Assembly: GCA_027625915.1 (NCBI GenBank) | Contig: JANTQA010000023.1 | Coordinates: forward strand, 10,168,001-10,232,000 | Length of the DNA: 64,000 nucleotides | From: Anaeramoeba flamelloides | Taxonomy: Eukaryota > Metamonada > Anaeramoebidae | Reading direction: 5' to 3' | Shown: positions 1 through 64,000 of the stretch, one piece after another | Layout: each line of letters begins with the position of its first letter | Position numbering within the stretch: position 1 is the first letter of the stretch | The notes under the pieces: generated by a model | What the model saw: only the letters and a program-made list of their open reading frames with translations | Databases searched by the model: none | What the model was told of the DNA's origin: nothing | Position numbers and translations under genes: made by a program

Positions 1-521
1 ACTCTTTTGTCGAAATTAATCTGATTTATGTAAGCATGGAATAACCCATATAATTCAATGATCAAAAATCATATATAATGTGATCTTTCAAAAGTCAGAG
101 TTGTTTATTGGAAATGTTGGAAATGATCGTCATTTTTCCAGATTTGAAAATCTTAGTTATTATTCTTTTTCATTTTCACGTTTCATCTTAGCAAGGTTGT
201 TCCAATTTATTTATCTCAAAATTTTTTTTTTATTTTTCATTAAAAAAATTACAAAAAATGCAATTTTGATCCTAATTGGGGAATTTTTTATTGATCCTGA
301 TTTCGCATTTTTTATGATATTGGATCAAAAGATGTTGGGGCAATTCGATAAATCCGAAACCAAGCCCTTAATAAAAGTATATTTTTCTACTTTTTCAGTT
401 TTAAAAAGCAAAAAGATCTTCACAAAATCGATTTGAAATGATTTTTTGAGTAATTTGATTTGACTCTTCCTAATTCAACTTTTCAAATAAAATAATATTT
501 TCTTCAATTTGAATAAAACCC

Positions 522-1003
522 TACAGTGATCTAAATAATGCGTGAACAACAAACTATAATCCATGTTTCTATATATAATCCGTGCCTTTTTTTCTTCTTG
601 TTTCAATGTAAACACAATTTACTACCCAATAGTATACCTAAATTCAAATCAATTTTTGAAAGTAAAAACCTGGTATATTTTCAGTAAAATTTAAATTATG
701 AATACGATTTGTTGAAAATTTTTTGTATTATTCTCAATTTTTTTGAATTTTTTTGTTTTTTTTGATGATAAATTTTCAGAAAAATTTACTCTATTTTTTG
801 AGATAAATTGTCTGATTTGATCCTTTATTTTTAGTATTTTTTTTTAGTCTTGATAGAACTTTAAGTAAGGTGTGCCATATTTGATAAGGTATTATTGTTG
901 GTTTCTTCAATCGGTAAAGATATAAGTCTTCTATAACAAAAAAACATACTGTTGATTTTGAAACAAGGATAAAAATTTTCTCCACACTTTATTTTAAAAA
1001 CAG
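522..1003. mobile_element. TA-flanked MITE, AGTGATC family, copy 1
   Basis: The left end reads TACAGTGATCTAAATAATGC. The whole 480 bp is the reverse complement of the element at 28312-28792, including the internal run ending GTCTTCTATAACAAAAAAACA. No coding capacity. The TA boundaries and the CAGT-type end suggest a Tc1/mariner-derived non-autonomous element; the family name is inference. Confidence 0.65.
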
Positions 1004-1319
1004 GTTTTTCAAATTTAAAAAATGCAAATAAAAAGAATAAGTTCTTTTTCTGGGTGGCTCTATAAAATCCTAATATAGGGTAATTTCAAAAAACTCTGAA
1101 AATTTTATTGTTATGATCTATGGAAAATTTTTGTAAAAATACATAATTTTTTTTTTCATTTTAAAGACAAAAATATAAATTCTCAATTAATAATTAACCA
1201 ATGTAATTTTGGGGTATTGATTAACTTTATAAATTTTTCAATTTTAACACTTTGATAAATGCAGAAATTAAGAAAAAATTCCAAATCTTAAAAATTCAAA
1301 AAAATAATTTCAAAAAATC

Positions 1320-1500
1320 TTAAGGGACTAGTCTCTATTAATTTTTTTTTTGACCAATAACTAAATAAGGAATCCTTATCTTGAAATATGTTTAAAATTG
1401 AAAATAGACAGGTTTTTTCAATGTCTAAGTAATGGGCAAAAAATTTTCTAAATCTTGATTAAATTTACCTAAAAAAATTTAATATAGACTAATCCCTTAA
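1320..1500. mobile_element. Short TTAA-bounded MITE (copy D)
   Basis: Begins TTAAGGGACTAGTCTCTATT and ends AATATAGACTAATCCCTTAA, an imperfect terminal inverted repeat including the TTAA. The 181-bp body matches the 177-bp element at 5198-5374 along its length. Either TTAA is a piggyBac-like target duplication, or the duplication is the inner TA. Confidence 0.7.
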
Positions 1501-1750
1501 TTAATTTTACTATTCAATTTTAAAATCAGAATCATTTTTATCAATTTTAAATTATATGAATGAATTTTAATATTATAAAGATTTTTTATTATTACGAATT
1601 TTAATTAATTAAAATTATGGAAAAAATTCAATTTCAAAGTTTTCATTTTTAATTATGTTTTTTTTTAAAAGGACAAAAGGAAAGAAATAAGGGAAAAAAA
1701 AACTCTGATTTTATAAATGTAAAAACAAAAAAAAGTATTGTATAGTAGGG

Positions 1751-2225
1751 AAAAAAATACCGTACAAAAAAAAAATCCAGGAAAAGATTTTTAATTGTGA
1801 GTATTAGTAAAATTTTTGTCTAATTTCAATCAAATCCTTATTATAAATAACCAATTTTTTTAGGAGATTAGTAATAAACCTACCTAAAGTTCAAAAAAAT
1901 AAGGTGTCTCTAGAATACTCAAGTAATTGTTTGATAGCCATATGTTGATCAACTTTTTTTGAAAAACAAATGAGTTTTATTGAGGTTTACTAGAGTTTGG
2001 AAAAAGAGAATTTTTCTTATTGTTTTTTGATTGATTGAATGGTGTTTTGAACAAGTGTGATTTCATCAATCATCATTCGAATAAGTGAGTGGAGTTATAA
2101 TTTAAAAAGTTCAATTCTTAAAAAAAGGAATTTGATTGTAAATAGCTGAAATTACACAATAATTTTACTAATATTCACAATTAAAAATCTTGTCAGGGAT
2201 TTTTTTCATGTCCGGTATTTTTTTT
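1751..2225. mobile_element. MITE with about 70-bp TIRs, ATACCG family, copy 1
   Basis: The left end (AAAAAAATACCG, then GATTTTTAATTGTGAGTATT) is mirrored at the right end (ATATTCACAATTAAAAATC, then GTCCGGTATTTTTTT). This gives terminal inverted repeats of about 70 bp around a 330-bp core. The same element, split by another insertion, lies at 5611-6672. Confidence 0.7.
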
Positions 2226-3358
2226 ACTGCTCTATTAGATTTTTTCTAATAAATTTATAACTTATCTAAGGGATAATTTGAAAAAATTATATTTTCATTT
2301 TCATGTCATTTTCTCAATTAATTTTGAAGATGGTGTATTTTTTTAATTTTTACATAACAAAGTGTTAAAATTCATATATTTAGAAAGTTTAATCAATACA
2401 CCCAAATTAGAATGGTTAATTGAGAATTTAAATATTTATGTCTTTAAAATGAAAAAAAAATTTTTCAATTTTTCCCAATATTTTCAATTGATCTTAAAAA
2501 TAAAATTTTTAGAGTTTTTGGAAATTTACAGGTTTTTGATATGATAGTTAATTCGTAAAAAACAATTGTTTTAAAATGAAAACTCATTTCTTGAAAGATG
2601 ATTAATTTGTTTGTCTTTTCTTGTATTGAACAATAAAAGGTTAAAAATTTTTGTTCTATTTTGAATTTCCTTTTACAAATAGAGTTTTCGAACTAAAACC
2701 TATTCCTTTGGGAAACTCAATTTATAAACGAAAAATGGAAAAGAAGGTGAAAATTTTTCCCTTTTAGAATTCAAATACCAGTATAGTTTAATTGGATCTT
2801 TTTTAGATAATAAGTGATCTATTACTTTTGAGAGTAAAAATAAAACAAATTGTTAATTCCTAAATATTAAAAATTGACTTTAACAAAGAAAAACAAGTGT
2901 TATCTTAGAAAAACAATAAACACAGAAATTTGAGTTTTTTCAAACTTTGAATATTTTGAAAAAAATTTTTTCTTAGCAACATTGCATCTTATTTTATAAA
3001 CCAAGTCAAACACAAATTTGAATTTTTTCAACTTTTTAAATCTCAAAGATTCCCAAAATAATATTGCCTTTTCAATTCAAGAGAAAATTTATTTTATTAA
3101 AATAAGGTTGATGGAATTTTTTTTTTTTATTGAGGACTTCAAAAATTTCTCGGATTTAAATTGTTTAACAAGGAAAATATCAAAATCACATTTTGAAAAG
3201 TTATAATTGTTTGAAAATAATTTTTGTTTTAATTGTTTTTTATTTTTTATCATTCAGTCCACTATTCACCAATTCATATTTTTTCTCAAAAACCGCCTTT
3301 GTTTAAAAAAAATAAATAATCCCTTTATTTTCATTAAGTTTTTTTCTTTACTTTAACA

Positions 3359-6300
3359 ATGGGAAATATAGCTTCTTTTAACAAAACTGATGAACAATTT
3401 AAGAATTTGATCTACCATTTGCCACCAAAAGATTGGATCCCAAAGAAACACTCTATTTTGAATACCAAGTATATTATTCAACAGAAACTGGGGAGCGGAT
3501 CTTTTGGTAATGTTCACCTATGTGTCAAAAAATCAACAGGAGAAACATATGCAATAAAATTCGTACATTTAACTTTTTTGTTTTCTTTTGAAGAAATCGT
3601 TTTTTTTTTTTTCGGAATAGGAACTCAAAATCCCTAAACAAAGAAAGTAACACGAAAAAACAAAATACAAACAAAGTTCAAGTGAACAATATTCTCTTTT
3701 CAAAAGAACCAAGTTTTTTTTTTCTCATTAGAATTCGCAATTTCTTTTTTGAAAATCAAAAAGTCTAATGAGAAAAAGTAGAAACGAATTCTTATTGAGA
3801 AAAACTTAAAAACATTTTTGATCAATCAATTTCTTGAAGAAAATCAAGAAAACGAAAGGGAAAAAAAAAAAAAAATAGAATTTTTTATTTATCCAATAAT
3901 CTTTTAACTTTAGAAACTTGTAAAAAAAAATAATTCATTTCAACATAATAAACCAATTAAAGGAAACAAAAATACAAGACAGGCATTTAGAATATGAAAA
4001 AAAAGTCTACGATATATTGGGAGGTTTACCAGGAGTTCCACAGGTGTACGAATTTGGAGAGACCAACTATCGGCAATTTCTCATTATGGATTATTTGGGA
4101 AAAAATTTAAATCAATTGTTGTATTATTGTGGAAACAAATTCAGCTTAAAGACTGTCTTGATGATTGCCGATCAGTTGATAAGCAGACTTGAACACGTCC
4201 ATTCAAAGTCGTTTATCTATCGAGATGTAAAACCTGACAACTTTGTGATTGGTCGAGGAAAAAATAAAGATCAGATATATATTATTGACTTTGGTTTATC
4301 CAAGTTGTACAGAGACTTTTGGACACACAAACCAAATCAGTATAAGAATAAGCAGACCCTTGTTGGAACTTCCAGATATTGCTCAACAAATACCCACTTA
4401 GGCATTGAGCAATCAAGAAGAGATGATCTCGAAAGCTTAACATACATGCTGATTTACCTTTTAAAAGGGCGGTTGCCATGGCAAGATTTGGAAATGTCAC
4501 TCAAAACCCCAGTGAACGATCAAATTTGCAATTTAAAAATTGTCACAAAGGATACTGTTTTGTGTGAAGGGATATCAGGTTTGACACTCATTCCTAAAAA
4601 TTCAAAATCTTCTTTTTATTACTATTTTCTGTTTTTTTATTCTTTCAACTCTCAACAAAAACACATTGGGTATTATATCGTTCCTAGAACTCAAAGTCAC
4701 CATAGCAACCATAGTATCAGTACAAAAAAAAGAATTATTCAGAGAAAGACTCAAAATAATAACCATTTCTTTTTTCTTTTCAAGAAAATATTTTTTCATT
4801 CGATTACACAAGTTAGCTTTTAGTAAGATTCTAATTAATTCATTGTCTTTGAGCAAAGATAGTTTATTCTTGGTAAGTGTAGAAAAAATCAATCAACTAA
4901 CATTTTTTTTTTTTGGTATTAGATAGGGTATAGTTGTATAAATGAGCATAACAAACCAGTAAATCTGTGAAATTTTAGTAAAGAAAAAAGCAGAATTAAA
5001 AAAGCGAGTTTTTTCAATTACTGGTTTTTTTTTATTTTCCACCAGATATTGAACTTTCATGATATTTTTAAAAACACTGTCGCTATTTCAGTTCTTGTGT
5101 GAAAATATTCAAATATGACTTTATACACACTTGTTATTTGATTAACCATAAATTTTTTATGAAAGGTTATTTTAAATTAAAAAATATATAAATTTTCTTA
5201 AGGTACTAGTACCTATTATTTTTTTTGGACAATTTCTAAATAATGATTCCTTATCTAGAAATAAGTTTAATATGAAAACAAACAGGATTTTTCAAATCTA
5301 GGTAATGAGCTAAAAATTTTCCCAATCTCTTTTAAATTGAAGTTAAAAAAATTTAATAGAGAATAGTTCCTTAAATAGCAAAAACAATTATGTTATATTC
5401 TAAATTTCATAATAAATGGCCCTATTTTTTTAATTTTTTTCCACCTTTTTTTTATTTTATTTTTGCAAAAAAAAATATTTCTAGTGTATATTGAACAGAA
5501 TATTAATATAATAATTTTTTTATTAAAATAGATAACATAATTTCTAAAAATAATTATTTACTAAATTTGATTTTCAATAGGCCAATGATTTTGAAATATA
5601 GTTTATTTGTAAAAAAAAATACCGAACATGAAAAAAATCCCGGACTAGCATATTTACAAGTGAATAATAGGAAAAATGTTGTCTAATTGCAAATATTTTC
5701 AATCAAATCCTTTTAATAAATAACCAAATTTTTTATAATATCAGTAATTCCCTAACATAAAGTTCATTAAAGCAGGGGCGTCTATGTAACATTCTTGTAA
5801 TTGTTGTATAATAGTAAGTAGATCAACTTTTTTTGAAAAACAATAGATGTTTTATAGAGGTTTACAAGGAATTTAATAAATTTTATTTTTTATTCTTGTT
5901 TTTCTGATTGATTGAATAATATTTTGAACAAGTGTAATTTAATTAATCATCATTCTAATAAGAGGGTGAGTTTTAAACTATTTCCACAAAAAAACGAGTA
6001 AATTCATTTTTAAATGTATTTATTAAACCAAATCTTCAAAAAAGTATTTTAATATACAAAAGAATTAACTACCATTTATCAATTCTTGATAATAATTCAA
6101 TTTTATTTCGTAGTATTGTATTACATAATAAAAAGATATTAAAATATCTAATTTCGATTTTATCCAATATTTTTTAGGAGTGAAAATTGCTGTTTATTAT
6201 TTTCTTTTTGATCCAAAAAATCATTTCCTTAACTTTGTAAAATCAAAAAATTTTTATATAGAATTGAAAACATATAACTGTATATGATTGTTTAGAAAAT

Positions 6301-9300
6301 CATTTGTACCCTTTCATGTTTTTCAATTTTTTTATTGAAATTGGTCGTACATTGTTTTATCCTAAAAAAACCACTATTGATTTTTTCATTTTATCGAAAT
6401 ATTTCAATGAGTACTTTTTGAAATAAATATCTATGTAATTAATTCATTCATTATCATTATTTAATTTAATTTAGTATTGTCAATTACTGAATACCTCCAC
6501 TAACAACGATTATTTTTTATGAAATGTAAAAAAAATATCCAACTTTATTGGAAATAGTTTATTTTAAAAGTTTGATACTTATAAAAAAGGATTTGATTCT
6601 AAATCACGAAATTACACAAAAATTTTCTGAATATTCACTTTTAAAAATCTTGTCTGGGGTTATTTCCACTACTATATTTATTTTTTGATTTCGGAAATTC
6701 ACATACAAAATTTTCAAAAAACTTACTTTAACGTGTATTTTCAATTTCCAAAATTTCAACAATTCCACATTTTATATTTTAAAAATAAAGATCAATAAAA
6801 CGTGTTATTTTTTTTGATTTCTTTTGATATGGAATTCAATTTTTATCCAAAAAAAAATACTCATTTTTCTGTCTAAAAATAAAAATTTATCTTTTATGAT
6901 ATGGGTATAATTGAATCTTCTATCTTATAAAAGACAATAATAATATAGAAAACCAATCTTTCTGTCTTCTCACTTTTCATAGGTTTGCTTTAATGACTGT
7001 AATTATGTAAAAAAATAGTTATTTTGATACAATCCCCCCCAATTGGTACATATCCTACTATTTTTTTGTTCTCTAATTTCAATTAACAATATGTCTTTAA
7101 TACCCCAATCTTATTTAAAAATATTTTAACCCCTCCAAGTTAAACAATTCTATAACACCCTAATAAAAAAAGTGGAATTGATACATTTTAATAAAATTTT
7201 CACAAAACAATTTATTCATTGAGTAGAGGCATTTTTTCAAAATGTTCATCATAGATTGTTTTTTTTTTTTTGGAAATAAACACCTAAATTCTATCATAAT
7301 GTACACTTTAAATCAATTCCTTTTCTATTATTTGAGTTTAATCAACCCCCAGATCGTAATTGAAAAATTGAATAAAATTAAAATAGTTTTAATATTTTAT
7401 TATTTTTTAGTTGAAAAAATAAAAATAATTTAAAGATAAATCCAAGTAAAATGAAAATGTACTTTTGTTTTTTTTTTTTATAAAAAGAGAAAAAAATAAG
7501 ACAGAAAATTAATTGTAAGCAAAGTAACTCTTTACTCAAAAAATACAACTCCCTTTTTTTTTTAATATTTTGCTATAAATAAAAAAAAAAATACAACAAT
7601 TTGAAAAAATTCTGAAATAAAATATTTATATGAAGTATTACCCCAACAGTCTTAAAATTTTATGGATTCTACAATTTGAAGGGAAACTTTACACAACTCC
7701 TTGTCAGCATTTTTATACAACATTTGTAAGCTTTTAAACAATTTTAAAAATTTGAAAGTCATAGTTGTAGTAAAAATAAGTGATGGGATTGGTTATTTTT
7801 ATTTTTTCTTTTTGAAAGCAACTGTTATTTACTTAAATAAATACAAAAAAGAAAATAAATAAATGTTTAATATCTTAAATAGGATCCTTTTTAAAACTGC
7901 TTATTTAATTATTCATTTTTTTTTTTTTTTTAATAATTATCATTTTCACTTTGGCAAAAATAGAGATGAAGATATTATCCATAATTAATAAATGAAATTA
8001 AACCCCATCATACTTTTTATAAACATTTTAATCATATTATACACTGAAAGAATGTTTTTTTGTAATATTAATTAAACAATCTATTTTCTTGTTATATTCT
8101 TCTTTTTGATATTTATAAAAAAAAAATTAATTAAGGATATTTTTTTTCAAATAACAATTGAATTATTTTTTTTTTTTAATATCCAATCATTATTCTCAAA
8201 AAGATATATTAAGAAACATATTAAAAACAAAATAATTGTCTAAATATTCTTGATTTATTTCCGATTAACATAAAAAAATATTATTGATAACAATCACAAT
8301 ATAGTAAAAAAAAAAATAATAAAAAAGATATATTAAACACAAATCCTATATTTTTTAAAAAATTATTCTTTTTTATAAAAGAAAAAATGATAAATATTTG
8401 TAAAAAATTAATTTTAAAATTTTCACACAAAAACAAAATTTTCCATCGAAACCAAACATTCTATTTGGCTTTTTAAATTAACTGAATAATTTTTGAATCA
8501 TATGAAATATTTTTTCTAAACATCTTTTATTTCACATGTGATTAATAATTATTTCATTTTATTTTCAAAATATCTTTGTCACAATAAATAATAGGTGAAT
8601 TTTTAAAAGTTCTAAGATATTGCAAGAATTTGGAATTTGATGAGAAACCAAATTACTCTAAATTGAGAGAAATTTTCAGGAATTTATTTTTAAAAAGAGG
8701 ATATGTCTATGATTATAAATTCGATTGGGTTGTTAAAAAAGAAAAAGAAAAAGAAAAAGAATTTATCCAACAAAAAAAGGGACAAAACAAAAAGATCATA
8801 AAAAAAGAAGAAAAAGAATGGGTTGATAACTTGTTCAAAAATGCAAATGAGCGAAAAGATTCGATTTCTAAGGAAAATAATTCAAATTTGGAAGAAAAGG
8901 AAAAAAATACAAATGAAGAAAATAAGAAAAATAATTCAAAGGTGGAGGAAAAGGAAAATAATGGGAAAACAGTATATAAAGTAAATTTATTAAAGGAAAA
9001 TATTTTTAAAAAACTTGAAAATAATAATATAGGGAATAGAAAAGAGAAACAAGATAACTGTGATGAAAAATCCAAAATTGAAAAAGTAAATTCGAAAAAC
9101 CAAAATACAAGCAAAATAGAAACTGATACCAAAGAATTTAAAATTGAAGACAATAATATTAAAAAAATTCAAAAATTAAAAACCTTAACTTTGAAAAGGA
9201 AAAAAATACATAATAATAAATTAAAAGTATTAATTGAACAAAATCTAAATGAAAAAACCAAGATAATCTTTACAAACCGAGAAAAACTTTTTTTTTCCTT

Positions 9301-9907
9301 TAAAACCAAAGAAGAACATGAAAAGAGAAAAAAAGAACTTTCATTATATTTTATACGTAAAGAAGAAATTTCGAGAGATCAGCATAAATATATTTACCAC
9401 AAAATTCATAAAATAAAAAATTTATTAAATAGCAACCCAAAAATTGAAAATCCTTCAATCAAAAAGCAATTTCTTCTTATTCAAAACGGTTTTAAACAAA
9501 AATTACATTTTAATCAAATATTAATTTTACACAACCAGCTAAAAGAATTAAAGTTTATGATTGATCAAAGAAATGAATCTTTAAAAGAAAAAAATTCATG
9601 TGAAAATATGATTTTTCAATCACAAAATTTAACTTTATCAACCAAAAAATTAAATAAAATAAAAAATGATCAAGTAAAAAAAGCTACAAATGAAAGAGTA
9701 AAAAAATTGTTTGCAAAAAAGATTGCAGTGTTTGATCATATTAAAAAATTAGATATATTACAAAATGATGATTTACAAAAAAAAAAAAAAAAAATTGAAA
9801 AAAAATTAAAAAAATCATTATCACAGAAAGTTATTTTAAAAATTTATAATGATATCAATGATTTTTTGATTGGTGTACAAGATTTATTAAATGAATTGAA
9901 CAATTAG
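3359..9907 (+). CDS. Casein kinase 1 family Ser/Thr kinase with long charged tail
   Basis: Three exons, 3359-3562, 3963-4578 and 8595-9907, joined at GT-AG introns of 400 and 4,016 bp, give 710 residues. Seen: glycine loop GSGSFG (45-50), catalytic Lys in YAIKF (67), YRD catalytic loop (154-156), DFG (177-179), and the CK1 signature HLGIEQSRRDDLESL. The kinase domain ends at FDWV (about 319). The second splice sits inside the conserved LCEGIS/GEFLKVLRY segment in phase 1, so the distant third exon clearly belongs here. CK1 enzymes phosphorylate acidic or primed Ser/Thr sites. Residues 320-710 are Lys/Glu/Asn-rich, probably coiled coil in part, and match no domain I know; CK1 tails are often regulatory. 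HRD is replaced by YRD, as in many CK1s. Start ATG is the first in frame and just precedes the domain. Confidence 0.93.
5198..5374. mobile_element. Short TTAA-bounded MITE (copy E) in CK1 intron
   Basis: Starts TTAAGGTACTAGTACCTATT and ends AGAGAATAGTTCCTTAA. It aligns end to end with the copy at 1320-1500, with substitutions spread evenly. Confidence 0.65.
5400..5601. mobile_element. 200-bp MITE with TTTC..ATTGGCC ends, copy 1
   Basis: Left end AAATTTCATAATAAATGGCCC; right end GGCCAATGATTTTGAAATAT. The sequence is the reverse complement of 63515-63728, which shares the core words AGATAACATAATT and AATATTAATATA in diverged form. Non-coding. Confidence 0.55.
5611..6672. mobile_element. ATACCG-family MITE, copy 2, interrupted
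   Basis: Left part 5611-5978 and right part 6557-6672 align in order with the intact copy at 1751-2225. The join falls exactly where the TA element 5979-6556 sits, so that element inserted into this one. Confidence 0.65.
5979..6556. mobile_element. TA-flanked MITE, TTTCCAA family, copy 1 (nested)
   Basis: Ends are TATTTCCACAAAAAAACGAG and CAACTTTATTGGAAATA. It is the inverse of the copy at 10909-11485 and parallel to 33804-34395; all share an internal piece around GGTCGTACATTGTTTTA. The TA at both ends and the TTTCCAA..GTGGGGCA termini resemble Tc1/mariner MITEs. Confidence 0.65.
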
Positions 9908-10324
9908 GATTAGTTTATTAATTCTCATTTTTTGTCTACTGAATTATTATTGATAGGGAATATATATATGTATGTATGTATGTTTAAAGTTAAAGAAATT
10001 ATAATGACAAAAATCATTAGCGTTGGCATGATATCTCAAGATTATTATTATCATCATTATCAATATTATAAAAATAATTTACTAATATTACCAAACTATA
10101 ACAATAATTATTCAATTTTTATTTGAATGTACATTCTATAGAAAAAAATTTGAACAATTTCGATTAAATAATTAATACTAATCAACAAAAATAATAAGAA
10201 TAATATCAAGGATTTTATTCAAAATAAAGACTCATTATTTATCGTATTTATGGTTCATAATAAAGAAAATCATGATTCTTTATTAAAATTTCTAAATAAA
10301 AATTTAGAAATTAGGAAAATATTT

Positions 10325-10575
10325 CAAGTGTTGCCGAGTGTAGTGGAGTAACATCAAGGGCATAGTTTTCTTTTCTTTTTTTTTAATTTGACAAAATTCT
10401 AAAAAATCTTTGATTTTTCTATATTCTTTTGATATCAGGAAAAGCTTGTTATGTTTTTTTTTTTTATAAGAAATTAAAAGAAAATCCTTAAATTTTACTT
10501 TTTATTTCTGGAATGTAAAAAAAAAAACATAGTCACCCTACAGCACTTGACTGTACTCGACATCACTTCCCTAGG
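10325..10575. mobile_element. Possible short inverted-repeat element
   Basis: GCCGAGTGTAGTGGAGT near the left end faces ACTTGACTGTACTCGAC near the right end. Inner parts also pair imperfectly (GGGCATAGTTTT with ACATAGTCACCC). A similar word, ATACTCTACGGTACTTGG, recurs at 35370-35390. Family and exact ends are unclear. Confidence 0.35.
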
Positions 10576-10908
10576 ATTCACAATGAATGGTAAAGAACCC
10601 AATAAAAAGATTATCAATGAAAATTAATAATTTATATATGTTTGAAACTAAGTATTCATAACAATTATCAACAAAAATCAATTATTTTGGAAATTTCATT
10701 TTTAATAATATTACTCAAAAAATATTTTTTTCAGAGATTTTATTTTTTTTATTATAGGATAAGTTTAATTTTTTTATTAAATTTTTATATTATTATTCTT
10801 TTTTTTTTTTCAATGAAAGAATATATATTTATTCTTTGACCATTTATTAAGATACTCTTTGAATTATTGATAAAAATATTATTTATATTTTTATATATAT
10901 ATATAAGG

Positions 10909-11485
10909 TATTTCCAAAAAAGTGGGGCATTTTTTTTTACATTTCATAAAAAATAATCTTTTTTAGTGATGGTAATCTTTAATCAATAATACCAAATTAA
11001 GTTTAATATTTATACCGATTGAATCAACCACTTATATATTTAATTCAAAGCATGTTAGTTGAAATATTCCCAAAAAATGAAAAAAAAAATAGATCTTTTT
11101 CTGGCTAAAACAATGTACGACCAATTTCAATAAAAAACCGGAAATATGGAATGGGAACAAATGATTTTTTTAAACACGAAAACGCAGTTATATGTTTTTA
11201 ATTATATTGTAAATTTTGTTGAGATTATACAAGTTATGAAAATATTTTTTTCGATCAAAAAGAAAATAATAAACACCAATTTTCACCATAAAAAAATATC
11301 AGATAAAATCTAGATCATAAATTTTAATATATTTTATTTCTGCAAAACAATACTAAGAAACAAATTGAATTATTATCAAGAATCTATAAATGGTGGTTAA
11401 TGATTTTGGATATTTAAATCCTATTTTGAAGAATGGGTTACATAAATATATTTTAAAATAAATTTGCCCCACTTTATTGGAAATA
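10909..11485. mobile_element. TA-flanked MITE, TTTCCAA family, copy 2
   Basis: Left end TATTTCCAAAAAAGTGGGGC; right end GCCCCACTTTATTGGAAATA. This is the least decayed of three copies in the window and lies in inverted orientation to the other two. No transposase reading frame is left. Confidence 0.75.
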
Positions 11486-11841
11486 GCTTATATATAAATA
11501 TATATATATATATATATAATAAATACAAACAAACAGATATTTTCGTTGTTTGACACCGGGAAAAAAATATTTTTATATTTTAATTATTTTATTTGTTTGA
11601 TTTTTTTTTTTTACAAAAGAAAAAAGAAAGAAAAATAATAACAACATAAAAAAAAACTCAACAACAACATAGAAGATGATGATAATAAAAATAATGATAA
11701 TAATGACAATTCAAATAATAATGATAGAAATGAATTAATGCAAAAAACAAAATTAAAGAAAAAAAGAAAAACCAAATTAAAAAAAAAAAATAAAAGAAAA
11801 AATTAAATAAATTAAAATTTCACAAACCCCAATCCAAAAAA

Positions 11842-14800
11842 TTAATCCAGAAACTTATCGAAAGTAAAAAGAGAATCTGCCAATTTTTTAGGATACAAAT
11901 GTATTTCTGAACGGAAATTAAATAAAAGTTTTAAAGGTATTTTATTCGTAAATTTGGATATTGTTCCGTTTTGGTTCTGCAAAATAACTGATATCGATGA
12001 TTTCTTATTTAAATTTAATTGTGTTTTCACCTTATCAATCAAATCATTCAAATTATTTGTTGTATTCAAATCATTTATTTCAAATCTAATACAATTTTTG
12101 TTATTTGAATTTTTATGATAAATTAACTTTAATTTGGAAAAATTTTTATTTGAGGATCTTGCAGAAAAAATTTTTGAATTGTTTTCTTTAATCAAGGCAT
12201 TTTGAGAATATAATTCGGCGTAATTTTTCAATTTTTGAATTATCAAATCATTATTATTTAATAATTGAAAGGTATTTTTCCCCTGTGAATTTTTTAAATA
12301 CAGATTTGCGCCATTTTTCACTAAATACATTGCCAACTTATATTTTTTTTTCAAAATGGCATAATGCAAAGGGGTTTCGTCTTTTGAATCTCTACCATTT
12401 AAATGTATTTCAAAGTCTACTAACAATCGTGTTAGTCTTACATTATGGTTTAAAATGGTTTGATGTACACAGGTTCTACCATTGGTACCATTTTTTGAAT
12501 TTAATTTCGATAATTTATCATATTTGGCAAATAAAGACACAGCTTTATATGAAACGTCAGCATCTTGGATTGAGCAGGCATTAAAAATAGGGAAACAATC
12601 ATTATTGTCCTTAACATCTGTATTAATATTTGACTTTAACAACAATTCAATTAATTCAAGATTGCCATTCCGTAAAGAAATATGCAATGCTGTTTCACCA
12701 GAACTATTTTGTACATCTAAATCAATATTTTGGTTAATTAAAAATCTTGTAATAGCAAGATTTGAATTACTTGTAGAGATATGTATAGGGTATAAATTAT
12801 CTTTAGCAGGAATGCTACAGAGCTTTTTTAATTTGGATGGGAATTTTTCTTGAAGTAATTCAATTATTGGAAATTGGTTATTCTTAATAGCATAATGGAA
12901 AGGATTCATTGATTCAGAATCCAGTTCATTCAGATATTTTGTAAAATTTAATAAAAATAATGAGATTTTTTCAAATTTATTAATATATTTGTTTTTATTG
13001 ATATTTTGATTTTCATTTTGATTTTCATTTTTATTTTCATTTTGATTTTGATTTTGATTTTCATTTTCATTTTCATTTTCATTTTCATTTTTATTTTTAT
13101 TTTTATTTTCATTTTGATTACCGCCATTATCGGTATCATTTTGATCATTCTCATTATTATTAATTATCATATTTTGATTTTTTTTTAAAATAAATTGAAT
13201 ATTATTCTTCCTATTCTTAACTTTTTTCTGATTTTTTTCATTTAAAAACCAATTTAATAAATCAAAGTTACCTGTAGAACAAATTAGATGAAAAAAATTT
13301 TGTAGGTTTTTTGAAGTAGTATTTAAATTTGAACCAGACTTTATTAATTTTTTAATAATTTTAATATTTTGGTGTTGTTGAAAAGATAATAATAAAGGTG
13401 TCATTTCATTACTATTTTTTAATTCCAAATTAATTTTATTTTCATTATTGTTATTTAACAATAACTTGATTATTTCATAATTATTTAATTTGATTGCTAA
13501 ATGCAACGCTGTATCGTTACTTTTGGGTAAAGTAATGTTTAAATCGACTTTACATTCAATAAAATATTTGATTATTTCAATTTTGTTTTCTTGGATGGCA
13601 AAAATTAAAGCAGTCATCCCATCCAATTGATTATGGATATGATTTAGATTTAATTTACAATTTTTCAAAGTTTTCAAAGTTTCCAATTGATTTATTTTCA
13701 CTGTTAATAATAATGCACTTAATTTGGTTTTTCTACAAATTTCAATATATAAATGTGGTGCGTTTTCGCATATTAATTTAATAATATCTTGATCAACACT
13801 ATTATTTATTGAAGAATAAAGAATATTTTCTCCATTTTCATTTTTCAACGAACAAATATTGACATTGTATTGAAGTAGGAATTTGATATATTCGTAATCG
13901 TTCATAAAGATTGGTTGGAATATATTTGTTAAATTTAAGAATTGAAAGGTTTCCTTGCATTGCGAGATTTCGTAATCAGCTAACAGTTGCCTTAAAAAGG
14001 ATTCCAACCAAATAAAATGATCTTCGTTTTTATTTTTATGTGAATTGTTCCTTTTTTCAACACCAGTTGAATTTTTTTTCCATCTATTAGATTTTATAGA
14101 ATTAGTCAATTCTTCATTCAGAGTGAGTGTCTTTTCTAATTTGGGGAAGATTATTCTTGGGTAAATATTTTGTAAATTATTTCTCAACTTTATAAAATCG
14201 CCAATCGTTTTTTTAACAGTCCAAATGGAACTAAAACTTCGAACATCAAAGCAAAATAAGTTTAAATTGTTGTTGGTCAAATCATGTGGAATAACGGTAT
14301 ATGTCAAAGTCTTATTTGGTTGGTTCCCATTCACGTGGATCAGTTTTTGTGCCAATGCTCTTGATTGCATGATTGAAATTAATCTTTTCCAATTTTTTTG
14401 CTCTAAATTCAATTTTAATAAAACTAATAATGATTGGTTACCAAATTTTAATTTCATAGAATATCTTTGTTCAACAATTTCATTCTCATTTTTATCGCTG
14501 TTGCTTTTTTCATTTTTTTGTCCATTTTCAATTTCATTTTCATCCTTTTTTTGAATCAAATTCTGTTTCCCACGTTTTTTAGACCTTGTTAAAGGAGTTG
14601 TATTAATACTCGCACTTATCATAGTAATAGGAATGCTCTTATCGAAATTTCTTTTTTTCATTTTTTCTTCAAGCTTGTGTTTTTTTTTTTTGTTAAATTT
14701 GAAATAATGTAAAAAATTTGGCGTTAAAATTAAATATCCCAAAGTAGGCTGCACAAATTTTTTTCCGATAATTTGTACAATACCTGTTTTTAATGGCTTT

Positions 14801-14916
14801 GCTAAAAATTTAACACCAAATGGTGATGTAATTTCTTTCCCACTTACCATTTCAAATTCATTTTTCGTATCAAACCAATAAACAGACAAATCTTGTTTAA
14901 TTAAATCTAAAACACC
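11842..14916 (-). CDS. PH-like / PX / ankyrin-repeat protein (5' exon not found)
   Basis: One exon of about 1,024 codons. The open frame has no upstream ATG, and an acceptor (TATAAAAG before GGTGTT) fits at 14917, so a short first exon lies further right. Approximate residues counted from 14916: 1-180 PH-like fold split by a Lys/Glu/Asn insert; 200-330 PX domain (WTVKKTIGDFIKLRNNL, FPKLEKTL, FIWLESFLRQLL); 340-905 ankyrin repeats (DTALHLAIKLNNYEIIKLLL, GETALHISLRNGNLELIELL, DETPLHYAILKKKYKLAMYL), broken by an Asn/Glu/Lys run near 600-640; 920-1015 a possible ubiquitin-like or DCX-like fold. PX and PH domains bind phosphoinositides, so a membrane scaffold or trafficking role is likely. No ArfGAP, GEF or kinase catalytic domain is visible. 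Domain calls for PX and ankyrin are firm; PH and the C-terminal fold are tentative. Confidence 0.85.
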   Translation of the reverse strand, partial: GVLDLIKQDLSVYWFDTKNEFEMVSGKEITSPFGVKFLAKPLKTGIVQIIGKKFVQPTLGYLILTPNFLHYFKFNKKKKHKLEEKMKKRNFDKSIPITMISASINTTPLTRSKKRGKQNLIQKKDENEIENGQKNEKSNSDKNENEIVEQRYSMKLKFGNQSLLVLLKLNLEQKNWKRLISIMQSRALAQKLIHVNGNQPNKTLTYTVIPHDLTNNNLNLFCFDVRSFSSIWTVKKTIGDFIKLRNNLQNIYPRIIFPKLEKTLTLNEELTNSIKSNRWKKNSTGVEKRNNSHKNKNEDHFIWLESFLRQLLADYEISQCKETFQFLNLTNIFQPIFMNDYEYIKFLLQYNVNICSLKNENGENILYSSINNSVDQDIIKLICENAPHLYIEICRKTKLSALLLTVKINQLETLKTLKNCKLNLNHIHNQLDGMTALIFAIQENKIEIIKYFIECKVDLNITLPKSNDTALHLAIKLNNYEIIKLLLNNNNENKINLELKNSNEMTPLLLSFQQHQNIKIIKKLIKSGSNLNTTSKNLQNFFHLICSTGNFDLLNWFLNEKNQKKVKNRKNNIQFILKKNQNMIINNNENDQNDTDNGGNQNENKNKNKNENENENENENQNQNQNENKNENQNENQNINKNKYINKFEKISLFLLNFTKYLNELDSESMNPFHYAIKNNQFPIIELLQEKFPSKLKKLCSIPAKDNLYPIHISTSNSNLAITRFLINQNIDLDVQNSSGETALHISLRNGNLELIELLLKSNINTDVKDNNDCFPIFNACSIQDADVSYKAVSLFAKYDKLSKLNSKNGTNGRTCVHQTILNHNVRLTRLLVDFEIHLNGRDSKDETPLHYAILKKKYKLAMYLVKNGANLYLKNSQGKNTFQLLNNNDLIIQKLKNYAELYSQNALIKENNSKIFSARSSNKNFSKLKLIYHKNSNNKNCIRFEINDLNTTNNLNDLIDKVKTQLNLNKKSSISVILQNQNGTISKFTNKIPLKLLFNFRSEIHLYPKKLADSLFTFDKFLD

Positions 14917-14922
14917 CTTTTA

Positions 14923-14933
14923 TATATTTATAT

Positions 14934-14964
<31 letters not shown>

Positions 14965-14978
14965 TTTTTTTTTTTTTG
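14923..14978. repeat. TTTA microsatellite followed by T and G runs
   Basis: About ten TTTA units, then a long T run and nine G. It lies just upstream of the acceptor of the ankyrin gene exon, read on the minus strand. Confidence 0.9.
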
Positions 14979-15059
14979 GGGGGGGATAATAGAATAGTAT
15001 ATTGATTAGAATAAAAAAATAATCGTTAGTTAAATTAATAATCTAAAATCAAAATTTAA

Positions 15060-15190
15060 GAAAATTAAATTAAATTTAAAATGCTCTCAATATCTGTTTT
15101 TATTCATCCACTCTTTAAATTAGAAGTTGTTAATTTAGTTAATTCAAAATTTTCTCTTTACCAGATTGAGTGTTTAAACACTAAATCTTA
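15060..15190 (+). repeat. Dispersed 120-bp repeat (N family), copy 1
   Basis: Core CTCTTTAAATTAGAAGTTGT, then TTCTCTTTACCAGATTGAG. Related copies are at 16355-16495, 39936-40045 (inverted), 57700-57830 (inverted) and 63850-63985. With 16355-16495 it brackets a LINE fragment in direct orientation. Confidence 0.5.
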
Positions 15191-15489
15191 ACGATATAAC
15201 TTTATAAAAAAATTCAAATTTTTGACACAGTTCGGAATGTTGGAAGAATAACAATAATACAATTTCATTCAATTTTTAACAATAATATTGATTTTTACAA
15301 ATTATTTATTTGATTTTTTGTCTTTTTTGTTTTTTTTTTTCATTTCCTTTTTTCCATTTATATATCTGTTACCTGAGATCCGGAAAAAATCTTGATAATG
15401 GTTGATAGAAAGTTTGTGTTGAGTTTGTTAAATAGAAAAATCACATATAATTATTTGATCTGTATCTTAAAATTTGATTGATCAATAAT

Positions 15490-16215
15490 TGTTCATGAAA
15501 TTTTGGAAGATTTACAAATGCATTTTTTTTTCCCTACCTACGGGTATTCTCAAATGGGAAACCAGGTTAGACCCCACTCAGCATATGATCCTAAAAAGGA
15601 AAGATAATTTCATAAAGAAATTAAAACACCAAAATCTGGATCAACTAGCCGAAGACATATCATTGGATGGAATAGAGGTATTGATTGGGAAAACATGGGG
15701 AAAATTGAAATAAAGAAAAAACTACATCAATTTCAGATAAAATCATTACAAGAAAAAGCCAATTCAACAAAAGGAGACTAAAACAGGAAACTAAAGAAAT
15801 GCCTAAAGATTGGCCAGCTTCCAGAAAACTTCAAAGAAAAACAGCCCTACTTAAACTGGAAATCATCAACTATAATTTTCAAACTCAAATCTTTCTGTAA
15901 TGAGTTGAATAGATTCACATATAGATGGGGGAAAGGGAGTAAATTACAAATTATGCTAATTTTGCTGTAACAAAAAAATTGATGGCATAGACCACTTTAT
16001 TTGGGACTGTGAAAAATATGAGAGAACCAGGAAACACTGGAAAAAACAAATCAAAAAAGTCGAAAGTTTTGACTTTAACATAATAGTCAAAAAAAAGACA
16101 CAAATGAATTATTGTGGAAAATGAAAATAAAAGAAATCCATGAAATCACCATAGAATATCTTCTGACCAACATGAATCAATACACAATTAGGAAAAAGGG
16201 GTTCGAGACAAAATA
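15490..16215 (+). mobile_element. Decayed LINE fragment (3' part of the RT-side ORF)
   Basis: Three successive frames carry pieces of one protein: WETRLDPTQHMILKRKDNF, then FCNELNRFTYRWGK, then GIDHFIWDCEKYERTRKHW. The last is the His/Cys zinc-knuckle-like segment (zf-RVT type) found after the reverse transcriptase of some non-LTR retrotransposons. Frameshifts and stops break the frame, so it is dead. The region ends near GGGGTTCGAGACAAAATAAA. The same zinc segment recurs at 22895-23140. Confidence 0.65.
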
Positions 16216-16354
16216 AAATATATCGGCAAATTCATTTAAATCAGAAAACTTCAGGTTTCTCAAAACAATTATTTTAAACTTTTTTATCTTTTCCACTCTT
16301 CATTCTTTTCTTTCTATCTTTTTTTGTTCATCACTTCTTCATTTTTTATTTTTT

Positions 16355-16495
16355 TCTCTTTTTTTAGAAAACTAAATTAAAATTCATATATTTCTGATGA
16401 CTGTATCTATCTATATACTCTTTGAATCCGAAGTCTCAAATTTAGTGACTACAAAATATTCTCTTTACCAGATTAAATGAATTTTTATTTAACCA
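16355..16495 (+). repeat. Dispersed 120-bp repeat (N family), copy 2
   Basis: Reads AACTAAATTAAAATTCATAT, then CTGATGACTGTATCTATC and CTCTTTGAATCCGAAGTCTC. It matches the reverse complement of 39936-40045 along about 120 bp. Confidence 0.6.
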
Positions 16496-16743
16496 TTAAC
16501 AATGAATCCTATACATTTTTCTGTTATGCTCTCTCAAAAATTTTTAACAAGGAATTTTTTTTTATTTTGATTGGTAATGATTTCTTTTTACGTTTTTTAG
16601 GAAATTGTAAATTTAAAAATAATTTTTTACATTTCAATTAGTCAATGGTTTTGGTTTAGTATTTCTGATAAAAGTTATTTAATAAAAATTTTTTGTTCAA
16701 AAATTTAATTTTGGTATGTGAAAAATTATGATTTTTAGTTGGG

Positions 16744-17172
16744 TTAAGGATTATCTCAAATAAGGCCCCCACGAGGGGTGTATGGGTCAAAACATTACTG
16801 AAATAAGCGCCTTTTCTCTTTAGATACAGAAGAACTATTGAATTTCAATTTTTTAGGAATTGGAAAATCTACCTGATCAGATTCTTAATAGTAAATTGGT
16901 AGTGAAAACCTAAACCCTTTCCTTTTTGTTCTAAGACAAGTATTGTCTAGTTTCCAATAAAAACCTCTAAAAAAAGCGAGTTACAACAAAAAGGGTTGGG
17001 TTGTAGTTTCTACTACGATCTTCTAATTAAGAATTTGATCAGGCAAAAATTACTTTACCTAAATTTTTTGAAATATAATAAATCTTCTGGATCTAAAGAG
17101 ATAAAGAGTCCAATTCACTGATTTTTTGACCCATACATCCCTCTTGGAGGCCTTATTTGAGATAATCCTTAA
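16744..17172. mobile_element. TTAA-bounded element with 48-bp TIRs
   Basis: Left end TTAAGGATTATCTCAAATAA followed by GGCCCCCACGAGGGGTGTAT; the right end repeats this inverted and closes GATAATCCTTAA. Core is non-coding. The ends are related to, but distinct from, the GGGATTAG family. The two arms are highly similar, which suggests a fairly recent element. Confidence 0.8.
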
Positions 17173-19224
17173 TACACTTGAATTTTTAGAGAAAAATAAA
17201 AAATCATTAATTAATGTAATAATATCATAGTAAACTATTTATTGACAATATAGAAACTCAAAATATTATCAATAAATAAATTTTTATTTAGAATTGTAAT
17301 TGTCACAATATTATCTTTGATAAATAGTAATTAATGATAAAAACACTCAAAGGTGAATATGTATATATTCTTTTAATTTTTTATTCCTTTATTTCACTAA
17401 TAAAAACATTATTTTTATAACATGTGACAAATATGTTATATAGAAGTGTTATAAATGTCAAAAGGGTGATAACAAATTTCGATTGAAATTCATTAAAATA
17501 TAAATAAAATCATCTGTAACATCTTATAAAAAAATCAACACATTTATAACCTTTTTTTTTTTCGCATTAAAAGGTGTTTTTAAATTTTTGTAAAATGTGA
17601 TATTGATGTTAGGAAAGATAAAAAATGTTATATAATGTGCTATCAATTTTGGATATTTAAAAAAAAAAGAAAAGAAATTACATAATACAGCTTGTTAAAA
17701 TTGTTTCACCTGAAAATTTGATTATAAAACTGTTTTAAATTGTAAAAATGGCATTAAAAAAATTTTTTTTAAACAAATTTATATTAAATATTTTCAGTTT
17801 TATTTTTTTTTTAAATATCCAAAATTATAGCTGTTATAATAACAGTATTATTATATTTTTATGAAAGAATTCTAATATAAACAAGATTTTTGTTCTCAGA
17901 GATGTTGTATGATCGTTGTAAAATAATATTTTTAATATGTTTTACAAGCTTATATCCGGAAAGAATGGGACAAATACAATAATGAATACCCCAAATCAGA
18001 AAAAGAGCCCAAAAAATAAAATAGAGAAGGATTTTTCTTTTTTATATTGTTTACTTTTCCAAATACCCTTTTTTTTAATTTGTTTGTGTTCCTCTAATTT
18101 TATTTTATTCAGTGTTTGGGGTGGGTGGGGGGGGGGATAAAAAAAAATAATTATAAGAATTGTTAAACTTTTCCTTCATTAGATCTTAAACAAACTTAAC
18201 TGAACCAACTAAACTGGAGAGAGTTGAATGGTGATTTCAGGGTAATCTAACAAGCCGGTATCTTGACTTGGATTTTGTAAAAACAATATTTATGAAACTT
18301 GCAAAAAAAGAAAAAGAAAATAACCCATCTCAACTTTTTGTTAAAATTAGTGACATTATGGTTATATTATAGCGAAATATTAAAAAATTGGTCGTTCAGT
18401 TTAATTTTGATTAGAGTTAAGTAAATGATTTAACCGAAGAAAACTAAATACAGAATGTTTGAAGGGTTAGTAATATCCCAATCATATTTATCCAGAGTAA
18501 TGTCTAATTATATAATATCCATGTACTATTATTTACCTGAAATTATTGATATTGTTGATGTAAAGTGTTCAATCAATTTCCAACCAAATCAAAAACAAAA
18601 TATAATAATCTTTTGATCTGATCCTTGATTGAATCAAGTATTTTTTTTTTTTGAAGAGCATTTTGTTAATAAATCAAAAATTTTTATAATTTAAAAAGCG
18701 GTTTTAAATTATCATAAAATGTCTCAACTATTAAATCGCGATTATTTTTTAATCCCGAAAAATTAGACAATTTAAAACAATTTTTAAACATTTATCGCGA
18801 TTCTATTATATATTATCGCGATAATATTGAATGTCCTGATTTACTTAAAAAGTGAACTTTTTTAAACTATATTACAAATTCGAATATAAATGGTCAATTA
18901 TTATAATAGTTCTTAATAGATGAATTGAGAAATTTTTTGTTTATATTAGCTATAAATATACTTTGATCATTTTTCCGAAATAATGTGATATGTATTAAGA
19001 AATTGGTAAAAAAAAATCTGAAATTTTCTAAAAAGCCAAATTGTATGAAATTCGCCTTAAAATAATCAAATACTTGAAAATAATATGATTAATAATAATT
19101 TAGAAAAGATCAAACAAATTTTATTTCATTAATTTGTTTTGAAAAAAATTTTTTAAAATTGAAAATAAATATGATTACAATATAAAAATAAATCATTATT
19201 ATAATAATAAATGAAAAATATTAC

Positions 19225-20739
19225 CTTCTCACGGGAATTAAAAAATTGGCGAAGGGCAACAAGATCTTTTAAAAAATCTCCTGTATCAATCTCTAAATTA
19301 CTAAATTTTAAATTTTTTTGTTTTTTCAAAATTTTTTGTATTTCATCAAGATTTTTTAATGATAAATTTTTATTTTGAATATTTGCTTCCTATTTTTTAT
19401 TTTTTTCAAAAAAATATAAAAAAAAATTTAAAAATAAAGATTTTAAAAACAAGAGAAATTATTATGGTAATAAGAATTTTTTAATATAAAACATTAATAT
19501 AACCCAACATTAAGAAAGAAGAAAGAAAAAAAAAAAAAAAAGAATTAGAAGTTTTTAAAAAAATTAGTTTTCAAACTTTAAGAATTATTGCCACACAGAA
19601 TTCAAGATATGATATTATTTCATTTTGTACACTTTCTTTTAAACTTAGAAGATGTTTAACAACATAAGATCCTGAGTCTTGCATTTGTATTTTTATACTT
19701 TCCAGAACACCCATATTTCTTTGAATTCTTTCCAATTTGCCATTTGTTTTGAGAAGAAATCCCATTTTTACTAAATATTGAGTATTCATATCAACAATAA
19801 AATCCATTATATTTCTGTTAAAAATATGAAATTTCATAATTCTTTGTTTGAAATGATAATTAAGTGGATATTGATAATTTAAAGTTAATAAATTCTGTTC
19901 TTTTTTTGGATTCTTATTTTCTTGTGTTTCGTTTTTTTTATTATTAGAATTTAAATTTTTTATTTCATTTTTAATTTCATTATTTTGATTATTATTGGGA
20001 GTGGTGTTGTTGGTGTTGTCTTTGGTGTTGTTGGTGTTGTTGGTGTTGTTAGTGTTATTGGTGTTGTTGGTGTTGTTGATTTTGTCATTATTATTTTTAT
20101 TATTATTATTGTTATTATTATTATTAATGTTTTTATTCTTACTGTTGCTCTTTTTTAAGATTTTTTTTGATTTTTTTGGAGATAATCTATTTCCATTAAC
20201 AGGCTTTATGTTATCTTTCGGAAATGAAGATCTACTTGATTTCGAATTTTCAGAATTTTTTTTTAAAATTTGAGTTTCATCAAATTCGTTAATAAAATTT
20301 TCATCATCTTCAAAGAAATTATCTAGGTCAGAAGACGAGATAATACTATAAGTAGACGTTTCTGATTTTTTTGATTGTGTAATATTACCCCCACTCTCTT
20401 TTTCTTCACTTTTCCTCGCTAATTTTCTCTCACTCTTTTCTTTTTCTTTCAAAAATGAATCAACAAGATTCTCTGTATCAGTTAAATTTTGTAAATTTAA
20501 AATATTTTTTTTTTTCTCATTGGAACTCTTTTCTTGTTTTATCTTATTTTCTTTAATTATTACATCTTTTTGATCTGTTAATTCATAATTATTTTCATCT
20601 TGGAAATTAAAGTTTTTTAATAGTTTGGATGTTTCTTGATCAGATAGTAATAATTGAAATCTTGGCAATGCTAAATCGCGCTTTAAGACCTTAATTAATA
20701 AACTTCGTTTTTTTAATTTTTTTAATTTGTGATTGTTTA
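19225..20739 (-). CDS. Unknown Asn/Thr-rich multi-exon protein (partial)
   Basis: Exon A runs 20739 to 19577 after an acceptor (AAAATAG) and opens with Lys-rich sequence, then LKRDLALPRFQLLLSDQETS. Exon B, 19389 to 19225, is joined in phase 0 across a 187-bp intron (ILK/EANIQNKNLSLKNL) and ends at a GTAATA donor after NSREK. A possible last exon is 18297 to 18247 (FHKYCFYKIQVKIPAC, stop), in the right phase but weak. No start exon was found. The first third is Ser/Glu/Lys-rich and probably disordered, followed by Asn and Asn-Asn-Thr repeats encoded at 19995-20150. The end (about 150 residues) looks helical and globular (LVKMGFLLKTNGKLERIQ, HLLSLKESVQNEIISYL). I do not recognise the family; a formin-type armadillo region was considered but lacks support. 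Confidence 0.7.
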
Positions 20740-21360
20740 CTATTTTTTATTTTTTTTTTTTTTTATTGTTTTTTGTGTATTAAGATAATATAGATTTAAA
20801 TAATTATTTTCAATAAATTCAAAAGAAATCAAATGGAAAAATAAAAATACTTATTGATTGAATATTGTAAATTTAAAGTCAAATACCCTTATAAATGAGA
20901 ATGAATATTTATTTAATTCCAAAGTAAAGATCCCTTTTAAAATTCAAGCATCTTTATCACCAATTTTTTTTTTTTTTTTTCAAAAAAGTCAAGAATACAT
21001 ACTCAAAATAAATGATAAAAATGTTTTTAAAAATGTTAAAAAAATATATGAATACAATATTTTTATTTTTTTGATTTTCATAAAAATAGAATAAACTATT
21101 AGGTTTTTTTATTGTAGAGTGTAACCCTATTTTTTAAATTTTCCTTGTATTATTGACCATTTTAAAGAGAATATGAACTATTTGAAAGTAGTCATTTCAT
21201 TTCCAAAACGGTCATAAAAAAGATAGCCATGAAGTTGAGGGTATTTTCAACTCTAAAGGCAAATTTATTTTTTAGAAAAAACCTTTTTTTGACTTTTTAA
21301 TTTTATTCCGAATGTAAATCTTATTTTTTAAAATAACAAAACCAAATTCCAAAATTTTAA

Positions 21361-21778
21361 TACACGTGTGCAAAAATTCATGTCTTAATATTTTAGGTTT
21401 TTTTTACTAAATTTAGAATTTTTCCAAAAACTATAAAAATTTCCCAATGCGCCCACAAGATGGTGTAGGTTTCTTGTCAAAAAACTTGATGTTTCTAATA
21501 GCAAAAAATTCATTTTAATAAAAGAACAAAAATATTTGGGGTTGAAACAGAAATTTAAAAATCAAAAAAAATTTTCAGAAATCAAAAAACAAAACAACTC
21601 CAAACATTTTTATTTGTTTATTAAATTGAATTTTTTGCTATTGAATACCTTTTTTTTATATACAAGAAACCTACACCATCTTGTGGGCGCATTGGAAAAT
21701 TTTTATAGTTTTTGGAAAAATTCTAAATTTAGTAAAAAAAACATAAAATATTAAGAGATCAGTTTTTGCACATGTGTA
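21361..21778. mobile_element. Foldback-type element with about 125-bp arms
   Basis: Starts TACACGTGTGCAAAAATTC and ends TTTTTGCACATGTGTA. Arms of about 125 bp pair almost perfectly, including ATGCGCCCACAAGATGGTGT against ACACCATCTTGTGGGCGCAT, around a loop of about 170 bp. TA borders fit a Tc1/mariner-like insertion. An open frame at 21536-21754 lies in the loop and one arm and is not a gene. Confidence 0.8.
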
Positions 21779-22894
21779 ATCGTTAAAACTTGTCAAAAAA
21801 TAAACAATACAACAATTTAGATTAAATTGGGAAATAATTTGGATTTTTCAAAATATTTTAATCATTTTTATGTATTTTTTTTTTTTGTTTTCATGTCTTT
21901 TTTCGAATTACGAAATATGTTGAGTTTGATCAGAAAATTTTTTCCAATGATCGATATGTAGGTTCCACCAAGTTAATTTCAATTGAAAAACAACAAATTC
22001 TCTGATTTTTATCTAATATTCTTATCAAAATAAATCTTAAATGTGTAGATTAGAATCATTTTTTCTAATTTGATCGATTTTTTTTTATTCGTTTTTTCAT
22101 TTAATTTTTTTTTTTTCTTTGTTTATTTTTTTTACTTGTTTTTTTTCGAAAAAAAAAAATTTGAAAACTCCAAATTAACTTTAATAAAATTGAATAAATG
22201 TGATTTCTTTTGAAATGAATACGTTTAATATTAAAAAATATTATTGTCAAAAATTTTAATTTCCATTGGAATTTGGGAAATTTTGCACAAAATGCTTCAA
22301 TGAAAGTATCAAGAATTTTTTTTGTACATTTTATTTTTTTGGAAAATTTATAGTTGTGAGATATTTCTTTTATGAATATCATCTCTAATGTGAATTTTAT
22401 TATTTCTCTTAATTAGAAATAATCTTATCTTGGTTTATTTCTTTGAAAATAATTGAATCTTTCATTTTTTTCTGAGCTAACTTTGAGTGAAATGTGATTT
22501 ATTTTTTTTGATCAACATTTATAAATGTTTATTAGAATATTTTTTTTATTGTTTGTTTCGAAATTATATTTTGTTTTAAAGTAAATTCTAAATAAAATAA
22601 ACACTTATACTATATTAAATAGCCCGTAACTTCCCATTTAAGCCTGTAACATAAATTTAACAACGATCACAATAATTACATCTCATAAGATATTAAAGGA
22701 AAACACCAAAAGGATGATAACAATTTTATAAACAAGGAATAGAGTTCTTTAAAGAAATATTTAAATCAGAATTATGACGATATTGAAAGATAAAGTTTGA
22801 ATTTTTTGTACAAAAAAATGGTGAAAAAAGTTGAATGTTTGAATTTTTAAAAAAAAAACATTTTTGAGATATGTAAAAAAGTAAATAATTTAGG

Positions 22895-23195
22895 TATCAT
22901 TGAAGGTGTGGACCGTTTTCTATGGAATTTCTCAGCCTATGAAAATAATCGTAAAATCTGGATATCTGAATTAAAAAAAATTAATATATCTAATATATTA
23001 AAAAATAATAATATTTTCAAAATTAATATAAAAAAAGATTCATCAAGTTTATTAGCCTTAGTGGATAATAAACTTATCTTTGAGTATTTAATAAGATTCC
23101 TAAATAAAAATTTAGGAATCCGGGTACACAAGAGGGGCTAATAACTCCTCCCTTAAATAATAATAAAAAAATAAAAAAATAAAAAAAAAAAACAT
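22895..23195 (+). mobile_element. LINE 3' end with terminal tail
   Basis: Open frame 22905-23141 encodes FLWNFSAYENNRKIW and ends NKNLGIRVHKRG. It parallels the HFIWDCEKYERTRKHW segment at 15960-16060, so it is the end of the same kind of LINE ORF; the His and Cys of the knuckle are lost here. The stop is followed by ACTCCTCCCTTAAATAATAA and an A-rich run, taken as the 3' UTR and tail. The UTR word recurs at 60632-60660. Confidence 0.6.
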
Positions 23196-23508
23196 TTTTT
23201 TTTCACAATATTTATAATTATTATGAACTATTTGAAACAAAAGAAATAAATATTGTGAAAGTATTTACAATAATTCAAGATCTAACGACAAAGGTTTCTT
23301 TAAATCTGAACCAAGTATTTGGGCACATATTAATTTCAATACAGAAAAAAACAAAGTCTAAAAAAAAATAAAAACATGAACAAAATTTGAGTGGCAGATT
23401 AAAAGTTATCAACAAGAATATTTAGACTTTAGTAAGAATTAAATATTGTTATTTGAATTTTGAATGAGAAACAATTTTCAATTTTATCTTCGATTTGTTT
23501 TTTTAATT

Positions 23509-23793
23509 TCAATCGTGTTTCAAAGAAATAAATTGTAATTTGGTCGTCTCATCTTCTTTGAGTGGTAGCTTTTCGGTGTGTGTGGAAGTGGACTTTGGAT
23601 TAACTGGCAACCCAAATAAAAGGGAATAGCTAAGAATTGAAAAAAGAAGAAAATTTTGATTTCTTTTAAGGTTTTCAAATAACAGTATTGAATTATTAAA
23701 TATTCCTTTCGTTTGGAATTGTATATTAAACCATGGGGTAATATACCGAGACAAAGAATAAAAGGGATCTTCTTCAAGAAAACCAGACAACAA
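23509..23793 (-). CDS. Weak open frame, 94 codons, possibly an exon
   Basis: Slightly GC-richer than its surroundings and with a mixed composition near its end (NPKSTSTHTEKLPLKEDETT). I recognise no domain, and no clear splice partner is seen. It could be a chance frame. Confidence 0.15.
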   Translation of the reverse strand: MLSGFLEEDPFYSLSRYITPWFNIQFQTKGIFNNSILLFENLKRNQNFLLFSILSYSLLFGLPVNPKSTSTHTEKLPLKEDETTKLQFISLKHD

Positions 23794-24024
23794 TTAGAGA
23801 ATACTTGAATTTTGAATAGCAGTAATTAAATCTAGATTTAGTAGATCAATCTTCAGGAATAAAAACATCAGATTTTGCGAATTGTATTTCTTGAAATTCT
23901 TAAGATAGTATTTAGGTAATTTCTTGCTTCTTTTTCAGGAATCACAAATTATCATAAATTGACTGTTCTTTGAATAATTAATGGGAAACAATTTTCAATT
24001 CATTTTTGTGTTGATTTTTGCGAG

Positions 24025-24462
24025 TACCCATTTTGGAAAAAAAGTGAAACAGGAAAAAAAGTGAAAAACGGTTTTTCATTGGGGACATTAAGAGAACCTG
24101 AAAACGGAAAGTAAAAGTCAATAAAAAGAAGAATCCAATTAACTTTTAATAATAATCCATTATATTATTTTCAATCAAACCAACAAACATAATCTAAAGT
24201 CTACTTTTTATATCGAAATTGTTTGAGTGGTTTTGGAGATCGCAAAAATAATCAATTTTTTCTACAAATTTTTAATAAAATATCAACCAAAGAAAAACCC
24301 ATATCCAAAAGACAGTATTAAAAAAACCGTTATTGTGCTGAATACTTCATTTTGTCTTTATTTATTTGTTTATTCTTTTTTTAATTGATCTTAATTGGAA
24401 TTTTCAGGTTCTATTAATGTTCCCTATTAAAAACCTTGTTTCACTTTTTTTCCACAATGGTA
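24025..24462. mobile_element. TA-flanked MITE with about 60-bp TIRs
   Basis: Left end TACCCATTTTGGAAAAAAAG TGAAAC; right end GTTTCACTTTTTTTCCACAATGGTA. Inner parts also pair: CATTAAGAGAACCTGAAAA with TTTTCAGGTTCTATTAATG. The 300-bp core is non-coding. Confidence 0.75.
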
Positions 24463-24664
24463 ATAGAGTTTTCCAAGAAATAGATTGGTATTTGTCAACT
24501 CTATTTATTTGTTGGATCCTCTTTTTTGTACTGTATTAGTGTTTATATTGGGTGAACTAAGAATCCGAAAATGAAAAGAATACTTTCAAATTCAATAAAA
24601 AATATAATCAGTTGAAATTTTGTTCCATTTAAATTTCAAATAAGGGTTGTATTTTTTCAAATTT

Positions 24665-25352
24665 TTATTTTACTGAAAGATCAGAATTCAAAAATTCAAG
24701 CGGTGGTAAACACCAAAGAGAATGTGACTCTAAAACTCCAATAATATCATTTTTGATTGAAGTGACACTTGAGTTGAAATGTTTTTTTTTTTTTCTCATC
24801 AATTTTCGATTGTTCAAGCAAAACTTAAATATTAAAAAGAAAAAAAAAAGTGAATTAATTACCATTTTTTTTAAAATGAGAATAAAGAGTCAAAGACTTG
24901 AAAGGTATTTGACAACGAAACGAAGATTTTTGCAAAATCTCTTTTATCTTTGTTTTTTTATCAAGATCAAATAAAAGTCTTGATCTTTTATTTTCTTTTG
25001 TGACACAGTGAACAACAAGAGAAACACTTTTCGGGTTTAAAAATTTTGGGGTGTAAATAAGTGAATTTCGATTCATGGAGGCAACATTATCGGCAATCCA
25101 TTTCAACGGAGTGTCTGTTGGCTCAAGTTTCCATTTCACATCAGGTGCCTGAAGCGTTAAAAAGCAATTCGGCTTTTCCTTTTTGACAATTTCCAGCTTT
25201 TGATCGATTTGCTTGACCATCTCAGAGACAATGGTGTCCCTTTCAAAGGCAAAGGTGTGGAAGGTTTTGTCTTCATAAAAGATCCTTACAATTTCTTTAT
25301 TTCCAATCTTCTTTTTTCGACGTAATGGGGTTGGTGCTTGCCACAAAGCCAT
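24665..25352 (-). CDS. Small protein with two probable ubiquitin-like (RA/FERM-N-like) folds
   Basis: Two exons, 25352-24863 and 24735-24665, joined in phase 1 over a 127-bp intron (HFKKN/VLESHSL), give 186 residues. The ATG is followed by ALWQAPTPLRRKKK. Residues about 18-95 (IVRIFYEDKTFHTFAFERDT) read like a Ras-association or FERM F0/F1-type beta-grasp domain, and about 108-186 (VSLVVHCVTKENKRSRLLFD) like a second. Such tandems open talin-type FERM proteins, but no FERM F2/F3 follows here and the frame ends cleanly at DLSVK. Possible role: small adaptor binding a GTPase or membrane protein. The splice choice is mine: the acceptor GGAG is the one that keeps frame. Function not established. 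Confidence 0.75.
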
Positions 25353-27090
25353 GGGTTTTGTTTGCCGTGGTTATAATAATTTGTTACAGGTTGTTTAAGA
25401 TAAAATTTATTAACTTTTTTGTCAACAAATCTTTGTGAAATTTAGTGAAATAAGAAAAAAAAAATGAAAAATCTAAAGTTAATAATGTGGGTAGGTAACA
25501 TCTATTATCTGATTGTATAATGACATATTTTTAGAATTGTACATCTAATTATCCGTAATAAAGTATTTAATGTAGTAACTTTATCTGTTGAGCAAGAATT
25601 AATTCTAAAAATTCCACTTTTTTCTCATTTTTTTCTTATTTCCTTTTTATTTAAATTAGAATAAAAATGCACTCTCGAAACATTAATTCAAAAAAAAATG
25701 GATATTTGCCAAAGTGTAACATTAAGAAGAGTTAAGTAGTCCAAAATTTTCAATTTAAAAATATTTTATAAAATCTCATTTTGTCCAGAATTTTTTATTG
25801 AAAAAATTTGGGACAAAAAGAAAAAACAGTTCTCTTATTAAAAATGATAAAAGAACTCAAGAACCAAGGTTTTAAATTCAAGGGGGCGTTTTATCAAAAG
25901 AAAAAGGAACAATTCGATGATTATTGTTTTTAAGGAAGAAGGAACATTTTTCCATTTTCGAAATGTTAAAAATATAAACCTTACTGAAAAAAAGATTTAT
26001 TGTTGGCCACATGAGATATTGAAACTTTGAAACAAAGTTGTTGTTCTCTGTTCTATTTGTGGAAAGAAAGCTAACCAAATCAATCCCAGCTGAAATTTTT
26101 AAATTTTCAATTTTTGTGAACTTTTTTTTTTTATTAATTTTTGGTTTTATTAATTGTACTTTGAATGTAGAAATTTTTTTCTGTGAAAGTGAGTGAAATT
26201 AAAAAGCAAAGAATAAAACTAAAAAATCGTCATGAAAAGTTCTGAATTTTAAACAAATATTTTATTTGTTAGAATTAAATAATAAAGATCACCTTTCGAA
26301 ATAATAAAGTTGAAATCCAGAATGAAAAAAAATTAAATTGATAAAATCCTTTTTTAGAAGATTTCTTTTGTCTTTATCTTCTTAATTTGAATTTGAGTAA
26401 ACATGGGAGTTACCTTAAACGGCTATGTACAATTCTTATTTATTGTTTTTTTGAACCAAAACAACTTTTTTTCCGATTATTTAGATGAAAATTCTTTTAG
26501 ATATTTTCATCAAATTAAGTAAAAACAAAATATTATTGTTTCAAAGATTAAAGTAAAAGATTAAATTCTTGGAATCAAAAAAAAAAAAAAAACTGATAGA
26601 AGGTTCAATGTATAAAAAAAGGAAAAATAAATTAAAAAACCAAAATAACCATGAATGCTTTTATTATTTTATGGAGAATACATTTGTTTAAAATCATAAT
26701 AATAAGCCCTTTCAATAAATTTATAACTTTACAAATATTTCAAAAATTTCAGTTTTTTGGGGTTATTCTTTGTATTTCTTAGAAATAAAATTTTAAAAGC
26801 AAAAAAATTTTACATTTTTTACCCTTTTTTTATTATGAAGTCACAATTCAAATTTTTAATTTGAAATATATTAATTTTCTTTTTGGTGTGAATTTTTTTT
26901 TTTTGTTGGTATTGTTTTTTTTTTAGGTCTGTGTTTACTGATAATCCTAAAGAAACAAAATTGTCAGTACTCTTAAGTATAAAATACAGAAGATCAAAAT
27001 TTTGATTCAGTTTTCCCAAAAAATCTGTATCAAAGCAGAGAAAAAAAGTCATCAAAATCCTCAAAAGGGAAATTAATAATTTAAGCTTGT

Positions 27091-27859
27091 TTAAGGGTTT
27101 AGCGTCTATCAAGGATAAGCCTAGGATCAAAGTATGTTGTTATTGGACCTAAACACATTTGTGTCACATGGTTCAAATGTCTCTAAAAAATCGATTAGTC
27201 AAGTAGTAATATTTGTTGATTCGTATCAATTAAATATGATCCATGAATTAGTAAAAAACTCAGCAATTTCAGAATAAAATCTGCATTTTGAGACAAATTT
27301 AAAGGTTGAATTATCAATATTCAGACTAAAAAGTCACAAAATATCTTTCTTAAATTTGTGGCTAAATGTAGATTAGTTACTAAAAAATTCGATTTTTTTT
27401 CAAAAATTAATTAATTAACGAATAAATTTTTTTGACAAATTATTTCTCAAATCATGGAAATATATTGATGCTATAAGCATCTTTATCAAAAAGAAACAAA
27501 ATTAATCCGTATTTGGGCTTTTATGTTGATGATTATTGAGTTAATATTTGAAATTCAAAAATTTTAAAAATAATTACTTTTGGAAGTTCTAAATCTAAAT
27601 TATTAAATAAGAGAATATTTAGTTATTTTGTGTTTCTATTTTTAGATTTGGTAAAGGAATTAAAAAAAAATTTTTGAAAATGAAACTTTTTTAATAGTGA
27701 TCATTAGTAAAAAATGCAATAATTTATTGTGCAATAAGATTTATAATAGATTTTTTAGAGCTATTTGAGCCATGTCAACAATGTAGTACTAATATCATTT
27801 ACACCCAATTACAACATCATTTGATTATAGAGAAATGTATGGTGAGGCTAATCCCTTAA
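27091..27859. mobile_element. TTAA-bounded element, GGGATTAG family (copy B)
   Basis: Starts TTAAGGGTTTAGCGTCTATC and ends GGTGAGGCTAATCCCTTAA, with imperfect TIRs of roughly 100 bp (AGTATGTTGTTATTGG against CCAATTACAACATCATTTG). It aligns with 31276-32254 and inverted with 37032-37786. No reading frame for a transposase. Confidence 0.75.
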
Positions 27860-28311
27860 CAGATCTAAAAAGGTGAAAGTTTATTGATTTAATAATCTGT
27901 TTTTAAAAACTTAATGAAAATTTTATTTGGTTTATTATATAACATATAGTATTGAAAAAAGGATCTGGTGATGAATAGATATCCAACTGGTCTTAACTTA
28001 AGGCTGTGGGTACATTTAACGAATTTTAAATACCGAGTTTATGGAAAAATAAATTATTCATTTCATTTCTTTAACCAAATATTTTAATAAACAAAAGAGT
28101 ATTAGATCTCAGAGAGTAATATATTTACATCCAAATTAAAAAAAGGTAAATCAAAAAACAGAAAGAAATGATCGAGAAAAAATAAATAAAAATTTTATTT
28201 ATCTATTGATCTTATTGATAATTTTTGGTATAGTTTCCTTCTTCTTTACTTGGTTTTATTTTTCATTCTGAACCGAAATACTTTTGTTGGGAAAATTTTT
28301 GAGAAACAAAT

Positions 28312-28792
28312 TACTGTAGTCAAAATAAAGCGTGCAAAAAAATATAAAGCGTGTTTCAAAATATTATCCGTGTTTTTTTGTTATAGAAGACCTAAACATC
28401 AACCGATAAAAGAAACCAATAATAAACCCGAAAAAAATAGGGTATTGGTTTCTTAAAGTTCTATTATTTAAAAAGAAATTCTAAAAATGAAGGATCAAAT
28501 TGGAAAATTTATCTCAAAAAATAGAGTTAATTTTTTTGAAAATTTGAATAATAAAAAAAACAAAAAATTTCAAAAAAATTGAGAATATTATGGACAATTT
28601 TCAACTATTTGCATTAATAATTTAAATTTTACTGAAAATAACCAGTACTTTACTTTCAAAATTGATTTGGGTTCAGGTATACTATTTGGTAGTAGATTGG
28701 ATGTTGCCTTGGTACAAGAATAAAAAAAAGCACGGATAATATTTTGAAACACGGATTATAGTTGTTGTGCACGCATTATTTTGATCACTGTA
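28312..28792. mobile_element. TA-flanked MITE, AGTGATC family, copy 2
   Basis: Left end TACTGTAGTCAAAATAAAGC GTGC; right end GCACGCATTATTTTGATCACTGTA. Inner TIR words AATATTATCCGTG and CACGGATAATATT pair. Full-length inverted partner of 522-1003. Confidence 0.75.
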
Positions 28793-30497
28793 TCTTTTAT
28801 TTCTTTTTTATAAATAAATTTTTAAAAGCCTATTTTCTTTTAATTCATCTAATTCTTGTTGGGTTCAGAAAATAGGATATTTTTTGAATTCTTCTTCATG
28901 AATAAAGATTTATTGGAAATTTTGATTTATTTGATAATTATTTATTTATGATTTATTTAAAAAAATAATAATCCTGAATTAACATTTTATATTTTTCCCA
29001 ATTTTTCTCTCTTTTTTGGGTTAAAACTTATGTGTCTATTGTTTGTTTTCCAGAATTTTTCTCTTTTACTTTAATCTTTGAAATTATCTTCTAAGTTTTG
29101 ACTAAGTTGGAGAAAAATATTCGAAATTAGAATTTTCAAAGCAAATTTGTAAAAAAAGTGTTTTGTTAAAAAATAATAAAGAGGAATGTGGCAAGAAATC
29201 CAATCCAATGAATCAATTGTATTCATATAAACCAAAAAGAAGACAAAGATAACTCTCCAAAAATTGCCTTTGAATTTTTTTTTTCCTTCTTTCTTTTGGC
29301 AAATTTATTTGGAATGGTGATCTTTCGTGTTTGTTATTCAAAAAGAAAAGATTTGTTTTAAAGACACACCTTTTCAGGTCTTTTTTTTTGGTTTACTGTT
29401 TGATAAATCCCAAGACTCCTTCACAACACATTTCTAGATCCAAAACCTAATTTAATAAAACCAAAAATTTAAATCAAAAAAAAAATTCAAAAAAGTATTC
29501 GAAAAATTTAAGATTCAACTCAGTTATAATTTATTTAGGTTCTTTTTCTTTTCACAAATAGAACACGTAAAGGAATTTTAGTTTCAAAGTTATACATCTC
29601 ATGACACTCAAAAAATCTTTTTTCAGTAATGTTCAGACAATTAAAATTTTTATAAGGATAAAGTACACCTACTCTCTTAATTCTTTCACAAAAGAGAAAA
29701 AAAATTCACTTTATTTTGTTATTCCTTTTTTAATGAGAGATCAACACAATTCTCAAATTACATTCTGCTTATTTCTTTGAAAACAGGATTTCTGTACCGA
29801 AAAAAAGGCAAATGAACTGAAAATTCTTTCCTCTTTATTAGACAATAACAAATCTTTTAGGTTTTAAATGAATTCTGGGTTTTAGAAATTAGTAAGTGTT
29901 AAAAATAGCGAAAGGAACACAATACTTTATTTGAAATAAATTTTCCACTGATTTTTTTTTTGTTTTCCAATTAATTTCTGTAAATTTTTATTACATATTT
30001 CCTCAATATATTTTAATACTTTAGACTTGCCAGAACAACCAAAAAAAAAAAACCCAAAATCCATAAGAAATGATATTGGGAAAAGTTTCTGATCCACTCT
30101 CATATAAGGAACTCAGAGATAAAATTTTAATTTGTGCAATTTGATTTTAACATTAATGACTAATACGCAGAGAAAAAAATACTCTTGAAAATGAACATGT
30201 TTTGAAAAATACAATCCCACGGCAGAGTCAATCAAAAATCAAGTCTGTCAAGACTTTATAGAATTTCTCATAATTGAGGAAAATAGAAAAATAATTAACA
30301 TAATTATGAAAATTAATGGAAAAAGATTCAAGGTCATAGTAAGATAAATTTAATATTGGTTATTGTTAATTTGTTGAAAACATTTGATTTGTAGTTTAAT
30401 AAATAATAAAAAAAAACGTTTTAGATTTTTATTTTTTTTTGATCTTCAAATTTGGGGGTTTTTACTCTTTTGCTTTTTTCGAATTTAGCTTTGTGTA

Positions 30498-33092
30498 ATG
30501 TCAAAATCAGAAAACAAACAATCAAGCAAATGGTTTGAAATAGGTTACGAACACCTATTAGGGGGGTTTGTGTCGATCAGTACAAGTTCTTTTAGCAATA
30601 TGATGATTGGGAAAATCCCAACTGCTACAGATTTGCCTCGTATTTTTTTACATGGTGGGATTAATAATTTGGTCTCGAATGAGATTAATACGCAATTTGA
30701 AACATATTTTGAGGAATACAATAACCCAAACGATTCTTGGATCATAAAATTAACTTCTGGAATTGCGATAGGGGCAACAACAAGTTTACTGTCAACAATT
30801 TTGGTATAATTTCAATATTTTGTTTTTCTTTCTTTTTTTTTTTTTTTTCGTTTTTTTGAGTGTATGTAAACAACCGAAATCAATTCGATTGCAGATTTAA
30901 GACATACAAAGTGAAATTATTTTTTGTAAAGCACAAGAAAAAAATTTCTTTTTGACACACAATTGTTTAACGTTTAAATTGAAAAGTTATGGGGCTTTGT
31001 GATAACCGTGTTAAAGTTTCAGATTTTAGCTGTTTGTGGGGTGCACAATTACATAATTTGAAGATCAATAGATCGCAAACTACAAGATCCTGATCAAATT
31101 ATTATTTTTTTTTATTTTTATGAGACACAAAAAAAATTACTTAATTTTGAAAAAGTGTTTTTTGATAAATTTGTGTTATTTCATTTCCGGCGATACTTTT
31201 CTGCAATTCGAACAAGAGAGGAAACTTGCCAGAATATTTAACTTTTTAAATGATAACAAATCTCCAATTAGTTTATTAAGGGATTAGTCTCTACCATAGA
31301 TTGCTCTATAATCAAAGTATGTTGTAATTAGGTGTAAATCACATTTAGTGCACCACGGTTCAAATTTCTCTAAAAAAATCGGTTCGTTAAGTCGTAATAT
31401 TTTTGATCCCACCAATTAAATATGATTATTGTTTTAGAAAAAAAAAACCAACACTTTTCAAAAAAAAATCTGCATTTTGCGACAAATTTAATGGATGAAA
31501 TATCAATATTCAGACTACAAAGTTGCAAAATATCTTTTTTAAATTTATGGCGAAATGTAGATTAATAGCTAAAAAATTCAATTTTTTTTTCAAAAAGTAA
31601 ATAATTAACGAATAGATTATTTTTGACCAATTATTTCTCAAATATTGGAAAAATATTGATGTTGCAATTAGCTTTATAAAAAGGAAATAAAAACCAACCT
31701 ATCTTTGGGTTTTTTAGGTTCATAATTATTGAGTTAATCTTTGAATTTAAAAAATTGAAAAAATGGTTACTTTTGGAAGTTCAAAATATGATTTCTTAAA
31801 TACTGTTTATTTCAAAATAAAGGTAACAAAATTTTCATATAGCTTTCTAGTAAAGGATTTTAAAAATCAAATTTTTACTTCTTTAAATGAGCTTATATCA
31901 TTAACTTCCATCTTTTAGAATTGGGGACTTTGGTGATATTTTAATTCTTGTTGGTATTGTTTTTTTTTTGGAAAGCCTGAATGAAAATATTGATCTTTAT
32001 ATTATGCAATAAACAGTACAGGAATATTATTATTTTAGTTTCTATTTTTAGATTTGGAAAAGGAATAAAAAAAAATTTCCAAAATGAAAATTTTTAATAG
32101 AGATCATCAGTGAAAAATGTAATAATTTATTGTGCAATAAGATTTATAATAGATTTTTTTAGAGTCACCAAAAGCATGTAGCACTAATATCATTTATACC
32201 CAATTACAACATACTTTGATTATAAAAAAATCTATGGTGAGGCTAATCCCTTAATAAACCAATTGAAGATGTTGAGGCTTTTTGATTTTGGAAAAATTAT
32301 TTTCGGTTTCTGTTTCTTTCCCCAACCACTGCCTTTCTTTTTTTAAATACCTCAAATGTTACGAAATACCCAAAACCTATTGTCAACTTTTCTCTCCAAT
32401 ATATAAAAAAAAAATGCCACCCGAGGAAAAATGGAAAATATATATAAAAAAAATACAATTCAACAAGATAAAAGATATTAATATAAAATCAACAAAATAT
32501 AAATATTTATTTTTTTCAAAAAAACACTAACCCTTTCGACTTTGAATTAATTATGATACCATTTTCTTATATACTCTCAAACAATTAATTTAAACAATTT
32601 TAGGACAATATTTATCAATACCATGAATCAAGGACAGAAAATAATGATATGATGGCAAAAAATAGCATGTACTTTCTAAAACAAAGGGGTGTTTCATCAA
32701 TACTTGATGGTTACAAAAACAATTTACTACATGGCATAATATACCAACCATTTGAAAATCTCTTTTTTTCTTTAAATGGAAAATGGCTATCAAAATATTT
32801 TCAAAACTCAAAAAATAAGCAATTGGCAGAAAAATTGTTTGTCCCCTTTTTAAATGGTTCAATTTCAACAGTTCAAACCATTCTTTTAACAAAGCCCATC
32901 GAACATACACTTCACGACCTAAGGAAGAAAAACAATCATCAAACTCCTAGGTTAGTACATGAAACACTACAAGACCTTAAATCAAAACCATTTAATGCCG
33001 GGATAGGGTCCGTTTTTTTTACTGCATGCTCACAAGCATTTTATCAACATAAAGAAATTTTAACCAGGCTATTTCTTAAATCATTGAATTGA
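30498..33092 (+). CDS. Degenerate mitochondrial-carrier-like protein
   Basis: Exons 30498-30803 and 32604-33092 join in phase 0 (LLSTIL/DNIYQYHES) across a 1,800-bp intron, giving 264 residues, slightly short of the usual 300 for mitochondrial carrier family (MCF) proteins. Seen: alternating hydrophobic segments with Gly-rich helix starts (HLLGGFVSISTSSF, IAIGATTSLLSTIL, PFLNGSISTVQTILL) and a tripartite layout. The PxD/ExxK-type signature is recognisable only in outline (TKPIEHTLHDLRKK; YKNNLLHGIIYQPFENLFFS). MCF proteins move nucleotides or metabolites across the inner membrane of mitochondria or derived organelles such as hydrogenosomes. The loss of canonical motif residues in repeats 1 and 2 makes substrate prediction impossible. 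ATG 30498 is first in frame. Family call is moderate. Confidence 0.72.
30804..32603 (+). other. 1.8-kb intron enlarged by a TTAA element
   Basis: Donor GTATAA, acceptor AATTTTAG before GACAAT. More than half of it is the element at 31276-32254. Without that element the intron would be about 820 bp. Confidence 0.8.
31276..32254. mobile_element. TTAA-bounded element, GGGATTAG family (copy A, longest of the matched set)
   Basis: Starts TTAAGGGATTAGTCTCTACC ATAG and ends CTATGGTGAGGCTAATCCCTTAA. Arms of about 100 bp include AGTATGTTGTAATTAGGTG against CCCAATTACAACATACTTTG. No transposase frame. Its 979 bp contain the whole length of copies B and C plus extra sequence near 31790-32040. Confidence 0.8.
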
Positions 33093-33803
33093 TTAATTTT
33101 TTTTTTCTTTCTTTTATAATTGTTTTGATATAATTAATATTTATACAAATAAATGAAGAAGAGTTAAGTAATAATATAGGATTATACGAAAAATATATAT
33201 CCATTATTATAATTGATTAAAAAAAAAAAAAAAAAAAATTCTTTTTTTATAGTAAATCTTTTATAAAATTAAATATTATTTTTAAGTCAATAAAAGTTTG
33301 ATTGTATTTAACACTTTTATTTAATCAAAAAAGTAATATTTTTTTGAAAAAAATTAAATGATGAAAACCTTTTTCTTTTAAAAAGGTATAAGTAAAAAAC
33401 AAAACAAAATAAAATTACTTTGATATGAATATAATAAAATATTTAGTAGTAATAATTTTTAAATGTTTTAATATTTATTTATTTTTTTTTTTTTCGTTTT
33501 ATAAGGTGAAACAAATATGAGATTCCATATCTTAACTTTTATTTTTTTTTGGATCTATTGATAAATTCAAATAAATTGATAAAAAAATTTGAAATTATTT
33601 CAATTTTTGAATTTTTTTAATCAGCTTTGAATAAAAATAGATAAAATATTTTTTTTTTTTTGTTGAAATGAAAATAAAGTTTGAAAAATTAAGTTACTCA
33701 AAGAGGTATTTCTTGTAAAGAACTGCTTTAAAAGAAGAGGATATAAAAAATATATAGATTGAATGAATTTTATTTTGAGATTATTTACAATTTAGTAGCA
33801 AGC

Positions 33804-34395
33804 CATTTCCAAAAAAGTGGGGAAAATTTATTTTTAAAATATATTTATTAAACAAGATCTTCAACAATTTATTTAAATATACAAAATCATTAACTACCGT
33901 TTTTAGATTCTTTATAATAATTTATTTTTTTTATCTTAGTATGCTATTACATAAATAAAATATATTAAAATTTTTGTTCTCGTTTTTATCTGATATTCTT
34001 TAAGTGAAGATTATAGTTGTTTTTTGATCTTTTTTGTTATAAAAAATATTTTTTTGGAAGAGATTTCGTCTTGAAGAATTTTGATTTGCAAATTGAAAAC
34101 TTATAACGGAATTTTAATTTTTTAAAAAAAAATCTTGTTTACCTTTATAATATTGCCTATTATTTTAATTGAAATGAGTTGTTATTTGTTTTAAAAAAAA
34201 GAGTATTTTTTTTTTTTACTGTTTTTTTTTTTGAATTATACAGACGGATATATTTACAAATATACACAACTCAAAAAAAATTCAATGAGATTCACTATTA
34301 GTTTTAATTTGGTATTATCATTTTCAAATAGAACCACAAAAATAGAAAATCTTGATGAAATGTAAAAAAAAATATACACACTTTTTTTGGAAATA
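33804..34395. mobile_element. TTTCCAA-family MITE, copy 3
   Basis: Left end CATTTCCAAAAAAGTGGGGA; right end CACTTTTTTTGGAAATACC. It aligns along its length with 5979-6556 but is the most diverged copy. The open frame at 34254-34550 lies partly inside it and is not a gene. Confidence 0.6.
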
Positions 34396-34826
34396 CCATA
34401 TTTTAAATCAAGTTTTTTTAGATTTTTAAAAATAATTAAATAAATTTTAATATAGAAAACAAAAAAATATTGATTAATAGAATTAATTGTAAAAAGAATA
34501 AATACTTGTTTATAAATTAAAAATTCAATTGTTCCTGTTTTGATAACCATTTAATTAACTTTATTTTGTTATATATATATATTATCAACTCAAGTATTTG
34601 AAAAGTAATTTAATTTCTATTCTCTCGAATATCACTAAGATGTTAATTATATTGTCTTGTATTAATAAGATGAAAATAGTAAACAATATATTTATTTCAA
34701 AACGGGAAAATTTATAGAAAAAATAAAACGAGAGAACAAGATTGGATATATACAATAAAACAAAATATAATAGAAAATATATAATTTATCTGGAAATTTT
34801 AAAATACAGGGTACTTCACAATACTA

Positions 34827-35026
34827 TACAGTCAGTTACACCCATAAGACCCAAACTTTCAATAAAATTTAATCAACTGAAAAAAAGATTATTTAAGGTA
34901 CAAAATTTGGAATTTTTTTTTGACATAAAATATTTAGGATGAATTTGAATTTATACTTTAATTTGATAGTTTTTTTTTGTGCCTTAAATTTCGTTCAAAG
35001 TTTGTGTCTTAAAAGTTGAACTGATA
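34827..35026. mobile_element. 200-bp TA MITE, TTAAGGCAC family, copy 1
   Basis: Left end TACAGTCAGTTACACCCATA; right end GTGTCTTAAAAGTTGAACTGATA. It aligns with 50629-50823. The plus-strand frame at 34742-34942 overlaps it and is rejected. Confidence 0.55.
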
Positions 35027-36654
35027 TATAATACTCTTTTTGAATTAGAAATTGAAAAAAAAAAAACCTATCAAAACACCTCTTCCTCAATAAAAATATC
35101 AAAAATTTATTCAATTTTGGCTATGAAAAAAAGTTTTTTTTTTTTTGTATTATTATTGAAAAAGATTTATACAAAATTACCTCTTGTTTGCCGTTAGATT
35201 TTTTTTTAATTAGAGAAATATATAGAAAATTTCAAATTTTTTTTTTTTAATTTCAGAAATTATAAAAAAAACTGCATTTAGGGTTTCTTGAGTTTTCTGT
35301 TTATTTAGAAAACCTCAAAGAAACCTAGAAAACTTAATAAATAAAAAAGAAAACCTCAAAAAACTATACTCTACGGTACTTGGTGCTACTTGAAGGCAGT
35401 CTCTGAAAAGCGAAATTTATTTATAATTTTTTTTATCTTGGCTATAATCTATACAAGGTTATAATTCATAAGATATCTATTCTTGAAAAAAAGAAAAAAT
35501 AAAAAATTATTTCTAAGTAGAGACAAGAGAAAGAGAAAGAAAAGAAAAAGATTGATTAAATAAAAAAAAAAAAATAGTTAAAAAAAGAAAAAAATTGTTG
35601 AAAAAAAATTTTTTTACCTAAAGTGTTGAATGGGTGTATGGTTGTTTCCTTTTATGTTGATTTTTTTGGATAGTTTCTATAATTTGTTTTATCTACATAA
35701 CATATTCGGAATATTTTACTGACTATAGACCAATTAAAACGGTTGGTATATTATTTTTTTAATTTAGAAATATATTGAGAGAGTTCTAAAGCTTTAAATC
35801 ATACATTTTTTCAAGAATAGTAATTGATTTTCGAAATTTTCTTTTTGAGTTGGAAATATTTTTTTTTTGATTTTTTTTTTATTTGCAAGTTTTTCAAAGT
35901 TTTATTTTTACAAAATACAAATACAAAATACCTAATATAAAATATTATCCCAATAAAGGAACGAAATGGATGGATTAAAGTAAATTTGAATTTGGCTCTC
36001 TTCAGTTGAGTTCTTTCAAAGTAGTTCAATATACTTCAGCTGGGATTGGTTTGTATAATATTTATTCCAGAACCTGTTTATTTCACTATAGATCTAATCA
36101 GAAAAAGTTCAGTTTATTTAAGATCTAATAATAAGACAAAGTTTAGTAACTCTTAAAATGTTTTATTTATACTACCAATCCGAAACAAAAAAAAACAACA
36201 AATAGTGGGGAAATCAAACAACTTAAAAAGTGATATCTGGAAAGTGGAAAAAATTTTAGAAGATAAAATTGTATTTTTTGTAATATTAGAAGAAAGATAG
36301 TTATCAAGTGTTTGTTAAAATCATTAAACTTGATTTAACTTTTGTTCTGTATAATATAAATCAAACAGTATTCTAAATTAAAGAATACAATTTCTTGAAA
36401 AGATAGAAAAGAAAAAGGTAGATGAGAAAGAATTAAAGAATGGCAAGAAATTATTTAAATAGTGAAAAATGATAAACCAAAAAATTGACGATAAAAAAAG
36501 AAAACATAAAAATTTACGAAAATTAGAAGAATAAAGAAAGAAATTATTTTAAATTTGTCTTTCTAGTTCTTCGTTTACCAATAGTAAAAAAATCAAAAAA
36601 TAAAATGATTTTTACTTGAAGAAGAATATGCAGAATCACAAGAATAAAAAACCC

Positions 36655-37935
36655 CATACTAATAATTTGGACACAGCCAAAATCAAAAATAATAAAAAAA
36701 AAATATCTTAATTTATTAAATTTTTTCCAAACTTAATATAAAATCACATTTATGTTACCCAGTATTAATTTTTTTATAAGTTCAGGTCTTTTTATTAAAA
36801 AATTGTAAAAAAAAATAAAATAAAAACGAATAAATTAAAATGCATATGTCTCCAAAATAATGAAAAAAGGTGAACAAAAAAAATGTATTACTAAATTTGT
36901 TGAAATTTCACCAACACAATTATTGATTGATCAAATGGTTAGATATCATCGAACTATCATATGAATTTTGGATTTAACTGAACTCAACATTAACTTTATA
37001 TCAATCATTCGATTTTTTATTGTTTTTTTTATTAAGGGATTAGCCTCACCATAGATTTCTATATAATGAAAGTATGCTGTAATTGGGTGTAAATGATATT
37101 AGTACACCATGGCTCAAATAGCTCTAAAAAATCTATTATAAATCTTATTGCACAATAAATTATTGCATTTTTTACTAATGATCACTATTAAAAAAGTTTC
37201 ATTTTCAAAAAAAAATTTTTAATTCCTTTTCTCAATCTAAAAATAGAAACACAAAATACAGTATTCTGGTATTTAATAATTTAGATTTAGAACTTCCAAA
37301 AGTAACTATTTTGTTAATTTTTGAAAATCAAAGATTAACTCAATAATCATCAACATAAAAGTACAAAGACTGATTAGTTTTGTTTACTTTTGATAAAGCT
37401 ACTTGTAGCATCAATATATTTGCAATATTTGAGAAATAATTTGTCAAAAAACTTTATTCGTTAATTATTTAATTTTTTAAAAAAAACGAATTTTTTAGTA
37501 ACTAATCTATATTTCACCATAAATTTAAGATAGATATTTTGAGACTTTGTAGTCTGAATATTGATAATTGAGCCTTGAATTTGTAACAAAATGCAGATTT
37601 TATTTCTCAAATTGTTGGGGTTTTTACTAAGACACAGATCATTTTTAATTGATGAGATCAGTAAATATTACTACTTGACTAATCGATTTTTTAGAAACCT
37701 TTGAGTCATGTAGCACGAATGTAGTTAGGTCCAATAACAACATACTTTGTTCCTAGGCTTCTCCTTGGTAGAGGCTAATCCCTTAAACACAAATAATTAA
37801 CTTGATTTTCATAAAGAAATGAAAATAAAGCAAAAAAGATCAAAAAATAATAAAATATGTTAGAAAAATTCAAAATTATTTCCAAATTGAATGAAGGTGT
37901 ATTACTATTGTTCTTTTTTTTAAAACCATTTTAAA
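36655..37935. repeat. Dispersed repeat (M family), split by a TTAA element
   Basis: Parts 36655-37031 and 37787-37935 match, in order, the continuous copies at 40020-40345 and 56690-56960 (shared words ATTGATTGATCAAATGGTTAGA and AAAATTATTTCCAAATTGAA). The break is exactly the element 37032-37786. Coding capacity is not apparent. Confidence 0.6.
37032..37786. mobile_element. TTAA-bounded element, GGGATTAG family (copy C, nested)
   Basis: Starts TTAAGGGATTAGCCTCACC ATAG and ends TGGTAGAGGCTAATCCCTTAA. It aligns in inverted orientation with 27091-27859. It lies inside the M repeat, so it is the younger of the two. Confidence 0.75.
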
Positions 37936-38094
37936 GGTATTAATTTTTTTTGGAATTTAGTTTAGTTTTGGTTAATCTCATTATTCAGGTTAATTTGGCG
38001 TAGTTTAATAGTTGATCATGAATGTTCATTTGGGAATATTTGTTTAATTCATGTAATTTCCATTTTTTCTTTTGATCCTAAACCATTTTTCATT

Positions 38095-38762
38095 CAAAGG
38101 GGCCCAGTTGTAATGGGTATAATACATGTTTTTAAAGGATTTGCATCGATATTAGAAGAAAAACTTTATTTTTGAAATTTTCAAAATTGAAATCATTTTT
38201 TCACATTTTTGGTTTTTTTTTTCGATTTTTTTTTTTAAAACGTCATTCATTTGCAAAAAATTTTTTTATTACAAGATCAATAGTCACTTGGTAAAAATGT
38301 GTTATTCTAATGTCATTGAAACCATGTAAAGATTGTTGAGAAATCTATTGGTTTCTATTGCAATTCAATTCGATCTTTGATCTTGATATTTGTTTAATAA
38401 ATGTCAAAAATTCTCACTTCATTTTCATTTCCTTTTTCAAATAGAGACCACAAATACCAACAAACTTTGTTTGGGGGCTTGGTTTCTAAAAGAAAAGTAT
38501 GGAAAATGATGTGAAAAATGTTTCATATTTATTATTCAAATACCAGTAGAAGTTCAAAACGAACATCCTTGTTTTTCTCAATAGGGCCCTAAGAATTTGA
38601 GTTTTTCAATTTTTAAGAAAATTTATTGATTAATTTGTTTTCTCTCAGACATATATCAACATTTCTTTGAGGTGTATTATTCTCTTTGTTTCTTATTTGT
38701 TCTTCAAAGGTCAATTATATAAAATAATTGATATTTGAAAAAAACGTTGGGCCCCTTTGACT
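38095..38762. mobile_element. Inverted-repeat element with CAAAGGGGCCCA ends
   Basis: Left CATTCAAAGGGGCCCAG and right TTGGGCCCCTTTGACTG form short terminal inverted repeats 670 bp apart. It abuts, and on its right slightly overlaps, the open frame of the NAP-like exon. No transposase frame. Confidence 0.5.
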
Positions 38763-38914
38763 GAAACAGAGTTTATTTCTTTAAACCTTTTGTTATTTTT
38801 TGCCTTTGCTTTTTTCTTGATTATTTCCAGGGTAATCTTACTCTCATTTTCCTGTGTCACAGTATTAGCAGGTAACCACTCAATCTTTGTATCTTTAAAA
38901 CTCTTCTTCCCAAT
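38713..38914 (-). CDS. Orphan exon resembling NAP1 / SET nucleosome assembly proteins
   Basis: A good acceptor (CCTTTAG) at 38915 opens a frame with coding-like composition: IGKKSFKDTKIEWLPANT, then ITLEIIKKKAKAKNNKRF. It resembles the segment of NAP1-family histone chaperones around the conserved I[ED]W ... VT[LV]K.I[KV]KKQ[KR]HK. A possible donor lies at 38786 (AAAAG before GTTTAA); beyond it the frame runs into a transposon end and stops at 38713. No other NAP1 exon is seen nearby, and the exon sits just 3' of the Rab stop on the same strand, leaving no room for upstream exons outside the Rab gene. It may be a pseudogene piece or a captured exon. Recognition is by eye on about 45 residues. 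Confidence 0.35.
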
Positions 38915-39012
38915 CTAAAGGAAATTAAGTAAGGCAAAAAATCGAAAAAAATAACATGATAAAAAAATGGAATAAAAATAAAGATTATATTTGTTGATTT
39001 TATTTATTAATT

Positions 39013-41990
39013 TTAACAACAAGTTTTATTTTCATCTTTTTCATCGAGATTTAATTTATTTTTCTTTTTTTTTTCATCATTTTTCCTTTTCTTTTCTTTT
39101 TTTTCAATTGGGCTTTCTTTCAGATCTGTGACACACGAAATAAATAATTCTTTAACATTAATATCTGTTTTTGAACTTGTCTCGAAGATTGGTTGTTTTT
39201 TAAAAATTTGTGACTTTGAAAATTCTTCCACGATTTCTAAACTAACTGCCCTTTCGTAGCCTGAATCTAGAAGATCCACTTTATTTTTTTTAATGTTTTT
39301 AATAAATAAAAAAAAGAGGAAAAGAAAATTAGAAATTAAATAAACAAATAAATTAGTAAAAAAAATAGAGAGAGAAATAGACAGATAAAATTAATAAAAA
39401 ATTACAAAAAAAAATATTTTGCTTATTTTTTTTTTTAACAATCTTTTATTTTCCAATTCATAATGGAAAATTTTTATTTCAAATTCTCAAAATATTTAAC
39501 TAATAAACAGTTGAAAAAATACCAAGACAGTTTTCAGAAATAATCCGTAAAAACATTTCTAGAGATTTAATTAAGCTTCTTTATTGAACTTTGAGATGAA
39601 AATTTTTAATTATGGCAATTTGGTTTTTGTAGTAATTAAAATAAATAAACCCCAATTCAAAAATTTGAACACACCAAAATTCAATTTTTGTAAAAAAAAA
39701 ACTTATTTAATAACTTCTTGAAAATAATATAAATTAGAACCATTCACTAATTGAATTGTAAACAATTGTTTATAAATTACAATACTAACAAAAAATAAAT
39801 AAATATGAATGAATACTAATAAATTATAGGTGTATTAAAACATTTAGAGAGAGCAAAACATAAAAATGCATTTCTAAATTTATTTAAATTCAATTAGGAA
39901 TATTGATCGATTAAAGGTTAGATGAAACCTCATCGAATCTGTTAAAGAGAGAATTGTGAAGTGACCGAATTTGAGACTTCTAATTCTAAGAGTATTAACA
40001 GATACAATCATCAGAAGTATTTGAATCTTAATTTAGTATTCTAAAAAAAAATTGTATTGGAAAATTTGTTGAAATTCTATTAAAAAATATTGATAGATCA
40101 AATGGTTATAGACCATTGACTAATTTTATTTGAGTTCTTCTGTTCTGAAAAATTAATCAACTTTAACCTAATATCAATCATTTAAAAAAAATTTTGAGCG
40201 AACTAAACAGGTTACATAATTCTAAAAAAAAAAAATGAAAACAAAAAACTAAAAGATGAAAAAATGATTTTCATATTTTATAAAAATTAAAATTATTTCC
40301 AATTTGAATTAAATTTTATTATTGTGCTTCTTTTAACTTGCTTTAAGGATTATTCGAATTTTATGGTTAGTGAATACTATTTTTCAACCTAGTAACATAT
40401 TGATAGACTTAAAAGAAACTTGATCTAAGGGATCTTGCTAACTTGAAAAATTTAGGTTTTTTTTAGAAAATTTTGAGTTAAGCAAAAAACAATTTTCCTT
40501 CAACAAATCCAAATTATTCTCAACAAATTTTGAAGAAAAAAATTTCATTAGGAAAATGTCACTCCACTTTCTTTTCAAGTATGTTAGAGTGTAGCGAGAG
40601 AGTATAAATATACTTGAAAAGAAAGTGGAGTGACATTTTCTTAATATCAAAAAAAATAGCTTTTTATTTTTGCCTTGTTTTGTTTGTGAAATTCAAAAAG
40701 TTTTTTGCATCAATAAATGATTTTCAAGCAAAATCCAAAAAACCCCAAAAATTCCAAAAATTGCAATATTTTGACTTTTCCTAAACCCATTGTCTTTTAA
40801 AGTTTTTTTTCTGTTTATAGTATTTTATTTCAACCCCACAGAGCATAAAATTCCAATAGTCCTTAACTGTGTGAAAAATTTTGGAATTTTAGTTTAATTA
40901 AAATGATTCATTTGATTTTTATCTTCAATTAGAGTATGTCTTCTACTTCGTGGTAGAAGCCAGTTCCTTAAAATCATTAATCAAGCAACTATTTGGTGAT
41001 TTGGAAAATTTAGTGCTTTCAATGATCAAAAAAAATGTTCTCAATCCCCTTCTTTTTTCCTCTCTCGGACTTGTATCTTTTTTCTGAATAAACAATTTAA
41101 TTATATAAAATTAAACTTTTTTACCCCTTGATCTAAAACATATTGAAATTTGACCACCAATTTAGTGACTAAAAAGTAAGTTCCTCACCAAATTAAAGTG
41201 AGTCAACTCCTTTCAAAATACTCTTTTTTTTTTCCTCGTTTTTACTGTCTCTTGTTGTTTATTTAATTTCCTTCCTTTCTTACTTTACATACTCTTTTTC
41301 TTGTATTGCATTAAAAATTATATTTTTTCTTTTTTTTAAAAAGAAACACTACAATGAGTTATAAACTTTCCTACATTATGGCGATGATAAAACACTCTAA
41401 ATAAAGGTTTACTGTTTCAGAAAGTGACATAGAGTGCCTAGCTTTTCTTGAGGTTCTCTGTTTTATTTGTTAAGTGTTCTAGGTTTTTTTGAGGTTTTCT
41501 ATTTTATTTAGCAAATCTTTTGATTTTCCTCATAAATAGAAAACTCAAAAAAACCTAACGAAAATCTATTGATTTTCCAATTAAACAGAAAACTCAAGAA
41601 AAGCTAACGGCGGTTTTTTTTAATTAACCTCTCTTGATTCAAAATAAATAAAAAATTATTTTTTTCAATCAAATATCTTGAATTTTTTTACACTTTGTCA
41701 TGAATTGAATAGAGAGATTATCACTTTTTCTACAATTATTTTGTTTTTCATTCATTTTCAGTTTTGATTGCCATCTTGAAATAATACAGGACTTTGGGTA
41801 TGAAAGAGATATAAAATATTAATTAAATGCTGCGTTTTTATTTTAATTCTTTCTTTATGAAACTGTTCTTTAAAAACACAAAAAGCGATTTCTTTTTGTT
41901 TTTTTTTTAAAAATCTTAAATAAAAGGAATTAAAGATTCTGGGTTGGTTTGATCCCAAAACAAAATGTTTGTTTGCTGTGAGTGGAAAAA

Positions 41991-42027
<37 letters not shown>

Positions 42028-42670
42028 GAAATCGTTTAGCGTACCTTTTGTTCCTGTAAACCATACACGGCAATCTGGTTGGTTGTTAATTAGTTGTTTT
42101 GTCCAAAATTTTAGTTTCTCAAAAGATTGCTCGTCTATAATGTCTAGAATAAAGAAAAATTAAAGAGAAGTGTTATAATTGAGAGGATAAGTATACCAAA
42201 GTTGAAAAAAAAAAAAAAAACTGGCAAAAACAAGATGAAAAAATAATATTAAAAAAAGAAACCATAACAAATAATTGCTGCGTCAGCACCTCTATAATAC
42301 ATTTTAGTCAACGAGTCAAACCGTTCTTGACCTGCTGTGTCCTTTAAAGTTATTTTCGATAAATTAAAAGGATTTTATGTTTTTTTCAAAAAATTAGGGT
42401 TTAAATGAAAAGATCACATGTAAAAATTTTGGAGCGTTTGTTTTCCCTCTAAACAAAAATGAAAAAAAAAAAGCTTCAAAAAAATACCCAAATACCAACT
42501 GTTACAAGTTCATTATTAATTTCAAGGGTGCGTATGAAGAAAGAAGCACCAATTGTTTGTTTTTGATTTTCATCAAACGAATTGTGAATAAAGCGCTGAA
42601 TAAGACAACTTTTCCCAGTAAACGAACTTCCTAAGAGAACAATTTTATAATCACACTTTTGATCAGTCAT
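39013..42670 (-). CDS. Rab24-like small GTPase
   Basis: Exons 42670-42488, 42341-42263, 42143-42045 and 39278-39013, with introns of 146, 119 and 2,766 bp, give 208 residues. Seen: P-loop GSSFTGKS (14-21), switch I Thr in QTIGASF, DTAGQ (62-66), base-binding TKVD (118-121, split by the last intron), ETSSK motif, and a C-terminal Cys-Cys for geranylgeranylation. [26 protein letters not shown] and G-T-K-x-D-L-L are the pattern of metazoan and plant Rab24, which has TKxD instead of the common NKxD. Rab24 is linked to autophagy and late endosomes. Unlike mammalian Rab24, the switch II Gln is kept here. The tail before CC is unusually long and Lys/Glu-rich. The start ATG ([10 protein letters not shown]) was preferred over non-ATG codons upstream. 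Confidence 0.9.
39640..39935. repeat. Dispersed repeat (M family), left part
   Basis: Inverted relative to 44260-44565: AAATTTGAACACACCAAAATTC here faces GAATTTTGGTGTGTTAAAAATT there, and ATTAGAACCATTCACTAATTG faces CGAGTGAATGGTTCTAATTTG. Confidence 0.6.
39936..40045 (-). repeat. Dispersed 120-bp repeat (N family), inverted copy
   Basis: Reads AAGAGAGAATTGTGAAGTGA, then TTTGAGACTTCTAATTC and TACAATCATCAGAAGTATT, the reverse complement of 16355-16495. It appears to sit inside the M repeat, whose two parts flank it. Confidence 0.6.
40020..40345. repeat. Dispersed repeat (M family), right part
   Basis: Matches 36890-37031 plus 37787-37935 and the reverse complement of the 44180-44300 side. Shared words include TTTGTTGAAATT and TATTGATAGATCAAATGGTTA. 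Confidence 0.55.
40548..40644. repeat. Near-perfect 37-bp inverted repeat with 23-base loop
   Basis: Left arm 40548-40584 and right arm 40608-40644 differ at two positions only; the core is GTCACTCCACTTTCTTTTCA. The loop contains TAGAGTGTAGCGAGAGAG. Lies in the last Rab intron. Could be a hairpin RNA source, a short MITE, or a replication-made palindrome. Confidence 0.85.
41438..41612. mobile_element. Small inverted-repeat element
   Basis: CTAGCTTTTCTTGAGGTTCT CTG on the left faces CAGAAAACTCAAGAAAAGCTAA on the right. A related arm is seen at 35282-35320. About 175 bp, non-coding. Confidence 0.5.
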
Positions 42671-43079
42671 TTGTTGTGAACAAACCAACAAAGATTTAAA
42701 AAGTTAAAAAATGATTGTGTGAAAACTTTATTGATGTGTAACATACATACTTGAAAGAATTTTTTATTCAATTAAAAAGGTGACAAGGAATTTATTTTGG
42801 TTCTTCGTACTTTTATGATTTAAAGGGAAAATCCTTCAAAAATTTAGTAGATTTTTTTTACCAAAATTTTTTAAGGACTATAATATTGGGCGAAAACCGT
42901 GAAATTGACAACATAAAACACCCTTAAAAGAGTTCTGTCAAACAAGTTATATTTATCGGACGAGAATTTCTTATTCAAAAAAAAAGCAACTTTTTCACAG
43001 ATCTCTTTGCCCTATATTATTTGATCCTACCCAAATTAGGTTTTTGATATTCCACAATTTCGCTAAGGAATTTATTAAC

Positions 43080-43880
43080 ACAAAACAATCACACAAGATG
43101 TTCTAAATATTTCAGTTATAACTTTTGCAAGTTTAAAATTGTATAAAATTTGAACTTTTACTTGATAATCAATTAAGGGAATTGTATTTTTTAAAATAAA
43201 ATGAAATCTCGTTAAGATCTTGAAAAAAATTCTATTTTGTAATTTATGTTTCAAATTATGAAATAGATGAATTAACCACATTTAAACAATTTGTAACTTT
43301 GGTCTATTTTTTGAAATTTAAAATTCACATATTTCCAACTTAAAACTGAAAAAAGTAACCTATTATTTTTATTAATAATTAAGTTAATTCCTGAAAATGG
43401 TGAAATATATTTTTAGTTTTATGTTGGAAAGTATTGATTTCAAAAAAAAATTTTAATTTTGTTATTATTTTTAATAATTACTATTTCTATTCAAATCTCG
43501 GCCAATAAAATTTATTGAAGTATTGGTGATTTAAAAAACGAATATTTGATAGAAGTTTAATAAAAATTTCTCAATTAAATTGAGATCTATTTAGTAAAAA
43601 TTTTTTATACTTGAAAGTTTCAAAAAAGTTTATTTTTTTTTCGAAAAAATAAAAGAAAATTGCAAAAGAAATTTTTTTAACAAATTTTTTGGTCTTATTC
43701 ACAAGAAACGTTATAGCTATTTAAATCATTTTTGACAAAAAAAAAATTGATTTTGAATTTTGAGGATAAAATTACTCAATTCCCAAATATCTTGAAGAAA
43801 ATTTTATAGTAAAAAATCATATTTAATCTTAGAACAAAAACACAATTTCTAGGTAAAATTTGTAAATGACTAAAAAAATT
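43080..43880. repeat. About 800-bp dispersed repeat, copy 1
   Basis: Reverse complement of 59740-60530. Matching words: TCTCAATTAAATTGAGATCT, ACAAATTTTTTGGTCTTATTC, and GAGGATAAAATTAC against GTAATTTTATCCTC. Both copies lack open frames. Family unknown; could be a LINE body or large MITE. Confidence 0.65.
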
Positions 43881-43970
43881 TACTCCTTATCCAATAAAAT
43901 TTTGAAAAAATATTTCCCAATAAGCTAGTATTTAAATTCCATTGATTATTATGTAGGTAATTTATATAAA

Positions 43971-43971
43971 A

Positions 43972-44022
<51 letters not shown>
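43971..44022. repeat. ATAC then AT microsatellite
   Basis: About six ACAT units followed by about thirteen AT units. Confidence 0.9.
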
Positions 44023-44027
<5 letters not shown>

Positions 44028-44179
44028 AAATTCAAAATTTTCCACACAACTAAAACGTTCAAAACAATCACAATAATAAAATTTAATTCAAATTGGAGAT
44101 AATTTTGATTTTTGTAAAATATGAAAATCATTTTTCTATCTTTTTAGTTTTTGTTTTCATTTCATTTTTTGAATTAAGT

Positions 44180-44565
44180 AATTTGTTTCTTTGGATCAAT
44201 TTTTTTTTGAACAATTGATATTAGGTTAAAGTTGAGTTGTTCCAAATAGAAGAACTCAAATAAAATTAGTTGGTAGTATCTAACCATTTGATCGATCAAT
44301 AATTCCTAATAGAATTTAAACAAATTTAAAAAAGCAATTTTTATGTTTTGCTCACTCCAAAATTTTTAACACACCTATGAATTATTTGTATTGATAATTA
44401 TTTATTTCTTGTTTTGTGAGTATTGTAATTTATAAAAAAGTGTTAAAATTTCAACGAGTGAATGGTTCTAATTTGGTAAATCTTCTTGAATTGATTAAAT
44501 AAGATTTTTTTTTTCACAAATCGAATTTTGGTGTGTTAAAAATTTTGAATTGGGGTTTATATAGA
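44180..44565. repeat. Dispersed repeat (M family), inverted copy
   Basis: Reverse complement of 39640-39935 and of part of 40020-40200; includes CTAACCATTTGATCGATCAATAA. It is the uninterrupted version of the region that holds the N repeat at 39936-40045. Confidence 0.6.
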
Positions 44566-44736
44566 GTTAATCAATTTTTTCATTCATTTAAAATATTTTT
44601 ATAGAATTTTTAAAAAATATAATAAAAAAAAAAAAAAAAAAAAAAAAAAATAATTGATATTTTTTCAATTAAAGGAAAATACTATCAAACCAAACCAAAT
44701 CAAATCAAATCAAATGAAATGAAATGAAAAGTAATT

Positions 44737-47700
44737 TTATTTTCTAGAAGCCTTTTTTAATGAATTCATAAAATGATCAAAATCCTTTAAATAACCGTTA
44801 TAATTCTGTGAATCACTTTTCAAAATCGGTAAAATTCTGATGGCGCCTAATTGATTTAGCCTATCATCTAAATTGATAGCTGCGTGGTTGAATTTGGTGT
44901 AATTTGAATTACCTACACCATATATGGTATATCTTAAATTGGATAAATTGATTTGTAAGGATTTTATTTTTTTCCAAAAGAATTGGGCGTTATCGGGGAA
45001 TGATCCTTCCCAATATGTTGACACAACAAAGATTACGATTTCTTCAGATTTCAGGTCTTCTAATTCGATTTCATCTAAAGCAAATATTCTGGCCTTGAGT
45101 TTAAAACTATGCCATTGCTCATAAATTTTATAGGAAATTTCACGAGCTATTCCAGTTTGACTGCCATATAAAATCAAGATGGAATTTTTGGAATGTAAAT
45201 TTTTGTCAAAATTTTTAATTTTCTCTTTTTTCAAAATTTGATTTTTTGTATTGGAATTTGTGTTTAGTGATCTATTAGCATTAAGAGTACCACTTTTAAA
45301 ATTTTCATTTTTTTTTTTTATTGGTTGGTAATGCTCAATGCGGTTTTTTAGCTGAATATTATGGGATACGGTTTCCATATACGTATCTTCAAATAATGAA
45401 TAATCCAAGGGTTGTAATCGTGGATTTAACGTCTGGAAAATGGTTTCTCTTGTGGGGATGATCTTGTCTTTGGATTTCGGATGCCCTCCTCCCCCAATAC
45501 AAGAAAATGGGCAAGCTCGTATTTCAATATAATGATACGAGGGGCCTAAACTTTCAAATAGTTTACTAAAATACTTTACGGAATTGCCACCATCTACAAC
45601 AATTATTTTGATATCTTTGCCATTTATCTGTACCTTCCCCAATTGAATTTGCTTTTGTGATTTTAATTTTTGAAAATCGACCTTGTCAATTTTTTTTCTT
45701 TCATCGCTTAATGTAAAGATTGATTTGTTTTTCTTTTTAATTCGATTTGTTTTACTATAATTAGTATTAGGAATACCATTTTTATTATTATCATTAGTTT
45801 TGTCGCTATTTGTTAATACATGGTTTGTTTTGTTATTAATATTAGTTTTTATTCTTAAAGTGTTTTTTTTAGTTTTGAGTATTGAATTATTTTTTTTTCC
45901 CCTTTCCTTTTCCTTTTCCTTTTCCTTTTCCTTTTCCTTTTCATCATCTTTACCATTTTCATCACCATTCCCCTTCTCTTTCTCCTTTCCCCCTTCAATT
46001 TCCTCCCCCGTTTCCCTTTTGGGTTCTTTTTCCTTCCCCATCTTATTTTCCCTTTCTACCATATTTTCCTTTTCTGTCTTATTCTCCTTTCCAAGTCCAG
46101 TTCCTGTGTCGTTTTCTTTTATATTATCACTATCGGATTCGTCATCATTAACTTGAGTTTCATTTAAATCCAATTGAAAATAAAATGGAGATAAATCCGT
46201 TTTTTCAACATATTCCCAATCATTAATAATATACTTCTTCCTTTGAGTTCTTTTTAAAGATTTTTTTTTCTTCCTTCTAGAAAACATTTTATTTTCTTTA
46301 TTTTTAATTTTTGTAGCTTTTAATTTTTTCCATTCCAAATACTCAGCCAAGGAATCAATTCTTTTTTTCCTTGTAATATTTTGATTTTTTAATTCCGATT
46401 TTTTTTGATCTAACTGATTTAAACAATCAACAACTAAAGTAGCAAACCCGCCACGTTGGATAACAAAATCGGAATTATTTTGAGGTTCATAATCCGGGAA
46501 AATTGTAGTAAATTTTTTTTTAGCAATTTCTTCTAGATTCTTAAATTTATTTTTATTTTGCTTAATTATGTTACCTAATTCACGAATTGTCAGGCACATA
46601 TCAATATTATTAAATCCCTTTATATTTTTATTTTGTGGGGTCTTGATTTCATTTTTGACGGAAACACAACCAGTTAAAATTATTGTGAAAACATTATTGG
46701 GATTTATTTTTAATCTCTCCGCATAATAAGATTTTATTAATAAACCAAATATTTGTGATGGCGTTTTATGTAAAGATAAATAAGGTATTAAATTGGGAAA
46801 CATTTTTTTGACCATTTTAATTAAAGATGGGCAAACAGAACTTATTAAAGGCAAGTAACCATTATGATTGAGCTTATTCTTGGGCTTTGCCCTTATCTTT
46901 TTTTTCTTCTTGACCCTTAGCTTTGTTTTCTTCTTCTTGTTCTTCTTCTTCTTACTTTCATGATCATTATAATTATTTGGATTATTATTATCATTGTTGT
47001 TATTGTCATTATAGTCGTCGTCACTTTCAGCGTCATAATCATTGTGATCAACATCGTCATCATCGTCGTCGTCATTATTATTAATTTCATAATTATTGTA
47101 ATTATTCTTATGATCCCCCATCTGTTGAATTTTTGCTTGTAATAATTTAGCTTCCTGTAATATTAATACGTTAATTGCAAAATCTAAACTGAAAACATTT
47201 TCAAAGCCCAATTTATTTAAAACCCCAACAATTTTCTTTTTGCTAATAACTTGTGGCTCAATTTCTAACATTTCTGCAAAGCTAACATAAACCTCGGGCG
47301 AAATGCCTATGACAACATGGACATTAGGATCTAATAGCTTTTTTTTTAACAAATTAAGATTAACGAATTTTTCAGTTAAAGCGTTTGTTGGGCAAAATGA
47401 AGTACATTGCCCACAATCAATACAGTTGGATTTCATCAATGATAAATTGTTTGTAGTGCTCAATGAGCAATTAAATTTTTTGATATTTTTTAATTTCATT
47501 TGGAAGACATCAACCCCCATTAATTCTGTACACACCTGCACACACCTACCACAATCGATACATTTTGATAAATCCAAATTAATTGCATTTGTCGACTCAA
47601 CTAGAGAATTTGTTTTATTCAATTCCTCTATACAAAATTTAAATAATTCATTGTTTTGGCCGCCTAGATCATAATTTCCAAAAAAATTTGTCTCATTATT

Positions 47701-50700
47701 GCTATTGGCATTTAGCTGGCGATCTAATAATTTTTTTTTAATAATCCTCAAACTCTTTTGCACTTTTTTTTTCACATTCATTGTATTGGTCCACACCTCA
47801 ATGTTTTCTCTGACCTGGTAACTGCATGAATTTACAATTTCCTTTTCTCCATATTGATTATTAATTTCAACAGCGCACAACCCACATATGCCTATTGGCG
47901 ATAGTCTTGGGTGATGGCATAATGTGGGTATCGTAATACCAAATTCTTTACATGCTTCAAATAATGTTAACTCTGGCGAAACCCTCTTAGGCTCACCGTT
48001 TACATAAATTAAAAACATTGACTTTATACCTTTTAAAAATAAATTGGAATTATATTCCTTGATATATGACATTTCTTTTAAAATGCTTTTTGATCTTTGC
48101 TTTCTACTCGCTGGCCATCGGTTAATCGTGCCATCTTTTGATCCTGAGAATAGCCGGCCATTTTGGTCAAATTTGACAGAATATATTGTATTCTTATGCC
48201 CTCGGAAAATTGCCTTTGTGATTCTTTTTTTGATATCCCAAATCCTAATTTCATGATCGTTGGCATAAGAATAAATTCTTGATTGATCTGTGCTTAGAAT
48301 CATCCCTCGTATTTGGCCTCGATGCCCATTTAAAAAATTTGCACCTTTTTTCTTATTTTTTAAATTCCACATACCAATTCTCCCATCCCAAGACGAGGAA
48401 AATAGCCTGTTCCCCTCTATTAATAATCGTGAGATTGCAAATTTATGACCCTTAAATGTATGAACACATTTTGCAGTTCTTGGATCCCATGCTTTAATTT
48501 TGGAGTCATGTGATCCTGAGTAAATTAACCTATTGGTTGTATCCACTTTGAAACACAATACCCACCCGTTATGCCCTTTAAATGTGTGTATAACCTGCCC
48601 ACTTTCAACATCCCAAAGCTTTAATGTCTTGTCAACACTACTTGTTATCAAGTGCTCGTTTTGCAAATATAGCATCGTAATCATATCATTATGCTCTTCA
48701 TAGTTTTGAACAACACTTCCATCTTAATTGGTGATATATATTTATTTTTTAAAGTTTGGTTTAAGAATGATTATTAGAAGAGATTATTTAGAATTTTGTA
48801 AAAATATGATCTTTAAAAATATTCGGAATTATCAACAAGAATAGAATTTTCATAACAAACCGAGAAATAAGCCCTTAATTTATCTTTTCAAATAATGTAG
48901 ATTATCATCAATTTGTGTTTTTTTATTGGATATTTAAAATATTTCTGATAATATATTAAAACCTCAAGATAATGGACAAATTTGCGATAATCAATAAAAA
49001 GTTAAAAAGTTGTATTCAATTGAGAAAATTTTTTTAGTTTTAATTAATGCTTAAAAAATGATTTAAAAAGTCAATTAACATAAAAAATATTGTAAAAATT
49101 ATTGTTGTATTATTATTTAGATTTTTTATAGATAATCAGTATAAAATTATATCTTAAATTTTAAACTTGAGAAAGATATTATCAGGAATAATTATTAAAT
49201 TCATGGAAAATATTTTTTTTATTCTACATAAAATCAGAAATTAGCGATATTTGTCCAAATTCTTGATAATCTTATTTATTCAGAAAAAAATTATTGTCAC
49301 TAATTTCCCTATTATTTAAAAATACATTTATTAATTTTGATTAATAAATATGATTTTTGATGATAAAGGCAATGAAGAATGTAACCAATATCAATTTGAA
49401 AGGTCGGTAGAGTTAAGTTTTATATAGTCACCCCTTTTCTTGGTTTGTTTACACTTATCCCAAAAATTACAAAAATCATGTAGATTGGTGTAACTTTAAC
49501 TGAAAATCACATTACCTTCTTAGGATATTAATTAAACAATCCACTCCCACCATAAAAATAATTCTCTGCCACAGTGGGATACAGAGGTGAGACACAGCCC
49601 TGCCACACAATAAAAGTGTGCTAACTTTGATAAAAAATGAATCTAGTACAGTTTGATACCAATTGATTGTGGCACTTTGTACATTTTTTTTATTATTAAT
49701 AATCTTTATGTGTGTGATAAATTTTTATCAAGTGCGCTAAGAAGTGTGATACAGAAGCGATAGCATATCACTTTTGATTTAATTTTATCGCTAAAATTTT
49801 TATTTGGGTTAACTGTTTGACCCTTAATTCTTTAGGATATCTAAGAATAATCTGTCTTAAAAAGTAAGAATTGGATTTTTTTCAATTTAAATACCAATTT
49901 TTTTCAAAAAGGTATTTTGATAAATATTAAAACAATTTAGTTGTTCAAATCTTTTTCTTTAATAGGGTTAATATAAAAAATATTAAAAAAAAAATTACAG
50001 ATCTAGTAAAAAATGACTTTTTCAAAATATTTTATTTAACCTGAAGAAACAGTATCATTGATGTGAAAAAATAATTGTATACTACCAATATCTAAAAATT
50101 CACACCACTGGAGAGAATTCAATTTAGTTGTTTCATGTGGATTTTTAAAATTGACACAATACCAAAGCTATATTACTCAAAGTAACTCTATTAATAATTA
50201 TACTTGTCAAAAAATAGCAATTTCACAATTTGTCACACCCTTGTTATTGTTCATTTAGAATTAAAAAAAAATACCATTTTCTCTCAAAGTTCAATAAAAA
50301 TCTCAATTAATCTCAAGATTATCGCTATCATGTCGAATTAACTATGTAAAAGATCCTTGGTTTTTTCAACTAATACAGTTAAAATCAAATTACTACTGAT
50401 AAATTCAAATATATTTAATAAAAATTTTAGTTCAATTTCCCATTTTATAATTTCTTATCTCAACTTTTAAAACAACACAAGAGAAAGAAATTTTTGAATC
50501 ACAACCAATTTTATAAAGAATTTAACATTTAAAAGAATAAAATGCTTTACAAGGCATGTGTAAAAAAAATCGAAAAAATGGAAAATGAAGTGAAATTTTT
50601 CAAATATTTATTTGAATTTATCAGTATATAGTCAGTCCCGCTTTTAAGGCACAAAATTTCAATGAAATAAAAAGCACAAAAAAATCTCAAATTAAGGTAC

Positions 50701-53320
50701 AAAATTCAAATTCTAGTAAAATAAATTGTAAAAAATAAAATTAAAAATGTGTCCTTAATTTGAGATTTTTTTTGTTCCGTAATTTTTGTTCAAAGTTGTG
50801 CCTTAAAAGTGGAGCCAACTGTAACTAAAATTGTATTTCAAAGTTCAATAAGGAAGCTTAATTAATTTTCTTGAAATATCATTTCTAATTGATTTTGAAA
50901 ATATCTTTGAGTTTTTTTTTCAAATCAAGTCGGGTTAGTAGAATATTTTGGAGCCTGAAATATAAAATTATGCTTTATTAATTGGACAATTACAGTATTT
51001 TTAAACTTACTTTTTTTGAAAGTTCTCTTTGATAAATCATTTAGAACTGAGAACTTTGTTGGCTTGGTAGAATTATTCTTATTCGTGTTTTCTTTAAGGG
51101 ACTAGTAACTCTTATTTATTTTTTTTCCCAAAGGTAATAGAGTAATTATTTACATAAGGATACAATTAAACCCAATAAGAAACTTCGTTTGTCAACTTTA
51201 GAGAAATGAATCATCATTTTTAAAAGATTTCATTTTTCCAATGGAATTGTCAGTCAAAAGATCGAGATCCTTTTTTTTTTTGGGTTTTTGGATCAAATTA
51301 GAAAAATAAAAATTTGCAAAAAAATTTTATTTTTGAAGAAATATCACTTTTAGTAATTTCTGAGAGTCGTTATGAGCAAGTAACGTTGTGTCTTTAATAT
51401 TATTTTAAAAATACATGAAAAATAAATCAAATATTGTATCCTTGAAGATCTAAAAAATTTGAACATTTATTTTATTCACAAATATTCATGAAATGTCTTG
51501 AAATTTAAAAGACTTGCCAATTTACTTTTTCAAATATCAAGAGTACAAACAAGGAACTGTTTGTATTAAAATCAGGTTATTTGATAATATCTATTATTTT
51601 TTTTATTATTAGATATATGCATTTGAATTATTTTATTTGTTGCAAAATCTTGAAAAAATTGAGAAATAAATGTAAAACCTATTTGATACATTTAATCATT
51701 GGGTTGTTAATGACTTACTGAAATAATTAAGATTTGGTTTATAATTATTAATTATAAATAATCAAATTAAAAAGTATTTCTTTAGATTATAAGTTGAATT
51801 TTCCAGGTTTTAAAAAAGTATTTCGGGAGAATTTTTAATTCGATTGTTTGGTTCTTTTTCTCATATTTTTTCATTTAATCCCTAGAAAAAATAGATTTGG
51901 TCTGTTCTTTGAATCAAAAAATTATATTTTTTACAAGTTTAAAATAAATATTGTATTTTTTTTGAGATTAAGTAGATTTTTTAAACTTGGTTATTTTAGA
52001 ACTTAGTGGTTTCATTTTTAAAGTTTATTTTTGTACACTTCCTTTACAGGCAATAAGATTTCAATCTTCTTTCAATGTAAAAATAATTTTTTTTAAATAA
52101 TTTGGAAATATGTTGAATTTTGAACTTTTCAAAAATGGGAAAAATGGATCATTCTTTTTAAAAACAATTAATTCATTTCTGAAAATAGTATTAAAAGTAA
52201 GCCATGTCTTGTAGTTATCAGATTTTTACTTTATTATTCAATTTCAAGATTCGGGTAAAATTTTTTTTAATTTGTTAGTAAATTTACTTGAAGAACTTTT
52301 TTAGTCTACCAGTCCCTTAAATGAATATTTGTTTGATTACTTATGACGATAAAAAAGATAACTGAAAAAAAAAACATTTTGAAACAATTTGTAAAATCTT
52401 TTTTTATGTCAATTTTTTTAACCTTTCCAAAATGAAAAAACGAAAAAGAAAGAAAACAACAAATTTCCAAACACAAACTGTTTGAAAAGGACTGTGAAAA
52501 TATCATTTACTCTTTCAACAGGAATTCTTCTTTAAAATTTTATTTGGGGGTTTTTGATAAAAACAATACAACAATTAAAGCCAATAAATTCGTTCCAAAT
52601 AATACATTAACAATAAACTGTTGTAAAATATTTTCTGATGTTTGATGTGATAAAAAATGATCTGTGTCTTTTAAAAATATGGTTTGATAGATTGGAGTAA
52701 TTATGATTTTGGTGTTAATTTTTCGTTTTTTATTTCTTTTGAGAAACAAGATTTCAGTTCTGTGAAGAAAAAACAAATTCTATACCCCACAAATTAAAAA
52801 GAAAAAAGGAAAAAAAAAAAAAAGAAAAAAGAGAAAATAGACAACAAAAAAAAGAAAAAAGAAAACAGAAAAGAGAAAAGAGAAAAGAGAAAAGAGAAAA
52901 GAAAATCAAACCGAGTGTGTTCCATAATTTAATTGTATTATCAGACGAACCGGAAAAGAGTTTTCCTGTTTCGTTGATGAAAAAGGTTGTAATTTTCCCT
53001 GAATGTCCTTCAAAAGTTGTTAATAAGTTCTCATTTTTGATATCATAGGATCGAAGAAAGCCACCTGTGTCCGAAGCATAAAGAACACCATTGGCAACTT
53101 TGAGCCCACTCAACGGTGCGCTATGATTTAAGTATGTTTTGATAAGATGTGCACTATTAATATCATAGACCTTAATCTCTTGGTTTTGTAAACCGCAGTA
53201 AAGATATGTTTCATCCATGGACAGACAGTTAACACTTGGGCCTCCATACTCTCCATATATTACAAGTGGGTCACAATACGGGATACTTCCGCGTGTGTTT
53301 TTTAAGACCTCATAATTCAT
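44737..53320 (-). CDS. WD40 / ferredoxin / [FeFe]-hydrogenase-like / flavodoxin fusion protein
   Basis: Exon 1 (53320-52912) and exon 2 (48722-44737) join in phase 1 inside a WD40 repeat (KLWNTL/DGSVVQNY) over a 4,189-bp intron; product 1,464 residues. Residues 1-360: about eight WD40 repeats. 372-450: 2Fe-2S ferredoxin fold, Cys 405, 416, 419, 436. 524-534 and 570-580: two [4Fe-4S] motifs (KCIDCGRCVQVC, NCIDCGQCTSFCP). About 600 on: H-cluster domain with L1 SSVCPS (Cys767), L2 TGCVSVKNE (Cys822) and L3 RACPFSCIGGGGHP (Cys1207, Cys1211), broken by Asp/Asn, Lys and Lys-Glu inserts. 1315-1464: flavodoxin of the CPR type (YGSQTG, STYWEGSFPDNA, YGVGNSNY). All four cluster cysteines are kept, but the proton-transfer Cys before Cys767 is Val, the L2 Lys is Val, and the His-ligated [4Fe-4S] motif is absent. 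No targeting peptide is seen. Likely a redox relay, perhaps an H2 sensor. Confidence 0.93.
50629..50823. mobile_element. 200-bp TA MITE, TTAAGGCAC family, copy 2
   Basis: Left end TATAGTCAGTCCCGCTTTTA AGGCAC; right end GTGCCTTAAAAGTGGAGCCAACTGTA. Second copy of the element at 34827-35026. Confidence 0.7.
51093..52320. mobile_element. Probable TTAA-bounded element with GGGACTAG ends (copy F)
   Basis: Starts TTAAGGGACTAGTAACTC and ends TAGTCTACCAGTCCCTTAA; TIRs are short. Its left 130 bp resemble 63263-63420 (TGTCAACTTTAGAGAAATG). At 1,228 bp it is the longest TTAA candidate, but no transposase frame is open. Confidence 0.5.
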
Positions 53321-53929
53321 TAAGATATTTGTTAATACAAATACTTGATTGATTTTTGAAAGAATGAAAAAAATAGTCGATATTTTTAAATGAATAATAT
53401 TGGGTTTGTGAGCTTGTGTGATTGTATTTTTTATTGGGTCCTTCTATGGTGTTTTCCGATTTTCTATATCTTTTTTGATCTTACTGTAGGAGATAGTGAG
53501 CGGAAAATTCGAAAAGTCAATGATTTTTTTTTTTTTCCAGTAAAAAGTGAGTTCTTTGAAATCCAAAACAACTTTTTGAAAATTCTATGAATAAAAATAG
53601 AAATCCTTTATTCTAAAATTGAAAGTGTCAAAAACTGTTTTGGTTTATCAGGAGAGTTCAACAAATGGCATTTTATGTTGAATTTTTGAAATAGACTTGT
53701 CAAATTTGTTAGTTTGACATTTATCTTGATTATTATTATCAAAATTTCAAAAACAATCTCTGTTATTATAGAACAGTAACATAGTTTCGTGGTTTTTCTT
53801 ATGATGAGATTATAAAAATAGTTTATAAAGTCACTTTTTGGGTTAAAAAAAACTCGAAGTGAATTTTTTCGTTTTAATTTTAAGTGTCAAAAATGACTAA
53901 TTAAAAAACTTAAACCCTTTCAATTTCAA

Positions 53930-54945
53930 AACCCTGGAAAACTGTTCTGTTTCATTTGAAAATCTTTGTGAAAATAGAAAAATATATTCCCCAATTTTAC
54001 TAATAAAAAAATAAATTATCCAGTAACTTTTTACCTATTCTTATTGAGAAAATGTTTAAATATTTGAAATCAATCAATTTGAAAACTTTTACAAATATAG
54101 AAATGAAAAAAATCCAAAATCTCAAAAAATTGTTTCCTGAAGAAGACGGGAAACAAAAATCTTATTTTGATAGTGACAAATTCTTAGAAATATCTCAAAA
54201 AATTTTTAGTTCAATTTCCATTTTTGATAAATCTTTGAACTGTCAACTTATCAAACAATCAAGGACAAAGAATGTTTTGAAGAACAATTAATTTTACAGA
54301 GTTTCTTATCACTTGATTACATAAAATGCTTTATTCAAAGTTTGAACATAATAATTCCAAAAAGGAAAACCAAGTAAAAATTTCCAAACTTTAATTGCAA
54401 TTTATCAGTATTAAATTTTAAAATTATTAATTGTCCAATTTATTAGTAAATATTTGCTTTGATTTAAAAGGTATAAGAGATGTTTGATTATTTTGAATTT
54501 AAATTTAATAAATCAAAATTATTTTATAAAAATAAATTTTCTTAAAGTTACCCAATTTAAACTGAAAAATTTTAAACAAATTAGTAACAAGTGAAAAGAA
54601 AATACAAATTTTATTTTTTTGAAGAGAAAATAAAAATAAATTTTTCATTTTAGATTTTTTTTATCAACTTTTGATTTATCGAGTAAATAATCACAATAAA
54701 TTTAAATTATCATTTTTAGTTATCTTCTAGAACAATTGTATGATATTTTGGATTTTTTTTTTAATTTCTATATTTGTAAAAGGGTTCAAATTGATTGATT
54801 TTAAATATTTGAACATTTTTTCAATAAGAATAGGTAAAAAGTTACTGGATAATTTATTTTTTTATTAGTTAAATGGGGAATATATTTTTCAATTTTTGTT
54901 AATATTTTAAAATGAAACAGACCAGTTTTCCAGGGGTTTAAAATT
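53930..54945. mobile_element. Element with about 170-bp inverted arms
   Basis: CCCTGGAAAACTGTTCTGTT TC on the left faces GAAACAGACCAGTTTTCCAGGG on the right. Further inside, ATAAATTATCCAGTAACTTTT faces AAAAGTTACTGGATAATTTAT, and the pairing runs on to the ATTTGAAATCAATCAATTTG region. The open frame at 54052-54291 starts inside the left arm and is not a gene. Confidence 0.75.
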
Positions 54946-56689
54946 TCCATGTTATTTAGGTTTACCATTATAAATAGATTTTAAAAAAAAAAAAGAATAA
55001 AAAAAGATTGTATTTTGTGTTTTTCATACTTGAAAAACTTTTTTTTATAATTGAATATTCTAAAATTATTTTTTATTTTATTTTCAAAGTAAAATAATTA
55101 TTTTTTCCTCAGAAATAACTAAGAGTTTCAATAATTAGATTTCATCATTTTTTCAATCTTGCTGTTATTTATTATGAAATCTATTTTATATCCAAACAAG
55201 TTATTTTTAATTAAATTTTACTATTACTCAGACAAAATATCCATTCTCCAACAAATTGTTTTTTTAGAAGATCTTACAAGTGATATAACAGCAGTTATTT
55301 GGTTTTTTGGGATCAAAATATTTGTAATATTTTTTTTGAATATGATTTTAATCATATGAAGAAAAAAGATTGAAGATAATTTGATCCAAATAAAAAACCA
55401 AATGGCTATTGTTATTATTTGAAAATTTAAAAAAAACAAAATAAAAAAAAATAAAATGTTCTCTTTGAGATTTATTTTTGTTTCCCTTTCAATCCCCTTT
55501 CTTTTTATTTTTCTTCCTTTATCTTTTCTTTCTTTTATTAAATTTTCAATTTTTCTTTCTTTTTCTTTTTCTGTTTTTTTTTGAATTTTTGTTAAAGTTT
55601 TATTTTTCTTGTTGATCTAAATATTGTACCAGTGTTTCGTCTGAGACTACTTCTTCATCCTGTCTTCATTTCCTTCCTTAAAATGATCAAATTCATAGAA
55701 GGTCTTTTCGATCCATTTGTACATTTCAAAAAAAAATGGAAAACAAAGAAAATTGATATTTTTATAAAAAAAAAAAACTCGACAGAAAAATTTCAAGATA
55801 TTTTCGAAAAGTGGTAAATAGAATTATTTACTATGTTTCTATTTACACTCTTAACCAACAAAAAAAATAAAATTTTGATAAAATGTCTCTAATTTAAAAC
55901 TTCAAAAAAACTCTATTTCAATTAACTCATACTATCCACCGAACTCTATTTGAAAGGTTATTTTAAAAAAAATTTTAAGTGAAAAAAATAACTTGATATT
56001 TTCAACTTACAAGAAATTCCAAATATTGTATTTCAAGTTTTGTCACTCTAAATTCTTTGAATTATTGACAATTTATAGAAAATTCAAAGATCTAAATTAA
56101 AAAAATAAAATTAATGATAAATTTTCACTCAGCAATTAAATGTTCAAAATGGCTAGTACTAACCATAACAAACAATCTTTCAAAAAGTTATCCTTAATAT
56201 CCTGTAATGCTGATCCAAAAAATATTGCAACATTTTATTCATTTTTTCACATTTTTTTAAACGAAAATAATAACATTATTATTTTGTTGTAAAAAAATAT
56301 TTTTTCTTAAAAAATAACTCCAAAAATAGAGAAATTCGATTAACACACGTGTAAATATTTTTTAAAGATTAAAAATTTTTTAAAAAAAAGATTTTTGGTT
56401 TTTATATTTTCTAATTCTAAAGATATTTAAAGTGCCAGTCAATCGATGAAAATTTTATTCCAAAATTTTTTGACATACACAAAATCAGAAATTCTGGCAA
56501 AAAAAAAACCAAATTTATTATATTTTTTTTACGGCTTCCAATCAAACCACATTTTTGTTAAATATAATTAATATTTTGATAAGTAACCCATTTTATTCGA
56601 ATAAGCGAAAAAAATACAAATACTCATAAATAAAAATTTGATCAAAAAGGATGATACTAGAGAATTAAACAATTTTTTTTCTAAATATA

Positions 56690-56960
56690 TTATACTTTCA
56701 ACAACAATTTTGGATTAATAAATAGATAAGATACCATCAACCAATTCAATTTTATTTTTTCAATTTATCATAACTCAACATTATTCTTCTATCAATCATT
56801 GAAAAAAAGTTACAGATCTAACAAAATATATTACTTTACTGGAAAAAATGGAAATGAAAACCAATCATAAAAAACATAAAATAAAATAGTATCAAAATTC
56901 AAAATTATTTCCAAATTAATTGAAATTGTACCTTGTTAATTCATCAAACTAAACCCTTTT
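56690..56960. repeat. Dispersed repeat (M family), third copy
   Basis: Shares TATCAATCATTGAAAAAAAG and CAAAATTATTTCCAAATTAA with 37787-37935 and 40150-40340. Confidence 0.5.
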
Positions 56961-57699
56961 TCAAACAAAAGGGCAAACCTCTCAAATCATCAATACTATG
57001 GAATTTGATTGTTAATAAGATCATTATATATTGGTGATTTTCATTTTAATTATTCATTTTTTCATGTTATTTTTTTCATTTATGTTTATTGAACAATTTC
57101 AAAATGAAAAAAAACAAAATAAGAAGAAACTAATTTGGAAATAATCTACCAGTGTATAAATTGAAACAGTTTATTGATTTTAAATGTGCTAGAAATAGGA
57201 ATTAAGAAAGACCATTATTAGATTGATGTATGGAACAAACAAAAAGAGTAATAAATTAAAAAATATTCCAACAAAAAATGCCAATGAAAATTTGCTTTAT
57301 CTTTAAAATGAAGCTTTAAAGTACAAAAGTTTGAAGTGTAAAGAATTATCAATAAAATGTAGAGAACTTTTTCTCAATTAATCTTGTTTAACAGTTTTTA
57401 TTGATTTTATAATTGTTTTTCTTTACAATTTACAAAATGAGATTTCTCATTTCAAATAAAAGGACACATTAATTTTTAAAATATTGAACTTTAATTTTTA
57501 TTGTTTTGTTTTCATAAGTTGTAAACATTCACAAGAGTGTTTTTTTATATTTTAAAGTGTTTCTTATATTTTAGGATGATACTACAATTAATTTGATTCG
57601 ATTATGAATAATTCTTGAAATTTTATGTGCACTTTTATTTGAAAAAGAATTTATTTTATTATTGTCGAATATTTTTATATTTAGTTTACTTCTTAGGGT

Positions 57700-57830
57700 T
57701 AAATGACTGATTCATTTGATCTCGTAATGAGAGAATTTTGAAGTGACAAAATTTTTAACTTCCAATTTAAAAAGAGTCTAAAATTCGACAAAGTGATTAA
57801 AAGCATTTCAAACTATATTTATTTTTTCTA
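57700..57830 (-). repeat. Dispersed 120-bp repeat (N family), inverted copy
   Basis: GAGAGAATTTTGAAGTGAC followed by AACTTCCAATTTAAAAAGAG matches the reverse complement of 15060-15190 and 16355-16495. Confidence 0.5.
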
Positions 57831-58149
57831 AAAAACAGATTTTTTGAATCCAAGTTGACATAATTAAAATTTAAATTTCTTTGATACAATAAAGAAAATT
57901 AAAGGAAAAAAACAAATAAATAAAATAAAAAATATATAAAAAAAATTTTGTTAATAATAATTTTTTGAAATAATCATTTATTTTTTTAATTGTAAAATAA
58001 AATAGGAGAATAAGAATTTATTTTAATTTCAATACCCGAAAGCAAATATTAACAACAAATAAATAAATTGTTAATTGGGGAATAGGAAACCAAAAATCCA
58101 AAAATATGAAAAAAAAAAAAAATAATATGGCTTGTAAATAAGAAATAAA

Positions 58150-61100
58150 TTAATCTTCTTCTATGACATCTTTATGTTCTTTTAGCAATTCGTCAACTTT
58201 TTTAGGACTTAAAATTTCTGTAACGATCTTGCCATTTACTTTTTTAACAAAGGCAAATTCAAGCTTTTCAGAATTAAGTGAAGTTGAGTCCATAGTTTTT
58301 GCCAAAACTTTCACAACAAGCTTTGTTGCTTCTTTTAAATTTAATTCCTTTGTGCCTTCAAGGTTATCACCTGTTTGCTCTTTATTGATTTTAAATTCAG
58401 AGCGTAACATCGATGTTGCAGAATTATGATTTGTTCCAATAGCTACTGCCTTCCAACCTGAATAGTTTCCTGATGGATCTGCCAAGTATAATTGAAATCC
58501 AAAATCTTCATCATAGCCGGCAAATAGAAAGGAAACGCCAAATGGTCTTAATCCACCATATTGGGTATAACCTTATTTGGTTTATTTTATTAAATTAATA
58601 AATAATTTTTAAAAAAATGTTAATTTGTTAGATGTTAATTGAATTTAAAGCCGGGACGTGGGTATAAAAACAAAAAAAAATAATTCATTTTTAATTAAAG
58701 AAATTAAAGAAAAAAAAATAATTCATTTTTTTTGGTTAGTATTTTCTTTTTCTTTTTTTTAATATCTTTCTGAATTGAATTCTATTAAAATTGTATGTAG
58801 TCAAAAATCGAGTTTCTTGTTGTTGTTATTCTTTTCAAATCTGAATTTTTTTACTTTTCTAAAAAAGAAAAGTTAAAAGAGTAATCTTAAAAAAAAATAA
58901 TGTTTTGAAAAGTTGATTACAACTCTCTTTTGAATTTTTATTGCATCTTTTAAATTTGAAAGGAAAATAAAAATTTGATTAAATCATATTCTTTGTATTA
59001 CAGCTGTTCCAACCCTACCATAAAAATTTATAAGAAATACAGAGAAATTGGTTGTCTTTTTTAAAATTGTCTTTTATGAAATAGAAAATTCAATTTCTAT
59101 CTTATGATAAAAATTTCAATTTTTGTGAGATCTTCATTAGAGTAAATTTTGTTTTTGTAATAAACAAAGAGAAAAATTGAATTTCAAAAAATAAAGAAAT
59201 CAAAAAAACTTGAAAGTATTTTTGGATCCTTACTTTTAAATTGTTTAGACCTGAGATTTTTGCAATTTTGGAAATTGAAGATCCATATTAATGTAAGTTT
59301 TTTTCTGAATTTGATTTGTTAATTTCCCAAAACCAAAAAATTGTTTAAGGGATCAGCCCTCTACGACAGCAGGACAAAATTTTAAAATATTTTATTCGAG
59401 ATATTCTCTACTTTCAAATTTTGTAGATACCAAGTGCCAAAAAATTCTGATCGACCAAGAAACCCAAAAAAGAAATTTTTTTTTCAAGAACAATTTTTTT
59501 TTTCTAACTTTTTTTATGAAAAGAAAACTTTTAAATTCATTTTATTTCTTACATTATCAAAAGTATTTACCTTGTTTATTATTATTAGCACCATTATTAT
59601 TCAATAACAAGTCTTTGTTATAAATAATATTAATAAAAAGTTTTTTTTTCTTTTTTGAGATAATTCTTTTGATTAACTAAAAAATTGAGTTTTTTAACAT
59701 ATTGAAAAATATTTATATTCCTTACAGAAGAATAGTTATAAACATTAAATTTTTAAAGCCGTTTACAAATTTTACCAAATAATTGTGTTTTTGTTCTAAG
59801 ATTAAATTCAATTTTTCACAATAAAATTTTCTTCTAGATATTTAGAAATTAAGGTAATTTTATCCTCATAATTCAAAATCAATTTTTTTCATTGAAAAAA
59901 ATGATTTAAATTATGATAACGATTCTTGTGAATAAGACCAAAAAATTTGTTAAAAAAATTTTATAAATTGAAAATTCTTTTGCAATTTTCTTTCATTTTT
60001 TTGAAAACAAAAAAAAATACTTTTTTAAAACCTTAAAAAAAAAATTACTGAAAAATAGATCTCAATTTAATTGAGAAATTTTTGTTAAACTTCTATCAAA
60101 TATTCATTTATTAAATCATCTATACCACAATTAGTTTTATTTGTTGGGATTTGAATTGAAATATTAATTATTAAAAATAATAACAAAATAAAAAATTTTC
60201 TTTCAAAATCAATACTTTCCAACATAAAACGAAAAATATGTTTCACCATTTTCAAGAATTAACTTAATTGTTAATAAAAATAATCTGTTACTTTTTTTTA
60301 GTTTTATATTATGAACATGTGAATTTTGGATTTCAAAAAAATAAACTTTTATTAATAAATTGTTTAAATGAGGTTAATTCATCTATTTCAAAAGCAAAAA
60401 CACAAACTAAACCACAATTCAAAATTTTTTTCAAGATTTTGAGATTTCATTTTATTTTTAAAAAATACAAAACCAAAATAAAGAACATTATTTCAAAAAT
60501 TAAATTAAAGGAGTTGAATTCTTGAAATCAAAAAAAAAAGCAATTTGGAAAAATTCAACTCAAAGAAAACGGAAATATGGTTAAAAATTTGAATGCATGA
60601 TTCAGAATTATTTTTTTTTTTTCACACAAGAGGGGTTAATAACTCCTCCCTTAAATAATAAAAAAAAAAAATTATTTGGTTTTTTTATAATTTAAAGCGA
60701 AATAAATTGTTTTAAAACCAAAAAAATTCGTTCAATAAATCTATATTTCTGAAGAGAGAAATTTAAAAAATATCGTATTTTCTGAACCCAATCAAGAATT
60801 AGCTGAATTAAATGAAAATAGGATTTTTAAATTCGTTTTGGAAATTCTTTAGAAATAAAAAGTAATTTGTTTCTCAAAAATTTTCCAGAAGTAATTTTAT
60901 AAAAAAAAAAAAATGATTAAAGAATAAGCAATTGTATCAAATTTACAAATAAGATCAATAAATAAATGATTTTTTTTTATTTTTTCTTGATCGATTTTTT
61001 CATTTTTTTGGATTTTCATTTTTTATTCATTTTGGAAATATATTGTACTAGGATAGATTCAACTTCTCTTATTTATTAAAATATTAATTTATTTAGTTAA

Positions 61101-62888
61101 AAGAAATGATTTGGACAATTCAATTTCTCATAAACGGATTCACTTATAATTGGTAAAATGTGCCTAGACCCTTAATTAAAATAAAAATTTTCAATTCTAA
61201 CAGCCATTTTCAAAAAGTAGAGGAATAAAAGTTTTTTTAAAAAAGTGTTGCTCAGACTGTTTGACTTACTCTTTTAATCAGTTTGATTAATACTTTTTGC
61301 AAACTTTTTCAAAACAGCTTTATCTACACTTCAGTACTTTAAATCTGTTATTTTTTGAAAAATATATGTTTGATTAATATAGTGGTGTAAATAACCCGTG
61401 TTGACAACCTTTAAACCCATTACTAAAATTTAACTCGTGTTTTTTTTTCAAACTTGGGTATTTGAAGATAGGAAGACACACATATATTCTTGGTTCGGAT
61501 TTAAATTGACTTTTGAGGTTAGATCTTTGATTAATCGAAATGGCTCAAAAATATTAAATGCTTTTGTTTTTCAAAAATTTCGTTATATTTACAAAATTTC
61601 TGAGATGAAATGAATTTTTATAATAAAAATTCAAATAATGAAATTTTTCTCATTTTTTTATCAAAAAATAAACCTTTAATCTTTCAATATCTTCATAATT
61701 CTTTTTTAAAATTTATTTAAAAAACCCTATTTCTTGTTTATATACTGTTGTCATCCCATTGATTTGTTTCTTTTATTTCTAAAGTCAACCAATATTTTTT
61801 GCATGAGTTAAATTTTAGTAATTGGTTTTAGAAAAAAACATGGACTATTTACACCACTGTACTTTGTGAAAATTTTTGTGATTAAATATTTTAAAATGGC
61901 TGTAAATCAAAAAGTTTTGACTAGTATCTGTAAAAATTGGTTAACACATTCAATAGAAAGTTTTGTGGTAATCAATTAAAGCACTGTTTGGTATTTTAGT
62001 ATTTTGTGTGTAAAGCATTGTAATTTTACTTGTCTCAATGATTACAAGAAATCTCAAAATAATTGGGAGATAACAAAAAATCTTATTGATATCTCGAACT
62101 ACAAAGATTCAGACAAACACCCCCACGGTAAAATAAATTGGTAATAGGTATTCAGTGATGCGTTCATTATTAGATTTTCAAAAAATCACTTTTTTTTTAA
62201 AGTGTTAGGATGGTATTTAACTAAAAAAAAATAAAAACAAGAAAAAAGAAAAGAAGAGATTTTTATTTTACCTTGTTTGATATCACAAACTCTTCTTACT
62301 AATTGTTCAATTGGCATTTTTTGACCATAAGTATAGGTGTGTCTTTGACAGGTCATTCGGCTGATGTTAATTAAAGTGTTTGCATCTGAGGTGATCCCAG
62401 CAACAGCAGAAACCAAATGGGAATCTATTTTGTATAATTTTTCGCTATTTGAAATTTCGCTTTTGGAAATGATACTCTGATCTAATAAAGGTGAAACAAC
62501 CCTTTTTTCGGTTGCAAGAATAACACCATCTGAAGTGTGTTTGAAAGGTTATTAGAGAAAAAAATAAATAAAAAAAAAATTTGATTATAAAGAAAACAAT
62601 TACCAACAGATCAAATTTGGTTTTTTGGGATTTGAGTTTTTTTTATGTGAACAAAATTCAAGATTAAATTCTCTTGGGTTGGGATGTGTTCAATCTGAAA
62701 AATGAAGGTGATGGAAATCAAAAAGTGAAGAAAAGTAGAAAAAAAAAGATAAAGAGAAATCTATTACCTGTAGCAAGTATTCCAACTGCAGAACCAGCAT
62801 GGCGAATGGCTTCCATTGCGTATTCAACTTGGTAAAGTCTTCCTTCTGGAGAGAAGATTGTTGTTTTTGTGTCGTATCTTCTTGACAT
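58150..62888 (-). CDS. PSMA4: 20S proteasome subunit alpha-3
   Basis: Exons 62888-62768, 62529-62272 and 58571-58150, with introns of 238 and 3,700 bp, both phase 1, give 266 residues (human PSMA4 is 261). Seen: the alpha-subunit N-terminal signature [20 protein letters not shown], then [43 protein letters not shown] across the big intron; and [11 protein letters not shown]. These assign it to alpha-3 rather than to other alpha subunits. It forms part of the outer ring of the 20S core, which gates entry of proteins to the inner proteolytic chamber in cytosol and nucleus; alpha subunits have no catalytic Thr. The C-terminal tail ([15 protein letters not shown]) is shorter and less Lys-rich than in animals. 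ATG 62888 is fixed by homology. Confidence 0.95.
59740..60530. repeat. About 800-bp dispersed repeat, copy 2 (inverted)
   Basis: Reverse complement of 43080-43880 (see GATCTCAATTTAATTGAGAAA and GAATAAGACCAAAAAATTTGT). No open frame is conserved between the two copies. Confidence 0.65.
60625..60675 (+). mobile_element. 5'-truncated LINE copy: 3' tail only
   Basis: ACACAAGAGGGGTTAATAAC TCCTCCCTTAAATAATAA plus an A run is nearly identical to the 3' UTR after the LINE frame at 23130-23175. A short tail-only copy is typical of target-primed LINE insertion. Confidence 0.6.
61380..61861. mobile_element. TA-flanked MITE with TAGTGGTGTAAATA ends
   Basis: Left end TAGTGGTGTAAATAACCCGTG; right end CATGGACTATTTACACCACTGTA. 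Inner TIR words CCATTACTAAAATTTAACTC and GAGTTAAATTTTAGTAATTGG pair. 482 bp, non-coding, single copy in the window. Confidence 0.75.
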
Positions 62889-63514
62889 AAAAGATTTATT
62901 TGTTTGATAAGAGATTTATAAAAAAATAAAAATTATTGATTGTAATTTTTCAAATTTATTCTCAAAATATATTTAAATTAGTTGAAAAAACATCATTTTC
63001 AGTTATGTTTAATGTCTAATATAACAAATCTGTGTTTGGTTAAACATTTAAAAATAAATAAATCGAATTGTTAAAACAAATGTTTTTCATAATTGTTAAT
63101 TTGTTTTTTTTAAACCAGAAAAGATAGCTTTAAAAGACCAAAAACTTTTATTTGTGAGAGACCGAAAGATTCAATTATGATTTCTATTCATTTCAAGGAC
63201 TTTTCAACATTTCACTGAAGAGGAATTTGTTTTGAAAACTGTTTATTAAAGATTTATGATTAAGGGAGCATTTACAATATATTTATTATTTTTTTTAACC
63301 AAAGATAATTGATTAATTATTTAAAGAGGTATTATAACAATTGTATTATGAACTTTGATAATTAAATTCCTATGTCAACTTTTAGAGAAATGTGTTTTCA
63401 TTTTGAAACGAATTCTATTTTTCAAAATAATTTCTTAAAAACGTAACGATTCTTTTTTTTAGTGAATTTTTAAAGTGGGAAAAGAAAAAAGAAAAATTAT
63501 CAAAAATATTTTAT

Positions 63515-63728
63515 AAACTATATTTCAAAATCATTGGCCCATTAAAAATCAAATTTTGTAAATAAATATTGTTATAAATTGAAGTTATCTATTATAATAA
63601 AAAAAATTACTATTTTAATATTCAGCTGTATACACAAGAAATATTTGTTTTTTATCTTAATATAAAAGAAAGAAAAAAGGTAAAAAAAAGTAAAAAAAAA
63701 TTGGGCCATTTATTAGGAAATTTAGTTT
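63515..63728. mobile_element. 200-bp MITE with TTTC..ATTGGCC ends, copy 2
   Basis: Left end AAACTATATTTCAAAATCATTGGCCC; right end GGGCCATTTATTAGGAAATTTAGTTT. Reverse complement of 5400-5601. Confidence 0.6.
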
Positions 63729-63849
63729 ATTTTTCAAAATCTCGCTTTTAATAATTTCTAATTATTTTTTAGAATAAAAAATATTAAAAATCAAACCTTA
63801 ATTTTAAAAAGGAAGAAAAACAACTCAAAATATATTGAATTGTAAAAAC

Positions 63850-63985
63850 TTAATCAAGTACAAAAAACTGATAATGATTGTCTTTAAACTAGACACTCTT
63901 TGAATTTGAAGTTCTGAATTTATCCACTTCAAAATACTCTCTTGAGAATATAAAATGTTTTCTGGTGAAACCTTTAACAATAAAA
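63850..63985 (+). repeat. Dispersed 120-bp repeat (N family), copy at window end
   Basis: CACTCTTTGAATTTGAAGTTC followed by CCACTTCAAAATACTCTCTT. It matches 16400-16480 in the same orientation. Confidence 0.5.
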
Positions 63986-64000
63986 TATAACCCAAAATAT

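Follow-up and report, generated by a model that had tools for sequence, protein, structure and literature searches.

The partner domains joined to a hydrogenase decide the destination of its electrons in the cell. In eukaryotes the hydrogenase fold has also been reused without hydrogen chemistry, as in Nar1/IOP1/NARF. The closest described architecture is that of the 'long' NuoG-HydA-CysJ hydrogenases, which two reports document for Trichomonas, Stygiella, Pygsuia, Pelomyxa, Trimastix and Paratrimastix, and which unite an N-terminal ferredoxin part, an H domain and, at the C terminus, a flavodoxin of CysJ type in a single chain (PMC10579272, PMC10703272). Five of the Pelomyxa proteins are there assigned to the cytosol (PMC10579272).

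A gene with these same parts lies on the minus strand of the window, the 64,000-nucleotide stretch of DNA that was analysed, in the AT-rich, 254-Mb genome of Anaeramoeba flamelloides. It is laid out as follows:

52912..53320, minus strand: exon 1, 409 nt; WD40 blades 1-3, preceded by Met and about 20 residues; donor CTCG/GTTTGA
48723..52911, minus strand: intron, 4,189 nt, phase 1, GT-AG
44737..48722, minus strand: exon 2, 3,986 nt; remaining WD40 blades, Fer2, two [4Fe-4S] motifs, H domain, flavodoxin, stop
48112..48722, minus strand: exon-2 WD40 part (Pfam), ending in INRWP
47782..48012, minus strand: Fer2_4 [2Fe-2S] ferredoxin domain (Pfam 1.3e-11), with a four-Cys motif (CHHPRLSPIGICGLC...C)
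47368..47586, minus strand: two [4Fe-4S] motifs, CIDCGRCVQVC and CIDCGQCTSFC
45487..47319, minus strand: [FeFe]-hydrogenase H domain; PF02906 in two stretches, Foldseek matches to HydA1 and CpI
44773..45174, minus strand: Flavodoxin_1 (FMN) domain (Pfam 7.5e-29 on the C-terminal piece)

The encoded protein of 1,464 residues carries a NuoG-type Fer2 N-terminus, an H domain and a C-terminal CysJ-type flavodoxin in one chain like the long forms, but differs from them by an eight-bladed WD40 propeller ahead of the ferredoxin. This architecture is well supported. The order given in the initial annotation (about eight WD40 repeats and Fer2, then two [4Fe-4S] motifs, an H domain and a flavodoxin) holds, with Pfam E-values of 1e-10 for WD40 on exon 1 and, on the long exon, 1.3e-31 for WD40, 1.3e-11 for Fer2_4, 8.1e-44 for Fe_hyd_lg_C and 2.3e-27 for Flavodoxin_1. 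PF00400 exceeds its cut-off in both exons, and eight blades, delimited by eye, stand in register. The flavodoxin had been called CPR-type; a flavodoxin is indeed present, but it represents the FMN part only, the match to the cysJ model being confined to positions 38-204 of 597, so that the NAD(P)H-binding half of CysJ is missing from it. C-terminal fusions of this kind in anaerobic protists, to which the annotation had also pointed, do have published relatives (PMC10579272, PMC10703272). In NCBIfam and in the PDB, the H part has its best relatives, by sequence as well as by fold, in group A6 / TIGR02512 group A (CpI, T. kivui HydA1). The fold is retained according to Foldseek (HydA1, CpI), but long low-complexity inserts interrupt the domain and split the TIGR02512 match, which reaches 232.6 bits, under the cut-off of 405.95; the canonical relative C57 scores 448.3. 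The NuoG-part motif HxxxCxxCx5C was not found in any of the 11 long forms checked. The term 'WD40' is absent from the main text of PMC10579272 and PMC10703272, and no printed WD40-hydrogenase fusion was found in the literature searched, a set without Stairs et al. 2021 on Anaeramoeba.

The exon layout is exact to the base: the exon coordinates, the 3,986-nt length of exon 2 and the 1,464-residue product claimed earlier were all reproduced from open frames and splice sites. Exon 1 (53320-52912) lies within an open frame at 52754-53443 and exon 2 (48722-44737) within a stop-to-stop frame of 1,328 aa at 44737-48723, both on the minus strand. The splice sites read ...AAC ACA CTC G/GTTTGA ... TTAAG/AT GGA AGT, and the codon joined across them restores the WD40 register (KLWNTLDGSVVQNY). 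Among frames of at least 80 aa, the only ones touching the intron enter from the exon-1 end.

The fusion belongs to a family of 22 in the A. flamelloides genome, which the initial annotation had not recognised. At hydrogenase loci we find 22 WD40-ferredoxin fusions, the window's included, each adjoining an H-domain match; 15 have an intact H-cluster pocket (type C) and seven, the window gene among them, an altered one (type D). Family membership is well supported. A quick H-domain tree of 71 rows (the 22 fusions, 40 bacterial sequences, CpI and eight short forms), which left out two Nar1-like rows (C76, C33) and included no known protein of the sensory hydrogenase groups C and D, places the 22 together with an SH-aLRT of 100, apart from the bacterial, CpI and short forms. 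The seven type D genes form one divergent clade, and in a tree of WD40 parts with a single WD40-BAR outgroup the seven type D and four type C parts are sister groups. Most simply, all 22 genes derive from one WD40-hydrogenase fusion that later split into the two types. The genome has two more places with split PF02906 matches (C43:1.742 Mb and C48:18.92 Mb). Orthologues of A. flamelloides and A. ignava have a mean identity of 37.3% (PMC11550330).

The same loci bear on whether the WD40 part and the hydrogenase could be separate genes united by an assembly or gene-model error. Exon 1 is joined over 4.2 kb by prediction only, and in type C genes WD40-Fer2 and the H domain fall on different exons, the latter further downstream, which makes their join likewise inferred. 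However, WD40 and Fer2 share one open frame at 22 loci (the C72 alignment extends beyond its frame), a single frame runs from the exon-2 WD40 part to the flavodoxin in four of the seven type D genes (window, C64, C26, C37), and the intron, with lengths of about 2.1-5.4 kb, keeps its position and codon phase in all seven, each of which also has a counterpart of exon 1. Because 22 loci match through WD40 and Fer2, their join is neither chance nor assembly error; an artefact is hardly credible, and the earlier claim of a true fusion stands. A chance join of WD40 and hydrogenase was rejected on the 22 loci and the intron position common to all type D genes. In the canonical C72, separate frames abut, as judged by eye, at the place corresponding to the type D intron.

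What separates the two types is the surrounding of the H-cluster. Numbered by CpI positions, the diagnostic sites of the window gene are:

47293..47295, minus strand: Glu at CpI position 232; E232 in 7/7 type D, 0/15 type C and 0/80 bacterial sequences
46822..46842, minus strand: L1 motif SSVCPSL; Val in place of C299, with C300 retained
46648..46674, minus strand: L2 motif TGCVSVKNE; M353T, P354G, K358V, with C355 kept
45478..45525, minus strand: L3 motif EIRACPFSCIGGGGHP; M497R, with C499 and C503 kept

Catalytic enzymes have the forms TSCCPxW (L1), MPCxxKxxE (L2) and ExMACxxGC (L3), which the window motifs SSVCPSL, TGCVSVKNE and EIRACPFSC match only in part. The ligand cysteines C300, C355, C499 and C503 are kept in all seven type D and all 15 type C proteins, and type D also retains E279 and S319 throughout. 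Against this constant frame, A230S, S232E, M353T and M497R occur in 7/7 type D proteins, and K358, P354, Q325 and E282 are lost in every one, K358 giving way to V, I or A. We take K358 to be the foremost residue hydrogen-bonding the diiron site; a literature search pairing it with CpI returned nothing. C299, the proton-transfer residue, is lost in six of the seven and retained in C37. The residues altered in type D stay intact in all 15 type C proteins, save M353, which is Val in three. Thus the identification as an [FeFe]-hydrogenase holds for the H domain and its ligand cysteines, but the label of a catalytic enzyme becomes doubtful for a copy within a clade whose diiron pocket is altered. 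Type D evolves fast in general, with 43 of 110 type C-invariant columns changed in all seven, and the enrichment of pocket positions among the changed columns is not significant (8/13 versus 35/93, p = 0.13).

A scan of bacterial and archaeal genomes, with a query lacking the L3 motif, gave 198 confirmed relatives. Among the best 80 of these, which were kept, E232 occurs in 0/80 and R497 in 0 of 77 scored, K358 is present in 79 of 79 scored, and Thr353 and Ser230 appear in three and six of the 80. Of these 80, 59 carry Ala at position 232, as do the eight short forms, so the loss of Ser232 alone means little. Bacterial column 300 was not used, its Ser in 30/80 rows being taken as a register slip. 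The lateral gift of a pre-altered bacterial H domain was rejected, given the zero counts for E232 and R497 in the best 80 of 198. A scan of viral contigs found no relative.

Are the type D genes functionless copies in decay? In three of the seven (C24b, C70, C13) the reading frame is broken between L2 and L3, each time inside a homopolymer or short repeat, and type D dN/dS values mostly exceed the 0.02-0.055 of five canonical pairs. Nevertheless, they remain at 0.04-0.28 in the comparisons made (seven of 21 pairs for three segments and three pairs for the fourth, one value being undefined), which indicates purifying selection. Past the breaks the values are 0.07 and 0.09, and the window gene's exon-2 WD40 part gives 0.054 against its nearest paralogue. 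Since the new residues E232, T353 and R497 are moreover invariant in all seven, decay seems very improbable.

The main rival to a non-catalytic role is that type D proteins are slowed working hydrogen enzymes or H2 sensors of the HydS type, whose altered pocket would still hold a full H-cluster and whose propeller would relay the signal. In sensory HydS (groups C and D), C299, M353 and M497 are replaced as well, M353 by a small or hydroxyl residue, with the ligand cysteines kept and the full H-cluster still inserted (PMC10055695, PMC8163306). Loss of these three residues therefore need not abolish hydrogen chemistry. Type D shares this pattern, apart from C299 in C37, and keeps the ligand cysteines, E279 and S319; matches to the maturases HydE, HydF and HydG are present in the genome, those to HydF under the curated cut-off. 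On the other hand, HydS is described as conserving those residues that form hydrogen bonds to the diiron site, but type D lacks K358 above all and has gained E232 and R497. The small-subunit belt (Fe_hyd_SSU), which C57 matches at 1.4e-17, was not found in the window gene. Where HydS carries a PAS domain or a C-terminal FeS site, type D has a WD40 propeller and a flavodoxin, and its H domains group with the canonical type C genes, in a tree without any known HydS protein. This rival appears rather unlikely.

A less likely reading makes the type D proteins Nar1-type Fe-S carriers, whose H fold would hold transferable clusters only and whose propeller would replace Cia1. The hydrogenase-derived Nar1 has been proposed as a cluster carrier, and it binds Cia1, its WD40 propeller partner (PMC12991071). 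Nar1 and type D are both hydrogenase folds in eukaryotes; yet separate Nar1-like genes (C76 and C33, named from sequence by eye) have other pocket residues, retaining K358 and M353, and type D keeps the ferredoxin and flavodoxin domains. Cia1/CIAO1 is absent among 60 of the 518 solved-structure matches to exon 2. We consider a Nar1-type role improbable.

There remains the reading we prefer, at about even chances: docked type C hydrogenases, with type D carrying on the same propeller what would be a derived redox relay or sensor. No obvious presequence precedes blade 1 in the seven type D N-termini, inspected by eye, as had been noted for the window gene. Type C members are probably WD40-docked long hydrogenases outside the organelle. 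Through its propeller, the redox module would be docked outside the hydrogenosome, on a membrane or a partner, where type C members would make or use H2, wired through FMN and the Fe-S chain. In type D the diiron subsite would be absent or held differently, which would preclude H2 turnover at speed; in a suggested geometry, the invariant E232 and R497 would pair across the vacated site. With cubane ligands and electron wiring retained, type D could act as an FMN-to-FeS relay or as a sensor of redox or H2 state, sharing docking sites with type C members and perhaps competing for them. C299 in C37 and the three copies with frame breaks speak against the relay.

More tentatively, type D may be a new hydrogenase-derived class, in which a fixed E232/T353/R497 pocket replaces the diiron catalyst while the cubane ligands and the ferredoxin and flavodoxin wiring are kept: a propeller-docked relay or sensor beside 15 catalytic sisters, perhaps at the membrane contact between hydrogenosome and symbiont. 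Type D also differs from the long NuoG-HydA-CysJ forms by its rebuilt diiron pocket.

Chemists have mutated C299, M353, M497 and E282 singly. Type D lost these and K358 together (C299 being kept in C37), yet selection persists, which makes the seven copies a natural experiment on the role of the protein around the H-cluster. The host is probably an oxygen-avoiding amoeba, and Anaeramoeba keeps H2-using symbionts beside its hydrogenosomes. With a propeller-docked family in the same cell, the site of H2 production and its sensor would become directly testable.

The genome that holds the window gene comprises 76 contigs and 254,072,379 bases; within the window (C24:10168001-10232000) the GC content runs from 17 to 32% per kb. 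The initial annotation had proposed a 1,464-residue protein encoded by two exons around a long intron; the same coordinates and lengths were recovered here, and joining donor to acceptor regains the WD40 register.

44737-48723, minus strand: exon-2 frame, stop to stop, 1,328 aa
52754-53443, minus strand: exon-1 frame, open, upstream of the exon-2 frame
53320-52912, minus strand: exon 1, 409 nt, donor CTCG|GTTTGA
between 52912 and exon 2, minus strand: intron, 4,189 nt, acceptor TTAAG|ATGG
ending at 44737, minus strand: exon 2, 3,986 nt

Pfam places WD40 repeats in each exon; its matches in exon 2 also include Fer2_4, Fe_hyd_lg_C and Flavodoxin_1. Eight WD40 blades were counted by eye, and the flavodoxin corresponds to the FMN part of CysJ only. 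The window also holds a 1,025-aa ankyrin-repeat frame with a PX domain (11845-14919, minus strand) and a protein kinase domain (3924-4820, plus strand; PF00069, 2.7e-20).

Genome-wide, PF02906 matches 48 stretches; 22 fetched stretches, representing 14 places, were read. A search with a canonical WD40+Fer2 frame (E <= 1e-20) matched WD40 through ferredoxin at 22 loci, each adjoining a PF02906 H-domain match, and the window's own WD40+Fer2 recovered the identical set. The match is stop-free in 21 of them; in C72 the alignment extends beyond the frame end. Fifteen loci are canonical (C), with an intact H-cluster pocket, and seven divergent (D): the window locus on C24, C24b (C24:15.62 Mb), C64, C26, C37, C70 and C13. 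Four C loci were followed from WD40 to flavodoxin (C57, C72, C33, C48:15.63 Mb), their parts being spread over neighbouring exons; the other eleven were covered for the H-flavodoxin stretch only. Genome searches found no WD40 or flavodoxin match near eleven further, short hydrogenase loci (frames of 474-514 aa), of which eight were aligned and two sequences inspected. By eye, loci on C76 and C33 look Nar1-like, and PF02906 gives split matches at two more places, C43:1.742 Mb and C48:18.92 Mb. Away from the hydrogenase loci, three frames of 821-839 aa (C61:6822252, C13:15856221 and C34:2259873) match flavodoxin strongly and are perhaps other flavodoxin fusions.

The exon-1/exon-2 intron recurs in each of the seven D genes with the same codon phase, and in C72 separate frames abut at the corresponding place (...TLISWNL / DGSILQ; by eye). 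Frames break in three D copies, within a poly-A-rich run (C70, L022; C13, L023) or a GGAGAA repeat (C24b, L020), which may reflect sequencing error, real indels or slippage; the codons 3' of the breaks remain under selection. By NG86, with dS saturated in distant pairs, seven D pairs gave dN/dS of 0.05-0.16 for WD40, 0.04-0.25 for Fer2+Fer4 (one undefined) and 0.12-0.28 for the L1-L2 part, which contains low-complexity codons; three gave 0.07-0.09 for L3+flavodoxin. Since D values span 0.04-0.28 and five canonical pairs 0.02-0.055, D is under constraint, but on the whole weaker than in C.

How did the two groups arise? A quick H-domain tree was built from 71 rows: the seven D and 15 C genes, eight short forms, CpI and half (40) of the 80 bacterial loci. 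With nine pocket columns excluded and SH-aLRT support without bootstrap, it gave 100 for the D clade, whose stem is long and composition odd, and 100 for C and D together (22 rows). The short forms (L001-L008) cluster with eight Thermotogota rows (95), separate from the long forms; the tree suggests two hydrogenase ancestries in this protist. In a WD40 tree (7 D, 4 C, C41 as outgroup), D (100/99) is sister to C (82/79), with the warning that long branches meet. The simplest reading of these sequences would be a single WD40-hydrogenase fusion predating the C/D split. The next-nearest propellers, C41 (L029) and five further loci (C41, C51, C48, C70, C1), are six genes matching in WD40 only. In the one that was read, C41 (L029 481-2892), a BAR domain (PF16746, 8.6e-12) follows the WD40 part, with what looks by eye like an SH3 stretch behind it. 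This WD40-BAR pairing hints at a membrane-binding protein as a possible source of the hydrogenase propeller.

The pocket, placed on CpI numbering by alignment, sets D apart. All seven keep C300, C355, C499, C503, P231, P324, E279, S319 and F417, as well as Cys 190/193/196/200, and all carry A230S, S232E, M353T and M497R, together with K358 to V/I/A, P354 to G/N/A, Q325 to S/I/F and E282 to L/Y/V. Position 299, where cysteine is the proton donor adjoining the diiron site, reads V, V, A, Y, Y, Y, with C retained in C37. The altered residues are retained in 15/15 C, except M353 (V in three), and in the eight short forms, except Ala at 232. Among the best 80 of 198 bacterial and archaeal relatives, E232 occurs in 0/80 (Ala in 59, commonest; Ser in 18), R497 in 0/77 scored, Thr353 in 3/80 and Ser230 in 6/80, and K358 is retained in 79/79 scored. 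A caution on how much to read into this: of 110 columns invariant in C, 43 are altered in all D, and the columns assigned to the pocket, in part on general background, are not significantly enriched (8/13 vs 35/93, p = 0.13). A Fe_hyd_SSU belt lies 3' of L3 in C57 (1.4e-17); none was found after L3 in the window gene, the D member scanned.

Supplied with 67 bacterial rows, AlphaFold modelled window residues 236-1328 at a mean pLDDT of 63.4 and pTM of 0.64; H-core blocks were mostly at 80-97 and inserts below 50. Foldseek returned T. kivui HydA1 (8e-32) and, among the matches listed, CpI entries at TMt 0.73-0.81. Judged by residue identity, E232 and R497 may form a pair. The search behind Fer2 for the NuoG-type HxxxCxxCx5C motif found it in none of 11 long forms (seven D and four C; in C72, where the frame stops early, the following frame was inspected by eye), so electrons would go directly from the [2Fe-2S] centre to the [4Fe-4S] ones.

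Beyond the observed architecture, family, intron, selection and pocket residues, the propeller would dock a redox unit outside the organelle; no presequence was seen by eye. C members would catalyse H2, and D members would probably lack fast turnover, acting as a docked FMN/FeS relay or a redox/H2-state sensor. The chief alternative is that D is a slow enzyme resembling HydS. D matches sensory HydS in replacing C299, M353 and M497, but additionally loses K358, a step beyond HydS, in which residues hydrogen-bonding the [2Fe] cofactor are said to be conserved (PMC10055695). CpI retains <1% activity when C299 is changed to A or S, or E279 to A or Q (PMC6226526), and Ser/Thr in place of M353 is a well-conserved trait of the M2e (group D) subclass (PMC8163306).

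HydE matches above cut-off at two loci, HydF at two under it (237 bits against 325.55) and HydG at five, one above cut-off with exons summed. HydG at five loci and ribosomal protein L14 at 16 agree with reports of duplicated genes in A. flamelloides, for which PMC11550330 describes >1,100 genes for ribosomal proteins as well as symbionts adjoining the hydrogenosomes.

Long hydrogenases with CysJ are already known (PMC10579272 and PMC10703272), in papers whose main text lacks 'WD40', and no report of a WD40-[FeFe]-hydrogenase fusion was found in the available sections of PMC12991071, PMC7285305, PMC9161772, PMC8887013 and PMC8924675. The D clade may prove more than a variant of the known long hydrogenases.
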